A DNA stretch of 64,000 nt from Desulfamplus sp. (GTDB lineage Bacteria > Desulfobacterota > Desulfobacteria > Desulfobacterales > Desulfobacteraceae). The position numbers and the translations under genes are program-made. Shown here piece by piece: positions 1 through 64,000 of the stretch (positions within the stretch are counted from its first letter, which is position 1; each line of letters begins with the position of its first letter). The stretch covers positions 186,001 through 250,000 of the forward strand of contig JADFZQ010000003.1 of NCBI GenBank assembly GCA_015232455.1. The letters run 5' to 3'. A model generated the notes under the pieces. The model saw only the letters and a list, made by a program, of their open reading frames with translations, was not told the DNA's origin and searched no databases.

Positions 1-1470
1 TTCGTCATTCTCACGGTCAGGCTCGCTTGAGGGGCTGCCCATCATAAACTCTCCGGGTGGTATGTAAGCAAACTGCATATTAGGCAAAGAACCATCAATG
101 AGGTCTCCTGCCTGCGGTTCTCGCTGAGTAACAACCGGAGGAGAAGGTTCTGGTGCAGGTGTAGGCTCAGGTTGTTTGGCAGGTTTTGATTGCTCCACAG
201 TTGATGACACAGGCTCAGTTGACACGGAAGATTGATAGCTCTGCTTTTTTCCTCCCATAGAATACGCAATAAAAATCCCTGCTACTACAACAAGCCCAAT
301 AACAACCCACTTGAGCATTGAACTTTTTTGTTGAGGCGGCTGTGTAGGAAATGGAAGTGGTGGTACTGACGTTGATGATTGGGAAATCGGCGGTATCGGC
401 TGTGGAGTTGGACGATATGGCGGTTCAGGTGTTTGAAATTCCGGTTCAGGCTGTAACGGTGGTGGTGGCGATTGAAAATTAGGTGGCGGTTGAGACGATG
501 ACGATTCAGAAAGATTCAACAGCATATCTTGAAACTGACGCACTGATTGGGGACGCTCTGAAGGCTCTGTGGATAATGCCTGAAGCACTGCATTGGTAAA
601 TCCAAAGGATACACTGACTATTCTATCAGGTGGAATAAGATCATCGTCATCTTTCCGCTCAATAGCTTCAGGTGGAGTTTTTCCTGTTACCATTCTATAA
701 AGCGTTGCTGCACAAGCATAAATGTCTGTCCAAGTTCCCTGTCTGCCCTTGCGGTGATACTGCTCATACGGTGCATATCCGGGGGTCAGAACCACTGATA
801 AACTCCTGCTTCTCTCTCCCATTGCAAATCTTGCTGCCCCAAAATCAAGCAGTATCGGAAGACCTCCCTGTGTCAGATAGATGTTCTGAGGTTTTATATC
901 CCTGTGCAAAAATCCCTTTTCATGCACTTCCCGCAATCCGTCTAAAATCGGCATCATTATATCAACAGCAAGTTTTTCAGGTATTCTGCCGCCTTTTTCA
1001 ACCAGATAGCTTTCCAATGACATGCCACTATAATAATTCATCACAAGATAGGCTGTATTGTTTGCCTCAAAAAAAGTCCGAACACTTACCACGCTTGCAT
1101 GGTTAAATTTTGCAAGCGTTCTTGCTTCCATTAAAAAGGCTTCAAGACCATACTTAAATATCTCTCCATCTTCGTTTGAATGGACAACTACTGTTGTTTG
1201 GTCTGTATCACGTCCTGCATTATCTCTTGGCAGATACTCCTTGATTGCCACCATTGTCTCAAGGCGGGTATCCCAACCAAGATAGGTGATGCCGAATCCT
1301 CCGGGCTTTCCAAGCACTTTGCCAACAACATATTGATCTGCTAAAAGAGTTCTGTGTTTTAAAATCAGCGGGCTTCTTCGCTCGCTTTCATCATAACCGC
1401 ATATTGGGCATACAGGACTTGAGGTTTTCTTGTCCGCCATGCAGCCCATGCACATATTTTCTGGGTTCAC
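1..1470 (-). CDS. Ser/Thr protein kinase fused to FGE/SUMF1-like domain (3' end outside window)
   Basis: The 490 visible residues begin at a GTG with an ideal GGAGG site 7 bases upstream (1479-1484 on the complement). A zinc ribbon with Cys7, Cys10, Cys21 and Cys24 comes first. A Hanks-type kinase domain follows: glycine loop about 54-64, Lys77 in VAIKEYL, catalytic HRDIKPQN at 189-196, DFG at 209-211. Next are a Pro/Gln-rich linker (about 322-384), one transmembrane helix (386-404) and a second Pro-rich stretch outside the membrane. The last residues, FAYIPPGEFMMGS, match the start of the formylglycine-generating-enzyme (SUMF1/FGE-sulfatase) fold, cut off by the window edge. The layout predicts a cytoplasmic kinase whose extracytoplasmic FGE-like domain is a sensor or effector; that role is inference. 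It is transcribed divergently from dxs. Confidence 0.88.
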   Translation of the reverse strand, partial: MNPENMCMGCMADKKTSSPVCPICGYDESERRSPLILKHRTLLADQYVVGKVLGKPGGFGITYLGWDTRLETMVAIKEYLPRDNAGRDTDQTTVVVHSNEDGEIFKYGLEAFLMEARTLAKFNHASVVSVRTFFEANNTAYLVMNYYSGMSLESYLVEKGGRIPEKLAVDIMMPILDGLREVHEKGFLHRDIKPQNIYLTQGGLPILLDFGAARFAMGERSRSLSVVLTPGYAPYEQYHRKGRQGTWTDIYACAATLYRMVTGKTPPEAIERKDDDDLIPPDRIVSVSFGFTNAVLQALSTEPSERPQSVRQFQDMLLNLSESSSSQPPPNFQSPPPPLQPEPEFQTPEPPYRPTPQPIPPISQSSTSVPPLPFPTQPPQQKSSMLKWVVIGLVVVAGIFIAYSMGGKKQSYQSSVSTEPVSSTVEQSKPAKQPEPTPAPEPSPPVVTQREPQAGDLIDGSLPNMQFAYIPPGEFMMGSPSSEPDRENDE

Positions 1471-1815
1471 TGTTTATCCTCCATAATTAGAAGTTTTAGA
1501 TATATTTTGAAGATATAATCCATTTACTATCTTTACCATGCTACATTGCTGCTGCAAATGTTCAAAATACTTTTTTTTGTTGCATGGCATTATAAAACTC
1601 TGGTAATAAAATGTTAAATAATTATCATAAATCTTAATACATAAAGTGAATATAAAATCAATAAAAGCATTTCAGCACTTCAGACACTTGCCATGCAATG
1701 TCTTAATCTCATGCCCAATTAAAAGTTGTCAAATTCATGCCAATGAGCTATATCTGCACACCTTCCAAATTTTGACGAAGAATATATAAACATGACTTTC
1801 CCTTAGGAGATTTCA
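1471..1815. other. Divergent intergenic region, kinase / dxs
   Basis: This 345-base AT-rich spacer separates the leftward kinase gene from the rightward dxs operon. I see no coding sequence and no RNA gene in it. It must hold promoters for both directions; a good candidate for the dxs side is listed separately. GCATGGCA at 1584-1591 and TGCCATGC at 1690-1697 are complementary over 8 bases but about 100 bases apart, so their meaning is doubtful. Confidence 0.6.
1726..1754 (+). promoter_or_regulatory. Candidate sigma-70 promoter for dxs
   Basis: TTGTCA at 1726-1731 and TATATC at 1749-1754 are separated by exactly 17 bases, close to the TTGACA-N17-TATAAT consensus. They sit about 60 bases upstream of the dxs start codon. 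This is pattern matching by eye only. Confidence 0.45.
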
Positions 1816-3843
1816 TTGAACCTGCTAAGAACCATTAAAACAGGTGATGATTTAAAAAAACTTTCTAAAAACCAACTTCCTGCACTTGCAAAGGAGATTA
1901 GAGAGAGGATTATCTCTGTTGTTTCTAAAAATGGAGGACACCTTGCCTCAAGCTTAGGTGTTGTTGAGCTGACCATTGCAATTCACTATGTATTTAACAT
2001 TCCGTCAGATAGTTTAGTATGGGACGTGGGACATCAAGCATACACACATAAATTATTGACGGGCAGAGATGATCGTTTTGACTCTTTAAGGAAATTTAAA
2101 GGAATCTCTGGCTTTACAAAAAGAAGCGAAAGCCTGTGCGATGCCTTTACCGTGGGGCATAGCAGCACCTCAATTTCAGCAGGGCTTGGAATATCAGTTG
2201 CAAAGCATCTAAAAAAGGATAATTCAAAAGTAATCTCAGTTATTGGTGATGGCTCAATGACCGCGGGTCTTGCTTACGAAGGTCTTAACCAAGCTGGTGA
2301 TTCGAAGAGAGATTTAATTGTAATCTTAAATGACAACGATATGTCAATAGCCCCAAATGTTGGTGCTTTATCCTCTTTTTTAAGCCGAACGCTGTCTGCA
2401 AATTATTTGCAAAGTATGAAAAAAGATTTTGGAGCATTTCTTAAATCTCTGCCCGGAATTGGGGACGATATTTATCGTATTGCCAAAAAATCAGAGAACT
2501 CTTTTAAGACCTTTGTAACTCCGGGTATGCTTTTTGAGGCATTTAATTTTGACTATTTTGGACCTATTGACGGGCATAGGCTTAACCATCTTATTGATAT
2601 AATGGAGAATATAAAGCATCTAAATGAGCCTGTATTACTTCATGTTACAACAAAAAAAGGCAAAGGTTATGAGCCGGCAGAGAAAAATCCTGTCTATTTT
2701 CATGGCGTAAGCTCATTTGATATAACTACTGGGTGTAGCAGCACAAATAGTAATAACTCATTAAAAGCGGATCAAAGTTTAAATACATCTGCTAATACTT
2801 TAAACGATAAAAATCTTATTTTGCCCTACCCTATTCCCACCTATACAGATGTTTTTGGCAAAACAATGGTTGATTTGGCTAAACAAGATAACAAAGTTGT
2901 AGCCATAACTGCTGCAATGCCAGAAGGCACAGGTCTTGCACAATTTGCAAAAAGATTTCCAGAGCGTTTCTTTGACGTTGGTATTGCTGAACAGCACGCT
3001 GTAACTTTTGCTGCTGGTATGGCTTCACAAGGAATGAAGCCAGTAGTTGCAATCTATTCCACATTTATGCAGCGAGCTTATGACCAAATTTTGCATGATG
3101 TCTGCATTGATTCCCACCATGTTGTTTTTGCATTGGATAGAGGTGGTATTGTGGGTGAAGATGGTCCAACTCATCATGGTCTATTTGATTACTCATTTTT
3201 ACGAAGCATTCCCAATATGACTATCATGGCACCTAAAGATGAGAATGAGCTTGCATTAATGTTAAAAAAAGCCATTGATTATAAAGGACCTATTGCAATT
3301 CGTTATCCAAGAGGCAGAGGAGAAGGTCTTGTCAATTATTGTGCTAAAGATTCTACAGCAGAACACTCTTTTACAGGCTTAAATTCTAATAAAAATCCGA
3401 TTCAAAAGACAAAAGAGATTCAAATTGGCAAAGCAGAGCTTTTGCAAGATGGAAAAGATATTTTGATTTTGGCATCAGGCAGAACGGTTCAAGAGGCTAT
3501 TAAAGCAATTGACGAAATAGAACGAAGCCAAAAAAATATATCAATAGCTCTTGTAAATGCAAGGTTCATAAAGCCACTTGATTCAGGACTAATCCTTAAT
3601 TTAGCATCAAAAATTCACAATATCATTACAGTAGAGGAGCATGTTCTTGATGGTGGATTTGGAAGTGCTGTTTTGGAACTTCTTGTAGATAATGGGATTT
3701 TTAGTAAAGGATTTAATTATAAAGTTAAAAGAATTGGCATAAAGGATAAGTTTGTGGAGCATGGATCACAAAATATTTTAAGGTCAGAATACAAGGTCGA
3801 TTCAGCGGCGATTTTGGAGAGTGTTATGGAGATGGTTGAATAG
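1816..3843 (+). CDS. dxs: 1-deoxy-D-xylulose-5-phosphate synthase
   Basis: Condenses pyruvate and glyceraldehyde 3-phosphate to DXP, the first step of the MEP isoprenoid pathway, using thiamine diphosphate and Mg. The transketolase-like N-terminal part has DVGHQAY (about 70-76) and the ThDP motif GDGSMTAGLAYEGLNQAG from residue 144. The pyrimidine-binding and C-terminal parts follow (DRGGIVGEDGPTHHG, RYPRG). The start is TTG at 1816, preceded by AGGAGA; no better ATG covers the conserved N terminus. At 675 residues it is longer than the usual 620-640 because of a Ser/Asn-rich insert at about 306-337 and a smaller insert later. It is first in a rightward operon with the R-M genes and tlyA. The family assignment is secure. 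Confidence 0.97.
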   Translation: MNLLRTIKTGDDLKKLSKNQLPALAKEIRERIISVVSKNGGHLASSLGVVELTIAIHYVFNIPSDSLVWDVGHQAYTHKLLTGRDDRFDSLRKFKGISGFTKRSESLCDAFTVGHSSTSISAGLGISVAKHLKKDNSKVISVIGDGSMTAGLAYEGLNQAGDSKRDLIVILNDNDMSIAPNVGALSSFLSRTLSANYLQSMKKDFGAFLKSLPGIGDDIYRIAKKSENSFKTFVTPGMLFEAFNFDYFGPIDGHRLNHLIDIMENIKHLNEPVLLHVTTKKGKGYEPAEKNPVYFHGVSSFDITTGCSSTNSNNSLKADQSLNTSANTLNDKNLILPYPIPTYTDVFGKTMVDLAKQDNKVVAITAAMPEGTGLAQFAKRFPERFFDVGIAEQHAVTFAAGMASQGMKPVVAIYSTFMQRAYDQILHDVCIDSHHVVFALDRGGIVGEDGPTHHGLFDYSFLRSIPNMTIMAPKDENELALMLKKAIDYKGPIAIRYPRGRGEGLVNYCAKDSTAEHSFTGLNSNKNPIQKTKEIQIGKAELLQDGKDILILASGRTVQEAIKAIDEIERSQKNISIALVNARFIKPLDSGLILNLASKIHNIITVEEHVLDGGFGSAVLELLVDNGIFSKGFNYKVKRIGIKDKFVEHGSQNILRSEYKVDSAAILESVMEMVE

Positions 3844-3867
3844 ACGATTTAACCTAAAAGGAGTTAT

Positions 3868-4698
3868 ATGTCAGATAAAGATATTTTTTTTATCAAGTTA
3901 CGAGAATTTGTAAAAACACTTAAACAAGAAGTAAGCTCTGAAGATGGTCAATGGACAATAAAAGGGTTTATAGATATTTATAAAAATGTTTATACAATTT
4001 CATCTGACACCAAAATAGTATCAAAAATATTAGAAATTCACCTATTTCCTAAAATTTTAAAGTTTTCACAAGATATCGGATATAATATTGTTTTGGCTGA
4101 CCATCAAAATTACTATCCAGATTTATCATTTGTGAAATCTGATAATCAATCAATTAAATTTGCAGTAGATTTCAAAACAACATACAGAACTCCATCAAAG
4201 CCTCATTTATGTAACGGTTTTACACTTGGTTCTCATGGCAAATATTTTGAGAATCGAACGAGTAATAAAAATATTCAATTCCCTTATGGGTCATATTCCG
4301 GACATTTCTGCTTAGGAATTATTTACGATCGAGTTGACAGCTCATCAATTGATGAAACAAAAACTCACAATATAGATGAATTGATATCAATCAGTTCTGT
4401 TATTAAAAATATTCAGTTCTTTGTTACAGAAAAATGGAAAATCGCAAGCGATAAAGGTGGTAGTGGAAACACCGCTAACATTGGAAGCATAAAAAACATT
4501 AATAATATCATCAATGGTAATGGTATGTTTTCAAAATTGGGTGAGTCTTGGTTTGATGAATACTGGATGAATTACAAAAAGATCAACATTCCAGATAATA
4601 AACTTGGAAGTAGAAAAATATTAAATCTAAAAGAGTTTGTTGAATATAAAGGTGGAGATGTTTCGTTAATTGTTGATAAAGGAGATGCAGAAGAGTGA
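3868..4698 (+). CDS. EcoRV-like type II restriction endonuclease (predicted GATATC)
   Basis: A 276-residue relative of R.EcoRV. Key EcoRV features recur in order: SDTK followed by a Glu (E56, equivalent to E45), the Q-loop region QNYYPD with D85 (equivalent to D74), VDFKTTY with D101 and K103 (equivalent to D90 and K92), and the R-loop [12 protein letters not shown] at 197-208, almost the EcoRV recognition loop AGSGNTTNIGSI. The catalytic PD...DxK set is therefore intact and the base-contacting loop retained, so cleavage within GATATC is predicted. That specificity is inference from loop identity, recalled without alignment software. It starts with ATG after AAAAGGAG, 24 bases after dxs, and its TGA overlaps the methyltransferase GTG (4695-4698). 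No controller (C) gene is visible. Confidence 0.93.
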
Positions 4699-5606
4699 TT
4701 TTCAAAACTTATGTCCCTCCTATTAAATCTCAAGGGATAAAAACAAAATTAATACCTTGGATTAAAAGTATTATCTCTGATGATTTTAAGGGGACTTGGG
4801 TTGAGCCATTTATGGGAACTGGGGCTGTAGCATTTAATGTCGCACCTAAAAGAGCTATTCTATCTGATACCAACCCTCATTTAATTAATTTTTACTCTCA
4901 AATAGCATCTAATAAAATAACTCCCGAAATTGTTAAATCATTTTTGCAAAAAGAGGGCAAATTGCTTTTAGGGAAAGGTGAAGATCACTATTATTTTATT
5001 AGAGATAGATTCAATAAAGAACACGAACCTTTAGACTTTCTGTTTTTGAATCGAGCAGGTTTTAATGGAATGATTAGATTTAATCGTAAGGGAGGATTCA
5101 ATATTCCTTTTTGTAGAAAACCAGAGCGTTTTGCCCAAGCATATATTACAAAAATAACTAACCAAATTGCTTGGGTGTCAAATACAATTGCCTGCGGTAA
5201 ATACCAGTTTATCTGCCAAGATTTTAAAGAGTCTATAAAAATGGCAGCTAAAAATGATATTATCTATTCTGATCCACCTTATATAGAAAGGCATGTTGAT
5301 TATTTTAATGGCTGGAATGAAAAACATGAGACCGAACTTTACACTTATTTATCCAATTTTGATGGGCATTTCATTTTATCAACTTGGCATCACAATGATT
5401 ACAGAGAAAATGAATATATCAAAACCCTTTGGTCTGATTTTCATATTTTGACCAAAGATCATTTTTATCATGTTGGCGGAAACGAAAAAAATCGTAATCC
5501 AATGGTAGAAGCACTAATTACAAATTTCATACCGATTAGTAAAGTTTATGAGTTTCCAAAACCTATTCAATATGAATTGCTTGAAAAACAGAGAATATAC
5601 AGTTGA
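4695..5606 (+). CDS. EcoRV-type DNA adenine-N6 methyltransferase (D12 class, alpha)
   Basis: The cognate modification enzyme transfers a methyl group from SAM to adenine N6 and so protects GATATC sites from the neighbouring nuclease. Motif X-like [18 protein letters not shown] lies at 8-24, the SAM-binding motif [15 protein letters not shown] at 35-48, and catalytic motif IV DPPY at 193-196. This order (X, I, target recognition, IV) is that of Dam/M.EcoRV alpha-class enzymes. The length, 303 residues, is normal for the group. The start is GTG at 4695, overlapping the nuclease stop as GTGA; AAGGAG lies about 12 bases upstream inside the nuclease gene. Its own stop overlaps the tlyA start (TTGA, 5603-5606), so R, M and tlyA are probably translationally coupled. 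Confidence 0.95.
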
Positions 5607-6355
5607 ATAAATCACCCAAAATAAGGCTTGACTCTCTTTTGGTAGAAAAAGGGCTGGTACAATCCCGTGAAAGAGCAAAATCTCTTATTATGGCTGGCAA
5701 TGTGCTTATAGATGGTTTTGTTATTGACAAGGTTGGCGTTAAAGTTAAAAGTGATGCCGTTATTTCAATAAAAGGAGAAGATATTCCTTATGTCAGCCGT
5801 GGAGGGCTAAAACTTGCCAAAGCTCTTTCCCATCTTAGCATTGATGTAAATGGCATGACCTGCCTTGATATTGGTGCATCAACTGGTGGTTTTACTGATT
5901 GCCTTCTTCAAGCAGGTGCAGATAAAGTATATGCCGTTGACGTTGGATATGGACAGATAGATTGGTCTTTAAGGCAAAATCCAAAAGTTGTTGTAATTGA
6001 GCGGACAAATATCCGTTACATGCCTTACGAAATTATTGGTCAGAGTGTTGACTTAATAACTATTGACACATCATTCATATCATTAAAATTAGTAGTTCCA
6101 GCCGCTGAAAAATTTATGAATGCTAAAACTCTAACCCTTGCATTGATAAAACCTCAATTTGAAGCTGGTAAAGAGAAAATTGGTAAAGGCGGGGTTGTTC
6201 GTGATCCTGTTTTGAGAGAGGAAATTGTAAAAGAGGTTGAACTCTTTTTTAAACAAAGAGGTTATGAGACAGGCGAAATTATCGAGTCTCCTATCAAAGG
6301 ACCAAAAGGAAATGTTGAATTTATAATATCTATGAGATATTTAAACACAGTTTAA
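5603..6355 (+). CDS. tlyA: TlyA family rRNA (cytidine-2'-O)-methyltransferase
   Basis: A 250-residue protein with an N-terminal S4 RNA-binding domain ([18 protein letters not shown], about 8-65) and a FtsJ-like Rossmann methyltransferase domain with motif [21 protein letters not shown]. Characterised TlyA enzymes 2'-O-methylate cytidines in 16S and/or 23S rRNA. The TTG start at 5603 is kept because the S4 domain begins directly after it and later ATGs would cut into that fold. dxs and tlyA are adjacent in many bacteria, so the two R-M genes between them look like an insertion. The C-terminal [13 protein letters not shown] motif is typical. The assignment is strong; target nucleotides cannot be read from sequence. 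Confidence 0.93.
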
Positions 6356-6424
6356 ACAGATAACAACACCAAATATAGGCATGAATTCTTCAATCTTAAA
6401 CTATTTAATTCAAAAGGAGCTGTA

Positions 6425-8494
6425 ATGACTGAACAAATTGCAAAAATGAGAAATATCGCTCTGGCGGGTCACGGAGGGGCGGGTAAAACTTCTTTGGCTG
6501 AGGCAATGCTTTTTAAAGCTGGTGTAATCAATCGCTTTGGAAAGGTGGAAGAGGGCAATACTGCTATGGATTTTCAGCCTGAAGAAGTTAGAAAACAGCA
6601 AAGTGTTAGCACCTCTTTCCATAAATACGCATGGAAAAAACATGATGTATCTCTCATGGATACACCAGGAGATCAAAACTTTGTCTCTGCTGCTGTAACC
6701 TGTATTCCTGGGGCAGATTGTGTCATTCTGGTGATTGATGGTGTTGATGGTCCAAGTGCCATGACTGAGGTTGTCTCTAATTGTGTTGATAAATACAATA
6801 TCCCCTCTGTGCTATTTATTAATAAAATGGATAAAGAGAGGGCAAGTGTTCAAGTATCAACTGAAGCATGTGAAAAAAATCTTAAGAAAAAAGCAATCAT
6901 TGTTCAACTACCAATTGGTTCAGATGCCAATTTTAAAGGTATTGTAGATATAATTTCAGGTAAAGCCTATATTTATGGCAGCGATGGTAAATCCCAAGTA
7001 ACTGAAGTCCCTGATGATATGGTAGATGATGTTGAATCTGCCCGTGCCTCTTTTGTTGAAAATATTGCAGAACTTGATGACACATTGCTTGAGAAATATC
7101 TTGAAGGAGAGACTTTATCTGAAGCTGATCTTATTGCAACGTTTAGAAAGGGGATTCTTGCTGGCGAATTTTCTCCTGTTCTTTGTGGCTCTGCTACTAA
7201 GCTGATAGGCATTGACCTTCTTTTTGATTTTATCAATAACGCCCTACCCTCCCCGCTTGATCGCGGCTCTTGGATTGCTAAAGATAAAAATGGCGAAGAG
7301 TTTGAAATTGAGCCAAATCCAGATGCTCCGTTCTATGGGTTTGTATTTAACACAATTGTTGATGCTTATGCAGGAAGACTCTCTGTATTTAGGGTTATCT
7401 CAGGCAAACTTGGCAAAGAGGGAAATTTTATCAATGTAAACAAAGACACTAAAGAGAGATATACCCAACTTCTTGAAATTCTTGGCAAAGAGCAAAAACC
7501 TATTACAGAAGCTCTGCCAGGTGCAATTGTTGCTGTGGCAAAACTTAAAGAGACATTTACAGGAGATACTATAAGTGGCGATAAATATATCACATTTGAA
7601 GCCCCTACCCCAATGCCGCCTGTTATATCTTTTGCTGTTTCATCAAAGAACAAAGGAGAGGAAGATAAAGTTCACGGAGCTTTAAGGAAAATAATGGAAG
7701 AAGATACTGGGCTTCAATTAAAGCGTGAACTTGAGACTAACGAGACCATTCTTTCTGGTCGTGGATTGGTTCATATTGAGACCACAATTGAAAAAATTAA
7801 ACGCAAATTCAATGTTGATATGGAGATAAACACTCCAAAAGTGCCATACAGAGAGACATTTAAGAAAAAAATCAGAGTTCAAGGAAGACACAAAAAGCAA
7901 TCTGGCGGTCATGGTCAGTTTGGAGATTGCTGGATTGTTCTTGAACCCGGTCCAAAAGGCAGCGGATTTGAGTTTATTGATAAGATTGTTGGAGGCTCTA
8001 TTCCTAAAACATATATTCCAGCAGTTGAAAAAGGTGTTGTTGAAGCCTCACAAAAGGGTATTCTTGCTGGATTCCCATGCGTTGACTTTAAGGTTACAGT
8101 TGACGATGGAAGCTATCACTCTGTTGACTCTTCTGAAATGGCGTTTAAACTTGCTGGTTCAATAGCGTTCAAAAAAGCGGCTGAACAAGCTGGAGCAACT
8201 TTGCTTGAACCTATAATGAAAATCTCAATTGTTGTGCCTGATGAATTTACCGGCGATATTATGGGCGATCTAAACTCAAGACGCGGTAGGGTTTTGGGTA
8301 TGGATACTGAAGGAACAAAGCAGGTTATCAATGCACATGTTCCAATGGCAGAAATTTTAAGATATGCTCCAGATATTCGTTCAATGACAGGAGGACGCGG
8401 CACATTTACACTTGAGTTTGATCATTATGATGAAGTTCCAAGCGATCTTGCTGGCAAAGTGATTGAAAAAATAAAGGCAGAGAGAGAAGAATAA
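6425..8494 (+). CDS. Elongation factor G-like GTPase (EF-G paralogue)
   Basis: A translational GTPase of 689 residues with EF-G domain order. G1 GHGGAGKT is at 15-22, G3 DTPGD at 79-83 and G4 NKMD at 133-136, followed by domains II-V (for example GRGLVHIETTIEKIKRKFNVD and RRGRVLGM). The P-loop GHGGAGKT rather than AHIDAGKT, and the absence of a str operon, place it with the divergent EF-G-like paralogues (often called FusA2/EF-G II) rather than the main EF-G. Whether it acts in translocation, ribosome recycling or a specialised role is not visible. AAAGGAG precedes the ATG. It is 69 bases after tlyA and 10 bases before a small membrane-protein gene. Confidence 0.9.
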   Translation: MTEQIAKMRNIALAGHGGAGKTSLAEAMLFKAGVINRFGKVEEGNTAMDFQPEEVRKQQSVSTSFHKYAWKKHDVSLMDTPGDQNFVSAAVTCIPGADCVILVIDGVDGPSAMTEVVSNCVDKYNIPSVLFINKMDKERASVQVSTEACEKNLKKKAIIVQLPIGSDANFKGIVDIISGKAYIYGSDGKSQVTEVPDDMVDDVESARASFVENIAELDDTLLEKYLEGETLSEADLIATFRKGILAGEFSPVLCGSATKLIGIDLLFDFINNALPSPLDRGSWIAKDKNGEEFEIEPNPDAPFYGFVFNTIVDAYAGRLSVFRVISGKLGKEGNFINVNKDTKERYTQLLEILGKEQKPITEALPGAIVAVAKLKETFTGDTISGDKYITFEAPTPMPPVISFAVSSKNKGEEDKVHGALRKIMEEDTGLQLKRELETNETILSGRGLVHIETTIEKIKRKFNVDMEINTPKVPYRETFKKKIRVQGRHKKQSGGHGQFGDCWIVLEPGPKGSGFEFIDKIVGGSIPKTYIPAVEKGVVEASQKGILAGFPCVDFKVTVDDGSYHSVDSSEMAFKLAGSIAFKKAAEQAGATLLEPIMKISIVVPDEFTGDIMGDLNSRRGRVLGMDTEGTKQVINAHVPMAEILRYAPDIRSMTGGRGTFTLEFDHYDEVPSDLAGKVIEKIKAEREE

Positions 8495-8504
8495 AGGAGA
8501 AGCT

Positions 8505-8732
8505 ATGACAACAACGGCTGATGCAGTTCAATCTGTAGAGTTAACAAAAGCTAAAGATGGTAATATGCTCGCAAATAAATGTGCCTCAACTGGAATGGTA
8601 GGCTCTTTAGGTGCAACAGTTTTATCTGGAATAAGTCAAGGAAAGGTAGCTCATTTAATACACCCATGGGCTGGAATTGCATTTGTTGGTTTTGCACTCT
8701 GGCACACATACCTAAAGTCTAAAGAAAAATAG
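8505..8732 (+). CDS. Small His-containing membrane protein, function unknown
   Basis: A 75-residue ORF with AAAGGAG 7 bases before its ATG and only 10 bases after the EF-G-like gene, so very probably co-transcribed. Residues 1-25 are polar. A weakly hydrophobic Gly/Ser-rich stretch and then a clear membrane segment HPWAGIAFVGFALWHTYL follow, ending in KSKEK. The two histidines bracketing the helix (HPW...LWH) recall b-type haem-ligand spacing in small cytochrome-b-like membrane proteins, but there is no firm family match and haem binding is speculation. Confidence 0.7.
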   Translation: MTTTADAVQSVELTKAKDGNMLANKCASTGMVGSLGATVLSGISQGKVAHLIHPWAGIAFVGFALWHTYLKSKEK

Positions 8733-8751
8733 GTATCTTAAAAGTTAGTAA

Positions 8752-8838
8752 GGAATAAAAATTTAATAATGCCCGAAATTATACCCAGCAAGGTTATAGT
8801 TTCCAATAGTAGGGTTTAACCATGGTTAAACCCTACTA
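8752..8838 (-). repeat. Family-1 palindromic repeat, copy A
   Basis: A 32-base perfect palindrome at 8807-8838 (half-site TAGTAGGGTTTAACCA, centre CATG), with a conserved flank on its left (GGAATAAAAATTTAATAATG, then CCCGAAATTATACC, AGCAAGG). The reverse complement of the flank matches the right flank of copy B at 53917-53970 almost base for base, so the repeat is larger than its palindrome and has an orientation. It lies between the convergent small membrane-protein and fabG genes and could serve as a bidirectional hairpin. Confidence 0.85.
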
Positions 8839-8900
8839 AAATGGTGTATTAACTTCCAATTCCTAATTCTAATAAATTGAGGTTTGCCGAGTCAAACCAT

Positions 8901-9629
8901 CTAATATATCCCACCATTTACACCCAGAACCTGCCCCGTTATGTATGAAGCCTCATCTGAACATAAAAATATAACAGCTAAAGCAACATCTTCAGGTTTA
9001 CCAACTCTTTTAGCTGGTATTGATTTTACAATCTCATCAAGTGCAAGCCCATCTATCATATCGGTCTCAATAAATCCCGGGGCAACAGCATTTACTGTAA
9101 TATTTCGAGAAGCTACCTCTTTTGCAAGTGCTTTTGTAGCACCAATAAGACCAGCTTTTGACGCAGAATAACTAACCTGCCCCGCAACTCCAATCTGCCC
9201 TGATGTTGATGTTATATTTACTATTCTGCCAAATTGCTGTTTTATCATATTTTTAACAACCAATCTTGTTACATTGTAAAACCCTGTTAAGTTGGTATTT
9301 ATAACAGAATCCCAGCTTGTCTTTTTCATCATAACCATAAGTTTGTCATCTTTAATGCCTGCATTGTTAATTAGAATATCAATTTTGCCATGCTTTTCTA
9401 TTATTAATTTCACAGCAGCTTCAGATTGAGCCTGATCAGCAACATCAAATTGAATTAGCTCTCCCCTACCCTGTCTCTCTTCTATAATTTTTAATGTTTG
9501 AGTTGCGGCATCTTTATTGCATCTATAGTTGAGATAAACATATTTTCCTGTTTCTGATAGAGCAATCGCAATTGCCCGACCTATTCCTCTTCCAGCCCCT
9601 GTTACAAGGGCGATTTGATTGTGTGTCAT
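8901..9629 (-). CDS. fabG: 3-oxoacyl-[acyl-carrier-protein] reductase (SDR family)
   Basis: An NADPH-dependent short-chain dehydrogenase that reduces 3-oxoacyl-ACP in type II fatty-acid synthesis. The Rossmann motif GAGRGIGRA is at 11-19 and NNAG at 88-91; the catalytic set is Ser141, Tyr154, Lys158 (SYSASKAG), all at FabG spacing. The C terminus VAVIFLCSDEASYITGQ then GVNGGIY is typical of FabG. It is a single gene with no fab neighbours, so it could also be a FabG-like reductase working with a specialised acyl carrier pathway. AAGGAC is a weak ribosome site before the ATG. Confidence 0.88.
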   Translation of the reverse strand: MTHNQIALVTGAGRGIGRAIAIALSETGKYVYLNYRCNKDAATQTLKIIEERQGRGELIQFDVADQAQSEAAVKLIIEKHGKIDILINNAGIKDDKLMVMMKKTSWDSVINTNLTGFYNVTRLVVKNMIKQQFGRIVNITSTSGQIGVAGQVSYSASKAGLIGATKALAKEVASRNITVNAVAPGFIETDMIDGLALDEIVKSIPAKRVGKPEDVALAVIFLCSDEASYITGQVLGVNGGIY

Positions 9630-9699
9630 ATTTTGTCCTTATATAACTAAATTTGTCAGATAGTCCTGAAACAAAATGATGTTTTTTAAAGATTCCAGA

Positions 9700-9785
9700 G
9701 TCTGAATCAGGATACCCAAGATAAAAGGATAAAGCATGATAACCTATCCTTAATATCCGTTAATCCTGATCATCTTGATTCAGAC
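9700..9785. repeat. Family-2 palindromic repeat, copy 1
   Basis: Outer arms GTCTGAATCAGGAT (9700-9713) and ATCTTGATTCAGAC (9772-9785) are complementary except at one position. The interior holds further GGAT/ATCC pairs (AAAAGGATAA, CTATCCTTAA). Same family as the copies at 14414-14503 and 15590-15679. Confidence 0.75.
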
Positions 9786-9844
9786 AGCAAAAAAATTATC
9801 ATCATTTAAATTCATCACTACCTTATTGTTATTATAATACTAAC

Positions 9845-9889
9845 TTGACTTTATGAATCTAATAAGTTTTTATATCAGAGATTCATAAA
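9845..9889 (+). promoter_or_regulatory. Candidate promoter with overlapping inverted repeat
   Basis: TTGACT at 9845-9850 is followed by an AT-rich -10-like stretch (TTTTATATC, 9867-9875). A perfect 11-base inverted repeat, TTTATGAATCT (9850-9860) and AGATTCATAAA (9879-9889), overlaps this promoter and could be an operator for the downstream surface-protein gene. The promoter call is tentative; the repeat is certain. Confidence 0.35.
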
Positions 9890-9991
9890 TTAACAAAAAT
9901 TTATTCTAATGAAAAAAAGATTGCAAAAAATTTTAAGTTTTCTCCAAACTAACCGAATTAAGATATGTAAGACCAATATTTAGGTATTTAT

Positions 9992-10040
9992 AGAGTCCCC
10001 CCTGTTATTTGGGTGTGGTACCCGCTGGGCGGCTCTTTTT
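9992..10040 (+). terminator. GC-rich hairpin with T-run in the octad-RTX leader (possible attenuator)
   Basis: AGAGTCCCCCC (9992-10002) can pair with GGGCGGCTCT (10027-10036), followed directly by TTTTT. This is the only GC-rich patch in the region and has the form of an intrinsic terminator, yet it lies 45 bases upstream of the 10085 start codon. The same run of six C is also complementary to the very strong ribosome site AAGGGGG (10071-10077), so two exclusive pairings are possible. Confidence 0.5.
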
Positions 10041-10084
10041 AATTATTTTTGATTTAACTTCACCAAATAAAAGGGGGTAACATC

Positions 10085-13000
10085 ATGGCGACAATAACTA
10101 AAACCACAGACGTGTCAGCATTAACAACTGAAGAGATATCTACATTAGTAAAAAGCGATATATCTAAACTAACTGCGGAACAGACAGCAGCATTAACTAC
10201 TGACCAAATTCAGGCATTATCTACATCAGCAGTAGCAGGTTTTTCTAAAAAACAATTTGACGGCATGGAAACCGAAGATTTTGCCGCACTCACAGGTGAG
10301 CAAATTGCAGTATTAACTAACACTCAAGTAAAAGCTCTACCAACTTCACTTGTAGCAGCATTTACTACATCTCAAATTTCTGAATTATCAGTAAAAGCAG
10401 TTACAGGTTTCACATCAACACAAATTGCAGCAATGCAGACAGAAGATTTAGTAAAAATATCAACTGCACAGCTCGTCAAAATGACAGCAACACAGTTAAA
10501 AGGATTAACAACAGAGCAGGTAGCTGCTTTGGAAAATGATCAAGTAGCATCTTTAAGTGCTACTCAATTTAAAGGGCTTTTGCCAGAACAAATAACAGCT
10601 TTAACCACTGAACAAATACCTTCTATAACTCCAGCAGCAATAGCTTCAATGACATCAAGTCAATTTCAAGCAATGGAGACAGCTGACTTTGCGAAATTGG
10701 ACGGCTCTCAATTTGCTGCATTAAAAGCAACACAGTTAAAAGGACTAACAACAGCACTTGTTAATAATTTAACCGCTGATCAATTAGCAGCAATTACATC
10801 TACACAGATAAAAGGTTTTTCTGTAGAACAGATTGCTGCATTAAATGCTACAACAATAACATCACTTAGCAACTCTGCATTAGGTGGATTGAGTGCTAAA
10901 CAGATTGCTGGTATGGAGACAACTGACGTTGCAGCACTATCAGTTGAGCAAGTTGCTTCATTAAAAGCAACTCAAATAAAAGGTTTTACGTCAGAGCAAA
11001 TTGCAGCTTTAACATCTGATCAGTTAGCTGGATTGGGAACAGCAGCACTTGCAGTGCTTAGCACAACTCAAATTGCAGCAATAGAGACAGGCGATCTTAA
11101 TGATCTTACTACAGCTCAGCTTGCTTCATTAAAAGCAACCCAAATAAAAGGGTTGACAACAGAGCAGATTCCAGCACTTACAACTGATCAGGTTGCAGCA
11201 ATAACATCTGCACAAGTTAAAGGGCTAACAACTGCCCAGATCGTTGCTCTTGACTCAAATCAGGTTGCAGCTCTTAGCACAGCAGCAATAGGAGGATTAA
11301 CCACAGCACAAATTGCAGCTATAGAAACTGCTGATTTTGATGCTTTAACTACAGCACAGCTTGCGGTATTGAAAGCAGCACAAGTTAAAGGAATTACATC
11401 TGGACAGATGGCAGCATTAACATCTGATCAAGCCGCTGGTTTAACTACAACAATATTGTCATCACTTAGCACAACACAGCTTGCAAACATGACAAGCACA
11501 ACATTTAATGCTTTAACAAGCACTCAAATTGGCTCATTGAAAGCAACTAACATAACTGGTTTGACATCAACTCAAATAGCAAATATGTCCCCAGATTATA
11601 TTGCAGCACTTAGCACAGCACAGATTGCAGCTCTTACATCAACTCAAATTGACGGATTTACAACTAACCAAATTGAAGCATTAACAACAAACCAAATATC
11701 AAAGCTTAGCACTGCAGCAGTTGCATCACTTAGTGATACACAGATAGCTAAGATAGAAACCGTTGATCTTGCTAAAATGACTACAGCTCAAATTGCAAAA
11801 ATAGCTACTGATGTTATTGATAATCTTACTTCTGATCAAATTGCAGCTCTTACAACTGCACAAATTGCGGCTTTAACTACAGTGCAAGTTGGACAGATAA
11901 CTGCTACTCAAGTCGATGCTTTAACTACAGCTCAAGTTGCAGCATTAACAACATCTCAAATGCCACAATTTACAGCAACAGCAATTGCATCACTTGACTC
12001 TACACAACTTGGAGCAGTTCAAGCGGCTGATTTTGCAAAATTGACCACAGATCACATAGCAGCATTGACTACTGATGCTTTAGCAGGCGTTACATCTGCC
12101 CAACTTGCGGCAATGTCAACTACCTCTTTTGCAAAACTTGATTCAACCCAGCTTCCAGCACTGCCGGCAGCAGCAATGGAAGGAGTTACATCAACACAGA
12201 TTGACACTTTAGATGCTACAGAAACTGCTCTAATAACTTCAGCTCAAGCTGCCAAACTAAGCACAGCAGCTATAGGTTCGCTTGACTCTACACAACTTCA
12301 AGCTCTTACTACAACAGCGGTAGAGGCATTAACAACATCGCAGGTATCTAAACTGACTGCTACTCAACTTACAGCTTTATATACCCAGACAGCTCCAAAT
12401 GGTTATACTAAATTAAACAATAGTATTGAAACTTCTCTTACAATAGCCGGAACTTCATCAGCAGATACTATTGTAGGTGGTGATGGTGTTCAAGTAGTTA
12501 CAGCCGGTGAGGGAAATGACACTATAACAGGTGGTGCTGGTGCTGACGACATAACAGGCGGTGCTGGTGCTGATACATTCAACGTTGATGATGACACGGA
12601 TCTTATTAAAGACCTTGGAACTGGTGCTGATGTTCTTATTTTAGATGAAGATGCTGATGGAGCAACAGTTACAGTAACAGGAGATTGGACAGCAACTTCA
12701 GCGTCAGCAAATAATCATGCAACTGCCCGCCCAGCTTTAACTGGTAATTTCGACATCAATGTTGCAGCAGCAACTGGTGTTAGTGGTTGGGATATAACTG
12801 CCAGCGGGGCAGCAGGATATACTTTGGTTGGTTCAGTTAAAACTGATTCGATTACAGGTGGTACGGGTAAAGATACTATTACAGGCAGCGGTGGTGCTGA
12901 TACTTTAGTTGGTGCTGCTGAGGATGATACAATAACTCTGAAAGATTTTGCGACTACAACTACAAACGTTAAGGTTGATGCTGCTGGTGATGATGATATA

Positions 13001-14332
13001 GTAACAGTATCTGCTGCCCAAACAGGGTGGAATACCGCTGATAGTATTATCGGTGGTGCCGGCACGGGTGATGAATTGATATTGCTTGCTGGTGGTAGTG
13101 TAGCAATAACAGACATGACAAATTTGGCAGGTTTTGAGACTTATACATTTGGATCACCATATTCATATACTATAACTTCTACAGTAACAGCTCTGCATAC
13201 AACTGGTGGTGGCACTGTTACTTTTGATGCTTCAGCATTAACGAGTGGTAAGCTGACATTGGATCTTAGTTCTTTAAGTACAGATAAAGCATCTGTAACT
13301 GGTGGTGCTGGGAATGATACTATAACTGGTGGTGGACTTGCGGCTGGAGATACCATTAAAGGTGAAGCTGGTAATGACTCAATTTCAGGTGGTGCGGGGA
13401 CTGATAGTCTTGTTGGTGGTGCTGGTAATGATACCTTTACAGGTGGTGCTGCGGCTGATACATTCGTTGTAGATGCTGGAACAGATACCATAACAGACCT
13501 TGGACTTGCTGCTGATATTGATGTTCTCATTGTGTCTTCTGGAGCTACTGTTGTTGCTACAGCAGGTGGAGATTGGACAGCAGGTGGAACTTCAAGTAAT
13601 GCAGGCACAGCGACTATTATTGCTGATGGTAATGATATTGATCTAACTACGGCTGTTGGAACAGTTGGATGGACGATAACAAATGATGGCAATGCTGCTG
13701 CTGCTACTTTGACAGGTGATGCTAATGCAGATATTATTATAGCTGGTGATGCTGGTGCTGGAGACACAATTGCTGGTGCTGCTGGTAATGATACAATAAC
13801 TGGTGGAACAGGAACGGATAGTATTACTGCTGGGGCGGGTGATGACTCAATTATTATTACTGAAAGTGTTGATGCAGCCGATACAATCGTAATTGGAGCT
13901 TTTGCCACTAATGGCGTGGATACTATAACTGGTTTTACGGCAGGTGCTACTGCTACCGATTCCATTGATTTTACGGCTGCTGGTGTAATGTTGAATACAG
14001 GCACAGCGGCTCTACTATCAATTACAGCCGGAACTACGGCTGGTGCTGGTGATGATAATATTCTAATTATTGCTGCGTCCTATAAAAAATATGACTCTTT
14101 AGCAGAATTGAATGCGGACACTGCATTAGATACTGGTACAGCTACTTTTGGTTCTGGTATTGCTGGTGCTGGTGCTAATATTATCCTTGGTTGGCAAGAC
14201 TCTGCTGGTGCTACTCACTTTGGTTATGCTGTTATTGATAACACTGGAGGTATCTCTGGTAGTGTAACCGAGCTTGTCAAAGTTGTCGGCGTAGCAGCTG
14301 CTACTTTTAATGTTAATGATTTTGCAATCTAA
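10085..14332 (+). CDS. Giant octapeptide-repeat / RTX calcium-binding secreted protein (possible S-layer or adhesin)
   Basis: A 1415-residue, Thr/Ala-rich, cysteine-free protein without an N-terminal signal peptide. Residues 13-764 are 94 consecutive octads with no register break (typical unit LTTAQIAA: L at 1, T/S at 2-3, Q at 5, I/V/L at 6). An acidic variant octad, METEDFAA, recurs at 61, 117, 197, 277, 333, 413, 557 and 645, every spacing a multiple of 8. Residues from about 790 carry four clusters of RTX nonapeptides (GGAGADDIT, GGAGNDTIT) that bind Ca after secretion. Between them is a duplicated module of about 85 residues. The C terminus ends in hydrophobic FNVNDFAI, as in type I secretion signals. 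Export by the SapC/TolC/ABC/HlyD operon at 40656-46290 is inferred. The ribosome site AAGGGGG is very strong. Confidence 0.9.
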   Translation: MATITKTTDVSALTTEEISTLVKSDISKLTAEQTAALTTDQIQALSTSAVAGFSKKQFDGMETEDFAALTGEQIAVLTNTQVKALPTSLVAAFTTSQISELSVKAVTGFTSTQIAAMQTEDLVKISTAQLVKMTATQLKGLTTEQVAALENDQVASLSATQFKGLLPEQITALTTEQIPSITPAAIASMTSSQFQAMETADFAKLDGSQFAALKATQLKGLTTALVNNLTADQLAAITSTQIKGFSVEQIAALNATTITSLSNSALGGLSAKQIAGMETTDVAALSVEQVASLKATQIKGFTSEQIAALTSDQLAGLGTAALAVLSTTQIAAIETGDLNDLTTAQLASLKATQIKGLTTEQIPALTTDQVAAITSAQVKGLTTAQIVALDSNQVAALSTAAIGGLTTAQIAAIETADFDALTTAQLAVLKAAQVKGITSGQMAALTSDQAAGLTTTILSSLSTTQLANMTSTTFNALTSTQIGSLKATNITGLTSTQIANMSPDYIAALSTAQIAALTSTQIDGFTTNQIEALTTNQISKLSTAAVASLSDTQIAKIETVDLAKMTTAQIAKIATDVIDNLTSDQIAALTTAQIAALTTVQVGQITATQVDALTTAQVAALTTSQMPQFTATAIASLDSTQLGAVQAADFAKLTTDHIAALTTDALAGVTSAQLAAMSTTSFAKLDSTQLPALPAAAMEGVTSTQIDTLDATETALITSAQAAKLSTAAIGSLDSTQLQALTTTAVEALTTSQVSKLTATQLTALYTQTAPNGYTKLNNSIETSLTIAGTSSADTIVGGDGVQVVTAGEGNDTITGGAGADDITGGAGADTFNVDDDTDLIKDLGTGADVLILDEDADGATVTVTGDWTATSASANNHATARPALTGNFDINVAAATGVSGWDITASGAAGYTLVGSVKTDSITGGTGKDTITGSGGADTLVGAAEDDTITLKDFATTTTNVKVDAAGDDDIVTVSAAQTGWNTADSIIGGAGTGDELILLAGGSVAITDMTNLAGFETYTFGSPYSYTITSTVTALHTTGGGTVTFDASALTSGKLTLDLSSLSTDKASVTGGAGNDTITGGGLAAGDTIKGEAGNDSISGGAGTDSLVGGAGNDTFTGGAAADTFVVDAGTDTITDLGLAADIDVLIVSSGATVVATAGGDWTAGGTSSNAGTATIIADGNDIDLTTAVGTVGWTITNDGNAAAATLTGDANADIIIAGDAGAGDTIAGAAGNDTITGGTGTDSITAGAGDDSIIITESVDAADTIVIGAFATNGVDTITGFTAGATATDSIDFTAAGVMLNTGTAALLSITAGTTAGAGDDNILIIAASYKKYDSLAELNADTALDTGTATFGSGIAGAGANIILGWQDSAGATHFGYAVIDNTGGISGSVTELVKVVGVAAATFNVNDFAI

Positions 14333-14360
14333 TCTACTTTGTAATAATAACTAGAATAAC

Positions 14361-14400
14361 AAAACCTCACCTTTCGTGTTAAACGGGGGTGGGGTTTTTT
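14361..14400 (+). terminator. Intrinsic terminator after the octad-RTX gene
   Basis: AAAACCTCACC pairs with GGTGGGGTTTT across a 12-15 base loop and is followed by a run of six T. It begins about 30 bases after the stop codon. A textbook rho-independent terminator. Confidence 0.85.
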
Positions 14401-14413
14401 ATTTGCTGCGGTT

Positions 14414-14503
14414 GTCTGAATCAGGATGGTCAGGATAAAAGGATTTTTCAGGATTGGGTTTATCCTGCCCTATCCTTCTATCTTGGGTATCCTGATTCTG
14501 AAT
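14414..14503. repeat. Family-2 palindromic repeat, copy 2
   Basis: The left arm GTCTGAATCAGGATGGTCAG is complementary to the right arm ending ATCCTGATTCTGAAT, with inner GGATTTTTCAGGAT against ATCCTGCCCTATCC. It lies immediately left of the PD-(D/E)XK-like gene. Relative to copy 4 (15590-15679), paired positions change together. Confidence 0.8.
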
Positions 14504-14511
14504 TTTGATGC

Positions 14512-14598
14512 TGTTTGAATCACGGATTGCTGCTGATTACAGGATTTAACGGATTAAAAGTGGAATCGGTGCAATCAGGTTAATCGGTGATTCAAACA
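14512..14598. repeat. Family-2 related palindromic repeat, copy 3
   Basis: TGTTTGAATCACGGATT at 14512-14528 is complementary, with one mismatch, to AATCGGTGATTCAAACA at 14582-14598; internal pairs include GGATTTAACGGATT. This is a subtype of the same family (GATTCAAAC ends) and lies directly beside copy 2. A right-half copy of this subtype recurs at 23353-23396. Confidence 0.75.
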
Positions 14599-14603
14599 AA
14601 GGG

Positions 14604-15536
14604 CTAATTTTGAACATTCAGCCACTCTTTTTCAAGGGAATCATACTGGGATTGAAGTTCACTTATGTTTTTTGCCAGCAGTTCAGTTTTTATTGATACC
14701 GTCTTTTTGAGTATTTGCTGGAGTAACTGTATTTTTCCTATGAGTTCTCCTTTTTTTTCTCCTTTTTTCTCTCCTTTTTTCTCTCCTTCTTGAAATCCTT
14801 TTTCTTTTCCTAACATAAACTGTGCGTGAAACTCAGGAGGAAAATGGTCTTTAAGAAACATCTCATGTGTGTATGGCATATTAACCCCCTCTAATGAATA
14901 GTGGTTATAAAGTTCATTTATGTATGAGCTGACTTTTTTTAAGAGCCAGCCATCTTTTTTAAGTCTTTCAGTGCTTTTTATTATCTGTTCTGTTTTATTG
15001 GAAAACAGCCCTAAAATTGGGTGGTCAAAGTTATTTGTAATAATGAAGCGGACAGGCGTAAACACCTTAAAATCATAAATCCTGTTTTCTGTAATGCACT
15101 CCAAAAACTTTGTATTTTTGTATCTGCTGAAGAGCTTTTCTGGAAAATGGTGCGTTACGGCATAGAGATTTATCTTCTCTTCTTTATCCTCAAGATTGTT
15201 CATCTTTTTGTAATTTGTGAAGTGTCCGTAAAACTCCTCAATTGCTGTCTGGTTAAATGACTCGTTGAAAGATTTGAAGGATATGAGATTATGCAGATTT
15301 AAGTTTTCAAATCCTTCATAGTAATCGGGGTTTACGCCATCAAAATTTATCGGCTCATCTTCTAATTTAGTTACAACAACCATATCAAGCAGCTGTGATT
15401 TTAAGGAAAGGTCAAACTCAACGGTTACTTCGCACTTAAGCCTCTCAAAAAGAGGAGCAATCATTAAACCCCAAAGCCTGTGCCAGTTTGTTTTGTTCTC
15501 TTTATCTGTGTTGTTTGTATTTGTGTTATTTTTCAT
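14604..15536 (-). CDS. PD-(D/E)XK-nuclease-like / Rpn-related protein
   Basis: A 310-residue protein of the widespread PD-(D/E)XK-like family that ends in GEKKGEKKGE-type tails (relatives are annotated as Rpn/transposase-like nucleases or as hypothetical). The N-terminal core WHRLWGLMIAPLFERLKC is followed by the acidic strand LLDMVVV (D51) and NLISFKS (K88). The Glu expected two residues before that Lys is Ser here, so nuclease activity is doubtful. The C terminus has three GEKK repeats and a predicted coiled coil (residues about 255-305). It is enclosed by family-2 palindromic repeats on both sides and sits alone between genes of other function, as in a small mobile or hitch-hiking cassette. 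Confidence 0.72.
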   Translation of the reverse strand: MKNNTNTNNTDKENKTNWHRLWGLMIAPLFERLKCEVTVEFDLSLKSQLLDMVVVTKLEDEPINFDGVNPDYYEGFENLNLHNLISFKSFNESFNQTAIEEFYGHFTNYKKMNNLEDKEEKINLYAVTHHFPEKLFSRYKNTKFLECITENRIYDFKVFTPVRFIITNNFDHPILGLFSNKTEQIIKSTERLKKDGWLLKKVSSYINELYNHYSLEGVNMPYTHEMFLKDHFPPEFHAQFMLGKEKGFQEGEKKGEKKGEKKGELIGKIQLLQQILKKTVSIKTELLAKNISELQSQYDSLEKEWLNVQN

Positions 15537-15589
15537 AGCTGTAATTTAAGCAGAGCGGGGATATTTTGCAAGGGAAAAGAGAGGGTGTT

Positions 15590-15679
15590 GTCTGAATAAG
15601 GATAGTCAAGATATAAGGATTTTTAAGGATTGTGGGTTTATCCTGCCTTATCCTTTTATCTTGGGTATCCTTATTCTGA
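15590..15679. repeat. Family-2 palindromic repeat, copy 4
   Basis: GTCTGAATAAGGATAGTCAA pairs with the right arm ATCCTTATTCTGA; inner AAGGATTTTTAAGGATT faces TATCCTGCCTTATCCTTTT. Compared with copy 2, GAATCAGGAT has become GAATAAGGAT on the left and ATCCTGATTC has become ATCCTTATTC on the right, so pairing is preserved. It lies on the other side of the PD-(D/E)XK-like gene. Confidence 0.8.
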
Positions 15680-15760
15680 ATTTTAATGGTGTTTGTGAAC
15701 TTTTACTCTTGGATAAAACAAAAAGCCACCTTTCCGTGCTAATCGGGGATTAAGCCTTTA

Positions 15761-17119
15761 CTAAAGTCTTTGGATTATATACAAAAAAGTAGGAACTCGA
15801 CTTAAAGTTTTAAGCCTATTAAATTCAAAAAGCACTTCACGAGAAGGTTTGTTGATACGAAGTGGAGAGAGATAAACAGTACCCTTTGTCTTAGGTTTAT
15901 TGATTTTTTCCCGTACAAGCCCTAAAAATGATGGATAATGACCTTTTGGAAGATTCTCGTCCATAATAAAATTTGCTGTGATTTCAATGTTGTTCAAAAG
16001 TGCATTTAATCTCTGAATCTCCATAAAAGCCTCTTCAACCATTGATGAAGTAAGCGGCTTTCCTATAAAATCAAGAGTCTCTTGATCTGCTGATTCAAGC
16101 CCAATATTTATATATGTTTTATATGGCAAACTATTAAGAGCTTTGAAAAGTTCAAAATCACAATTCATAAGAGAGTCAACACTACCAAACATAAAGAGAT
16201 TGCAGCTTTTTATATAAGATTTCTCAAACTCAAAAGAGCTGTAAGCAGCTTTAGCAGCAGATATTATTGTCTCTTTATCTGAATTTAGAGCATCGTGATC
16301 TCCAAGGAAAATAGAATTATAATTAAGAATGTCCCTGCCATATATATTTTTTAATTTTTCAATCTGTTCGCTTATCTCTCCATCACTTCTAACTGCAAAA
16401 GGTTTGTCAGATTTGACACGGCAAAATCTACATTTATATAAACACCCATCAGATATAATTAACGGTATTATATCATAATCAACGTGGCGGGCGTCAGGTG
16501 GCATAACTGTTATTCTTCCGCCTGATGTGTCAAATAGATAATCTGCTTTTTTCTGGAGGTTTTCAGAGTTATTTGTCAACGCAGATTCAAGAAAATTTAT
16601 AAAATTTTCTTTATCTGCCAATAACTTTATACTGTCTGATCTTATACTATCTAATGATTTGTAGATAATTTCCTGCCATGATGAAATTATCTTATTAATT
16701 GAGGGTTCATTAAGTGGCTTACCACCAATTAATGAATTTGTTGGATATGGAAGGTTAGGAAGATAATACTCACCAATAGCTTCAAAGACCCCTGTATAGC
16801 CGCCTGTTGAGTAATATATCCAATCATTGCCCATTGATCGCTTAAGCCATTCAGAAGGCTGAATCCAATCTCTACCTTTACCCTTTGCCCTTACGATCTC
16901 ATGGTTTAGGTTAAATTGCAGTATGGCATCAGAGGTCTCGATTTCAGAATAGATGCCATACTTTAATGGAAAACTAATTTTTGTATATTCATCTGCACCT
17001 CTTTTGTTTAAGGTAATTTTACAATAAGAGGTTGACAACTGGCTTGCAGCACTACCAATAGAGATAGGTTGTGAACCAGTTGATAATGAGTTTTCTGCTA
17101 ATAAGGAGTTAAACAACAT
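15761..17119 (-). CDS. Radical SAM protein, function unknown
   Basis: A 452-residue protein with the cluster motif CLYKCRFC (Cys226, Cys230, Cys233, CxxxCxxC) that binds the [4Fe-4S] cluster and SAM. A TIM-barrel-like region follows with INIGLESADQETLDFIG, as in Elp3/HemN-type B12-independent radical SAM enzymes. The first 220 residues form an unassigned domain containing GYTGVFEAIGEYYLPNLPYP. Substrate unknown. It is downstream of the acyl-CoA ligase on the same strand, separated by 120 bases holding a strong hairpin, so it may have its own transcript. Confidence 0.85.
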   Translation of the reverse strand: MLFNSLLAENSLSTGSQPISIGSAASQLSTSYCKITLNKRGADEYTKISFPLKYGIYSEIETSDAILQFNLNHEIVRAKGKGRDWIQPSEWLKRSMGNDWIYYSTGGYTGVFEAIGEYYLPNLPYPTNSLIGGKPLNEPSINKIISSWQEIIYKSLDSIRSDSIKLLADKENFINFLESALTNNSENLQKKADYLFDTSGGRITVMPPDARHVDYDIIPLIISDGCLYKCRFCRVKSDKPFAVRSDGEISEQIEKLKNIYGRDILNYNSIFLGDHDALNSDKETIISAAKAAYSSFEFEKSYIKSCNLFMFGSVDSLMNCDFELFKALNSLPYKTYINIGLESADQETLDFIGKPLTSSMVEEAFMEIQRLNALLNNIEITANFIMDENLPKGHYPSFLGLVREKINKPKTKGTVYLSPLRINKPSREVLFEFNRLKTLSRVPTFLYIIQRL

Positions 17120-17180
17120 TTAAAATTTTTTGATTAAACTTTTTTAAATTATTTTGGGTAGCTTAGATAATTTGATGAAA

Positions 17181-17228
17181 TTCATTTGGGAGTGTACCAT
17201 CTAAGTTAGAGGAACACTCCCAAATGAA
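17181..17228. repeat. Perfect 15-base inverted repeat between acyl-CoA ligase and radical SAM genes
   Basis: TTCATTTGGGAGTGT (17181-17195) and ACACTCCCAAATGAA (17214-17228) are exactly complementary around an 18-base loop. No T-run follows on either strand, so it may be a processing or regulatory hairpin rather than a classical terminator. Confidence 0.75.
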
Positions 17229-17239
17229 ATGCACTCAAT

Positions 17240-18889
17240 TTATTTTGAGTATTGAGTTCTTAAAACTTTTTTATCTAATTTTCCAACACCTGTTTTTGCA
17301 ATTGTATCTACAAAGATTATTCTATCTGGGATTCCATATTTGGGAATATTGCCGCTTTCAAATTCATTTACAAACAGCTTCTTTATATCTTGCTCCAAAT
17401 CCTGACCTTTATAAGCCTCTTTTAAAACTGCCAAAACAACTGGACGCTCTCCCCATTTATCATCAGGAACACCAATTGCGGCAGCTTCACTAACAGCAGG
17501 GTGCTGGCTTATTATATCTTCAAGTGTTAGAGATGAAATCCACTCACCACCAGTTTTGATAACATCTTTTAGCCTGTCTGTGATTTTAAGATACCCCTCT
17601 TCATCAATATAGCCAACATCACCAGTGTGAAGCCAGCCATCAAACCAAAGTTCTTCGCTCTTTTCTGGATTATGCAAATATCCTTGTGTAAGCCAAGGAG
17701 TTCTTGCCACAACTTCACCAGTATGAACTCCATCATGCGGAACAGGATTGCCAAGAGGGTCAACAATCTCAATATCAACCATTGGAATTGGAAGACCTGT
17801 TTTGCACCTAATATCAATTTGTTTTTCTTCGTCCCAATCATACATGTGAGGTTTCAAGTGGGCAACAGTAAGAACTGGGCATGTTTCAGACATTCCATAA
17901 GCTGTGTAAAGGTTAATTTTTGCATTAAGACCAGCTTTACAAAGACCGCGTGGAAGAGCTGAACCTCCAATAACAACCTTCCAGTTTGAAAGATCAACCT
18001 TGCTGATAACAGGAGAGTTGACAAGCATGTGGATAATAGTTGGAACGCAGTGAGAAAAAGTTACCTTTTGACCAACAACAAGTTTTAAAATCATCTCTGG
18101 TTCATATCTTCCCGGATATACCTGCTTATTGCCAAGCATTGTAAATAGATATGGCATTCCCCAAGCATGAACATGAAACATTGGAGTAAGCGGCATATAG
18201 ACATCTTTAGATGTCATAACAGCTTGAGAATCAATTGCACAAAGTCCTGTCATCAAGCCATAAGTATGAAGAACAAGCTGTCTGTGGCTAAAATATACAC
18301 CTTTTGGATTTCCAGTTGTGCCTGAAGTGTAAAATGTTGTTGCTCTTGCATTTTCATCAAAATCTGGAAAGTTATAGGTGTCATCAGAATCTTTTAAAAT
18401 ATCTTCATAAACTCCATCAAATTGAATTGAAGTTTGTGGCTCTTTGTCAGTCTCTTTAATAAGAATTATCTTCTTGACCGTCTCCATTTTGTCTTTGATA
18501 GGCTCAAGCAGAGGCAAAAGTTCAGAGTTGACCAAAATCACATCATCTTCAGCATGGTTGATAGTGTATAAAATCTGCTCAGGGGATAGCCTTATATGAA
18601 CAGTGTGAAGAATTGCACCCATCATGGGAACTGCAAAATAGCACTCAAGATAACGGTGGCTATCAAAATCCATAACAGCTACTGTATCACCCTGCTTTAC
18701 ACCAAGAGATTCAAGGGCATTTGCAAGTTTTGCAACCCTTTTGTGAAAATCCCGATAGGTGTACGTCATCTGGTCTCTGTAAATTATCTCCTGATTTGGC
18801 GAACGAATCAGAGAATTTTTAAAGATGTTTTTGATTAACAGAGGATAAGTATAGGCTGACTCACATTTCTCAATGATTTTTACTCCCAT
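17240..18889 (-). CDS. Fatty-acyl-CoA synthetase (AMP-forming)
   Basis: A 549-residue member of the ANL superfamily that activates a carboxylic acid to acyl-AMP and then acyl-CoA. The AMP-binding P-loop-like motif TFYTSGTTGNPKGVYFSH is near residue 185. PLTPMFHVHAWGMPYLF, typical of AlkK/medium-to-long-chain ligases, TAYGMSETCPV and the hinge TGDVGYIDEEGYLKITDRLK follow. The adenylation-domain lysine is in KTGVGKLDKK near the C terminus. All catalytic motifs are intact. It is downstream of the HndB-like gene by 60 bases. Chain-length preference cannot be read from sequence; FadD-like or AlkK-like are both possible. Confidence 0.92.
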   Translation of the reverse strand: MGVKIIEKCESAYTYPLLIKNIFKNSLIRSPNQEIIYRDQMTYTYRDFHKRVAKLANALESLGVKQGDTVAVMDFDSHRYLECYFAVPMMGAILHTVHIRLSPEQILYTINHAEDDVILVNSELLPLLEPIKDKMETVKKIILIKETDKEPQTSIQFDGVYEDILKDSDDTYNFPDFDENARATTFYTSGTTGNPKGVYFSHRQLVLHTYGLMTGLCAIDSQAVMTSKDVYMPLTPMFHVHAWGMPYLFTMLGNKQVYPGRYEPEMILKLVVGQKVTFSHCVPTIIHMLVNSPVISKVDLSNWKVVIGGSALPRGLCKAGLNAKINLYTAYGMSETCPVLTVAHLKPHMYDWDEEKQIDIRCKTGLPIPMVDIEIVDPLGNPVPHDGVHTGEVVARTPWLTQGYLHNPEKSEELWFDGWLHTGDVGYIDEEGYLKITDRLKDVIKTGGEWISSLTLEDIISQHPAVSEAAAIGVPDDKWGERPVVLAVLKEAYKGQDLEQDIKKLFVNEFESGNIPKYGIPDRIIFVDTIAKTGVGKLDKKVLRTQYSK

Positions 18890-18949
18890 AATGCGTTTTT
18901 CTCCTGTTTTGTAGTAAAATTAATAAGTTATTTATATTCCACTATTAGC

Positions 18950-19321
18950 TCAAACTTTTTCAAGTATGAACTCCTTTTGAACTTCACCGCCAATAATGTG
19001 TCTCTCAAAGACCTGTTTTGCCTTTACACTGTCCATCTTTTGATAAACTACTGGCTTTGAACTTCCTTTTATCTGAACAGTCATATTAGGTTCGCTATCG
19101 CATAGCCCAAGACATTGACCAGCTAACACTTTGATATCAGTTCTTTCAGATTCTGATTTTGCTTCAAGAACTGTTTTCATAACGTCTCTTGCCCCAGCCT
19201 TAATCCCGCACTCACCTATATGGACTGTTACTGTAACCGAAGCCTGACCGCTGCGTAGTGCCACAGTGTGTGAAGCCTTTTCTTTAATTTTTTTCAAATC
19301 TTCAATAGTCAGTTTTGCCAT
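18950..19321 (-). CDS. HndB-like thioredoxin-fold (2Fe-2S) ferredoxin domain protein
   Basis: A 123-residue protein whose start, MAKLTIEDLKKIKEKASHTV, and core motifs CGIKAGARDVM and GQCLGLCDSEPNMTV match HndB, a small subunit of NADP-reducing hydrogenases of sulfate reducers, and NuoE-like ferredoxins. Only three cysteines are present, one before the helix and a CxxxC pair. No HndA, HndC or HndD gene is nearby; instead it precedes the acyl-CoA ligase. An electron-carrier or assembly role independent of a hydrogenase is plausible, but this is inference. Confidence 0.82.
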   Translation of the reverse strand: MAKLTIEDLKKIKEKASHTVALRSGQASVTVTVHIGECGIKAGARDVMKTVLEAKSESERTDIKVLAGQCLGLCDSEPNMTVQIKGSSKPVVYQKMDSVKAKQVFERHIIGGEVQKEFILEKV

Positions 19322-19633
19322 ATCTTTAACCCGCCTATTTAATTTAGTTTGTTGTCATATTGAATTTAACCATGAATCATACATAGTTTTTAGTTTATTA
19401 TTGTATTGAACTACACCATGAACTATACATAGTGTTGATTTATATAGAGTTGTAGTTGGATATATGAAAAATGAGCATCTTTTTAATAGCATAGAAATTG
19501 ATATAATCGCAAAAAAAAAGATTTTATAGTTGGTAAATTCATACAGATAGAGTAATCAATAGAATTGATACATTGATAATTAATAATCGTTAAGAATTAG
19601 CAAATTTAAAATTGATTTAAGGGGAAATTAACA
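19322..19633. other. Divergent region between HndB-like gene and cbiC
   Basis: The 312-base AT-rich spacer has no ORF or RNA gene. It holds two similar 34-base direct repeats (listed separately) and presumably promoters in both directions. No cobalamin riboswitch-like GC-rich box was seen ahead of cbiC. Confidence 0.55.
19359..19438. repeat. Two 34-base direct repeats, 46-base period
   Basis: ATTGAATTTAACCATGAATC (19359-19378), continuing ATACATAGTTTTTA, recurs at 19405-19438 as ATTGAACTACACCATGAACT then ATACATAGTGTTGA. About 27 of 34 bases agree. Because the copies sit between divergent genes they may be binding sites for a regulator. Confidence 0.6.
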
Positions 19634-20248
19634 TTGACACCTCAAGAGATAGAAAATTTAAGTTTTAGTATTATAGATAATGAAGCTCAAGATCATGGTT
19701 TTAATGTTCAAGAGTGGAAAATTGTTCAAAGAGTTATCCACACATCAGCAGATTTTGAATATATAAAAACCCTAAGATTTCACAAAGATGCAATATCGGC
19801 TGGAATAGATGCTATAAAACGTGGAGCAACTATAATTACAGACACCAATATGGCACAAGTAGGTATTAGAAAGGGTGAAATAGGTATGTTTGGAGGAGAG
19901 GTAAAGTGTTTTATTGCTGATAAAGATGTCTCTGAACAGGCAAAAAAAGAGGGAATTACAAGGGCAGTTGCTGCACTTGACAAATCTATTCAGATTATAA
20001 ACAAAGGAATTTATGTAGTTGGTAACGCACCAACAGCACTGCTTCGCATTATTGAGCTTCTAAAAGATGGGATAATAAAACCCGCTCTTGTAATAGGACT
20101 TCCTGTTGGTTTTGTAAATGCTTCTGAATCTAAAGAGGCACTTATAAAACTTGACTACCCTTATATTTCAAACATAGGGAGAAAAGGTGGGTCAAATGTT
20201 GCGGCAAGCGTTGTAAATGCAATGGCTATTATGGCTGCTAACGGGTAA
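19634..20248 (+). CDS. cbiC: Precorrin-8X / cobalt-precorrin-8 methylmutase
   Basis: A 204-residue CobH/CbiC enzyme that moves the C-11 methyl group to C-12 to give (hydrogeno)cobyrinate in B12 synthesis. Family motifs are VIHTSADFEYIKTLRF with the active-site His, GATIITDTNMAQVGI, VGNAPTALLRIIEL and GLPVGFVNASESKEAL. Length is normal. The start is TTG at 19634, with AAGGGGAA about 8 bases upstream; no ATG exists before conserved sequence. It is isolated from the other visible B12 gene (cbiA at 23380-25026), so the pathway genes are scattered. An anaerobic CbiC label fits the inferred anaerobic host. Confidence 0.93.
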   Translation: MTPQEIENLSFSIIDNEAQDHGFNVQEWKIVQRVIHTSADFEYIKTLRFHKDAISAGIDAIKRGATIITDTNMAQVGIRKGEIGMFGGEVKCFIADKDVSEQAKKEGITRAVAALDKSIQIINKGIYVVGNAPTALLRIIELLKDGIIKPALVIGLPVGFVNASESKEALIKLDYPYISNIGRKGGSNVAASVVNAMAIMAANG

Positions 20249-20433
20249 AATTGAAATTGATGTTTTTTTCTTTAATATCCTTCAAGCTCATATAATTAAT
20301 TTGAATTAAACCTTAATTTTACCGGGTAAAAGAGTAATTTTGCCAGAGTTCCATTTGACAAATCAAATAAATGGTTTACAATAAAACCTACAAAGGTTGT
20401 CAATATACTATAAAAATATAAATTGAGGTTGCA

Positions 20434-21462
20434 ATGATAATAACAAAAAAACGTGGCGATATTGTTAAAGAGTTTATAATAGAAAACGTGGGAAGCAACT
20501 CTGACGGGATAATAAATATTACTGCTAAAAAATTTGAAGTTTCGCGTCAGGCAGTAGCTAAACATATCAACCAGTTGGTATCACAAAATATATTAAATAA
20601 AGTAAAGATAGAGAGAACCGTTAAATACTTTCTTACAGCAAAGAGACAGTGGACAAAGACATTCACTATTTCTGAAAACAGCTCTGAAGATGTTGTTTGG
20701 AGAAATGAGATAAAACAACAGTTAGGACAATTACCAATTAATGTCCTAACTATATGGCAACATGGTTTTTCAGAGATGTTCAATAATGCTATAGATCACT
20801 CTGAAGGAACTCATATTACAGTACAAATTACACAAGATATTTACTCAACTACAATGGTGATGGCTGATAATGGAGTAGGTATTTTTACAAAAATTAAAGA
20901 AAACTTTGAATTGCTTGATGAACGCCACTCTGTTATTGAATTGACAAAAGGAAAACTTACAACTGACCCCAAAAATCATAGTGGAGAAGGCATTTTTTTT
21001 AGTTCTCGTATGTTCGATGAATATAGAATTACATCAGGAGAGGTTGTTTTATCTCACAAATACGGAACTGATGAAGATTGGATATTTCAAAATTCAAATC
21101 TGCAAAAAGGAACTGTTGTGTTTATGAAGCTAAAACATAACACAACAAGAACAGCTAAAGAGATATTTGACCAATTTTCTGATGAAAACTATGGATTTAC
21201 AAAGACAATTGTGCCTGTCCGTCTTGCACAATATGGTGATGAACAGTTAGTTTCAAGATCGCAGGCAAAACGGTTACTTGCACGAATAGAAAAATTTAAA
21301 ATAGTAATATTTAATTTTGGAGGTGTTGAATCAATAGGACAAGCATTTTCAGATGAAATATTCAGAGTTTTTGCAAATCAACATAAAACTATTGAAATGA
21401 TCATATTAAATGCAAATGAGAATGTTAAAAAGATGATTAATCACGTGCGAAGTCAAAACTAA
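20434..21462 (+). CDS. HTH - GHKL ATPase - STAS-like (DUF4325) fusion protein
   Basis: A 342-residue soluble three-domain protein. Residues 1-70 form a winged helix (FEVSRQAVAKHINQL). Residues about 85-235 are a GHKL ATP-binding fold with N box EMFNNAIDH (Asn117/118), G1 box DNGVGI (145-150) and G2 box GEGIFFSS (184-191), but no phospho-acceptor His domain. Residues about 250-340 match the STAS-like DUF4325 fold (VPVRLAQYGDEQLVSRSQAKRLL ending in ESIGQAFSDEIF), which resembles anti-anti-sigma factors. The architecture suggests a one-piece ATP-controlled DNA-binding switch; target genes are unknown. It stands alone. GAGGTT precedes the ATG. Confidence 0.82.
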   Translation: MIITKKRGDIVKEFIIENVGSNSDGIINITAKKFEVSRQAVAKHINQLVSQNILNKVKIERTVKYFLTAKRQWTKTFTISENSSEDVVWRNEIKQQLGQLPINVLTIWQHGFSEMFNNAIDHSEGTHITVQITQDIYSTTMVMADNGVGIFTKIKENFELLDERHSVIELTKGKLTTDPKNHSGEGIFFSSRMFDEYRITSGEVVLSHKYGTDEDWIFQNSNLQKGTVVFMKLKHNTTRTAKEIFDQFSDENYGFTKTIVPVRLAQYGDEQLVSRSQAKRLLARIEKFKIVIFNFGGVESIGQAFSDEIFRVFANQHKTIEMIILNANENVKKMINHVRSQN

Positions 21463-21465
21463 AGT

Positions 21466-21499
21466 TATATAGCCCTGAAATAAATTTCAGGGCTATATA
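21466..21499. terminator. Perfect 16-base hairpin between convergent genes
   Basis: TATATAGCCCTGAAAT (21466-21481) and ATTTCAGGGCTATATA (21484-21499) are exact complements around a two-base loop. It lies between the convergent HTH-ATPase and malic enzyme genes and probably ends both transcripts. An A-run follows on the plus strand, so the T-tails are weak. Confidence 0.7.
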
Positions 21500-21536
21500 G
21501 AAAAAAGTATCTATTAAATAATAAACAAATCCAAAA

Positions 21537-22838
21537 CTACTCTTCTAACTCACATGCACACCAAAATTTTTCCATTCTTTTGCTAAGAGCTTTTGCATAG
21601 CCGTCCCAATCTGTAATAATATTTGTTGCAAGCCCCTCTTCAATAGCAGCCTTTGCAACTGCTACAGATTCCCACTCAATAACTCTTGGGTCAAATGGTT
21701 TTGGCACAATGTAATCTCTTCCAAATGTGAACTCTTTGCCATCATAAGCATCTTTCACAATCTGAGGAACAGGCTCTTTTGCAAGTGCTGCCAATGCCTT
21801 TGCTGCGGCAAGCTTCATGCCTTCTGAAATCTTCTTTGCTCCAACATCTAAAGCACCTCTAAATATAAATGGAAATCCAAGAACATTGTTTATCTGGTTT
21901 GGAAAATCAGATCTTCCTGTTGCCATGATTATATCTTTTCGTGTAGCAACAGCAAGGTCGTAAGTTATTTCAGGGTCAGGGTTTGCCATTGCAAACACAA
22001 TCGGGTCTTTTGCCATAGATAGAAGCATCTCAGGAGTTACCACATCTTTTTGTGATACACCCATAAAAACATCTGAGTCTTTCATTGCATCAGCAAGAGT
22101 TCTTTTATCTGTATCAAGGGCAAAAATTTCTTTATATTTATTCATTCCTTTTGTGCGTCCTTTGTATATAACCCCTCCAGAGTCGCACATAATAAGATTT
22201 TCATACTTTACACCTAAAGATACAAAAAGTTTGGCACATGAGATACCAGCAGCACCAGCACCATTAAATACAACCTTTATCTCTTCAACTTTTTTACCTG
22301 TAATTTCAAGAGCATTTAAAAGTCCTGCTGAACTTATTATAGCGGTTCCATGCTGATCATCGTGAAAAACTGGAATATTGCAAATATCAATTAAGGTCTC
22401 TTCAATCTCAAAACACTCTGGAGCTTTAATATCTTCAAGGTTTATGCCGCCAAAAGTTGGTTCCATTGTTTTAACAATATCAATGATCTTTTTAGGGTCT
22501 TGGGTGTCAAGCTCAATATCAAACACATCAACATCAGCAAATCGTTTAAATAAAACCCCTTTACCCTCCATTACTGGCTTACTTGCAAGGGCACCAAGAT
22601 TACCAAGACCAAGAATAGCTGTTCCATTGGAGACAACAGCAACTAAGTTCTGACGACTTGTGTAAAGTCTTGCTTTGTCAGGATTTGCTGCAATCTCTTT
22701 TACTGGAAGTGCTACACCAGGAGTATATGCCATTGAAAGGTCTTTAGCTGTTTGACAAGGCTTAGTCGGCATCACCTGAATCTTTCCGCAAATTGGTGTG
22801 CAGTGATAATCAAATACATCTTGTTTAAATTTTTCCAT
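21537..22838 (-). CDS. Malic enzyme (oxaloacetate-decarboxylating malate dehydrogenase)
   Basis: A 433-residue short-form malic enzyme that oxidatively decarboxylates malate to pyruvate and CO2 with NAD(P). Conserved segments are [19 protein letters not shown], the metal/substrate site [12 protein letters not shown] and the dinucleotide motif [26 protein letters not shown] and [19 protein letters not shown] follow. It lacks the phosphotransacetylase tail of MaeB. Cofactor preference is uncertain. The single-gene unit lies between a convergent hairpin and the HMA gene; a Fur-box-like palindrome sits about 200 bases upstream. Confidence 0.94.
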
Positions 22839-23034
22839 TTTTCATATTATCCTTAATCGTTTTTGCAATTACTATTTATCTTAACTTAAACTCTATACTT
22901 GAATTTTTTATCATGCTTACTGGAACTTTTGCTTCACAATTTTAATCAAGTTTTACTATCAAGTTGTTTATAAATGATAAAATATCTTAATTCAATCTTT
23001 ACTGTTCAAAATCTAATTTTTTTTCAGGCAATAA

Positions 23035-23046
23035 ATGATAATCATT
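23035..23046. promoter_or_regulatory. Fur-box-like palindrome
   Basis: ATGATAATCATT is identical to the centre of the Fur consensus (GATAATGATAATCATTATC). It lies between the 3' end of the HMA gene and the malic enzyme start. Outer bases match poorly, so this may be chance in AT-rich DNA. Confidence 0.25.
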
Positions 23047-23060
23047 AGATTTAGTTATAA

Positions 23061-23273
23061 TCAATCTATGACACTATAACCAGCCTTGACAATAGCCTCC
23101 TTTGCTTGGCTGACTTTTGCTTGATCCGATGTTTTAAAACATGCTTTTTTACCTTTAAGATCAACTTTTACATCAGAAAGTCCATTAATGCTTTCTAAGG
23201 CTTTTTGAACACTACCTGAGCAGTGTGAGCAGTTCATACCTTCCACGTTCAAAATAATTTCCTGTAGATTCAT
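23061..23273 (-). CDS. Heavy-metal-associated (HMA) domain protein, CopZ-like
   Basis: A 70-residue single HMA fold with the metal site GMNCSHC (Cys14, Cys17) and the hydrophobic pattern EGMNC...VQKALESINGL...VDLKGKKACF typical of copper/mercury chaperones. AGGAGAT lies just before the ATG. No copper ATPase is adjacent (the P-ATPase at 34715 is of Ca type), so its metal partner is elsewhere. A soluble Cu(I) chaperone is the most likely role. Confidence 0.88.
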   Translation of the reverse strand: MNLQEIILNVEGMNCSHCSGSVQKALESINGLSDVKVDLKGKKACFKTSDQAKVSQAKEAIVKAGYSVID

Positions 23274-23352
23274 GATTTATCTCCTTTTTTTAATCACGTA
23301 TTCTCACTTATTAAATGGTTACACAAATAAAATTTTAGATAGATTTGATAAT

Positions 23353-23396
23353 CTGTGCGATCGGTGTAATCAGGCTAATCTATGATTCAGACAAAC
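23353..23396. repeat. Right half of a family-2 repeat overlapping the cbiA stop
   Basis: TCTGTGCGATCGGTGTAATC followed by AGGCTAATCTATGATTCAGACAAAC-like sequence resembles the right arm of copy 3 (14555-14598). Its end, read on the minus strand as GTCTGAATCATAG, supplies the last codons (Ser-Glu-Ser) and the TAG stop of cbiA. Confidence 0.6.
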
Positions 23397-25026
23397 AACA
23401 AAATTTCTGACAGCTATCTACAAAAGCCAAGGCAGCACCACCTTCCATACTTTCAAAATGTAAATGAAGATAGCTTCCAAGAGTGTTATTGACTTGATAC
23501 CCATTAAGGGATAGCTCTTGTCCATCTCTTGCAGTTGTATCATACACTTTCATCAATTGTGATACACAACCATTATGTTCTCCACAAAGATTGATATTAT
23601 CACTTTCAAGAGATGAGTAGTGAAACTCATGCCCTCTTAAAATATCTCCTTTTTTACCAATAATAGTATCTTGTTTCAAAGTTATCTGGCGATAGCCAAG
23701 TGAACGCATTTTTTTTGACATAACAGCAGAAAACGGAAAACAACCAGCCATTGGATATTTTTTTCTTATTTTATCTATACTGGTAAGGCTTTCTATATTT
23801 ATATCTGTAGCCTGTATTTTTTTTTCTCCATGTTCCTTTGTCGCTGGTTCATCAAGAACTGTAATATCTTTGCACAGATACATAAAACCACCGCACTCAC
23901 CATAAATTGGCATACCTTGTAAACTTTTCTCTTTTATCTCTTTTATCAAACTTTTATTATCAGATAGTTGTTGAGCAAAAATTTCAGGGTAACCACCTCC
24001 GAGATATATGCCATGAATGTCAGGTGGTAAAGATGGAGAGTCAATAGGTGAAAATTGAACAATCTCTGCTCCATATCTTTTGAGAGCTTCAATATTTTCT
24101 TGATAATAGAAGCAAAACGCCTTGTCGCGTGCTACTGCTATGCGTGTTTTAATATTTTGAGGTGATACTATTAATTGAAAATTATCAGATGTTTGTATGG
24201 AATTAATATTTTCATTTGAGTTCTCTTGATAAGAATCTAAATTTATTAGACATGATAATTTAGAAATGTTGTATTGAGGTAAAGTTTCAACCATTTCACG
24301 AATAGAGGTATTTTTATCAACTATTTCAACAAGTTTTCCAATCACATCAGAAGACAATTTATATTCATCTGATGTAACAAGCCCTAAATGACGTTCGGGC
24401 ATGGTAATTTCAGGATTTCTTGGAATATGCCCTAAACATTTCATTCGGCAGTTGCCTTCAATTGCCTCTTTAAGGTAATCATAATGCCGCTGACTGCCAG
24501 TTTTACTAAATATCACTCCTGCAAATTCAATTTCAGGATCAAAATTCTCAAACCCTTGAACAATTGCCGCCGCACTTCTTGCCATACTTTTAGCATCTAC
24601 AACCAGAACCACTGGCAGCTTCAACCATTTTGCCATCTGTGCGGTCGAGCCAGCCTCTGAAGAGCCGCTATATCCGTCAAACAGACCCATTACACCTTCA
24701 ACCACAGCTATATCTACAATCTCACTGACTCTGCCAAAATCCGTTTTATTAAAATCTGCTTTGGCAACACTCTCTTTATCAAAATTTGCTCCAAGACACC
24801 CTTTTGCAAAAATTTTCTCATTAACTGACTTTGACAGCATCCATGAGTCAAGATTACGGCTAATTTTTCCTGTCAAGGCTGTGTGGTGTCCGGGATCGAT
24901 AAAATCAGGTCCAACCTTAAAAGGTGCAACTTTATATCCAAGTTTAGATAGATACGCTAAAATGCCAAGCGTAATAGTAGTCTTACCCGAGCCACTGCCT
25001 GTTCCTGCAATTACAAAACCTTTCAT
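23380..25026 (-). CDS. cbiA: Cobyrinate a,c-diamide synthase
   Basis: An ATP- and glutamine-dependent amidase of 548 residues that amidates the a and c side chains of (hydrogeno)cobyrinate. The N-terminal P-loop GTGSGSGKTTITLGIL begins at residue 8, with VGPDFIDPGHH and VEGVMGLFDG following. The C-terminal class I-like glutaminase half has YLGGGYPEIFA and the nucleophile in YGECGGFMYL, ending with the His-containing GSYLHLHFES. It is nearly 100 residues longer than typical CbiA, mainly through Asn/Ser-rich stretches in the inter-domain linker and between ITVLDEPATKEHG and KYPMAGCFPF. Its ATG overlaps the M48 stop (23380-25026 against 25023-26720), so the two are co-translated. The last residues derive from a repeat. 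Confidence 0.93.
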   Translation of the reverse strand: MKGFVIAGTGSGSGKTTITLGILAYLSKLGYKVAPFKVGPDFIDPGHHTALTGKISRNLDSWMLSKSVNEKIFAKGCLGANFDKESVAKADFNKTDFGRVSEIVDIAVVEGVMGLFDGYSGSSEAGSTAQMAKWLKLPVVLVVDAKSMARSAAAIVQGFENFDPEIEFAGVIFSKTGSQRHYDYLKEAIEGNCRMKCLGHIPRNPEITMPERHLGLVTSDEYKLSSDVIGKLVEIVDKNTSIREMVETLPQYNISKLSCLINLDSYQENSNENINSIQTSDNFQLIVSPQNIKTRIAVARDKAFCFYYQENIEALKRYGAEIVQFSPIDSPSLPPDIHGIYLGGGYPEIFAQQLSDNKSLIKEIKEKSLQGMPIYGECGGFMYLCKDITVLDEPATKEHGEKKIQATDINIESLTSIDKIRKKYPMAGCFPFSAVMSKKMRSLGYRQITLKQDTIIGKKGDILRGHEFHYSSLESDNINLCGEHNGCVSQLMKVYDTTARDGQELSLNGYQVNNTLGSYLHLHFESMEGGAALAFVDSCQKFCCLSES

Positions 25027-26720
25027 CTACGCCTCCGTCTTGACTCCATCTTTGCATCAAGCTCTCTCATTTCAATTTTCATCAACATAACCTGAGCATG
25101 TTTTTTCTTATCGTCATCAGAGAGAGTCTCAAGGCTTTTAAGAAGATGAGTTTTTGCACTCTTTATATTTTTAATCTCATAGTAGTAAAGACCTAAATAA
25201 TAATGTGAAACTCCTGCTCTATCTATTCTATCTTGTGAATATCTACTCTTGTCAACCTTCCCATCATTATTATAACCTCCACTCACTCTAAGCTCGCCAT
25301 CTCTATTGATACCATCACCATTTATTGCTGCAAGATGATAATAGGCTTTAGGAAAAAATTGAGGCGACTTTGCAATAACTTGCTCAAATCCCTTCTCTGC
25401 ACTATCAACCATTCCAGCCATGAGCTTTGCTTCAGAGAGATAAAATAGAGCTTCAACCTTAACTTCTGGAATAAACTCAAGCCCTTGCATGATTTCAACA
25501 GCTTTTTGCGGCTTTCCTAAAAGAGTATTGATTTTTCCCATCTCAAGGAGAATATTGGGATCAAATGCTCTTGAATCAAGTGCCTTTCTAAGATGTTTCA
25601 TTGACTCATCAAATCTGCTTTTCCGCTCCATTAAAAGTGCCATACCATAGTTTGCAGAAGTGCTATCTGGCTCTTTTTGTAGTATGGAGTTAAATAGTTT
25701 TTGAGCCTCATCTTCATCTCCATAAAGAGCGGTGAGACGGTATTTAACCATCTCAAATCTAAAAGGATCGATGGTGCTTTTATTAGAATCTATAGTACCA
25801 CCAGCTTTATCAATTCCTATTTTAGTACTATTTTTCTGATTGGCTGCTTGCGTCTTGCCGTTTAATACTTCGTTTTTCCCTCTACCCTCAATCCAAGATT
25901 GAATTTGTACTATTCTTTCTGTTGAACCCGGGTGAGTTTTAAGATAATCAGGGATAATTTCGCTGCCAAACCAATCCCTGCTTCTTATCTTTTTAAGACC
26001 TGTAAGAAGCCCATTTGGATCAAAGCCAGCTTTTGTAAGATAGACAAGCCCTTTTTGGTCTGCTTCTGTCTCATGCTCTCGGCTGTATGAAAGCATGGCA
26101 GTCTGAGTTGCTGCAACAGAGCCTATTAACACAGCCTGCCCAAGATCGCCACCACCTCTCACACCGCCACTACCTCCTGCTGCACCAAGAAGAACACCAG
26201 CAAGAACACCAGCAAGTGTGCCTATAGTCATAATTTTGGATTGATCAACCATTTCAGATATGTGGCGACATGATGAGTGTGCGATCTCATGCCCTATAAT
26301 GCCTGCAAGCTCATCAACATTATCAAGCGATGTTATCAAACCTCTATGAACAAAGATGTTTGAACCAGGTCCTGCAAATGCGTTAAACTGCTCTTCATTC
26401 ACGACATAAAAGGAGTATTTAAAAGGTTGTGGAGGCAATACTTTTACAATCTGCTCTCCAATTTCAGATACCAAAGCAAGAGCCATTGAATCTTTTATAA
26501 TTTTATCTTGCCTCTCAATTGCCTCCATAAACTCAACAGCAATCTCTCTCTCTTTTGATATTGAGAGTGCAAAAGCATTGCTAAATATAAATCCAACAAT
26601 AGAGGTAGCTACAACTATTGAGATAGTTATCTTTATAGCTATTTTGATAGCTATGCTCACAAAATAATTAAACAAAAATTTTATATATACTCTTATCTGA
26701 TTATCTTTTTTTAAAGTCAT
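25023..26720 (-). CDS. M48 family metalloprotease with TPR domain (BepA/LoiP-like)
   Basis: A 565-residue envelope zinc protease. It has an N-terminal membrane or signal segment (about 22-52, ending SNAFA) and the zinc motif GHEIAHSSCRH with His144, Glu145, His148. A hydrophobic Gly-rich plug, then REHETEADQKG with the third ligand, follows. The C-terminal half has TPR-like helices (ADSTSANYGMALLMERKSRFDESMKHL and similar). In Proteobacteria such proteins police outer-membrane protein assembly. An Asn/Lys-rich insert lies at about 285-312, and the tail is MESRRRRR. It overlaps cbiA by 4 bases, a pairing without obvious functional logic. Confidence 0.9.
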   Translation of the reverse strand: MTLKKDNQIRVYIKFLFNYFVSIAIKIAIKITISIVVATSIVGFIFSNAFALSISKEREIAVEFMEAIERQDKIIKDSMALALVSEIGEQIVKVLPPQPFKYSFYVVNEEQFNAFAGPGSNIFVHRGLITSLDNVDELAGIIGHEIAHSSCRHISEMVDQSKIMTIGTLAGVLAGVLLGAAGGSGGVRGGGDLGQAVLIGSVAATQTAMLSYSREHETEADQKGLVYLTKAGFDPNGLLTGLKKIRSRDWFGSEIIPDYLKTHPGSTERIVQIQSWIEGRGKNEVLNGKTQAANQKNSTKIGIDKAGGTIDSNKSTIDPFRFEMVKYRLTALYGDEDEAQKLFNSILQKEPDSTSANYGMALLMERKSRFDESMKHLRKALDSRAFDPNILLEMGKINTLLGKPQKAVEIMQGLEFIPEVKVEALFYLSEAKLMAGMVDSAEKGFEQVIAKSPQFFPKAYYHLAAINGDGINRDGELRVSGGYNNDGKVDKSRYSQDRIDRAGVSHYYLGLYYYEIKNIKSAKTHLLKSLETLSDDDKKKHAQVMLMKIEMRELDAKMESRRRRR

Positions 26721-26859
26721 AAATTAATAATCTCCTACATTTCCACTAAGTTTTGACTACATTTTGTATTTATTATATAGTAATCATCATTTTTTTTAAA
26801 TCACTTATATTATTAAACAAATTATGCAACATTTTGCATCAGCATTATACGGAGGAGTA

Positions 26860-27429
26860 ATGAACAGAGGTAAAATTAGTCAACGTATCCAACAGATTAT
26901 GGCAAAGAGAGATATTTCATTAGAAAAACTTTCAGCCCTTACAGGTTTTGATCATAGTTTTCTTGATACAATGCTTAAAGAGGGGATTTATCCTCCTCTT
27001 GGTCCTCTTATGAAAATTGCAAGAGCATTAGGAGTAAGACTTGGGACTTTTTTAGATGATCAAGCAAGCAGCGACCCTTTTATAGTTAGACGCTTAGATC
27101 GAGAATCTGAACTGAGCATTCTTGATAGTACAGGGAAGTCAGCAGCACTTAAATTTTACTCACTTGGAAAGGGAAAAATAGATCGCCACATGGAGCCTTT
27201 TTTCATCGAGGTTATGCCTGAGTCTGCAACTGAAAAGAAGCTATCTTCACATGAAGGTGAAGAGTTCATTCTTGTAATAAAAGGGGCTATTGAGATTATA
27301 TACGGAACTGAAAAGTATATTTTAAATGAAGGAGATAGTACTTACTACAACTCAATTGTTCCCCATTATGTGAGTTGTTCAGGAGACAAAAAGGCTGAAA
27401 TTCATGCCGTTATATATATTCCTGAGTAA
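26860..27429 (+). CDS. XRE-family HTH regulator with C-terminal cupin
   Basis: A 189-residue transcription regulator. An HTH_3 domain at the N terminus (ISQRIQQIMAKRDISLEKLS) is followed by a cupin fold (HEGEEFILVIKGAIEIIYGTE, LNEGDSTYYNSIVPHYV) that would bind a small ligand. An ATG 12 codons further upstream (26824) is open, but GGAGGAG at 26851-26857 points to the ATG at 26860. Relatives control amino-acid, polyamine or acyl metabolism genes; the target here is unknown. It lies divergently from the M48 gene and just before a tRNA. Confidence 0.88.
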   Translation: MNRGKISQRIQQIMAKRDISLEKLSALTGFDHSFLDTMLKEGIYPPLGPLMKIARALGVRLGTFLDDQASSDPFIVRRLDRESELSILDSTGKSAALKFYSLGKGKIDRHMEPFFIEVMPESATEKKLSSHEGEEFILVIKGAIEIIYGTEKYILNEGDSTYYNSIVPHYVSCSGDKKAEIHAVIYIPE

Positions 27430-27522
27430 GTTAGAGGTTTCAATATTGTAAAGACTCAATGATACCACAACAAAATCTGGCTTGACAGATCAGGCAAGTT
27501 TATTATATGAGATAAAAAGAAA

Positions 27523-27599
<77 letters not shown>

Positions 27600-27609
27600 A
27601 GTAAAATCA

Positions 27610-27645
27610 ACGGCTTACATCAACTTCAGGTGTAAGCCGTTTTTG
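27610..27645 (+). terminator. Intrinsic terminator after tRNA-Pro
   Basis: ACGGCTTACA (27610-27619) pairs exactly with TGTAAGCCGT (27631-27640) and is followed by TTTTTG. It lies 10 bases after the tRNA. Confidence 0.9.
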
Positions 27646-27702
27646 TTTAGTGTGCTTTGTAGTTTCTTATTTTTAACAAAAATAATTAAGGATTAAGACG
27701 AT

Positions 27703-28605
27703 ATGAAATATATTGGCTCCCATGTCAGTGCGGCAGGCGGTGTGCAAAATGCTCCTATAAATGCTTACAATATTGGAGCAACAGCTTTTGCACTCTTTAC
27801 TAAAAATCAAAGGCAGTGGACAGCTCCTCCTTTAAATAACGAAATTATCGACGCATTTAAGGATAATTGTATAAAGTATGGTTATACAAGCTCTCAAATT
27901 CTTGCCCATGACAGCTACCTCATCAATCTTGGGCATCCCCAATCAGATGCTCTTGAAAAGTCAAGAAGAGCGTTTCTTGATGAGATGATAAGATGTGAGC
28001 AACTTGGTCTTAACACATTGAATTTCCACCCGGGAAGCTATCTTAACAAAGAGGGTGTTAATAGTAATAAAAAAAAATTGCAGGCTGATAGCATCACTAC
28101 TAATAAAACAGTTGAAAAAAAGTGCCTAAAGACAATTGCAGACTCTTTAAATTGGGTAATTAGTAAAACTCAAAGTGCAATACCTGTGATTGAGAATACC
28201 GCTGGACAAGGGACAAACTTAGGGTTTAAATTTGAGCAGATAGCAGAGATCATTGAACAAATTGAAGATAAGACCAGAATTGGAGTATGTATAGATACAT
28301 GCCACGCATTTTCAGCAGGATATGATCTTAAATCTGAAGAGGGTTTTAATCAAACATGGCATAAGTTTGAATCTGTTATTGGCTTTAAATACTTAAAAGG
28401 AATGCACCTTAACGACTCTAAAAAACCATTTGCCTCACGAGTTGATCGGCATGAAAATATAGGAGATGGGAGTTTAGGCATTGATCTATTTAAACGCATT
28501 ATGGCAGATTCTCGTTTTGATGGAATCCCGTTAATCCTTGAAACACCTGATGAGACTCGTTGGATAGAGGAGATTAAATTATTAAAGAGCTTTATAAATG
28601 GCTAA
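27703..28605 (+). CDS. nfo: Endonuclease IV (AP endonuclease, family 2)
   Basis: A zinc-dependent apurinic/apyrimidinic endonuclease of base-excision repair, 300 residues. Family motifs are [17 protein letters not shown] at the start, [61 protein letters not shown] and PLILETPDE. All metal ligands appear present. It is slightly longer than the usual 280 because of a Lys/Asn-rich insert near residues 115-140 ([13 protein letters not shown]). Monocistronic, after a tRNA terminator. Confidence 0.96.
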
Positions 28606-29108
28606 ACACTCACACACTCAATTTTACTGTAAATCAATAATTTGAACATGTTAAGAATAGGTTTGATAATTTTTCCTAATTTGATTTATAGACTCTCTAA
28701 TTTATCAATTTTTTGAAGGTAATTTAAAAGATATTCTTTCAAAAATGAATTTTACAAACCCAAAACTTACAAAAATGAAGTTAATATATTTTCTATCATA
28801 CTTTTTTCTCGCCGTTATTTTAATAAATATCTTTTCTGTAAGCTATTTCAACAATAGAATATTTTAGATTAATAATATAATAACTATCTGTAATACATAG
28901 TTTTTTACACTCATATATTAAGTTAGTATTAGGCATAAATAAGAGCTTAATAGATATTTAACTCTCATATATAATGCCTCTGGCACTCTCCTTGCTAATA
29001 TTCTCATACAAATTAAGAAAGTTATACTAAACAGATTGGAAAAGAATATTTAAGAGAAAGTAAATTAATTAAATCAATAAATTACTACTTGGAGGGAGAC
29101 AGAAAAAG
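28606..29108. other. Leader region of amt, very AT-rich
   Basis: These 503 bases hold no convincing gene. A sigma-54 promoter lies at 28981-28996, leaving about 100 bases of leader. A 40-codon hydrophobic reading frame (28745-28867) was noticed but lacks a ribosome site. The rest could hold NtrC-type enhancer sites, none of which I can define by eye. Confidence 0.5.
28981..28996 (+). promoter_or_regulatory. Sigma-54 promoter for amt
   Basis: TGGCACTCTCCTTGCT matches the -24/-12 consensus TGGCAC-N5-TTGC[AT] completely: GG at 28982-28983 and GC at 28994-28995 are separated by exactly 10 bases. Ammonium transporter genes are classic sigma-54/NtrC targets, which supports the call. Confidence 0.9.
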
Positions 29109-30488
29109 ATGGAAAAACTAAATGGTACTAACAATTTAAACCCAGAAAAAACAACAATAGGTAGATCAAGGAGATTATACAAACCTGACACTATAATAAA
29201 ATCTCTATCAATATCAGCTCTATCAATGTTGTTGGAAAGTAATGCGTTTGCAGGAGGAGAGACACCAAGTATAAACACAGGAGATACAGCATGGATACTT
29301 GTTGCAACAGCATTAGTAATGGTAATGACTCCTGCTGGACTCGCACTGTTTTACGGTGGAATGTCTCGTTATAAGAATCTTTTGAACACCTATGCTATGA
29401 CGTTTATGGCATACTGTATAGGTAGTGTTGTATGGGTAGTTTGGGGATACACCATTGCTTTTGGTCCTGATAAGGGTGGGCTTATAGGAGGATTTGACCA
29501 TTTTCTCCTCTCTGGAATAACTCCATCTGGTATAACTGGCACAATCCCTACACTAGTTTTTGTTCTTTTTCAGATGACATTTGCCTGTATAACCGTTGCT
29601 CTGGTTCTTGGCTCTGTGGTTGACAGAATGAAATTCTCATCATGGATTCTATTTATCTTCCTTTGGGTAACTGTTGTATATTGCCCTGTTGCACATTGGG
29701 TATGGGGCGGTGGTTGGATGGCTAAGATGGGAGCATTGGATTATGCTGGCGGTAATGTTGTCCATATAAATGCTGGTGTTGCGGGTCTTGTCCTTGCTCT
29801 TGTTCTTGGGAAAAGAGTTGGATATGGCTCAGAAGCAATGTTTCCATCAAGTATCGCTTTAACCGCTCTTGGTGCAGGGCTCTTATGGTTTGGTTGGTTT
29901 GGATTTAATGCAGGAAGCAGGCTTGCTGCTGATGGAGTTGCTGGATCAGCATTTCTTGTAACTAATACTGCGGCGGCGGCTGGTGGAATCTCATGGATGG
30001 CTGCTGAGTGGTATCACACTAAAAAACCAACCCTTCTTGGAATAGCATCCGGTGTTGTGGCTGGACTTGTAGCAATAACCCCTGCATCAGGCTTTGTAAC
30101 TCTTGGTTCTTCTCTTATTATTGGATTAGTCGCTGGTATTATTGGTTTTTTCAGCGTATCAACTTTAAAACGTAAATTGGGTTATGATGACTCTCTTGAC
30201 GCCTTTGGAGTTCATGGTGTGTGCGGAATATGGGGTGCAATTGCAACTGGTATTTTTGCAGATCCTTCCATTACTGAGGGGGTTAGCGGTGCAATCCATG
30301 GTAATATCGGTCAGATATGGACTCAGTTGGTATCTATAGTTGCCACAGCAGCTTACAGTGGAGTTGCAACATTGATTGTGGTTTATATTACCCGTGCCAT
30401 TACTTCAGGTATAAGAGTTGATAAAGATGATGAGATTTCAGGTCTTGACAGCTCTGTTCATGGAGAGCGGGCTTTTGAGATATTCTGA
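29109..30488 (+). CDS. amt: Ammonium transporter (Amt/MEP/Rh)
   Basis: A 459-residue inner-membrane channel for ammonium uptake with about 11 transmembrane helices. A leader of about 48 residues precedes GGETPSINTGDTAWIL and ends SNAFA, a plausible signal-peptidase site, as in E. coli AmtB. Conserved features are MTPAGLALFYGGMSRYKN, the pore region GGNVVHINAGVAGL with the first channel His, WFGWFGFNAGS and DAFGVHGVCGIWGAIATG with the second His. GGAGGGAG lies about 11 bases before the ATG. No glnK/glnB gene follows within the window, unlike the common glnK-amtB pairing. Expression should depend on nitrogen status through the sigma-54 promoter upstream. Confidence 0.96.
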   Translation: MEKLNGTNNLNPEKTTIGRSRRLYKPDTIIKSLSISALSMLLESNAFAGGETPSINTGDTAWILVATALVMVMTPAGLALFYGGMSRYKNLLNTYAMTFMAYCIGSVVWVVWGYTIAFGPDKGGLIGGFDHFLLSGITPSGITGTIPTLVFVLFQMTFACITVALVLGSVVDRMKFSSWILFIFLWVTVVYCPVAHWVWGGGWMAKMGALDYAGGNVVHINAGVAGLVLALVLGKRVGYGSEAMFPSSIALTALGAGLLWFGWFGFNAGSRLAADGVAGSAFLVTNTAAAAGGISWMAAEWYHTKKPTLLGIASGVVAGLVAITPASGFVTLGSSLIIGLVAGIIGFFSVSTLKRKLGYDDSLDAFGVHGVCGIWGAIATGIFADPSITEGVSGAIHGNIGQIWTQLVSIVATAAYSGVATLIVVYITRAITSGIRVDKDDEISGLDSSVHGERAFEIF

Positions 30489-30528
30489 TTATTCACCTTT
30501 ATTTAATACTTAAAACTTTATTACAATA

Positions 30529-30566
30529 TAGCCGTGCGATCGTGTATTAAATTTATCGCTCGGCTA
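30529..30566 (+). terminator. Hairpin downstream of amt
   Basis: TAGCCGTGCGAT (30529-30540) and ATCGCTCGGCTA (30555-30566) pair with a single T-T mismatch. A T-run is lacking, so the termination role is uncertain. Confidence 0.45.
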
Positions 30567-30693
30567 CAAAACATTTCCAAAATTAGAGCAACCAAAAGAC
30601 GGAGTATTATTTTATAATTAATGTAATATTTTTAAATAGAGCAAAAAAATACTTGATTTATTATTTGTTAAGTAATACGCTCTTTGCCGTTAG

Positions 30694-30807
30694 TCAAAGT
30701 TAAGGTATTTGTTTGGCTATTAAGGCTTGACTTAACCTTAAGCAGACTTTGAATTGTAAGGTTTCGTTCTAAAGGGAAGATCCATTTGTGAAAGTGGCAA
30801 GAACCTT
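30694..30807 (+). promoter_or_regulatory. Structured 5' leader of the cold-shock gene
   Basis: Stem 1: TCAAAGTTAAGG (30694-30705) pairs with CCTTA (30736-30740) and ACTTTGA (30746-30752), with a short bulge. Stem 2: AAGGTT (30758-30763) pairs with AACCTT (30802-30807) and encloses CCATTT-GTGA-AAGTGG (30782-30797), a hairpin closed by a GNRA tetraloop. Long folded leaders that control cspA mRNA stability and translation with temperature are known in other bacteria; that function is inferred here. Confidence 0.5.
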
Positions 30808-30856
30808 GAGTTTGGAACTACATTTATCTATTTTTTAATTTAAGGAGATTGTCAGC

Positions 30857-31057
30857 ATGGCAGATGGTATTGTAAAATGGTTTAATGATTCAAAAGGTTT
30901 TGGTTTTATTGAGCAAGAAAATGGACCAGATGTATTTGTCCATCACACTGGAATAAACGCAACAGGTTTTAAATCACTAAACGAAGGTGATCGTGTCAAA
31001 TTTGATATTGAGCAAGGACAAAAAGGTCCTGCAGCAGTAAATGTTACTGTGCAATAA
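30857..31057 (+). CDS. Cold-shock protein (CspA family)
   Basis: A 66-residue single cold-shock OB-fold that binds single-stranded RNA/DNA and melts RNA structure. RNP1 KGFGFIEQ and RNP2 DVFVHHT are intact, and the length is standard. AAGGAG precedes the ATG. The leader of about 160 bases with stems and the strong terminator afterwards show a monocistronic unit. Which paralogue (cold-induced or constitutive) cannot be told. Confidence 0.97.
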
Positions 31058-31155
31058 ACATCAAATAAATATTCTATTGTGTTATTAAGTATAAATTAAA
31101 TTTAGGTTATACAATAATATATATATTAGCATCACTAAAAATAGAACTATAATTT

Positions 31156-31196
31156 AAGGCATCTCTTATTTTTATTAATTAGAGATGCCTTTTTTA
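31156..31196 (+). terminator. Intrinsic terminator of the cold-shock gene
   Basis: AAGGCATCTCT (31156-31166) pairs exactly with AGAGATGCCTT (31181-31191), followed by a T-run. About 100 bases after the stop codon. Confidence 0.92.
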
Positions 31197-31351
31197 TTTA
31201 AGTATAGTTTTTGTTAACTCAACCCTAAATTCTTACCCCATAGTATAAATATCAAAAAAATAATCTTTGTTATTTATACTTTACTAAGTCCATGCTAAAT
31301 TAACTATCATAACTCTTATTGATTAGGAAATTTTATTCATTTCTTGCTATA

Positions 31352-31372
31352 TTTTCTTAAGAGTTAAGAAAA
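31352..31372. repeat. Short perfect inverted repeat upstream of ylqF
   Basis: TTTTCTTAA, GAG, TTAAGAAAA: 9-base arms with a 3-base centre, 80 bases before the ylqF start. It could be an operator; no factor can be named. Confidence 0.5.
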
Positions 31373-31452
31373 CGGCTGAATCAAGATGTTATTTATCCCT
31401 ATATCTAAAATTATAGATATTAAAAATTATAAATGAGCAATAAAGTAACTTT

Positions 31453-32373
31453 ATGACAATTCAATGGTTCCCGGGACACATGCAGGAGACAGAGATTTTT
31501 TTGAAAAAAGCCGTCTCTGATGTTGATGTCGTTATGGAGATACTTGATGCAAGAGCTCCTGTCTCAAGTTCTAATCCGCTTCTTGACCAAATATGCAAAA
31601 ATGTTTTAAGAATAAAAGTTCTCAATAAACAAGACCTTGCAGATTCTGTAACTACTCGTTTATGGCTTGAGTATTTTAGGAGTATTAATGACTCAGAGAG
31701 TTGTGATTATAAAAAGAGTTGTGAATCAGCGGCTATTGCCATTAATGGAACTGATAGTGTTGATACATGGCGTGCTTTAGATTTTGCAATATCAGAGCTT
31801 TCAGTTTCACCAATTAAAAAATCAACATCTCCTACCTCATCAAAAAGCCGAAGATTAAGGATTATGATTGCTGGCATTCCAAACTCAGGTAAATCTACAA
31901 TTATGAATACTCTTGCTGGGAAAAAGGTTGCAAAAACAGGAAATGTCCCAGCAATTACAAGGTATCAGCAGCGAACTTCTCTTAAAAATAGGGTTGATAT
32001 TTATGACACACCAGGTGTTTTGCCGCCAGTGTTAGAAAATCGAGAAAGAGCATATAGACTTGCTGTAAGCGGTGCTATATCTGATGTGGCAATTGATTAT
32101 AACGATATTGCCATGTTTATACTCAAATATTTGATTGAAAGATATCCTGATTGTCTTAAAAATCGATATAACATTGAGAATCTTTTAGATACATCTACTA
32201 AAGATGATATTGATGAGAGAGTTATAATTTTGGAAAAAATAGGAGCAAATAGAGGCTGCCTTAAAAAAGGTGGATTTATTGATCTTCAAAAAACTTCGGA
32301 ACTATTTATACGAGAGCTAAGATCAGGAAAAATAGGGCGTATAAGTCTTGAATCACCAGAAGATTTTTCATAA
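31453..32373 (+). CDS. ylqF: Ribosome biogenesis GTPase YlqF/RbgA
   Basis: A 306-residue circularly permuted GTPase of the YlqF/YawG group. The N-terminal WFPGHM signature is at residues 5-10. The motif order is G4 (NKQD, about 58-61), then G1 (GIPNSGKST, about 141-149), then G3 (DTPG). In Bacillus RbgA assembles the 50S subunit. A Ser/Thr/Lys-rich link (KKSTSPTSSKSRR) precedes G1. It is followed 64 bases later by prc in the same direction. Confidence 0.93.
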   Translation: MTIQWFPGHMQETEIFLKKAVSDVDVVMEILDARAPVSSSNPLLDQICKNVLRIKVLNKQDLADSVTTRLWLEYFRSINDSESCDYKKSCESAAIAINGTDSVDTWRALDFAISELSVSPIKKSTSPTSSKSRRLRIMIAGIPNSGKSTIMNTLAGKKVAKTGNVPAITRYQQRTSLKNRVDIYDTPGVLPPVLENRERAYRLAVSGAISDVAIDYNDIAMFILKYLIERYPDCLKNRYNIENLLDTSTKDDIDERVIILEKIGANRGCLKKGGFIDLQKTSELFIRELRSGKIGRISLESPEDFS

Positions 32374-32437
32374 ATAAATTTTTCAACTAATATAAATATA
32401 TTTTTAGTAACCCCATAGAAATTGTCAGAGTTGGACT

Positions 32438-34645
32438 ATGATGACTACATTAAAAAAGTGTTCAAAAAAGATTAATTTATCAAATTTCACATCTCTTTTG
32501 TATGCAGTTTTGTTTGCTTTTATTTTTAGCATAACAACGCTCTCATCTGCATTAGAACATTCTACCTACTCAGTTGAGACAAAAGCACTTGGTATTAATA
32601 ATACCCTTAAAAAAGTCACCTTTACAAAAGACGATGCTGATACATGTGCAAGTGTTGTAGCAGCACTTGAAAGGTCTCATTATCTTGGGCTAAGGTTTAA
32701 TGATAACCTTTCATCGAAAATATTGAATCAATATATTAACATCCTTGATCCCACTAAAAATATTTTTACCAAAAAAGATATAAATGAATTTGAGAAAATT
32801 CGCTATTGGCTTGATAATACTCTTAAGAAAGGCGATCTTACACCTGGTTACGTCTTATTCAACATATATCTTGAGCGATCATTTGAAAGACTCAATTACA
32901 TTGTAAAAAATATTGATAATTGGAAAAAAACATTAAAATTTGACGGAAATGACGAAATAATATTAGAGAGAAAAAAGGCACCTTGGCCTGCTGATAAAAA
33001 TGAGTTAACACAGCTTTGGGAGCAGGAACTTAAAAACGCAATAATAACTCTTCAACTTGAAGGGGAAAGTGATGATGATATTACAAAGCTTCTCACAAAA
33101 CGTTATAAAAATAGATTAAACAGATTAATGCAGATAAATTCTGAAGACGCTTTTAAAACATACATTAATGCTGTTGCCATGACTTTTGATCCACATACAC
33201 AATTTTTTCCTCCTCGTATGTCAGAAGATTTTGATATTCAAATGAGTTTGTCTCTTGAAGGGATAGGAGCTGTATTACAGACAGAGTATGAATATACAAA
33301 AGTTGTTAGCCTCATACCAGCAGGTCCTGCTGACAAATCTGGGCTTATAATGCCGGGAGATAAGATAGTTGGAGTGGGACAAGGTTTGAAAGGTGCTATA
33401 CAAGATACGGTTGGGTGGCGCATTGATGAAGTTGTAAATATGATACGCGGACCAAAGGACTCTTTTGTTACGCTAAAAATAATACCTGCTGGGCAGAAAG
33501 GCTCTCAGAATTTCAAAGTCATCAGCATAAAGAGAGATAAGGTAAAACTTGAAGAACAGGCTGCTCACAAAAAAGTTGTACCTTTTAAAAAAAATGGAGC
33601 TACTTTTAATATAGGCGTTATTACTATTCCAACTTTTTATCTTGATTTTAAAGGTATGCAAGAGGGCATAGATGATTATAGAAGCACTACTCGAGATGTC
33701 TTTGTTTTGATTGAAGAGCTTAAAAAAGAGAACATCCAAGGTTTAATTATCGATCTTAGGGATAACGGTGGCGGTGCCCTCCAAGAGGCTAATCAACTCA
33801 CAGGACTTTTCATAAAATCAGGACCTACTGTCCAAATACGTTCAAGAAATGGATATATGTCGAGATTAGAAGATGCTGACCCTTCAATTGCATACAACGG
33901 ACCGCTTATTGTAATGGTCAACCGTATGAGTGCTTCTGCATCAGAGATATTTGCAGGAGCTATCAAAGATTACAACAGAGGAATAATTGTAGGAACTCAA
34001 ACATTTGGTAAAGGCACGGTTCAGGCTCTTCAACCAATTGATGATGGACAACTTAAACTCACTAATTCAAAGTTTTATAGAGTATCTGGTGAAAGCACAC
34101 AAAATCGTGGGGTTGTTCCTGATATTGAATTCCCATCTATATATAACAATGATGAAACAGGAGAAAGTTCTCTTGATGGTGCCCTTCCATGGGATAAATC
34201 AGAACAAGCATCATATATCCCTTACCCTGATACAAATATTAAGCAGATACTTTCACAGTTAAAAGAAAAACATCTTAAGCGGATTGAGATTAATCATGAT
34301 TTTAGATACCTGAAGGATAAATATGAACTATCAAAAAATATATTTAACCTAAAATCTCTATCTCTCAACACTTCTAAAAGGACAAAAGAGAAAGAAAACT
34401 TAGACCGTATAGAGCTTGAAATTGAGAACCGTCTGCGTATAGCTAAAGGCCAAAAGCCTTTTTCATCTATTAATGAGCTTCATCAATCAGACCCAAGAAA
34501 AAAGGGTGTAGATGATGAAGAAGTTGTAACTGAAATCCCCAATAAAAAAGAGGAAAAAGAGAAAGAGGATATTTTGCTAAAAGAGACCGAAGAGATTATG
34601 GGGGATTTTATAAATATTGCTCAATCACGAGGGTATAAGTGGTAG
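32438..34645 (+). CDS. prc: Tail-specific (C-terminal processing) protease Prc, S41 family
   Basis: A periplasmic protease of 735 residues with an N-terminal signal segment (LYAVLFAFIFSITTLSSALE), the Tsp N-terminal helical domain, a PDZ domain (ISLEGIGAVL-like start at 33240, then SGLIMPGDKIVGVG) and the S41 catalytic core. The catalytic pair is Ser500 in SASASEIF and Lys525 in TFGKGTVQ, with Asp511, at the same spacing as E. coli Tsp Ser430/Asp441/Lys455. A long charged C-terminal domain follows. It degrades or trims periplasmic proteins with exposed C termini. Confidence 0.95.
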   Translation: MMTTLKKCSKKINLSNFTSLLYAVLFAFIFSITTLSSALEHSTYSVETKALGINNTLKKVTFTKDDADTCASVVAALERSHYLGLRFNDNLSSKILNQYINILDPTKNIFTKKDINEFEKIRYWLDNTLKKGDLTPGYVLFNIYLERSFERLNYIVKNIDNWKKTLKFDGNDEIILERKKAPWPADKNELTQLWEQELKNAIITLQLEGESDDDITKLLTKRYKNRLNRLMQINSEDAFKTYINAVAMTFDPHTQFFPPRMSEDFDIQMSLSLEGIGAVLQTEYEYTKVVSLIPAGPADKSGLIMPGDKIVGVGQGLKGAIQDTVGWRIDEVVNMIRGPKDSFVTLKIIPAGQKGSQNFKVISIKRDKVKLEEQAAHKKVVPFKKNGATFNIGVITIPTFYLDFKGMQEGIDDYRSTTRDVFVLIEELKKENIQGLIIDLRDNGGGALQEANQLTGLFIKSGPTVQIRSRNGYMSRLEDADPSIAYNGPLIVMVNRMSASASEIFAGAIKDYNRGIIVGTQTFGKGTVQALQPIDDGQLKLTNSKFYRVSGESTQNRGVVPDIEFPSIYNNDETGESSLDGALPWDKSEQASYIPYPDTNIKQILSQLKEKHLKRIEINHDFRYLKDKYELSKNIFNLKSLSLNTSKRTKEKENLDRIELEIENRLRIAKGQKPFSSINELHQSDPRKKGVDDEEVVTEIPNKKEEKEKEDILLKETEEIMGDFINIAQSRGYKW

Positions 34646-34659
34646 AAATATTGATTTAA

Positions 34660-34709
34660 GATATGTTCAAGTGGGTAACCGTTACCGTTGGTCACCCACT
34701 ATGAACATC
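34660..34709. terminator. Long hairpin between convergent prc and P-ATPase genes
   Basis: GATATGTTCAAGTGGGTAACC pairs with GGTCACCCACTATGAACATC around a 9-base loop with few mismatches. Its place between two convergent genes suggests bidirectional termination. Confidence 0.7.
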
Positions 34710-34714
34710 AATAT

Positions 34715-37477
34715 TTAACTCTTTTTTAATACAGAGTGCATAATATATTTTCTTAAAAGATCAAGTGGTATAATCAGAAATGCAAGTACTATTATCAAAA
34801 TCCACTCTTTAAATACAAGTCCATGAGTTCTAAGTATAACCCCTCCTATGTAGGTCATTATAACCTGTATTACAAGTATAGATGACATAACCTTAACAAA
34901 TCCCATATTTTGAGTAATATGCTCAAAGAGATTCATGGTCTCTGTTCTTGCGTTCAAACCATTTAGTATGCTTATAAATACGAAAAATGAGAAAAATCCA
35001 GTATATAGATACATATCATGTTTCCCATCAGGTCCAAATCTGAAAAAATCTGCTATCGAGCCTGATGTTAGGAAAAATATACTCAATGAAGAGATAAATA
35101 TACCGCCCATTAAAATAGAACTCCACATATCAGGCGAAACTATCTTCTCATCACGCCGTTTTGGAAGCTCTTGCATATAACGTCTTAATGCTGGCTCTCC
35201 GCCAAATGCAAGTGCTGCAAGAGTATCCATAACAAGATTAACCCAAAGCATCTGTGTAATTGTAAGAGGCTGAACAAGCCCAATAAGAGGACCAATAAAT
35301 GAGATTAAAACAGCACTAACATTAATTGAGAGCTGAAATACTATAAATTTTCTTATACTCTTAAAAATTGTGCGTCCATAAAGAACGGCTTTTTCAATAG
35401 ATATAAAATTGTCATCAAGAATAACAATATCCCCAGCCTCTTTGGCAACCTCTGTTCCGCTTCCCATTGCAAAACCAACATCAGATTTTTTTAGTGCTGG
35501 AGCATCATTCACACCGTCCCCTGTCATACCAACAACAAGGTTAAGCTCTTGGGCAACTTTTACTAAACGGCTCTTATCCGTAGGCAGTGCCCTTGCAATA
35601 ACTCTAATTTTGGGAAGAATCTTTTTAAGCTCTTCATCAGATATTGTCTTAAGCTCTTCAGAAGTCAAAATAACATCAGCATCGCTTTGAATAAGCCCAG
35701 ACTCCTTTGCAATTGCAATTGCAGTTTCACGTCTATCACCTGTAATCATAACAACCTGAATTCCAGCACCCTGAACCTCTTTTATTGCAGATACAGCCTC
35801 TGGACGCACTTCATCTCGTATCCCGACAATTCCTACAAGAGTCATCTCTTTTAAAGAGCTTGTCCCTTCAATAGTATCTTCTCGTTCAAGAGGCTCATTT
35901 GAGGTAGCAAGTGCAATTACCCTTATGGCTCTTGCTGCAAGATCGTTCATTGTCTGCTCAAGATTATCTATATCACTCTTGGTAAGCTCTTTTATCTCAC
36001 CGTTATGCTCATAATATTTAGTGCATTTTCCTATTATCTTTTCTGGAGCACCCTTAATAAGGGTTAGATTATCACTGTCCAAGTTCTTGATAATATTGGG
36101 GTGCAGTGAAGCTGAACCTCTGCCTCTAATCTGGGTTGCAGAGTATTTTTTATCGCTGCTAAAAGGAACTGAAAAGACCTTTTCAATCTGATAGTCAACT
36201 TTTTCACCCATATTGATAAAACCAACCAAAGCTCTTTCAGTTGCATTTCCTCCAATAACTTTTGTGCACTCTTTGTCTTCACAAAAAAGGGCATTTGTAT
36301 TTTGAGCAATAGATATATGGAGAAGCTCTTTAAGCTCTGCCATAATCTCATCAAATTTATTAAAAGACTGATTTTTGCCGCTTATAAAGGTTACAACTTC
36401 AAGCTGTCCTTTGGTTATTGTGCCTGTTTTATCGGAAAATAGGATATTCAAACTTCCTGAGGTCTCAATTCCAACAAGTTTTCTAACAAGAATGTTGTCG
36501 TTGAGCATTTTTCTCATATTCAAAGATAAAACCATTGCAATCATCATTGGCAGTCCTTCTGGAACTGCAACAACAATAATGATTACTGCAAGAATAACGG
36601 CATTGACAATATCATTGACAGGGTTTTGCCATATTGAAACATACTCCATGATTCTTGCCATATTAAAACCGTTTTCTAAAACGATTTTTTTAAAGATAAA
36701 TGCCACTGCAATCAAAGCACCACCAATATATCCAAATAAACTTATGGAATCGGCAAGATCGCTAAGTTTTACCTTTAATGGACTCTCTCTCTCTTCGGTC
36801 TGCATCTCAAGAGCAAGTTTGCCGTATTGGGAGGTATCCCCTACCCTTTTAGCAACCATAACAGCTTCTCCAGAACAAACTACAGTTCCGCGAAAGAGTT
36901 TGTACTGATCAAGAAAATCAATCTCTTTATCAAAATCAGGATCATAAACGGTATTAGAATTGACCGCTATTTTTTCGTCTTTTATCTTCTTTGCCTCTGC
37001 GGATTCTCCATTTAAAGTTGCCTGATCAACCTTTAAATCTCCACTATAGATAACGCCATCTGCTGGAATCTTGTCTCCTGATTGGAGCAATATAAAATCT
37101 CCAACAACAATATCATCAATATAGATTTCATTGATAACACCATCTCTGAAGACCTTACACTTTATTTTGGAGGCATCATCTTGCAACTGCTGAAAAGTTG
37201 CCTCGTTTTTGTGTTCTGACCATGTGCCGACAAGAGTTGCCAGAAGAACCGCAACCGCAATTCCGACCGATTCATACCAGTGAGCCTTGCCGATAAAAAC
37301 AAACCCCACATTAATAGCAAGTGCTACCAAAAGAATTTTGATAATCGGATCATCAAAATTTCCCTTATACTTATCCCAAAAACTTTCAACTTCCTGTTTT
37401 GTCAACTGGTTTGAACCATAGCTCTTTCTTGATTCAAGAGCTGCTGACGATGATAATCCTGAAATTTTTGTTTCCAT
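34715..37477 (-). CDS. Calcium-type P-type ATPase (P2B/PMCA-like)
   Basis: A 920-residue cation pump. The phosphorylation site is ILFSDKTGTITKG (Asp349), the transmembrane ion motif VAVPEGLPMM at about 304-312, the actuator motif NGESAE at 156-161, and the hinge MTGDGVNDAPALKKSDVG. PEGL and the C-terminal transmembrane set with NLVMDTLAALAFGGEP are those of Ca2+-transporting P2 ATPases closest to the plasma-membrane calmodulin-type group, here without a calmodulin tail. Its role would be Ca2+ export, which may matter to a cell that displays Ca-binding RTX protein. It is 13 bases downstream of clpB and possibly co-transcribed. Confidence 0.93.
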   Translation of the reverse strand: METKISGLSSSAALESRKSYGSNQLTKQEVESFWDKYKGNFDDPIIKILLVALAINVGFVFIGKAHWYESVGIAVAVLLATLVGTWSEHKNEATFQQLQDDASKIKCKVFRDGVINEIYIDDIVVGDFILLQSGDKIPADGVIYSGDLKVDQATLNGESAEAKKIKDEKIAVNSNTVYDPDFDKEIDFLDQYKLFRGTVVCSGEAVMVAKRVGDTSQYGKLALEMQTEERESPLKVKLSDLADSISLFGYIGGALIAVAFIFKKIVLENGFNMARIMEYVSIWQNPVNDIVNAVILAVIIIVVAVPEGLPMMIAMVLSLNMRKMLNDNILVRKLVGIETSGSLNILFSDKTGTITKGQLEVVTFISGKNQSFNKFDEIMAELKELLHISIAQNTNALFCEDKECTKVIGGNATERALVGFINMGEKVDYQIEKVFSVPFSSDKKYSATQIRGRGSASLHPNIIKNLDSDNLTLIKGAPEKIIGKCTKYYEHNGEIKELTKSDIDNLEQTMNDLAARAIRVIALATSNEPLEREDTIEGTSSLKEMTLVGIVGIRDEVRPEAVSAIKEVQGAGIQVVMITGDRRETAIAIAKESGLIQSDADVILTSEELKTISDEELKKILPKIRVIARALPTDKSRLVKVAQELNLVVGMTGDGVNDAPALKKSDVGFAMGSGTEVAKEAGDIVILDDNFISIEKAVLYGRTIFKSIRKFIVFQLSINVSAVLISFIGPLIGLVQPLTITQMLWVNLVMDTLAALAFGGEPALRRYMQELPKRRDEKIVSPDMWSSILMGGIFISSLSIFFLTSGSIADFFRFGPDGKHDMYLYTGFFSFFVFISILNGLNARTETMNLFEHITQNMGFVKVMSSILVIQVIMTYIGGVILRTHGLVFKEWILIIVLAFLIIPLDLLRKYIMHSVLKKS

Positions 37478-37490
37478 TAGCTCCTCTGCG

Positions 37491-40292
37491 TTATTGTTTA
37501 TTATTGTTGAATTTGGTTGTTGAAAACATTCTTAAACACTCCTCATCTGGTTTATCCATATCAGCTTCAAAATTTACTACATCTCCATCTTTAAATTCAC
37601 CTTTTAAAAGTGCCATTGCAAGCGGATTTTCCATATACTGCTGAATTACCCGTTTCAGTGGTCTTGCACCAAAAGCTGGATCATAACCTTTATCTGCAAT
37701 AAACTCCATTGCACTATCGCTCAACTTAACTTCAATTTTTCTTTGAACAAGCCGTTTATTTAAAGCCTTTATCTGAATATCAGCAATTGCCTTAATATCT
37801 TCTTGTGATAGGTTTTGGAAAGTTATTATCTCATCAATTCTGTTTAAAAATTCAGGCTTAAAAGCAGCTTTTAATGCCTCGCTCATACCTTTATTAAAAA
37901 GTTTAATATCTGATAAATCAGATGGCTTTGATAGTTTAGAAGCGTTATTCACAAACATAGTAGAATCTTGTATAAATTGGCTGCCAACATTAGAGGTCAT
38001 AATAATAATAGTATTGGTAAAGTCAACTGTTCTTCCATGTCCATCTGTCATTCTGCCATCATCAAGGACTTGCAGCAAAATATTAAAAACATCAGGATGT
38101 GCTTTTTCAATCTCATCAAAAAGAAGGACAGCATAAGGTCTTCTTCTGACCGCCTCTGTCAACGCTCCACCTTCCTCGTATCCAACATAACCCGGGGGAG
38201 CACCAATAAGCCTTGCAACTGAATGTTTCTCCATATATTCAGACATATCAATACGAACCATTGCCTGTTCGCTGTCAAAGATAAATTCAGCAAGAGCTTT
38301 GGCAAGCTCGGTTTTACCAACACCAGTTGGACCCATAAACATAAATGTTCCAATAGGTCTATCTGCTGACTGTAACCCTGACCTTGCTCTTCTGACAGCA
38401 TTTGCAACGGCGTCAATTGCTTTTTTCTGACCAATCACCCTTTTTTGAATATGAGATTCCATTTGAACAAGTTTTTCCTGTTCTCCTTTTAACATTCGAG
38501 ACACTGGAATTCCTGTCCAAGATGAGACAACATCAGCAATATCAGAATCTTCAACATCTTCTTTTAACATTCTCTTATCTTGCTGAAGTTTATCAAGCTC
38601 TGATTTTTTTATACTCTCCTCTCGTTGCAAATCACCAATAGTGCCATACTTAATTTGAGCAACCTTTTCAAAATAACCCTCACGCTCTGCAATCTTTGCC
38701 TCAGTTTGAGCTTGATCAATCTTCTCTCTTATTGTTGTTATCTCTTGAATTAACCTCTTTTCACTCTCCCAGTGATGTTTCATTGGTTCAATTTCAGCTC
38801 TCATCTCTTCAATCTTTTTCTCCAATTTATGGAGTCTCTCCATTGAAGCTGAATCTTTCTCTTTTTTTAGAGCTTGACGCTCGATTTCAGCCTGAACCAT
38901 TCGCCTTTGAACTTCATCAATCACAAGCGGCATACTGTCAATTTCAATTCTTAAGCGAGACGCTGCCTCATCAATAAGATCAATTGCTTTATCTGGAAGA
39001 AATCGATCTGCAATATAACGATGGGACAGGGTTGCAGCAGCAACAATAGCTGAATCTTTAATTCTTACTCCATGATGGACTTCATATTTTTCTTTAAGTC
39101 CTCTTAATATTGATATTGTTGCTTCAACTGAAGGCTCGGCAGCAAATACAGGTTGAAATCTTCTTTCTAAAGCTGCATCTTTTTCTATATATTTTCTATA
39201 TTCATCTAAGGTTGTAGCACCAACACATCTTAAAGTTCCGCGAGCTAATGCTGGTTTTAGCATATTTGATGCGTCCATTGAGCCTTCTGCTGCTCCTGCT
39301 CCAACTACTGTGTGAAGCTCATCAATAAAAAGTACTACTTCACCTTGTGATGCCTCAACCTCTTTTAGAACAGCTTTTAGTCTCTCTTCAAATTCGCCTC
39401 TATATTTTGCACCAGCAACTAATGCACCCATATCAAGGGCTATAACTTTTCTATTTTTAAGGCTTTCTGATACATCGCCAGCTACAATCCTTTGAGCAAG
39501 CCCTTCAACAATAGCAGTTTTACCAACTCCTGGTTCGCCAATTAGAACTGGATTATTTTTTCGTCTTCGAGATAACACCTGAACAATTCTTCTAACCTCT
39601 TCGTCTCTGCCAATTACAGGGTCTAATTTACCAGCACGGGCAAGGTCAGTTAGATTTCTGCCAAATTTTTCAAGTGCTTGATATTTCTCTTCAGGATTTT
39701 GGTCTGAGATGGTTTGATTTCCTCTAATATCTTTCAAAGCACCTAAAATCATATCTCTTGTTAAGCCGCCATTTTTATTCAAACTGCTGCCGATTCCACT
39801 TTTACCTGAATTATCAACACTTCCTATCTGTTTTATTATATCTTGATGAGGTCCAGATACATGAGTCAAAGCAAGCAAAATATGCTCAAGGCTGACATAT
39901 TGATCTTTCATATCCTGAGCTTCAACAAAAGCTCTATCAAGAACCCGCTTTGTATCTTTAGATAGATAGACATCTCCAGAATTTCCTGTAACTTGAACCA
40001 GCCTATCTAAGTCACGATCAATTGCTTTGGTTAAATTTTCTATAATTTGAACGCCATTTCCCGTAATATGAGAAGCAGTTCCTGAACTTTGTGATGCAGT
40101 TTCTAAACCTTGACCATCTGCTTTAATTCCATAAGCTCTTTTAATAATTGAGGGTATAAGTCCATCTTTTTCCTCAACCATTGCTTTTAATATATGAATT
40201 GGCTCAATTGCCTGATGGTTTTTCCTTAATGCAATTGATTGTGCTGACTGAATTGTTTGTTGTGATTTTATTGTAAATTTATCGAACTGCAT
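37491..40292 (-). CDS. clpB: ATP-dependent chaperone ClpB
   Basis: A protein disaggregase with two AAA+ rings and a coiled-coil middle domain. Walker A motifs are GEPGVGKT and GPTGVGKTE. The N-terminal Clp_N repeats, the M-domain (about 430-560) and the conserved C-terminal helices [16 protein letters not shown] are all present. The ATG at 40292 (MQFDKF) is preferred to one four codons upstream because GGAGGG lies between them. It has about 933 residues against the usual 860: Ser/Gly/Asn-rich inserts interrupt the N-domain ([19 protein letters not shown]), the region near 160-180 and the second AAA module ([18 protein letters not shown]). A sigma-32-like promoter lies upstream. Confidence 0.96.
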
Positions 40293-40346
40293 ATTGCCCT
40301 CCATGAATCGTATATTATTTTAGTGATCAGTTACATACTTGTTTCG

Positions 40347-40377
40347 ATATGAGTTTTTTAATGCTTTTCATTCAAGG
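40347..40377 (-). promoter_or_regulatory. Sigma-32-like heat-shock promoter of clpB
   Basis: On the minus strand CTTGAAT (forward 40370-40376) and ACTCATAT (forward 40347-40354) are 15 bases apart. This matches the E. coli RpoH pattern CTTGAA, 11-16 bases, CCCCATNT at most positions. The leader would be about 50 bases. clpB is a classic RpoH target. Confidence 0.45.
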
Positions 40378-40560
40378 TAATGCAACTAATAATGTTGTCA
40401 ATTCGATATTTTTTTGATTAGCTACGAGGGTTGTGAACCTGACTGCTCAAATGGTTGACACAAGAGGATTTTGAACCTGTAGAGAAGAGCCATGTTTTAA
40501 GCATGGTAAATAGATTCAAAATTAGTAGAGATTGTTTTATATTAAGGGTGTATATATCGT

Positions 40561-40624
40561 AATTGAAGGAGACAATGATTTCTAACTTTGGTTTGGAAAG
40601 TCCAATATCAAAGCCTCCTTAATT
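40561..40624. repeat. Long imperfect inverted repeat downstream of hlyD
   Basis: AATTGAAGGAG at the left and CTCCTTAATT at the right are complementary; inner segments CTTTGG...TTGG and CCAATATCAAAG also pair. It lies about 30 bases past the stop of the last secretion gene and may mark the end of that transcript. Confidence 0.5.
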
Positions 40625-40655
40625 TCTGAACAGGGAATAGGTAAAAAGCAGTAGC

Positions 40656-42053
40656 TTATAAAGTCTCACGAAGCGAGTTATCAAGATTGAGAAGAATTGG
40701 CTCCATAAGATAGTGTAGAAATGTTCTCTCCTCAGACTCTATAAAGCAAGTTGCAGGCATACCGGGAGATAGCCAAACTGAATGTTTTTCAAGCTCGGTT
40801 TTAGGAACTTTTACATGTATAATGTAAGAACTTGTAACTTGACCATTAGGTAGTCTTTGCTCAACACTATCTGCTGAGATGTATGAGACAAACCCTTGCA
40901 TTGGCGGCGTTGTAATGCGGTTAAAAGCTGCAAGCTGAACTTTAGTAGCCTGATCAAGATATACCTTAGTTATCATATCTTGCCTTAGTTGGGACTCAAT
41001 AATAAGATCAGCATTTTCAGGAACAATATAAAGCAGAGGTTCTCCGGGTCTAATAACTCCTCCATGCTCTGAATGGATAGCAAGATTTATTACAATACCA
41101 GTTGCTGGTGCCCTAATTGACAGCCTTTCATCTGCGTCTAACTGAGGAGAGAGCTGCATACTTATCTGGAAAATCTCATCTTTTACACGACTTAACTCAG
41201 TTGCCGCCTGCTGCCTGTAATCATTTTCTAATGATAAAATCGAAAATTTAATCTCTTCAATACTTACCTTAGACTCTGCAATCACCTGCTCAAGACGTCC
41301 TTGCTCACCTTTTTGTTGGGCAAGCTGCCTTCTAAGTGTGAGAAGCTGCGCCTTATCCATATACCTCTCTTGTGCAAGTGGTGCTTTTGCTCTAATCTCT
41401 TCATCAAAAGAGCGGATTATCTCTTGATTTGATCTAAGCTCATTCTGTGTCCCTTCTATTTTTTCCTGAAGCTGACGTGTACGCGTTTCAAGACTTGAAA
41501 TACGGCTCTCCAAAGATAGCTTAGTCTTTTCAAATAGTTTAGCCTCTGCAAGAATTTTTTTATCTAAATCAGGAACATCGCTTGGTAAATCTGTGGGAGG
41601 AGAAAAACTTTTCTTAAAATCTCGCTGTGCTTCAAGCCTCTCTGCTTCAATCATTTTAGCCGCAAGTCTTCCTTTAAGAAGAGCAACAGAGGCAGTAACT
41701 TGAGAGCTTTTTAGCTTAATTAGAACATCTCCTTGCTTAACTCGATCCCCTTCTTTTACAAGAATTTTACTTACAATTCCCCCTTCAAGATGCTGAACAG
41801 TCTTTTTTTCCTGAGAAACCTTTACAATACCCGGAGCAATTACCGCCCCACTAAATGGAAGGTAAGCAGCAACCCCACCAAGTCCACCAAAAAATATCAA
41901 AACTACAAAGAGTCCAGCCACAATAACTCTTGCTGGTCTTGGTTTGTAAGTTTGTGTCATATCATTTTTCAATGCTACAGCGTTGTTTAATGCCAGACTA
42001 CTTTTTGGAACTTTTTTTATTGGAATTTTTGCTAATGGAGTTTCGTTTGTCAT
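40656..42053 (-). CDS. HlyD-family membrane fusion protein of a type I secretion system
   Basis: A 465-residue periplasmic adaptor. A cytoplasmic N terminus is followed by one membrane helix (about 44-66, VAGLFVVLIFFGGLGG). The biotinyl-lipoyl-like half motif IVSKILVKEGDRVKQGDVLIKL, a long alpha-helical hairpin (about 120-290, coiled coil) and the beta-barrel part (LSIRAPATGIVINL, VQLAAFNRI) complete the HlyD/PrtE plan. It bridges the ABC exporter and TolC channel. It starts 2 bases after the ABC gene and is the last gene of the operon sapC-tolC-ABC-hlyD. The probable cargo is the octad-RTX protein, by inference only. Confidence 0.95.
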   Translation of the reverse strand: MTNETPLAKIPIKKVPKSSLALNNAVALKNDMTQTYKPRPARVIVAGLFVVLIFFGGLGGVAAYLPFSGAVIAPGIVKVSQEKKTVQHLEGGIVSKILVKEGDRVKQGDVLIKLKSSQVTASVALLKGRLAAKMIEAERLEAQRDFKKSFSPPTDLPSDVPDLDKKILAEAKLFEKTKLSLESRISSLETRTRQLQEKIEGTQNELRSNQEIIRSFDEEIRAKAPLAQERYMDKAQLLTLRRQLAQQKGEQGRLEQVIAESKVSIEEIKFSILSLENDYRQQAATELSRVKDEIFQISMQLSPQLDADERLSIRAPATGIVINLAIHSEHGGVIRPGEPLLYIVPENADLIIESQLRQDMITKVYLDQATKVQLAAFNRITTPPMQGFVSYISADSVEQRLPNGQVTSSYIIHVKVPKTELEKHSVWLSPGMPATCFIESEERTFLHYLMEPILLNLDNSLRETL

Positions 42054-42054
42054 A

Positions 42055-43881
42055 TCAGTTCACCAATCCTTTATTTATATCTAATGGCTGAGGTAATGCA
42101 GTTTTATTGGTATTACCAGAACCAGTTTGTGGATTGCCACCGCCGTTTCCACCACTTCCGTTACCGCCAAAAGGCTTTACAGCTCCACCTGCTACAGGAG
42201 GTGCTTGTTGTGGAGGTGCCGGAGCGGGAGCTTGAGGTTGTCCTGCAATCTGGATAATCTCATGGCGTGGACCAAATCGTGCCACCTGACCATATTGCAT
42301 AACCAAAATCTTATCTACAGATATAAGAATAGATGGCTTATGTGTTACAATTATAGTTGTAACCTTTTCATGTTTTAGAATGGCGATTGTCTGCATCAGT
42401 GCCTTTTCTCCAGCCTCATCAAGATTTGAGTTAGGCTCATCAAGAACAACAAGTCTTGGGTTTCCATACAAAGCCCTTGCCAACGCTATTCTTTGTCTCT
42501 GTCCACCTGATAAGACCACACTTCCAGGTCCACCGCCAAGCATTGTGTCATATCCATTTGGAAAATGTTGGATAAGTTCATGCACCCCTGCTTTTTGGGC
42601 TGCAAGAATAACAGCCTCTGGATCAATCTCGCCAAGCCTTGCAATATTTTGGCTAACTGTTCCTGGAAAAAGCTCTACATCTTGAGGCAGGTATCCAATA
42701 AATTTTCCAAGATGCTCTTGATCCCAAGTATAAACATCTGAACCATCAAGGCGGACCTTTCCACCCATTGAGGGCCAGATGCCAAGCAACACACGGCTTA
42801 AAGTTGTTTTACCAGCACCGCTTGGACCAATTAACCCCATAATTTCGCCAGGGGCTAAAGAGAATGTGATGTTACGAAGAAGATAATTACCATTTACAAC
42901 AAGAGAAGCTGCCTCAACATCTAATTTTCCAACAGGGTCAGGTAGTGTCATTGGAACACGGTTATCAGCCTTTTTAATAAGATCATTTAAACGCTTATAT
43001 GAAGATCGGGCTTCAAGGGTCATCTTCCATGTTGACATTGCCTGATCAACAGGAGCTAAAGCACGACCCATAATAATTGATGATGCTATCATTACACCCG
43101 GTGTACACTCATTTTTTAAAGTTAAATATGCACCAACACCATAAATTATAACCTGCATTCCAGTTCTAAAACTTTGGGATATTGCCTGAAGAACACCAGC
43201 AGCGTTGCTTGCTTTAGTCTGAAGCGTAATAACTTGGTTATTTAGAGATTGCCACCTTGCATTAACTCCACCAAGCATTCCCATTGACCCTACAGCCTCA
43301 CTGTTTCTAAGGCACAAAGAGGTAAAATTGCCAGCAGCATTATTTATGTTGTTTGCCATCTCAAGGCGTTTGCGTGTAAGAAGCTCTTGGGTAATACCAA
43401 GAATAAAGACCACCACAACTCCGCCAGTAGCAACCATTCCCATTTTAGGGTGGACCATATATACAAAGAGCAGAAAAATAGGCATCCAAGGCATATCAAA
43501 TAGAGCAAATATGGCATTTCCTCCAAGATAGTTACGCAGAATGTTTACATCTCTTAACCCTGCTGAATATCCAGATTTTTGAATACTACAGCTATCTTTT
43601 AGCATCTCCTTAAAAACTGGGCTTGAAAGAGAGTTATCAATATCAACGCCAGCCATTACAAGCAGTCTTGATCTAAGAAAAATCAAAACCGAATCAACAA
43701 ACAGTGCAAAAATAGCAGCTACAGTAATAGTCATCAAGGTTGGCATACTGTAAGAGCTTAAGACCCTGTCATAAATTGCCAACATGTAAACCGAAAAGGT
43801 CAGGCTCAATATGTTGATAAACATACTGAAAATACCAGCAAAGATAAAATACTTGGACCACTTTAAAATAAATTTTGTCAT
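42055..43881 (-). CDS. Type I secretion ABC exporter (PrtD/HlyB-like)
   Basis: A 608-residue half-transporter: six-helix membrane domain (about 12-285), then an ATPase domain with Walker A GPSGAGKTT (352-360), the Q-loop, the signature LSGGQRQRIALARAL and Walker B LVVLDEPNSNLD. It lacks an N-terminal C39 peptidase or CLD, as PrtD/AprD/SapD exporters of RTX proteases and S-layers do. The C-terminal 60 residues are a Pro/Gly/Asn-rich tail not found in most homologues. It energises export of C-terminally signalled proteins. Directly upstream of hlyD. Confidence 0.95.
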   Translation of the reverse strand: MTKFILKWSKYFIFAGIFSMFINILSLTFSVYMLAIYDRVLSSYSMPTLMTITVAAIFALFVDSVLIFLRSRLLVMAGVDIDNSLSSPVFKEMLKDSCSIQKSGYSAGLRDVNILRNYLGGNAIFALFDMPWMPIFLLFVYMVHPKMGMVATGGVVVVFILGITQELLTRKRLEMANNINNAAGNFTSLCLRNSEAVGSMGMLGGVNARWQSLNNQVITLQTKASNAAGVLQAISQSFRTGMQVIIYGVGAYLTLKNECTPGVMIASSIIMGRALAPVDQAMSTWKMTLEARSSYKRLNDLIKKADNRVPMTLPDPVGKLDVEAASLVVNGNYLLRNITFSLAPGEIMGLIGPSGAGKTTLSRVLLGIWPSMGGKVRLDGSDVYTWDQEHLGKFIGYLPQDVELFPGTVSQNIARLGEIDPEAVILAAQKAGVHELIQHFPNGYDTMLGGGPGSVVLSGGQRQRIALARALYGNPRLVVLDEPNSNLDEAGEKALMQTIAILKHEKVTTIIVTHKPSILISVDKILVMQYGQVARFGPRHEIIQIAGQPQAPAPAPPQQAPPVAGGAVKPFGGNGSGGNGGGNPQTGSGNTNKTALPQPLDINKGLVN

Positions 43882-44059
43882 AATAATACGCCTTAGCTAA
43901 AATCTTTTAACTTTTTATAACAACTAATAATTTTTTGAATAACGCCTATGCCTATATTTATCTATTATACTAATCTCGGTTATAAGTTGAGTTTTACATA
44001 TAAAAAAAACTAAATTTATTCCAGTTTGAAGTATAAATATTTGAAGTATAAATATTTTT

Positions 44060-45469
44060 TTACTTTCCAATAGAATTACCTGTCATAAAGTCAAGCTCTG
44101 CCCTTGCCAATTGGTAGTCAAGCAGAGCCTGATTGTAGCTTACCTCTGCACGGGTTACACTAACTTGTGCATCTAACACTTCTGAAACAGTAGCAATTCC
44201 AGCTTGAAAACGTTTATTTTCCATATCGTAATACTCTTTTGACGCTGTTATGCTATCAGATGTAGCTTCAATACGCTCTTCAGCCTCTGATAGAGACATT
44301 AAAGCTGTAACAATGCCAGCCTCAAGTTTGCTTTTGATCTCTTTTACCTGCTCATTTATTCTTTTCATATCTATTTGAGAACGCCTCTTTTCATACCAAC
44401 CACGTCCTCCATCAAAAAGATTCCACGATAAGTTGACCCCCGCACTCCAATAAGTATTACGTTGATCCATGCTTGTTCCTAAAGTACTAAGGCTATCATA
44501 ATCTTTATCTTGATCATAATATCCTGTATTTAATCTCATAAGTGGATAATATTTCCCCTTAGCAAGCTCTACATCCTTTTCAACCATAACCATCTGATGA
44601 GCCAAACTCTTTAAATCTGGTCTTGTATCAATAGCTTTTGCAAGGCACTGTTCTGAGGTCATAGTAAAACCTTGAGAGTAATAATCAAGACCTCCTGAAA
44701 ATGTTACAGAGCTATCAAAAGGTTGATTCATAAGCACAAATAGCTCTGATTTTTTCCTATCAACTGTATTCTTAACTTTGCTAAATTGCTGTTTTATATC
44801 TGCAAGAGCAACCTCTGCCTGTAATACTTTAGCATAAGGGGTCATCTCTTTTTCATAAAATGCCTTTGCTGATTTAACATCAGCTTCAAGGCGTTTTATA
44901 GTATCTACGCCAATCTCAACATCTTGTTTTGCCTTCATAAGTTGAAAATAGACCTGTTTTATTTGGTAGGCAAGCTCTGCTTGAGTATAGGCTTTCTCTT
45001 CAATATACATTTTTTTACGTTCAACTGCTCTATCTCTTGAGTTTATAAGTCGATTTCCAGCATAAAGAACTTGAGAAACACCTATATTATAATTTGTATT
45101 CTGCTGATCAATGTAATCAGAATCAGTAGGACCTGAGGCATCAATACTTTTGATATTATTGTAGTTTGCACCAGCACTCACTGATGGTAAGAAATCAGCC
45201 TTAGCTGCATTTATATCTTCTTGAGCTGCATCTATCATCAATTTAGCAGATGTAAGTTTTGGGTTGTTAGCCATGCCAAGTTTTAGGCAATCGTTAAGAG
45301 AGAGAACTTTCTCACCAGCAAGTGCATCGTTTAAACTCAAGTAACCATAAAAGGAGAGATGGCTCGAAGAGTTGATAGATATAGATATTACAAAGATAAA
45401 AAGATAAGAGAAAATTTTTGATAATTTCAAGATAATCCTCCTTTGTTGGTTACATAGTAGTATTTTCAA
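44060..45469 (-). CDS. TolC-family outer-membrane channel of the type I system
   Basis: A 469-residue outer-membrane efflux protein. A signal-like N terminus ends DALAGEKV, and two OEP repeats of long helices and strands follow (LSLNDCLKLGMANNPKL, RLEADVKSAKAFYEKEM, SWNLFDGGRGWYEKRR, AGIATVSEVLDAQVSVTRAE). It forms the trimeric duct through the outer membrane. It lies between sapC and the ABC gene with a 178-base gap to the latter in which I see no gene. Confidence 0.93.
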   Translation of the reverse strand: MKILLCNQQRRIILKLSKIFSYLFIFVISISINSSSHLSFYGYLSLNDALAGEKVLSLNDCLKLGMANNPKLTSAKLMIDAAQEDINAAKADFLPSVSAGANYNNIKSIDASGPTDSDYIDQQNTNYNIGVSQVLYAGNRLINSRDRAVERKKMYIEEKAYTQAELAYQIKQVYFQLMKAKQDVEIGVDTIKRLEADVKSAKAFYEKEMTPYAKVLQAEVALADIKQQFSKVKNTVDRKKSELFVLMNQPFDSSVTFSGGLDYYSQGFTMTSEQCLAKAIDTRPDLKSLAHQMVMVEKDVELAKGKYYPLMRLNTGYYDQDKDYDSLSTLGTSMDQRNTYWSAGVNLSWNLFDGGRGWYEKRRSQIDMKRINEQVKEIKSKLEAGIVTALMSLSEAEERIEATSDSITASKEYYDMENKRFQAGIATVSEVLDAQVSVTRAEVSYNQALLDYQLARAELDFMTGNSIGK

Positions 45470-45510
45470 CTAATAATGGTGATAATATGACAATTAATTG
45501 ACATTTAAAA

Positions 45511-46290
45511 TCAACTTAGCTGCATACCAGAAAGTGAGTTAGCATGAGAGATGATAAGTGGCATAATTCCTTTTCTAACCCAATCTGCAAGAGTTCCATC
45601 ATCAAGAGAGTTGAGTTTTTGCATATCAATTGTTCTAAAACCACCTACAGAGATATTTTGTCCATTCATGTTTACGTTAAACTGCCTATCAACAAGAATA
45701 TCTTTATCTTCCATTAATTTAACAATATTTGAAGTTATAGACATTTCTCTTTGATATAATTTTAGAAATTCTACAGCTTTATTAGTCATCTCTGTAAATT
45801 GACCATTTGCAGTGAACATTATATCTCCTTGAGGTAATGCAAAATGTGGTGCATCACGATCAATACAGACAACATACTTATCTTGACTTTCAGTTGCACC
45901 AGAAGAGCCGTTCCCGCCTGAATTTGTTGTATCTGAAGAAGATGATTTTGATGCTGAACCCGTGCTTGACAAGGCTTCTTGCGAATCTTCTGAAGGAGCT
46001 GCTTTAACAAGAATAAATGGATATTGTCTAAAATATGCAGGAACGTATGGCACTTTCCATGAACCATCTGGATTTATAAAGTTGTTCTGATCACGATTTA
46101 ATGAAAGCAGCACTACTGGTAAAGCATTACCTTTGAGAAATACAATAGGATAGTATTTTGAAGCGTGTATAAACTCTGAAAATGAGATGGGAGCATTGGA
46201 GACGTTTTTAGCAAAATTGTAATTGTTAACTGATGTAAACCTAATATCCTGATGGTTGTTTTGTGTTAATGGCTCTATTTTTGTAAACAT
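45511..46290 (-). CDS. sapC: SapC family protein
   Basis: A 259-residue protein with the SapC (PF07277-type) core: YPIVFLKGNALPVVLLSL, PDGSWKVPYVPAYFRQYPFIL, DRDAPHFALPQGD. In Campylobacter fetus sapC is the first gene of sapCDEF, whose other three products are a type I secretion system for the S-layer protein; the biochemical job of SapC is not known. The same order holds here (sapC, tolC, ABC, hlyD, with the channel placed second). A Ser/Gly/Asn-rich insert lies at about 105-130 (SASKSSSSDTTNSGGNGSSG). A strong AAAGGAAA site precedes the ATG. Confidence 0.9.
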   Translation of the reverse strand: MFTKIEPLTQNNHQDIRFTSVNNYNFAKNVSNAPISFSEFIHASKYYPIVFLKGNALPVVLLSLNRDQNNFINPDGSWKVPYVPAYFRQYPFILVKAAPSEDSQEALSSTGSASKSSSSDTTNSGGNGSSGATESQDKYVVCIDRDAPHFALPQGDIMFTANGQFTEMTNKAVEFLKLYQREMSITSNIVKLMEDKDILVDRQFNVNMNGQNISVGGFRTIDMQKLNSLDDGTLADWVRKGIMPLIISHANSLSGMQLS

Positions 46291-46467
46291 TTTTTTTCCT
46301 TTTTAAAATCAATTTTATGATAAATTATGGGTTATTTGAGATATATTACTATCAAACTCTCCCTCAAAATAAATAATGCTAAAACTTTAAGACATTTTTT
46401 TCTTTTTGCAAGTCAGTGATAGCTAAATAAAATATTATAAATCAATATCGTTCCTATTCTAAGTTTA

Positions 46468-47466
46468 CTACTGTTGAGTTCGCTGTCTCTCTCTTGCTCT
46501 CTGGATTGCTTGCAAAAATGGATTTGCTCCCGTGTTTCCATCTATGTTATTAAAACTATTGCTATCAGCTGGAATTTCTCTTTGAGTAGAACTGTCCTGC
46601 ATCGCCCTAACAAAAGGATTAGGAGGTTCTGGTCTTACGTTACCGTCTTCTATTGATTTTATCCCCTTTTGAATATTAGGGTCTTGGACAGATTCAGGGT
46701 TTATGGGCATAGGAGGAGTGCCATCTTGACCCATAATAATTCCTCCAGGTGGGTTGCTTGAATTTACCATATCTTGTTGATTTATAGCCATTCCCTGCCC
46801 ATTACTATTGCCTCCTTGATTTAAGTTATCTTTTGGCTGTTCTGGACGATTATTTTTTTCTGTAAATAGCCCAAGTTTAATTTCAAGATTGTTTTGGGCG
46901 ATTACTACATAATTTGGGAAAATTTCTTTTAATAAATATTCATCAATAGAACTCCCAGACTCATATAACTCTGGAACTTGCTTATTTACTGCACCAGCAC
47001 CCCCAGCTTTACCTTTATAAAGTATCATAGCCTTTTTTGAGACTGGTGTAATAACTATTCCAGTAAGTTCTATCTCTCTTTTTACTTTTTGCATAAGCAT
47101 ATCAATATTTTGCTTGGCGTTATTGGGTAACCCTAAACCATCAGGATTGCCCATCATACCACTACTATTATTACTGCCGTCAGGCTCGGGGCTAAATATG
47201 TGCTTTTCTGCCATTGGAGAAAGGGGGCTAGATTCACTGCTATTATCTTTATCAACTTTATCAGATTGAGGAGTATTGCTTTTTTGAACAGTATTACTTG
47301 AACCTGAAATAGATGAGTTATTTTTAGATGATAGAGTGGAAGGCTCTTTATAAGCCTCTTTTGATGTTAAAGGGAAACCCGCTGGAGTAGCAAAAGCACA
47401 AGTAGTAGAAATAATAGTAAAAGCTAAAACAACTACAATTAAATAAAAATTAGTCTCTTTTTTCAC
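46468..47466 (-). CDS. GspC-like periplasmic secretion protein (low-complexity-rich)
   Basis: A 332-residue protein with an N-terminal signal or anchor (FYLIVVVLAFTIISTTCAFA), then a Ser/Asn/Lys-rich linker. A region recalling the homology domain of type II secretion GspC follows: EKHIFSPEP, then REIELTGIVITPVSKKAMILYK and YVVIAQNNLEIKLGLF. The remaining C-terminal 130 residues are Gln/Asn/Pro-rich. It would link the inner-membrane platform to the secretin. It sits apart from the gsp cluster, just after a secreted subtilase gene and before sapC. The GspC assignment rests on a short stretch and is tentative; a generic envelope linker is the alternative. Confidence 0.5.
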   Translation of the reverse strand: MKKETNFYLIVVVLAFTIISTTCAFATPAGFPLTSKEAYKEPSTLSSKNNSSISGSSNTVQKSNTPQSDKVDKDNSSESSPLSPMAEKHIFSPEPDGSNNSSGMMGNPDGLGLPNNAKQNIDMLMQKVKREIELTGIVITPVSKKAMILYKGKAGGAGAVNKQVPELYESGSSIDEYLLKEIFPNYVVIAQNNLEIKLGLFTEKNNRPEQPKDNLNQGGNSNGQGMAINQQDMVNSSNPPGGIIMGQDGTPPMPINPESVQDPNIQKGIKSIEDGNVRPEPPNPFVRAMQDSSTQREIPADSNSFNNIDGNTGANPFLQAIQRARERQRTQQ

Positions 47467-47484
47467 AATATTAGCTCCCTTATT

Positions 47485-48993
47485 TTAAAATAAAATAGAT
47501 TGCGACCAAAATATAGGTGCAAGCAATTTTGAATTTCCCATTACAGCTATTCCAATATTATAGCTGCCACTTTCAAATCCAGATGTAGAAAAATTTTTCC
47601 AGATTCCTTTTCCTAAATCACTAAATAACAGAACACTCAGCCCTTTATTATAAAGATTTAATGATGCAATGGATACAACTCCGTTAACACTGTCTCCCAT
47701 CCACAATCCATAGCTGTTAAGCCACCATATAGACTCATAAGTTTTATTGTTTAAACTATATTGTAATGTATCTGCATTGCCTTTGTATCGATTCATCTTG
47801 TATTCATCTAACAATGAACTTTTAATAAGTGCAATATAGACATCAGTATAATAGTCAGTAGGTGGAAGATAACAGGAAAGTTCAACTTTTGTAAGATTTT
47901 TTTTAGCAATGATTGAGGGTGCAGCTAATCTTTTGATACCACTTCCGCTTAAAACCCCCCATCCAAACTCATCATCTCTTCCATTATCTCCTAAATCTTT
48001 TGCACTGCTGAAAATAAGATTTTCAATGGTTGTGAGTTTAAGATTTGGGTTCATTCCAAGAAGGGCGGCAACTGCACCTGAGACAACGGGTGTACTAAAT
48101 GATGTTCCAGTAACAAAAACTGTTTCTCCACCAATTCCTATGGTTTCTACAGACTTACCAGGAGCAGTTATATCAATAGAATCGCCTATCGGAGAGTTCC
48201 ATAAAATAGAGGTTCCTTCAGGATTAGTTGCCCCAACCGTTACAACCTCTTCCATGGTTCCGGGAAAAGAGATACTGTATGGGCTATTGCCAGCAGCACT
48301 AACTACAATAACTTCATTTTTAATAGCATAGAGTATAGCAGTTTTTACATCATTGCTATCATTTGCAAGGCTTAAACTCATATTTATAATATCTGCCCCA
48401 TTTTTTACAGCATAATAAATAGCATTAACTACTGCATCGGTGTAAAAAGTAGTAGATTTACCCGAATTTATCTTAATAATCATAAGCTCTGCGTCTGGAA
48501 CAGACTTTAAAACTATTCCAGCAACATTAGTTCCATGTCCATTTTGATCTGTAATACTATTACTATTGTCACCAAAATTCCAACCATGTATATCATCTAT
48601 ATAACCATTTGAGTCGTTATCTACACCATCGTTATCTATACCATTGAAGTTTTCATCTGATATTTCATTCAAAGTTTTATCATTCAAAAGCTCTGACTTG
48701 TTTTGCCATAATGCTGATGCAAAAATGGGATTATTAGTATCAACTCCAGAATCAATCAAAGCAACAATAACACCCTTACCTGAAGATAAAATAGCAAGAT
48801 CAGATAGCCCAACAACATCTGACCATGAATTTGCAGCTTTATTACTTCTATTTTCCAAATAAAAAGCCCAGTCAGAAGAGTAAACTGACTGGGCATAAGA
48901 AGAGATTTTTAAAACAAAAACCGTAATAAAGATATTTAATAAAGAAAAAGCAAAAACGAATGATACTTGTTTAGTAGTTAGTATATTTTTCAA
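47485..48993 (-). CDS. Secreted subtilisin-like serine protease (S8)
   Basis: A 502-residue protein with a signal peptide (about 8-36) and the S8 catalytic triad Asp81 (VALIDSGVD), His153 (NGHGTNVAGI) and Ser298 (GTSFSTPVVSG). The segment NFNGIDNDGVDNDSNGYIDD before the His motif is acidic and Ca-binding-like, common in secreted S8 enzymes. About 150 residues after the catalytic domain are unassigned. There is almost no propeptide. It is exported by Sec and could be a type II secretion substrate or process surface proteins. It lies 18 bases before the GspC-like gene and 54 bases after the CAP gene on one strand. Confidence 0.93.
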   Translation of the reverse strand: MKNILTTKQVSFVFAFSLLNIFITVFVLKISSYAQSVYSSDWAFYLENRSNKAANSWSDVVGLSDLAILSSGKGVIVALIDSGVDTNNPIFASALWQNKSELLNDKTLNEISDENFNGIDNDGVDNDSNGYIDDIHGWNFGDNSNSITDQNGHGTNVAGIVLKSVPDAELMIIKINSGKSTTFYTDAVVNAIYYAVKNGADIINMSLSLANDSNDVKTAILYAIKNEVIVVSAAGNSPYSISFPGTMEEVVTVGATNPEGTSILWNSPIGDSIDITAPGKSVETIGIGGETVFVTGTSFSTPVVSGAVAALLGMNPNLKLTTIENLIFSSAKDLGDNGRDDEFGWGVLSGSGIKRLAAPSIIAKKNLTKVELSCYLPPTDYYTDVYIALIKSSLLDEYKMNRYKGNADTLQYSLNNKTYESIWWLNSYGLWMGDSVNGVVSIASLNLYNKGLSVLLFSDLGKGIWKNFSTSGFESGSYNIGIAVMGNSKLLAPIFWSQSILF

Positions 48994-49047
48994 TAGTTAA
49001 TATTTTTTTTTAAAATTTCACATTTTTAAAGTTTTATTTCTTAAAAT

Positions 49048-50076
49048 CTAATTCATTCCAAAATCAACCATTTTATTAATATTTAATCCTATGTTAATAG
49101 TTCTTTTTATAAGCTCTCCCTGAAACCAGCCATTTTGTATATTATTATCTGGAATTCTCCTATAAAGCTCAATAGAATAGAATGTATTTGGCGGTATCTG
49201 TATCTGATAAGTTCCAAGATTCCCGTGTGGAGCTTCAACTTTCCAACCCTCCATAAAGTTATGCACCCATAAAATGAAGTTGTCATCAGCTTTCTGAGGT
49301 GACCATGATTTATAGCTTAATAAGTTTGATGCATAGTTATTTTCATCGCCCAAATTTTGATTCGATATTAACGGATTTAATTGAATAGGTTGATTTTCAC
49401 CAATATTGTAGATATTACCCATAATATAAACTCTTGTCTCAACAGGTTTTGCAAAATCGGCTGTTACTAAATAGGCATTTATAGTGGACTCTTTTTCAGG
49501 TGAATCTGATTCAATTGGGAATATTGTTGATATGAATGATATACCAATTTCAGTAAAATTTTTACTAAAGATATTTTTAGGGTAGCCTAAATCAGGATTT
49601 AGCTCATCTCTGAGCATATTTTCAAAAATGCCTTCCACAGCCTTTATTGGATCAACATATAGATAAAATGATAGTATAGATAGGCTCTCTCCAGTTAATA
49701 GAGGATTGTAGCCGCTATTTACAATACGATCGTTATAAGATAGACCTTCTGGCGAAGTGTAGTTGTAATATTGACGTGCTATCATATCGCTATTGTGTGC
49801 TGAGGATGTCTCTCCAAGTGTTGAATTCCATGCTAAAGGTGGCAGCCCATTTTCTAACTCAAGAATCCAACTATCATCACCAAGTGAGCGTTTTGCACTC
49901 TCATAGTCAATTCCATAAACTTCAATTGTCTTTACAGGTCTTAAACGGGCTTCATTAATGAGTTTCCAAAGATAAGCACTAGCTTCAAGATCATTAAATG
50001 CCATAGATTCAAATGCAAGGCATGATGACATCAAAATTTGAATCGTTACTACACATTTTGCAATTTTGCTTTTCAT
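49048..50076 (-). CDS. CAP (SCP/PR-1-like) domain secreted protein
   Basis: A 342-residue protein with a signal peptide (ending CLAFESMAF) and a CAP fold: LWKLINEARLRPVKTIEVYG, PPLAWNSTLGETSSAHNSDMIARQYYNYTSPEG, FTEIGISFI. Bacterial CAP proteins of this type occur with secreted Ca-binding or protease genes; their activity is mostly unknown. About 120 residues beyond the CAP domain form a beta-rich tail of unknown function. It is first of three co-directional genes (CAP, S8, GspC-like). Confidence 0.85.
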   Translation of the reverse strand: MKSKIAKCVVTIQILMSSCLAFESMAFNDLEASAYLWKLINEARLRPVKTIEVYGIDYESAKRSLGDDSWILELENGLPPLAWNSTLGETSSAHNSDMIARQYYNYTSPEGLSYNDRIVNSGYNPLLTGESLSILSFYLYVDPIKAVEGIFENMLRDELNPDLGYPKNIFSKNFTEIGISFISTIFPIESDSPEKESTINAYLVTADFAKPVETRVYIMGNIYNIGENQPIQLNPLISNQNLGDENNYASNLLSYKSWSPQKADDNFILWVHNFMEGWKVEAPHGNLGTYQIQIPPNTFYSIELYRRIPDNNIQNGWFQGELIKRTINIGLNINKMVDFGMN

Positions 50077-50220
50077 AATAAATAATTCCTAAGAAAATTT
50101 AACTTAAATTACCACTAAGATATCTAATGTTTCATAATTTTGTATTTAATTAATTTAGCTAAGCAAAAAATAGACCACGTCTATATTTATTCAGTAATTT
50201 TGATTTTTTACAACCATCTA

Positions 50221-50314
50221 AAATATATCCAGCAAGGTCATAAAATTACCAGATACCATAAAGGATTGATTGTAGGTTGAAGAGATTAAGCATGATTAAA
50301 CCTTACCTTTAAAA
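50221..50314 (-). repeat. Family-1 repeat, degenerate copy D
   Basis: ATATATCCAGCAAGGTCATA matches the reverse complement of the family-1 right flank (TATGACCTTGC...). An imperfect palindrome follows (GTAGGTTGAAGAGATTAAGC, ATGATTAAACCTTAC). It lies between the TonB-receptor gene stop (50309) and the CAP gene. Confidence 0.55.
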
Positions 50315-52480
50315 CGAGTATCTAATTACAGCATAACCTGTCAAGGGATCACCGTTTACAGCACCGTAAAAGCTGGGATAAGTAAATTCTCCATCAAGAA
50401 TATTTTTACAACCAACTGAAATCATAAAATCATCATAAGGAATGTCCTTAAACCTTATTTCACCATTAACAAGCACTGGGTTATCATACTCTCCAGTAAT
50501 AGTGTTCTCTTTATATGTATATTTAATCGGCGTTGTCCAGAAAGCATTTAGGTTAAAATCAACTTTAGAATTAAAATGCCACAAGAAACCAGAGTTAGCA
50601 ATAAAATCTGCACCAAGTTCATATTCTTCGGTCCAGTTATGGTAAGTATCGACATGGCTGCCATCAGGTCTTAAAATAGATTTTTCGATAACGCTGAAAT
50701 TGTAGTTATCCCCTGAATAAAATATCTTTGAAATAGATGTATATATATCTAATTTATCAGCAAATTTTTTTTTGTAAAAGAGTTCAACTCCTGAAAAATC
50801 TTGATCAGAGGGGGCTGATACACCAGCATAAGGGTCAGTTTGAACATTATCAGAAAGGCGACTCACATATCCAGTAGCAGATAGAGTATCTCCTTGGTTT
50901 GAAATCCATTCAGCTTGTAAATTAAGTGTTGATACCTCGTCTCTTGTCAAAATCTCCTTACCCGTCCATTGTTGAGAGTATGGCGTTCTATACCCTGTGC
51001 CAAATGCAGTTTTTACTCTCCATTTATCAGTTAATGGTATGTTTACACCAACACTATAACTTGGTGCATAATCTTCATACATAGAGTTGTCGTCAAATCT
51101 AAATCCAGCCCAAATTTCTCCCCAATTAAATGGGTGTCTATATTGTGAAAAAAGAGATTTAAGGCTATTTTTATAATCAACCTCCTTAATCGGCTGCTTA
51201 AAATAAGACCCTGACAGCAAGTATTCAGGCATAAAGCCCCAACCACTTTGGACATCATTTTCACGATAAGAGATACCAGCTGTAATCAAACCTCTTTTAA
51301 AAAAACGGTGATCCCACAATATTTCTCCATAAAATATACTAAAATCCTCTTCTATTGAAGTTTGCTTTGCATACATTTGATCATAAGAGACATCTTGATA
51401 ATAGGCTGTCATATTCCAATGAGAGCCTCCTAAGATTGTGGAGTAGTTTGCCTTTATGTGATTTGCTGGAACTTTTTTTTCACTTAACCAACCAAAAGAT
51501 ACGGCATCACTTAAAGTCTGAGCATCATATTTGTTAAAATCAGAATACCTTCCAGAGAGTGAAAAAGAGTCTTTAAAATTAAAGTTAGCTGTAAATTCAC
51601 GATATTGAGAATTCTCAATAGTCTCATTATTACCGACTATAGACTTTCCATCTTTTTCTGAGAATATAACATTAACAGGAATTCCATTATCATATTGGTT
51701 CTGACCACCATAAGCTGATAAATAAGCGTCCCAATTTTTCCCCTTACATCCAGCGTCTGCAAAACCTTTGAGAGTCCTTTTTGAACCAGCAGAAACTTCT
51801 GCTTTTCCACTAACTAAATAATCTTTTTGGCTATACTTTTTTTGGCTGTACTTTACAGATACAGGCTTTGAGGTTACATCTTTTCCTGTAAAAGGGACAA
51901 TATTGACTATTCCAGCAAAAGCATCAGCTCCCCAAAGAACAGAACCCGGACCTCTTATAACTTCAATACGTTTAACACTATTTAATGAAAGCTCATGGTC
52001 TAAAGGATAATAACTTCTTGGTCCACCAGTTGGCACAGGAACGCCATCATATAAAATCAAAATACCGTTAGAGATGCCCCTTAAATATGGAAGAGAACCC
52101 ATACCTTGATCTGAAATATAAAATCCAGGAATTGAAGAGAGAACTTCTGCAAGAGTTTTGTATCCGTAATTTACAATATCATTATGATCAACAACGCTTA
52201 CAACTGCTGGTGCTGTAGATGGCGATTCTGGAGTTCTGGAAGCAACAGTTACAACATCAAGCTCTTCGCCTACAAACATAAGCATAGTATCATCAATATC
52301 GTCACCATTTATCTCAAACATATCAGAATCAGATAAACTTAAAGCACTAACCTTTGATAATCCAACCATAATTAATCCACTTGCAATTAAAAAGATAAGA
52401 TATAAAAAAGTCAGCCAGATTTTTATGATGATGTCTCTATTTGTATGATTTGGATTTTCAACCTTGCAACCCAATATCAA
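50309..52480 (-). CDS. TonB-dependent outer-membrane receptor
   Basis: A 723-residue protein with an N-terminal membrane/signal stretch (about 23-46), a TonB-box-like segment (EELDVVTVASRTPE), a plug domain (APAVVSVVDHNDIVNYGYKTL, YLRGISNGILILYDGVP, VKRIEVIRGPGSVLWGADAFAGIVNI) and a C-terminal beta-barrel ending in FYGAVNGDPLTGYAVIRYSF with terminal Phe. It imports a scarce ligand such as a siderophore, haem, cobalamin or another large molecule; the specificity is not readable. Its start overlaps the response-regulator stop by 4 bases, so the receptor belongs to the SBP-kinase-regulator operon and may be part of the sensed or regulated system. Confidence 0.92.
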   Translation of the reverse strand: MILGCKVENPNHTNRDIIIKIWLTFLYLIFLIASGLIMVGLSKVSALSLSDSDMFEINGDDIDDTMLMFVGEELDVVTVASRTPESPSTAPAVVSVVDHNDIVNYGYKTLAEVLSSIPGFYISDQGMGSLPYLRGISNGILILYDGVPVPTGGPRSYYPLDHELSLNSVKRIEVIRGPGSVLWGADAFAGIVNIVPFTGKDVTSKPVSVKYSQKKYSQKDYLVSGKAEVSAGSKRTLKGFADAGCKGKNWDAYLSAYGGQNQYDNGIPVNVIFSEKDGKSIVGNNETIENSQYREFTANFNFKDSFSLSGRYSDFNKYDAQTLSDAVSFGWLSEKKVPANHIKANYSTILGGSHWNMTAYYQDVSYDQMYAKQTSIEEDFSIFYGEILWDHRFFKRGLITAGISYRENDVQSGWGFMPEYLLSGSYFKQPIKEVDYKNSLKSLFSQYRHPFNWGEIWAGFRFDDNSMYEDYAPSYSVGVNIPLTDKWRVKTAFGTGYRTPYSQQWTGKEILTRDEVSTLNLQAEWISNQGDTLSATGYVSRLSDNVQTDPYAGVSAPSDQDFSGVELFYKKKFADKLDIYTSISKIFYSGDNYNFSVIEKSILRPDGSHVDTYHNWTEEYELGADFIANSGFLWHFNSKVDFNLNAFWTTPIKYTYKENTITGEYDNPVLVNGEIRFKDIPYDDFMISVGCKNILDGEFTYPSFYGAVNGDPLTGYAVIRYSF

Positions 52481-53838
52481 CCCTCCTCAACCATTTTGAG
52501 TAAAGTTCTAAAACGTGCCCTTGAAAGCCCAAGAAGTCTTGCTGCACTGCTTTGGTTTGATGCAGTCATGTCAAGAGCTTGCTGCACAATGTTTTTTTGA
52601 ATTTCATCATAATCAATACCCGTTGGAGGAATATGAAATAGGTTCTCTTGAACTTCATGTTTTTCTGATGCACCAATTGATATAAATTTTAGATCATCAG
52701 TTGTAATGGGAAGTGAACCAGACTTTAAAATCATCACCCTTTCAATGGCATTTGCAAGCTCTCTTACATTGCCGGGCCACGAATATTCATTAAGTTTTCT
52801 TGCCGCCCCTTTTGTAATAGTCTCTCCCGTCAAATTACGGCTATCTGCAAATTTTTCAATGAATAGACGGGTTAGAGGAGTAATATCCTCTTTTCTATCT
52901 CTAAGAGGAGGCACATGAATTGGAAATACAGCAAGTCTATAATATAAATCTTGACGAAATTTTTTCTCAGCAGCCATGCGTCCTAAATCTTGATTAGTTG
53001 CACAAATAATACGTGTATTAACTGGAATTTCATTATTTCCACCTACTCTTTGAAACTTTCTCTCTTGAATAGCCCTTAAAAGTTTTGCCTGAGAATTAAA
53101 TGGCAGCTCCCCAACTTCATCAAGAAATAGTGTTCCTCCGTCAGCATACTCAAATTTACCCTCTTTTCTGGTATTTGCACCAGTAAATGAGCCTTTTTCA
53201 TGTCCAAAAAGTTCAGCCTCTACAAGAGTTTCTGTTATAGCTGCACAGTTTACCGCAACAAATCTTTGAGAAGCACGGTTGCTTGAGTTGTGTATTAGTT
53301 TAGCTATAACCTCTTTTCCAGTGCCGGATTCTCCTGTTATCAAAACAGTAGCATCGCTTTGAGCTACCTGAATTGCCATAGCTTCAATCTCTTTCATAGT
53401 AGATGAGACAAAAATGGGACGTTCATCAGTTCCATTTTTAATTGCATGTTTAAGTCTTCGGTTCTCATGTAGAATTTTTCCCATGCCTAAGGCTCTCTCA
53501 ACAGCTACCTGAACATCTTTTTCTTCAAACGGCTTAACAAGGTAATCAACAGCTCCAAGATGGAGAGCCTCTATTACAGATTCTGTTGACGCAAATGCGG
53601 TAATGAATACCAAAGGACAGGCAATATCATTTTCTTTTATTTTCTTTAATAAGCCTCTGCCATCAAGCCTGTCCATGCGAATATCAGAAATAACAAGATC
53701 AAAGAAACCATCTTGCAGCTTTTCAAAGGCTTCTTGACCATCTGATGCCTCTTCAATGGTGTGTCCTTGGGATATAAGCATAATTTTTAATATCATTCTG
53801 ATACGTTCTTCATCATCTACTATCAGTATATTAGCCAT
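52477..53838 (-). CDS. Sigma-54-dependent response regulator (NtrC/AtoC family)
   Basis: A 453-residue protein. The receiver domain has acidic DD at 8-9, phospho-acceptor Asp52 in LVISDIRMD and Lys in [14 protein letters not shown]+ domain with Walker A GESGTGKE and the sigma-54 contact loop GSFTGA (a variant of GAFTGA) follows, then a Fis-type HTH at the C terminus ([21 protein letters not shown]). It activates sigma-54 promoters when phosphorylated by the adjacent kinase. The 4-base overlap with the TonB-receptor gene implies coupling. Whether it also acts at the sigma-54 promoter of amt is unknown and not expected. Confidence 0.95.
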
Positions 53839-53863
53839 TTTTTAAGCTATCTCCATATATTCT

Positions 53864-53970
53864 AAATTGAGCTTTTTTCATTGTAGTAGTAGGGTTTAAC
53901 CATGTTTAAACCCTACAAATTATGACCTTGCTAAGTATAATTTAGGGCATTATTAAATTTTTATTCCTAA
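53864..53970 (+). repeat. Family-1 palindromic repeat, copy B
   Basis: Left flank AAATTGAGCTTTTTTCA is followed by a near-perfect palindrome at 53889-53916 (GTAGGGTTTAAC, CATG, TTTAAACCCTAC) and a right flank TATGACCTTGCTAAG, TATAATTTAGGGCATTATTA. The left flank matches copy C and the right flank matches copy A in reverse. It fills most of the gap between the kinase and regulator genes. Confidence 0.85.
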
Positions 53971-53972
53971 GG

Positions 53973-55538
53973 TTATTTTAAAAAAAATGAAGGAACTGAT
54001 TGAGCTGCTATTTTTATTTCAAAAGCTGCCCCGCCAGATGGTCTATTTCTAACCACTACTGTCCCGTTATGGACACGGACAATATCCTTTACAATGGCAA
54101 GACCAAGACCAGTTCCTTTTGCTCTTGTAGTAAAAAAAGGATTAAAAATATCTTCAATAATTGATTCGTCAATACCTTTTCCCCTATCTTTTATTTCAAT
54201 AATGTATGCCGCACCGATTGGCTCTTGAGGTCTGCCATTTATCTCTATGTAAGCATCATAGATAGAGAGTTGTAATTCATCTTGAGCATTATTATTTTGA
54301 GCGTTAATTTTATTAAATTCGTTTTCAGAGTCAGCATCTAACTCTACTGGAATAGAGTGTTCTACTGCATTTTTAAGAATATTTAGAATAGCACGCTCCA
54401 TAAGCATTACATCACACTCTACAAAAGCATCTTCAACATTAAGAGAGATTTTAATATTTTTATCTGGGACTGTAAACTGCAACTTTTCTGCTGTTTCGCT
54501 TAAAAATGATAACATAGAGACTTTAGAAAGAACTGGTGTTTTTGGTTTTGCAAAGAGAAGAAACTCATCAACAAGACGGCTTAAACGTTGAATCTCCTCA
54601 TCAACATAGAGAATCATAGTCTCTTTGGTCTTTTCATCTAAATTTTTTTTCTTAAAAATATCAATGCTGCCCTTAATTATTGAGATTGGATTTTTAAGCT
54701 CATGGGCAACCATTGTTGAAAACTTTCCAATCTCTGCAAGTGTTTTCTGTTTTGCCATCTCTATGTGCATCTTTTCATTTGCTCTTTGATGAGCTTTTAA
54801 TGAATTTAACATCTCATTAAAGACCTTAGCTAATGTCTTTGTTTCATGTAAATTTCCACCAGATGCTCTTACATCAAGATCGCCTTGCGATACCCTTCGA
54901 GATAGAGCTACAAGATTAATAAGAGGCGATGTAATTGAGCGGGCAAAAAACCAATACCATGCAACAGAAACTGACGAAAGTATAAGTGCTATAGCCATAA
55001 AAAATATTGTCATCTGTTTTGTTAATGCCCTTAATCCAGACGTTGTATAATAAAGTTCAACATACCCTATTATATCTTCTTTATTAGTTTTAACGTCATA
55101 TATCTCCATATCCCCGTTATCAGGCTGTAGTTGGAGAATTTTACTCTCAATTTTAACAGCAGAATCTGTAATATCCTGTAAATCTTTTAAATTTTGCTTC
55201 TCTTTTAAAGATGAATCTAAATCAATTATATTATTACCATCTGCATCTTTTATAATAACTTTTACAATATCTTCTTGTTGCATCAAATTGGTAGCGAGCT
55301 TTTCAAGCATTTCACTATTTTTTAAAAGAACACCAAGTTCTGCATTGCTTGCTAAATAGTTGGAAAGAACGACAAAATTTTCATGAAACCTCTGCTTAAC
55401 AAACTTGTGTGTAAGCCAAATACCCATACAACCCATTGTTATAGCTATCCCCATTATAAAAATAATAGCAATAGCAGATAACCTTGTTTCAATAGAATCA
55501 TATTTGATGAAATCAGATATGATGTTGCTGACTTTCAT
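53973..55538 (-). CDS. Sensor histidine kinase
   Basis: A 521-residue membrane kinase with two transmembrane helices (about 20-44 and 176-198) around a 130-residue periplasmic sensor. HAMP (about 199-250), a HisKA domain with phospho-acceptor His279 in VAHELKNPISII, and a GHKL ATPase follow (N box ERAILNILKNAVEHS, G1 DRGKGIDES, F/G2 FFTTRAKGTGLGLAIV). An Asn/Asp-rich insert splits the ATPase domain (about 405-430). Its start overlaps the stop of the solute-binding-protein gene by 4 bases, which suggests the periplasmic protein is its sensory partner. Confidence 0.95.
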   Translation of the reverse strand: MKVSNIISDFIKYDSIETRLSAIAIIFIMGIAITMGCMGIWLTHKFVKQRFHENFVVLSNYLASNAELGVLLKNSEMLEKLATNLMQQEDIVKVIIKDADGNNIIDLDSSLKEKQNLKDLQDITDSAVKIESKILQLQPDNGDMEIYDVKTNKEDIIGYVELYYTTSGLRALTKQMTIFFMAIALILSSVSVAWYWFFARSITSPLINLVALSRRVSQGDLDVRASGGNLHETKTLAKVFNEMLNSLKAHQRANEKMHIEMAKQKTLAEIGKFSTMVAHELKNPISIIKGSIDIFKKKNLDEKTKETMILYVDEEIQRLSRLVDEFLLFAKPKTPVLSKVSMLSFLSETAEKLQFTVPDKNIKISLNVEDAFVECDVMLMERAILNILKNAVEHSIPVELDADSENEFNKINAQNNNAQDELQLSIYDAYIEINGRPQEPIGAAYIIEIKDRGKGIDESIIEDIFNPFFTTRAKGTGLGLAIVKDIVRVHNGTVVVRNRPSGGAAFEIKIAAQSVPSFFLK

Positions 55539-56737
55539 GGCTCAACCTTTAACTCTAATGGAAGCGAGTTACCAATTTCAAGATTTAGTAGATCTACAAC
55601 CGCTCTGTTTAGTGTAATATGGTATGCAGGATTTGATTGCTCACAAGTAGAATTTCTATTACTAAATTGTTGAATAATAAGTTGAGCCATCTGCTCCCCA
55701 ATTTTCCTATAATCAAGAACAAAACTTAAAGCCGCACCTGATTTATGAAAAAAACTGTTATATCCAATGACTGGTATTTTATTAGCAACTGACTGTTTTA
55801 TGATATGGCTAATAACAGTTGGAGAGGTTACAGTTTTATCTGGAATAAATAGAAGAGCATCTACGCCTAAAAGACTTTTTTGATTTAGACTGTTTACATC
55901 AGACTGCTCTTTAATGTGAAGTGGAATAGCCTTAACTTTTTTAAAGATGCCCGTATCTTGTGCGGTTTTAAACCATTCACTGTTATTTGCAGGATCAAAA
56001 AGCACACCTATCTTTTTTACAGAAGGAAGTATCTGTGTAATCTTTGAGATTGTATCTTCAGAAAAAAGATTTAAAGATATTCCACACATTGAAACATCTT
56101 TGGGAATAATGGTTTCAGGATTTAGAACCATAGCGTATAAAATTTTCTTAGCAAAATCAGAATTAACAGGATTATTTTTTCTATCATTGTTAGTAAATAT
56201 TAACTTATTGTTTTTATTGCTAACATTACCAGTTAACTCATTATCTTTATTACTCACACTATCAATTAGAGCATTATTGTTAAGAATATATGATAAAGCT
56301 AAAGGTCCTACAGCAATGACAAATGAATAGTTATCAATTTTAGTGCCTTTATAAAGTGGGTCATGGCTAAATGGATTACCATTTTCATCAATAAAAATAC
56401 GGACAACCTGATGATCTACAAAAGATTCAAAACCTTCAACCATTTCAATAAAAGGCTTAATTTCACGAGAGATTATAACTGCAATTGGAAGATTTGGGTT
56501 AACGATAAAATTATCTGCCTGAACAGGAAGGGAAGCTGATTTAGGAGAAAGAGTATCTGACTTGACAGGAACGCTATTTGATTTAGTAGAAAAGGTATTT
56601 GAATTTACATGAATAGTATCTGCTTGAACTTTGGAAATAACTCCAGATAGTGCAGTAACTTCGATTATAAATATTGAAGTTACTGCTAAGGTTAGTAGAA
56701 AAAAATTACTATGTGATTTATTATTCCTTTTGTTCAA
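55535..56737 (-). CDS. ABC_sub_bind-like periplasmic protein without a transporter
   Basis: A 400-residue protein with a signal-like N terminus (FFLLTLAVTSIFIIEVTALSG) and a Ser/Val-rich repeat stretch (TKSNSVPVKSDTLSPKSASLPVQAD). A bilobed type I binding fold like PF04392 follows (SVKKIGVLFDPANNSEWFKTAQDTG, VDALLFIPDKTVTSPTVI, KIPVIGYNSFFHKSGAALSFVLDYRKIGEQMAQL). No permease or ATPase gene is present nearby. It overlaps gspD by 17 bases and the kinase by 4 bases. A periplasmic ligand sensor for the kinase is the most economical reading, but this is inference. An Asn/Lys-rich insert lies at about 160-195. Confidence 0.8.
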   Translation of the reverse strand: MNKRNNKSHSNFFLLTLAVTSIFIIEVTALSGVISKVQADTIHVNSNTFSTKSNSVPVKSDTLSPKSASLPVQADNFIVNPNLPIAVIISREIKPFIEMVEGFESFVDHQVVRIFIDENGNPFSHDPLYKGTKIDNYSFVIAVGPLALSYILNNNALIDSVSNKDNELTGNVSNKNNKLIFTNNDRKNNPVNSDFAKKILYAMVLNPETIIPKDVSMCGISLNLFSEDTISKITQILPSVKKIGVLFDPANNSEWFKTAQDTGIFKKVKAIPLHIKEQSDVNSLNQKSLLGVDALLFIPDKTVTSPTVISHIIKQSVANKIPVIGYNSFFHKSGAALSFVLDYRKIGEQMAQLIIQQFSNRNSTCEQSNPAYHITLNRAVVDLLNLEIGNSLPLELKVEP

Positions 56738-59078
56738 TTAGATTCTTAATGCTCTCTATTTTTGCTGCAAATTCTTTGGTTACACGGTCTGCCGCTTCAC
56801 GCGAATCTACTACATGTGGTGTTAAAAGAAATATCAGCTCAGTTTTTGTGCTTTCGTCTGTTTTGCTTTTAAAAAGATAACCCAGAAGAGGAATATTTTT
56901 AAGAACAGGAACTCCAGCATCGCTTTTTGTCATATTGCTTCTCATCAAACCGCCTAAAAGAATGGTTTGTTGATCGCTAACTACAAGTGATGTCTCAGCT
57001 TTTCTGGTTAAAATTGAGTAGTTGCCAAGTGCCTCATCATAGTTTCCCTTTTCACTAACTTCTTGAGAAAGCTCCATCTTTACAAGTCCGCTTGAATTGA
57101 TGTGTGGGGTTACGGTGAGAATAATACCAGTTTTTTTGTATTGGACAGAACTTGTTATGCCTCCATTAATATCTGTTACACTTCCAGTAACAGAAGGGAC
57201 ATCTTCACCGACCTCTATCATAGCCTCTTTATTATCAACTGCCATAATATTTGGTGATGATAAAATATTGACTCGAGAATCAGACCCCAAGGCGGTTACA
57301 AGACCTTTAAGAATATCTTTTGAGTTATAAATCCCATAAGATATGTTTGATGCCGTTCCAAGAACTTGGTTTATTGCTCGTGTTGATTTTGCTACATCAA
57401 GCCCTCCCTGCCCTTGATAGTTCCCCATAGAGTTGTTAAGAAGCCACTGGACACCATACTGAGTTTTATCTGTAAGTGTAACCTCTGCAATTACAACATT
57501 TATCAAAACCTGTCTTGGAGTTACGTCAAGTTCTTTGAGAACATTTTTGATAATTTTATAATCTCTTTGAGATGCTCTAAATATAATTGCGTTATTGGTC
57601 TCATCAGGGATAATCTCAACATCGCCAGCAAGCTCACCTGAAAAACTGCTTGTCTTTGAACTATTTGATGTGTCTCTATTCTTATTTTGGTCTGATCTTT
57701 CAGTAGGTTTAACAATCTGAGTTTTTTGTGATGATGAAGATGAAGAGCTTGATTTTGCACCATATAACTGTCTTAGAATATCAGCCATTTCAATAGCTGT
57801 CCCATTTTCCACAAAATAGACAAATACCCCTGTGCCATTGCCTGCATCATCTCCAAGATAGTCCATTGCTGTAATCCATTTATCCACAAGAACAAGAATT
57901 TCAGGCCATCTTGTTGCAACCAAAATTGCATTTACACTATCAATACTTAAAACTTCGTAGCCGCCCTTTAAGGCACCTTGTCTGTAATAAAGCCCAGCAC
58001 TTTTTATAAGTTTAGTGATGTTTTGAACAATATCTTTAGCCTCTACCTGCTCAACAGGGAATATTCTCCATGAAATATCCATAAAATAAGGGACATCCAT
58101 CATAGCAAGCACGTTTATCACTTTTTCCACGTTTTCAAGTGTATCTGTAACAATGACTGAGTTGTTCATCGTGTCAATGGAAACCGATGCCCCTTTAGAG
58201 GTAAAGGTTTGAATGCTTTTAAGAACAGACGAAGCATCTAAATATTTAAGTCTTATTAAGCGTGAAATATCACCTGAAGCGTCAGGCAGGCCATCTTCAT
58301 AAACCTCTTCTGTCGTTAGTCCCGCACTCTCATTTTTTCTCACAACCTTGAACATATCACCAGGTCCTTGGGTTATAGAGAGGTTGCTAAGCTGTAGAAT
58401 ATCGTTTAAAAGCTCAATAAATTCATATTTTGTATAGTTTCCTGAAAAGTGAAAAGATACTTTTGCTTTAACATGAGGGTCTATAATATAGTTGACCTTA
58501 AATAACTCAAATAAAGTTGCATCTAAAACCTCAAATAGATCAGCATTGTCAAAGGCAAGTTCAACCTTGACCCGCTCTTCTGCTTTCTCTTGATTATATT
58601 TTCCAGAATTGTTTAGAACTCTCTTTTTTTGCTTAGAAGAGTTTCCTTGCATTTGGCTGTTTGCTGCTCCAAAAGTTTGAACTTTAGCTTCTCCCTTTAG
58701 AATATCACTCTTTATATTACTCTCTTCCAACTTCTTATCAGAAGTTGGATCATCATCAAAAATAGCAAGATTCTTCTCTCCAGATTGATCTACAACTTTA
58801 ATTGATTTAATTTTAGTTCCATTTTCATTAGAAGGGGCGAGTTTAGAAGTATCTTCAACTTTATTAGCACCAGTTTTATCAGAAACAGATTTAGCTTCAT
58901 TAGCACCAACATGTTTTGATGAATCTAATATAGATTTACTATTTTGAGTTGCACAGCCAAAAGAAAACATAGAGACAAATATAACTGCTAAACAGATATT
59001 CTTTAAAACTAAATAGATATTGTTTAAAAACAAACTTATAAATAAATTTTTTAAAAATAAATTTCTTAAATTATCCAT
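56721..59078 (-). CDS. gspD: Type II secretion system secretin GspD
   Basis: A 785-residue outer-membrane secretin. The N terminus is hydrophobic and contains FSFGCATQ, a possible but non-ideal lipobox. An N0 domain and several N1-N3 modules follow (VKVELAFDNADLFEVLDATLFELF, LIRLKYLDASSVLKSI, VFVYFVENGTAIEMADILRQLYGA). The conserved secretin core has VLINVVIAEVTLTDKTQYGVQW, VNILSSPNIMAVDNKEAMIEVGEDVP, QTILLGGLMR and VPVLKNIPLLGYLFKS, ending with TELIFLLTPHVV. A Ser-rich stretch with seven consecutive Ser sits between N2 and N3. It forms the exit pore for folded periplasmic proteins. It follows gspM by 2 bases. Confidence 0.95.
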   Translation of the reverse strand: MDNLRNLFLKNLFISLFLNNIYLVLKNICLAVIFVSMFSFGCATQNSKSILDSSKHVGANEAKSVSDKTGANKVEDTSKLAPSNENGTKIKSIKVVDQSGEKNLAIFDDDPTSDKKLEESNIKSDILKGEAKVQTFGAANSQMQGNSSKQKKRVLNNSGKYNQEKAEERVKVELAFDNADLFEVLDATLFELFKVNYIIDPHVKAKVSFHFSGNYTKYEFIELLNDILQLSNLSITQGPGDMFKVVRKNESAGLTTEEVYEDGLPDASGDISRLIRLKYLDASSVLKSIQTFTSKGASVSIDTMNNSVIVTDTLENVEKVINVLAMMDVPYFMDISWRIFPVEQVEAKDIVQNITKLIKSAGLYYRQGALKGGYEVLSIDSVNAILVATRWPEILVLVDKWITAMDYLGDDAGNGTGVFVYFVENGTAIEMADILRQLYGAKSSSSSSSSQKTQIVKPTERSDQNKNRDTSNSSKTSSFSGELAGDVEIIPDETNNAIIFRASQRDYKIIKNVLKELDVTPRQVLINVVIAEVTLTDKTQYGVQWLLNNSMGNYQGQGGLDVAKSTRAINQVLGTASNISYGIYNSKDILKGLVTALGSDSRVNILSSPNIMAVDNKEAMIEVGEDVPSVTGSVTDINGGITSSVQYKKTGIILTVTPHINSSGLVKMELSQEVSEKGNYDEALGNYSILTRKAETSLVVSDQQTILLGGLMRSNMTKSDAGVPVLKNIPLLGYLFKSKTDESTKTELIFLLTPHVVDSREAADRVTKEFAAKIESIKNLIEQKE

Positions 59079-59080
59079 TG

Positions 59081-59632
59081 TTAATCCTTATCAACAAACA
59101 AAGTTTCAATTCTTAAATTAATATGGAGATTGTTCTCCCTGCTTCTGCTGTAGTTTATATTCATCTGTCCAATTCTTACAAGCAGCTTTAACTCTTCAAG
59201 ATATTTTAGAAGTGTTGCAAGACCTTGATGGTTTGTTGTTACCGTAAACTCTAAAACGCCCATATCATAGTCTTTCCACTTGCCAGAGCCTAATACCTGA
59301 TATTTTTGCAAAGGAATACTATTTTTATCAAGAAAGCTCTGCATCTTCTGCTGAATCACAGCGTTTAGCTCTTCAAGATTTTTTCCGGGAACCATAAGGT
59401 TTGCAAAACTTTGCACCTCTGTCTCCTGAATCATATTTTCAGAATGAATCTTCTCAAGCTCTTTAATATTTTTCTTTACTCTCATCTTTTTTTCAAGTTT
59501 AAGAGCATATTCATCTTTTGCCTCAACAATGCTCTCTTGTAAAGGTGAGTAAAAATAGACCCACCATACCAGCACAGTGAGTATGATAAGAGTTATGCCC
59601 ATAAGCCACTGACGATTTCTTTTTTTACTCAT
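59081..59632 (-). CDS. gspM: Type II secretion protein GspM / PilO-like
   Basis: A 183-residue bitopic protein: a short cytoplasmic N terminus, one transmembrane helix (about 10-28, MGITLIILTVLVWWVYFY), a coiled coil (about 35-65) and a ferredoxin-like periplasmic domain (LEFTVTTNHQGLATLLKYLEELKLLVRIGQMNI). This is the plan of GspM/PilO platform proteins that pair with GspL/PilN. Its 8-base overlap with the upstream gspL-like gene supports the pairing. Confidence 0.8.
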   Translation of the reverse strand: MSKKRNRQWLMGITLIILTVLVWWVYFYSPLQESIVEAKDEYALKLEKKMRVKKNIKELEKIHSENMIQETEVQSFANLMVPGKNLEELNAVIQQKMQSFLDKNSIPLQKYQVLGSGKWKDYDMGVLEFTVTTNHQGLATLLKYLEELKLLVRIGQMNINYSRSRENNLHINLRIETLFVDKD

Positions 59633-61103
59633 TTCTCTCTCCTCTTGAGACTTCCTCTTTTTCTTCTTTGCTATCGTCTTTTGCTTGGTCTATCTCTTCA
59701 ACTTTTAACTCAAGGGCAAGGGTAAAACTCTCATCTCCATTTGGTCTTCTATTTACAGAACCTCTTAACATAACATTATAAAATAGTTTTGATGACCTAA
59801 GTGCTTCAACTGTCTTTAAAGCATCAGTTCCAGTTCCTCTTAATGTGATTCCATTGCTGTTAAAAGTAAAGTTAGCAAACCATGTGCCATCAGGAACAAG
59901 GGTGGCTATTTCATTTATGGCTGTATAAAGTTGAGGGCGTGTCTGCATAAACTCTTGAACATCAGTTTTAAATCTTGATGCTTTTTTTAAAGTATCAATT
60001 TTGCTTTGCAAAGGTTCAAGCTCTTTTTCAAGCTCTCTTATCTGACTAACTACCTCTTTTAGCTCTTCTGACGCTTCAATACTGTTATTATTGATATTAT
60101 CTGTTATAAAGTATAGTGCAAATATCAATATAACTAAAAAAGGTATTATGTATCTAAAAGGGTGAATAATTTTTATCTTTACTGGCTCGTTATCTAAAGA
60201 TATTTGCTGCACTCTGCTAATAAGAATAGGGGCTGCTGCTGCAGATGCGTAGTTCTCATGAAAAGGTGGAAGTTCTGTTAATTTTCTCTTTTTTCCAATA
60301 TCTCCCAAAGTTGTTGAATCTGATGATAGATCGATTATCAAATCTTTCAGTTCGCTGTCATTAAACAAATTATCTTTTAGGCTGTCATCTTTAAGCTGGC
60401 TATCATTAGGTTGGTTATCTTTTAGTTTTCTATCTTTTAATTGAAATAACTGGCTTTGTGCCGCATTAAATATCATTGCTTTATCATTTTCAGAGTCAGA
60501 AGGGCATGAGATAGAAAAAACAAGAGTGCGTCCTGATCTTGCAAAAATTTCTAAAGTCTCCCCTTGCACCAACGAAAATATAGAATTATCTGACTTATCA
60601 TTCTCAAGAAGAGCAGCAACGCCATAACTTAAAGGAAATATCCCTTTAAGGGATTCGCCATGACCTGTTTCTGAAAATAGTTTTCTATATTTGTCTATCT
60701 CATCTTTTGGAGCATATACAAGCAAAGCATGAAATGATCCTCCATTTCTATCTGATACAATAACATCATAGTAAATTTCGTCAGTATCAAGGTGTGAGTA
60801 AATGGCAAGGCTGTTTTTAATAGATAATAGAGCATCTTCAACCGGCATTGCTGGAAGAGTAATTTGACGCATAAATATTTCTGAACGTGGAAGAGCAAGA
60901 TATATAGCTCTTGAATTATCAACAGGCAGATCAATCAAGAATCCCTTAAGAAGTGAGTAACCGCTGCTGCCTTGTTTTATATCGTGTGATTTTTGCCTTT
61001 GTCCCAAAGGTTTTAGGCAATAGCCAGAAATCCCTTTCACAACAGAAACATAGTGTAGGGAGTCGTTATCTACATAGATTCCAACTATCTTCTTTTTTAT
61101 CAA
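59625..61103 (-). CDS. gspL: Type II secretion protein GspL (PilM-PilN-like)
   Basis: A 492-residue protein. The cytoplasmic half is an actin-like PilM/GspL fold (KIVGIYVDNDSLHYVSVVKG, RQITLPAMPVEDALLSIKNSL). A low-complexity run of LKD/NDS repeats (about 225-260), a transmembrane helix (about 318-338, YIIPFLVILIFALYF), a coiled coil and a PilN-like periplasmic domain (INEIATLVPDGTWFANFTFNSNGITLRGTGTDALKTVEAL) follow. GspL couples the ATPase GspE to the platform. The repeat-rich linker is unusual for the family. Confidence 0.82.
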   Translation of the reverse strand: MIKKKIVGIYVDNDSLHYVSVVKGISGYCLKPLGQRQKSHDIKQGSSGYSLLKGFLIDLPVDNSRAIYLALPRSEIFMRQITLPAMPVEDALLSIKNSLAIYSHLDTDEIYYDVIVSDRNGGSFHALLVYAPKDEIDKYRKLFSETGHGESLKGIFPLSYGVAALLENDKSDNSIFSLVQGETLEIFARSGRTLVFSISCPSDSENDKAMIFNAAQSQLFQLKDRKLKDNQPNDSQLKDDSLKDNLFNDSELKDLIIDLSSDSTTLGDIGKKRKLTELPPFHENYASAAAAPILISRVQQISLDNEPVKIKIIHPFRYIIPFLVILIFALYFITDNINNNSIEASEELKEVVSQIRELEKELEPLQSKIDTLKKASRFKTDVQEFMQTRPQLYTAINEIATLVPDGTWFANFTFNSNGITLRGTGTDALKTVEALRSSKLFYNVMLRGSVNRRPNGDESFTLALELKVEEIDQAKDDSKEEKEEVSRGERNE

Positions 61104-61142
61104 GTTTGTTCCTTAAATATATAATTTATACTCAAATCGGGA

Positions 61143-61216
61143 ATAAATTGAGCTTTTTTATGGTAGTGTTTAAGCATGCTTAAACACTACAACTTATGAT
61201 CTTGCGGGTCATATAA
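61143..61216 (+). repeat. Family-1 palindromic repeat, copy C
   Basis: Left flank ATAAATTGAGCTTTTTTA, a perfect 28-base palindrome at 61163-61190 (half-site GTAGTGTTTAAGCA) and right flank ACTTATGATCTTGCGGGTCA, as in copies A and B. Relative to A and B the arms carry matched changes (GGG/CCC to GTG/CAC), keeping the palindrome. It lies in the gspK-gspL gap. Confidence 0.85.
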
Positions 61217-61228
61217 CCAAATCTGCTC

Positions 61229-62254
61229 TTAATCAATATCAACCTTAACAACCATAACTCTGCTCAACTGTTCAGCAAGAGTAAGTGAATTACCATCTTT
61301 TTTAACCCAAAATATCTCATTATACCATCTATCGTTATCGCTTGGAAAAAGCATTGAAACTCTCTTATAACTTTTCTCATATATTGTGAACAGCTCCAAA
61401 ATTGTCTGCATTTTATAACTATCTAAAGTTTCTGAATCTTCTTCATTTTTTGAGGCTTTGCTATTTAACTTGGTATATGAGCTGCGATTTGTCGTTTTAT
61501 ACCTGTTAGAGCTATAATTACGGCTTAATTCAATTTCTCTTAATGCAGAGTAAATTGGCAGCTGTAAAACATACTCATATTGGCTGCCCCAAAATATCTC
61601 TGGATCAAAATCTTTTACTAAAAATATTTCAGAGATGCTTTTAAATGGAGCATTTGCAGGATCACATGGCGGATAATTCTCATTATAATACTCTGATTCT
61701 GCTCCATTAAGACGAACTAAATCATCAGGATCAAGCCAGTCAAGAAGTGCGTCTGCAAACGATTCAGCATCTTTTTCTCTATCTTCGCCATAAATATTTT
61801 GAAGAGCATTTCTTATATTTTGCTCCTGCACCAGAGTCAACTGCATTTTAGCAGATTCATCTTCAACTTTAACCCAAACTTCAACACCACCGGGTCTTAA
61901 TCTTACCCATGAATCTGCTGCGTTTTGAGTATCAGCAGAAAGCTCTCCGCCAATTTTACTTTTATTATTTTTATCTTTATTTGATTTTGAGGACAATCCA
62001 TCTATAACTGTATCTGCATCAAAATCGGCATTCTCTTCCTGAGATTTTATTTTTAAAAGATCATAATTTGGTGATGCAATAAGCTCAAGAACAGAAAACG
62101 CAGCAGACTCTCTCTTAAATAGTTCAGTTGTATTAATGGCAATTGCTGTTTTTTGTCTGTTATGGGCAATATATTCGCTTGATAAAAAACTTATAATAAC
62201 CAAAATCCACAACACAAGCACCAACACGCTTCCTTTATGATGTTTATTACTCAA
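61229..62254 (-). CDS. gspK: Type II secretion minor pseudopilin GspK
   Basis: A 341-residue protein with a prepilin-like N terminus (KGSVLVLVLWILVIISFLSSEY; cleavage expected at Gly8). The large GspK globular domain follows (ESFADALLDWLDPDDLVRLNGAESEYY, PPCDPANAPFKSISEIFLVKDFD). GspK caps the pseudopilus tip with GspI and GspJ. The position directly after gspJ (4-base overlap) is canonical. A Ser/Asn/Lys-rich stretch near 85-105 and another near 255-275 interrupt the fold. Confidence 0.93.
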   Translation of the reverse strand: MSNKHHKGSVLVLVLWILVIISFLSSEYIAHNRQKTAIAINTTELFKRESAAFSVLELIASPNYDLLKIKSQEENADFDADTVIDGLSSKSNKDKNNKSKIGGELSADTQNAADSWVRLRPGGVEVWVKVEDESAKMQLTLVQEQNIRNALQNIYGEDREKDAESFADALLDWLDPDDLVRLNGAESEYYNENYPPCDPANAPFKSISEIFLVKDFDPEIFWGSQYEYVLQLPIYSALREIELSRNYSSNRYKTTNRSSYTKLNSKASKNEEDSETLDSYKMQTILELFTIYEKSYKRVSMLFPSDNDRWYNEIFWVKKDGNSLTLAEQLSRVMVVKVDID

Positions 62255-63294
62255 AGTTCCCCTCCAACCTTAAAAAGCCAAACAGACGGAGTGCCACCCT
62301 TTAGCTTTGTCTGGGCAAATAGCAGCTTTATAAATGCTGGTGGGTCAGGAGAATCTTGATCCCAGAAATCTTTAAAAGATGATCCATTTTTAGAAGTTCT
62401 ATTCTTAGAAAAATTACTATTTTTAAATGCACTATTTGTTTTAGATGAACTACTAAAAGAGCTGCCATTTTGAAACAGAGTTGAATCGTCAGCTTCAAGA
62501 AATGAGAGTGAAAATTTTTCAACATCAAAAATTGTTGACACAGGCATTGAATCAGGGCTTGATTTTGAACCTGATTTTTTGCCTGATTTAGATGATCTAC
62601 CACTTGACTTAGAGGTTCTACTGACAGAACGGCTGCCCAATTTTCCTGATCCTGATTTTTTTGAACTAAATTTTCCCGAACCTGAAAATAGTCCATCACT
62701 ATCTTTTATATCATCTTCGCTGCCAATAACCTTTTCATAGACAGTCAACTCTTTTGCATCTTCATCATAAATATAGGCAACTCTTATAAGCCCTTGAGAT
62801 GGAGTGCCTTGCGGGGAATAAAGCGTATAAAATGAGAGGCTCTTTTCATTACCGCTGACTTTAAGGTTTGTAACTGCTCCAATTTGAGATAATTGAGTTC
62901 CACCTACTCCTTTTTGAGAATCAGCAAGAGAGTTTTTAGACTTCAAATTTTCTGAATCAGAGGTCATAGAATCAGTATTGGAAAGAGAGGCACTTTTTAC
63001 AATATATCTAAGCTGACGTTCAAGCATATTAGGAAGCACAACTCCAATTTGAAGTTTATCACCTTCACTGTTACCTCTCTCCCAAGCATCAAGATTGATC
63101 TTTAGAGCAAATGCCATAATGAGAGTAATCATGGAGACAAGAACCATAGCGACAATTACTTCTATAAGTGTGAATCCAGAATTGTTGGAAAGTGTAAATC
63201 CAGAGCTATCGGCTTTAACGGTTAAATTGCTCAGAGTTTTAGCAGATAAATTGTTCAGAATCTGATCAGATAAATTGCTTAAATTATCACTCAT
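62251..63294 (-). CDS. gspJ: Type II secretion minor pseudopilin GspJ
   Basis: A 347-residue protein with the prepilin signature SGFTLIEVIVAMVLVSMITLIMAFAL and GspJ features later (VLPNMLERQLRYIV, AFIKLLFAQTKLKGGTPSVWLFKVGGEL-type end). The leader before the Gly cleavage site is about 40 residues and itself repeats NLS/LSNL units, whereas pseudopilin leaders are usually 5-15 residues. No internal start codon lies closer and the ATG overlaps the gspI stop, so the long leader seems real. A Lys/Ser-rich run at about 198-240 (SGSGKLGSRSVSRTSKSSGR) is foreign to the family. It is longer than the usual 200-230. Confidence 0.9.
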   Translation of the reverse strand: MSDNLSNLSDQILNNLSAKTLSNLTVKADSSGFTLSNNSGFTLIEVIVAMVLVSMITLIMAFALKINLDAWERGNSEGDKLQIGVVLPNMLERQLRYIVKSASLSNTDSMTSDSENLKSKNSLADSQKGVGGTQLSQIGAVTNLKVSGNEKSLSFYTLYSPQGTPSQGLIRVAYIYDEDAKELTVYEKVIGSEDDIKDSDGLFSGSGKFSSKKSGSGKLGSRSVSRTSKSSGRSSKSGKKSGSKSSPDSMPVSTIFDVEKFSLSFLEADDSTLFQNGSSFSSSSKTNSAFKNSNFSKNRTSKNGSSFKDFWDQDSPDPPAFIKLLFAQTKLKGGTPSVWLFKVGGEL

Positions 63295-63920
63295 TTAGTT
63301 TTAGATTCTTTCTCTTTTTTAACTGGTTGTGTAAAAATTTCAGTGTCAAGTGACGAATCATCAATTCGCTTCCAGCGAGAGATACAATACTCTTTTCCTT
63401 TATTATTACCTTGATGTGTTTGGCTAACACACAAAGTAATATGAACCATTCCAATCAGCTCAATCTCTTCTCCAAGAATATTTTTTTTTCTGCTGTTAGA
63501 GCCTTTTTTCTGTTTTATTTTATCCTGATTAGATAATCTATTTTTTCTAACTTGATTTTTTTTAGCACCATAACCAGAAGCTCCTCCATCAACATTATCC
63601 CAAACAAGATCGCTGCTGTCGATAATAATTGGAGACTCTGTCTCTGCTTTGCATATCCATCCATCTTCATCTTCAAGAACTTTTTCAAAATTTTTACTCT
63701 CCATAATCTGGCTCATAATCTCTGGATTATTTAGAATATTTTTAAGAATCCGAACCGATTCAATTGAAGAATCTGCTTTTAAGGAGAGTCCCTTTGCAGT
63801 TGATAAAGCCCCTGTTACTGCTGTGATGGAAATCCCAATAATTATTAGTGCTACCATAACCTCAAGGAGTGTATAGCCTGATGTTTTCACGAATTTCCTT
63901 CTATATTTTATCAAACTCAT
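63291..63920 (-). CDS. gspI: Type II secretion minor pseudopilin GspI
   Basis: A 209-residue pseudopilin: leader MSLIKYRRKFVKTSG, then YTLLEVMVALIIIGISITAV with the conserved Glu at +5 for prepilin peptidase and methylation. The globular part is split by a Lys/Asn-rich insert (about 120-150, KKNQVRKNRLSNQDKIKQKK). It assembles the pseudopilus tip with GspJ and GspK. Its ATG overlaps the stop of the preceding gene (ATGA at 63917-63920). Only a short tail resembles GspI, so the subunit letter comes mainly from gene order. Confidence 0.85.
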   Translation of the reverse strand: MSLIKYRRKFVKTSGYTLLEVMVALIIIGISITAVTGALSTAKGLSLKADSSIESVRILKNILNNPEIMSQIMESKNFEKVLEDEDGWICKAETESPIIIDSSDLVWDNVDGGASGYGAKKNQVRKNRLSNQDKIKQKKGSNSRKKNILGEEIELIGMVHITLCVSQTHQGNNKGKEYCISRWKRIDDSSLDTEIFTQPVKKEKESKTK

Positions 63921-64000
63921 GCTGCAAGTGATCTGACGCTGAAAACCGAATCTTCAACAAAAGGCTCAATCGCTGATTCAGGCACGGTTATTACAGCCAC
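63917..64000 (-). CDS. C-terminal end of an upstream type II secretion gene (probably gspH)
   Basis: A 27-residue open frame enters from the window edge on the minus strand (VAVITVPESAIEPFVEDSVF followed by SVRSLAA) and stops at TGA 63919-63917, overlapping the gspI start as ATGA. Position before gspI and the tight overlap suggest gspH; the sequence alone is too short to prove it. Confidence 0.6.
   Translation of the reverse strand: MAVITVPESAIEPFVEDSVFSVRSLAA

What the first reader, a model, noticed from the sequence alone, without database searches (positions are those of the whole stretch)
10121..12376. 94 uninterrupted octapeptide repeats in one secreted protein
Residues 13-764 keep an exact 8-residue register (L-T/S-T-x-Q-I/V-x-A/G) with no insertion or deletion. 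A special acidic octad (M/I-E-T-x-D-F/L/V) recurs at 61, 117, 197, 277, 333, 413, 557 and 645, so a higher-order repeat of 7, 10, 18 and 11 octads overlays the first. Each unit has a Thr/Ser N-cap and could be a short helix in a superhelical rod, or a novel solenoid. I cannot name a family with this structure.
Basis: seen in the sequence. Interest (0 to 1): 0.8.

Follow-up and report, generated by a model that had tools for sequence, protein, structure and literature searches.

The report
Exported rod of 94 helical octads
One bacterial gene encodes a protein whose first half is 94 unbroken eight-residue units, each predicted to be one tiny helix in a coiled rod; it belongs to an existing, seemingly little-studied repeat family whose genes often sit beside a sugar-attaching enzyme, which suggests sugar-coated surface rods.

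Summary
In detail: residues 13-764 of the ORF at 10085-14332 are 94 gapless octads. The family is not new: Pfam PF20080, ALTTAQ repeat (E 5e-119), followed by RTX repeats. A solved chain, HeliScrew4, carries similar octads. AlphaFold2 predicts about one short helix per octad (pLDDT 89). The nearest solved natural fold is mesothelin, with low TM-scores.

The acidic-octad spacing recurs in homologues. The strongest repeat period is 3.39 octads here and 3.3-3.6 in 48 of 80 other ORFs; I read it as one superhelical turn, about 27 residues.

A PrtD-type type I secretion set plus SapC lies in the window. ALTTAQ genes often adjoin an OGT-like GT41 glycosyltransferase: 28 of 74 named loci; 26 of 26 shared plasmid records within 10 kb. 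This genome, the only clear ALTTAQ carrier of 86 in its family, has a GT41 grouping with five ALTTAQ-linked ones, not with its genus's.

Best reading: a type-I-secreted, probably O-glycosylated surface rod. Export and glycosylation are inferred, not shown.

The parts
10085..14332 (+). ALTTAQ-repeat / RTX protein, 1415 aa
   Evidence: single ORF; PF20080 E 5e-119 and PF00353 E 4e-27
10121..12376 (+). 94 gapless octads (residues 13-764), predicted about one short helix each
   Evidence: AlphaFold2 on residues 13-412, pLDDT 89.4
10265..12040 (+). span of the eight acidic octads (residues 61, 117, 197, 277, 333, 413, 557, 645), spacings 7,10,10,7,10,18,11 octads
   Evidence: 7/10/17 spacing also in homologues
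12377..14332 (+). RTX (calcium nonapeptide) half and C-terminal end
   Evidence: PF00353, 6 stretches; low-confidence model with many short strands, pLDDT 55
40656..42053 (-). type I secretion adaptor (HlyD)
   Evidence: TIGR01843, 313.7 bits, cut-off 208.65
42055..43881 (-). type I secretion ABC transporter, PrtD type; the only one over that model's cut-off in this genome
   Evidence: TIGR01842, 652.9 bits, cut-off 510.15; genome search
44060..45469 (-). TolC-family outer-membrane protein
   Evidence: PF02321 E 2e-63; TIGR01844 143 bits, below its cut-off of 225.15
45511..46290 (-). SapC-family protein
   Evidence: PF07277 E 2e-57

Best explanation
The gene encodes a modular surface protein. 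Its first 764 residues fold into a long solenoid in which each octad is one 4-6-residue helix led by Thr/Ser (AlphaFold2 prediction for residues 13-412). About 3.4 octads, or 27 residues, make one superhelical turn (inferred from repeat periods), so the acidic octads spaced 7, 10 and 17 apart line up as a stripe along one face. The RTX half is exported by the PrtD/HlyD/TolC system 26 kb away and folds on calcium outside (inferred from what is known of RTX proteins). Before export a cytoplasmic TPR-GT41 enzyme, encoded on contig C3 of this genome, most likely adds sugars to the many Thr/Ser of the octads (inferred from gene linkage and phylogeny). The result is a sugar-coated rod at the cell surface, in an adhesin, S-layer or mucin-like role. 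The gene and this GT41 look acquired: neither has a clear counterpart in the genus genomes searched.
For: Family. Similar octads in a solved chain. Fold. Period: 3.39 octads in the window protein (spectral score 0.62, 95% of shuffles below 0.55) and 3.3-3.6 in 48 of 80 other ORFs; spacing shared with Pseudomonas and Rhodovastum. Export: RTX half, T1SS genes plus SapC in the window, one PrtD over cut-off in the genome, PrtD in 9 of 10 genus genomes, this one included. GT41 link: all four first-fetched plasmid loci; 28 of 74 named loci, with gaps of 0-1447 bases between stop-to-stop frames in the 27 where an ALTTAQ frame was scored; 26 of 26 shared plasmid records within 10 kb, 3.3 expected at random. 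Own GT41 (C3, PF13844 E 8e-92) groups with five ALTTAQ-linked GT41s at 100/99, 100/99 and 100/100, is 50-54% identical to them, and is rejected as kin of the genus's GT41s (AU p 0.0006), one of four of which lies near a flagellin gene. ALTTAQ in a long frame in 1 of 86 family genomes.
Against: No export, glycan or localisation data. The T1SS is 26 kb away and genus-wide, although the RTX half is found in only 1 of 86 family genomes, so it must have other substrates. Another RTX frame exists on contig C10. In this genome the GT41 is on another contig, so linkage is not direct. 46 of 74 named loci show no GT41 in the fetched stretch, though many are cut by contig ends. ALTTAQ similarity does not track GT41 similarity (Spearman 0.05, n=31). 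18 of 80 ORFs peak at 2.35-2.5 octads and 14 elsewhere. GT41s also occur on plasmid records without a listed ALTTAQ match, and unlinked chromosomal GT41s were hardly sampled. The AU group was named after the first tree was seen. Model coordinates could not be read to measure the turn.
Confidence: 0.5

Rival explanations
1. An ordinary unglycosylated RTX S-layer or adhesin protein in which the octads are only a spacer rod; the GT41 link in other genomes reflects general clustering of surface-protein and glycan genes.
For: T1SS genes with SapC in the window; RTX half; GT41s also lie near other surface-protein genes: YadA-like, calcium-binding, flagellin.
Against: GT41 lies within 0-1447 bases of the ALTTAQ frame in 27 loci, across Pseudomonas, Rhizobiaceae, Geobacteraceae and Verrucomicrobiales, and this genome has a GT41 of an ALTTAQ-linked kind unlike its genus.
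Confidence: 0.3
2. A leucine-rich-repeat-like or beta-solenoid fold rather than a helical one.
For: phmmer reports weaker LRR chains (5a5c E 8e-7) and Pfam lists LRR_EndoS below its cut-off.
Against: AlphaFold2 gives helices and no strands over 400 residues; HeliScrew4 is the better sequence match; the best Foldseek matches are helical solenoids.
Confidence: 0.04
3. The octads form an ice-binding regular array, as some annotations ('ICE nucleation protein') suggest.
For: Some plasmid homologues are annotated so.
Against: Annotation only; the predicted fold is a helical solenoid, not the flat beta-solenoid face that I recall for known ice nucleators (not tested).
Confidence: 0.03

Closest known systems
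Pfam PF20080 ALTTAQ repeat proteins
   Same: octad L-T/S-T-x-Q-I/V-x-A/G in one register, ETxD octads, 17-octad super-repeat
   Different: RTX half: among 92 sampled ALTTAQ frames (many cut by contig ends) the GGxGxD motif occurs in 3; of those I ran through Pfam, the two frames of one Methylobacter MAG have PF00353
HeliScrew4 (PDB 9zem)
   Same: 8-residue units such as LTPEQIAA, phmmer E 1e-13
   Different: 120 residues; Pro at the third position of many units; whether designed or natural was not learned here; no paper found
Mesothelin (family of stereocilin and otoancorin)
   Same: described as a compact right-handed solenoid of short helices in stacked layers (PMC10035497, passages); 8 of the 16 Foldseek matches with E<=0.001
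   Different: TM-scores only 0.17-0.34, rmsd 10-13 A; 24 helices in nine layers; no mesothelin among the sequence matches at E<=10
FlmG and HMW1C cytoplasmic glycosyltransferases and their substrates
   Same: a TPR- or OGT-like enzyme in the cytoplasm modifies an exported surface protein (PMC7591256 and PMC2877744, passages)
   Different: their substrates are flagellins and the HMW1 adhesin; HMW1C modifies Asn
RTX S-layer proteins (RsaA type)
   Same: N-terminal structural part, C-terminal RTX and type I export (PMC3034196, passages)
   Different: here the N-terminal part is an octad solenoid; no lattice shown

Membership tests
PF20080 ALTTAQ repeat | profile match over the curated cut-off | tested here: met
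   388.1 bits against 26.4, 25 stretches
PF20080 ALTTAQ repeat | gapless octads with ETxD octads and higher-order repeat, as in homologues | tested here: met
RTX exoproteins of type I secretion | Gly/Asp-rich nonapeptide repeats near the C-terminus | tested here: met
   PF00353 94.1 bits, 6 stretches
RTX exoproteins of type I secretion | ABC/HlyD/TolC exporter in the genome | tested here: met
   26 kb from the gene, TolC below its NCBIfam cut-off, genus-wide, so not shown to be dedicated
RTX exoproteins of type I secretion | export through that system | not testable with these tools
   needs an export assay
S-layer protein | two-dimensional lattice on the cell surface | not testable with these tools
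   only a SapC-family gene beside the exporter
Mesothelin-like solenoid | structural similarity with a good global superposition | tested here: inconclusive
   Foldseek E 3e-6 and probability 1.00 at rank 1, but TM 0.17-0.34 and rmsd 10-13 A over the eight mesothelin rows
Leucine-rich repeat | strand-turn-helix units | tested here: not met
   no strands in the model of residues 13-412
GT41 substrate | sugar on Ser/Thr of the octads | not testable with these tools
   needs mass spectrometry

The most novel reading that the evidence does not exclude
ALTTAQ proteins are a widespread class of secreted, cytoplasmically glycosylated helical rods, a bacterial counterpart of mucins on a mesothelin-like scaffold. 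A TPR-GT41 travels with them between phyla. Their higher-order repeats (7, 10, 14, 17, 24, 27, 31, 34, 41, 44 octads) are all near-multiples of one superhelical turn of about 3.4 octads, keeping the special acidic octads, and perhaps the enzyme's docking sites, in a stripe along one face (two opposite faces where spacings of 5 and 12 octads, 1.5 and 3.5 turns, are used, as in many Pseudomonas proteins).
Probability: 0.4. Interest if true: 0.75.

Novelty: new member of a known kind. Interest (0 to 1): 0.5.

Why it matters
Octad solenoids of this size are among the simplest long protein folds: one short helix per unit, extended to hundreds of units. If the GT41 link is real, it names a substrate class for many bacterial OGT-like enzymes and makes a simple test system for how TPR enzymes read repeats. 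The 3.4-octad rule predicts the geometry of the rod from sequence alone and can be checked at once against a solved octad chain.

Tried and rejected
Rejected: a new family (PF20080 matches); an LRR fold; a phage origin (no match in the phage collection); heme use and ice nucleation (annotation words only); ALTTAQ fused to RTX as unique to this genome (two loci of one Methylobacter MAG have it too).

Led nowhere: a first named-genome scan with the whole protein found no relative. Paper searches for ALTTAQ, HeliScrew and PF20080 found no paper on the family (the 7 hits look off-topic by title). ALTTAQ similarity did not follow GT41 similarity. The model of the RTX half is poor (pLDDT 55). GC3 of the gene is 0.18, the lowest of those compared, but its amino-acid bias confounds this. 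The end of contig C3 did not match the window in a way that would join the two. A first test for RTX motifs used a threshold of three GGxG[ND]D that even the window's protein fails (it has two); one search replaced it with a count of GGxGxD. A phmmer test with the window's RTX half hit none of 92 frames, not even those with PF00353, so it is too insensitive to use.

Full report
Observation. The ORF at 10085-14332 (+) encodes 1415 aa. Cutting it every eight residues from residue 13 gives 94 octads with no insertion or deletion up to residue 764. Residue identity at lag 8 is 0.293; 500 shuffles over 96 lags never exceed 0.160. Octad order is not random: lags 17, 27, 10 and 7 stand out (z 6.6, 5.0, 4.2, 3.7).

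Identity. Pfam PF20080 (ALTTAQ repeat) matches with 25 stretches and 388 bits; the second half carries RTX repeats (PF00353). Among solved structures, phmmer finds 9zem, HeliScrew4, 120 residues of LTPEQIAA-like octads, E 1e-13. I found no paper on it or on ALTTAQ (the library holds openly licensed PMC papers only).

Fold. AlphaFold2 without an alignment on residues 13-412 gives pLDDT 89.4 and pTM 0.76. It draws 48 helices of four or more residues over 50 octads, 47 of them 4-6 residues long and one of 10, and no strands. Foldseek against the PDB puts mesothelin first: 8 of the 16 matches with E<=0.001, probability 0.99-1.00. But TM-scores are 0.17-0.34, so this is local similarity of a coiled stack of short helices, not a global match. 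Mesothelin is described as a right-handed solenoid of 24 short helices in nine layers (PMC10035497, passages). 9zem was not among the 50 rows shown; the structure library ends in April 2026. The model of residues 645-1415 is poor (pLDDT 55), but keeps helices to about residue 784 and then short strands.

Higher-order repeat. In homologues from Pseudomonas and Rhodovastum plasmids many ETxD octads are also 7, 10 or 17 octads apart; others, such as Cereibacter (10, 14) and P. asturiensis (5, 7), differ. For the window protein alone the strongest period of octad self-similarity is 3.39 octads (score 0.62; 95% of shuffles below 0.55; 21 of 300 shuffles peak at 3.3-3.6). It was too short for the survey of 80 other ALTTAQ ORFs (those with at least 60 motif octads and 80 in runs of 20 or more), where the strongest period is 3.3-3.6 octads in 48, 2.35-2.5 in 18 and other in 14. 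Proteins with different super-repeats (10/14/24, 7/24/31/38, 10/17/27/34/44) agree on about 3.4. My inference: this is the superhelical turn (27 residues). The 2.4 value, half of whose 18 rows are Pseudomonas proteins with spacings of 5, 7 and 12, would be its second harmonic folded by whole-octad sampling, meaning two opposite faces. The rows share ancestry, any 17-octad repeat has harmonics at k/17, and I could not read coordinates, so the link to geometry is a prediction.

Surroundings. On the other strand, 26-32 kb away, stand HlyD (40656-42053), a PrtD-type ABC (42055-43881), a TolC-family protein (44060-45469) and SapC (45511-46290). The ABC gene is the only one over the PrtD cut-off in the genome, and 9 of 10 genus genomes, this one included, have one. 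S-layer RTX proteins with an uncleaved type I signal are known (PMC3034196, passages). The genome has one more RTX frame, on contig C10, which I did not study.

Distribution. PF20080 was matched in 4 of 86 genomes of the family, 3 over the cut-off, but the three others are in short frames (31-145 aa). Of 395 genomes drawn from the phylum only this one and one other match. The RTX half alone has no match at E<=1e-15 in the other 85 family genomes. Among plasmids 58 of 72,556 records match, 41 of them Rhizobium, Shinella or Cereibacter; phages none. The gene therefore looks acquired, or lost elsewhere. Copies of a dispersed element of about 90 bases flank it (9700-9785, 14413-14501, 15586-15695).

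The GT41 link. All four plasmid loci first fetched carry, next to the ALTTAQ gene, a TPR protein with a GT41 domain (PF13844), the family of SPINDLY, which resembles O-GlcNAc transferase (PMC9715652, abstract in a listing). A GT41 search found 99 plasmid records, 60 shown; 26 of these 60 also carry ALTTAQ, all 26 within 10 kb (3.3 expected at random placement). The query was itself an ALTTAQ-linked enzyme and many records are close relatives, so the P value in that call is not to be taken literally. In 74 named loci, kept from 453 confirmed matches, 28 have a GT41; in the 27 where an ALTTAQ frame was also scored the gap between stop-to-stop frames is 0-1447 bases. Forty-six show none, and many loci end in or near the ALTTAQ gene. 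Seven of 74 have a type I-like ABC gene at E<1e-50.

The own GT41. This genome has a TPR-GT41 on contig C3 (PF13844 E 8e-92) and a weak one on C18. In trees of 49, 46 and 49 catalytic domains the C3 enzyme groups with five ALTTAQ-linked enzymes (Gallionella, Nitrosomonadales, Aquabacterium, Burkholderiaceae, SZAS-77) at 100/99, 100/99 and 100/100; rows dropped for long branches or poor placement: 0, 3 and 5, with five unlinked controls added in the last. Four GT41s of genus relatives form a separate clade, one of them near a flagellin gene; holding C3 with them is rejected (AU p 0.0006; the group was named after the first tree). In 26 of the 28 GT41-linked genomes, searched whole, the five are 50-54% identical to C3 over about 600 residues (665-760 bits); the next scores 442 bits, and the highest other identities (45-48%) are over the shorter catalytic stretch. 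Two of the five genomes have further GT41s, which score far lower (149 against 721 and 346 against 704 bits). Controls against: the plasmid relatives ranked highest for C3 (Azospirillum, Collimonas) are not among the 58 ALTTAQ records, though they fall outside the clade, Collimonas next to it; unlinked chromosomal GT41s were hardly sampled; ALTTAQ and GT41 similarities are uncorrelated (Spearman 0.05, n=31).

Position. In 4 of 5 genus relatives examined, a response-regulator gene faces the radical SAM gene directly (regulators matched by the start of their sequence). Here what looks like the same regulator is followed by the C3 GT41, and the contig ends about 210 bases later, while the radical SAM gene (15761-17119) has 14604-15536 and the ALTTAQ gene on that side. 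So both genes that look acquired abut the same opened junction. This suggests, but does not show, that they arrived together.

Verdict. Ordinary as to family, unusual as to what the family seems to be: a very long helical rod, exported by a type I system and probably glycosylated by a partner enzyme. The rod is predicted, the export inferred, the glycosylation a hypothesis with genetic support.

Noticed in passing
3868-5606 (+): EcoRV-family restriction endonuclease (PF09233 E 2e-120) with an adjoining D12 class adenine methyltransferase; low GC (0.29-0.32) against 0.36 for the window.
   Followed up: no
9700-9785, 14413-14501, 15586-15695: Copies of a dispersed, partly palindromic element of about 90 bases flank the ALTTAQ gene, also found on contig C18.
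   Followed up: partly
L142 5139-9013 and window 15761-17119: A regulator/radical SAM junction seen in 4 of 5 genus relatives is open here, with the GT41 on one side and the ALTTAQ gene on the other.
   Followed up: partly
L069, L077, L086, L117, L125, L135, L136 and others: Several Burkholderiales ALTTAQ proteins end in an often acidic stretch closing with PLI or PLL, possibly an export or sorting signal.
   Followed up: no
L099: A Magnetaquicoccus ALTTAQ protein favours even octad lags (a 16-residue repeat), unlike the six others compared.
   Followed up: no
G496 contig C20 48886-61618: The Pelobacter genome of L109 has a run of seven GT41 matches, six in one 3750-codon open frame.
   Followed up: no
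plasmid CP117533.1, 13681-15852: A Spiroplasma endosymbiont plasmid encodes a 25% identical match over 95% of the octads; possibly convergent.
   Followed up: no
47485-48993 (-): Subtilisin-like serine protease (mycosin model, below its cut-off) with one gene between it and SapC.
   Followed up: no
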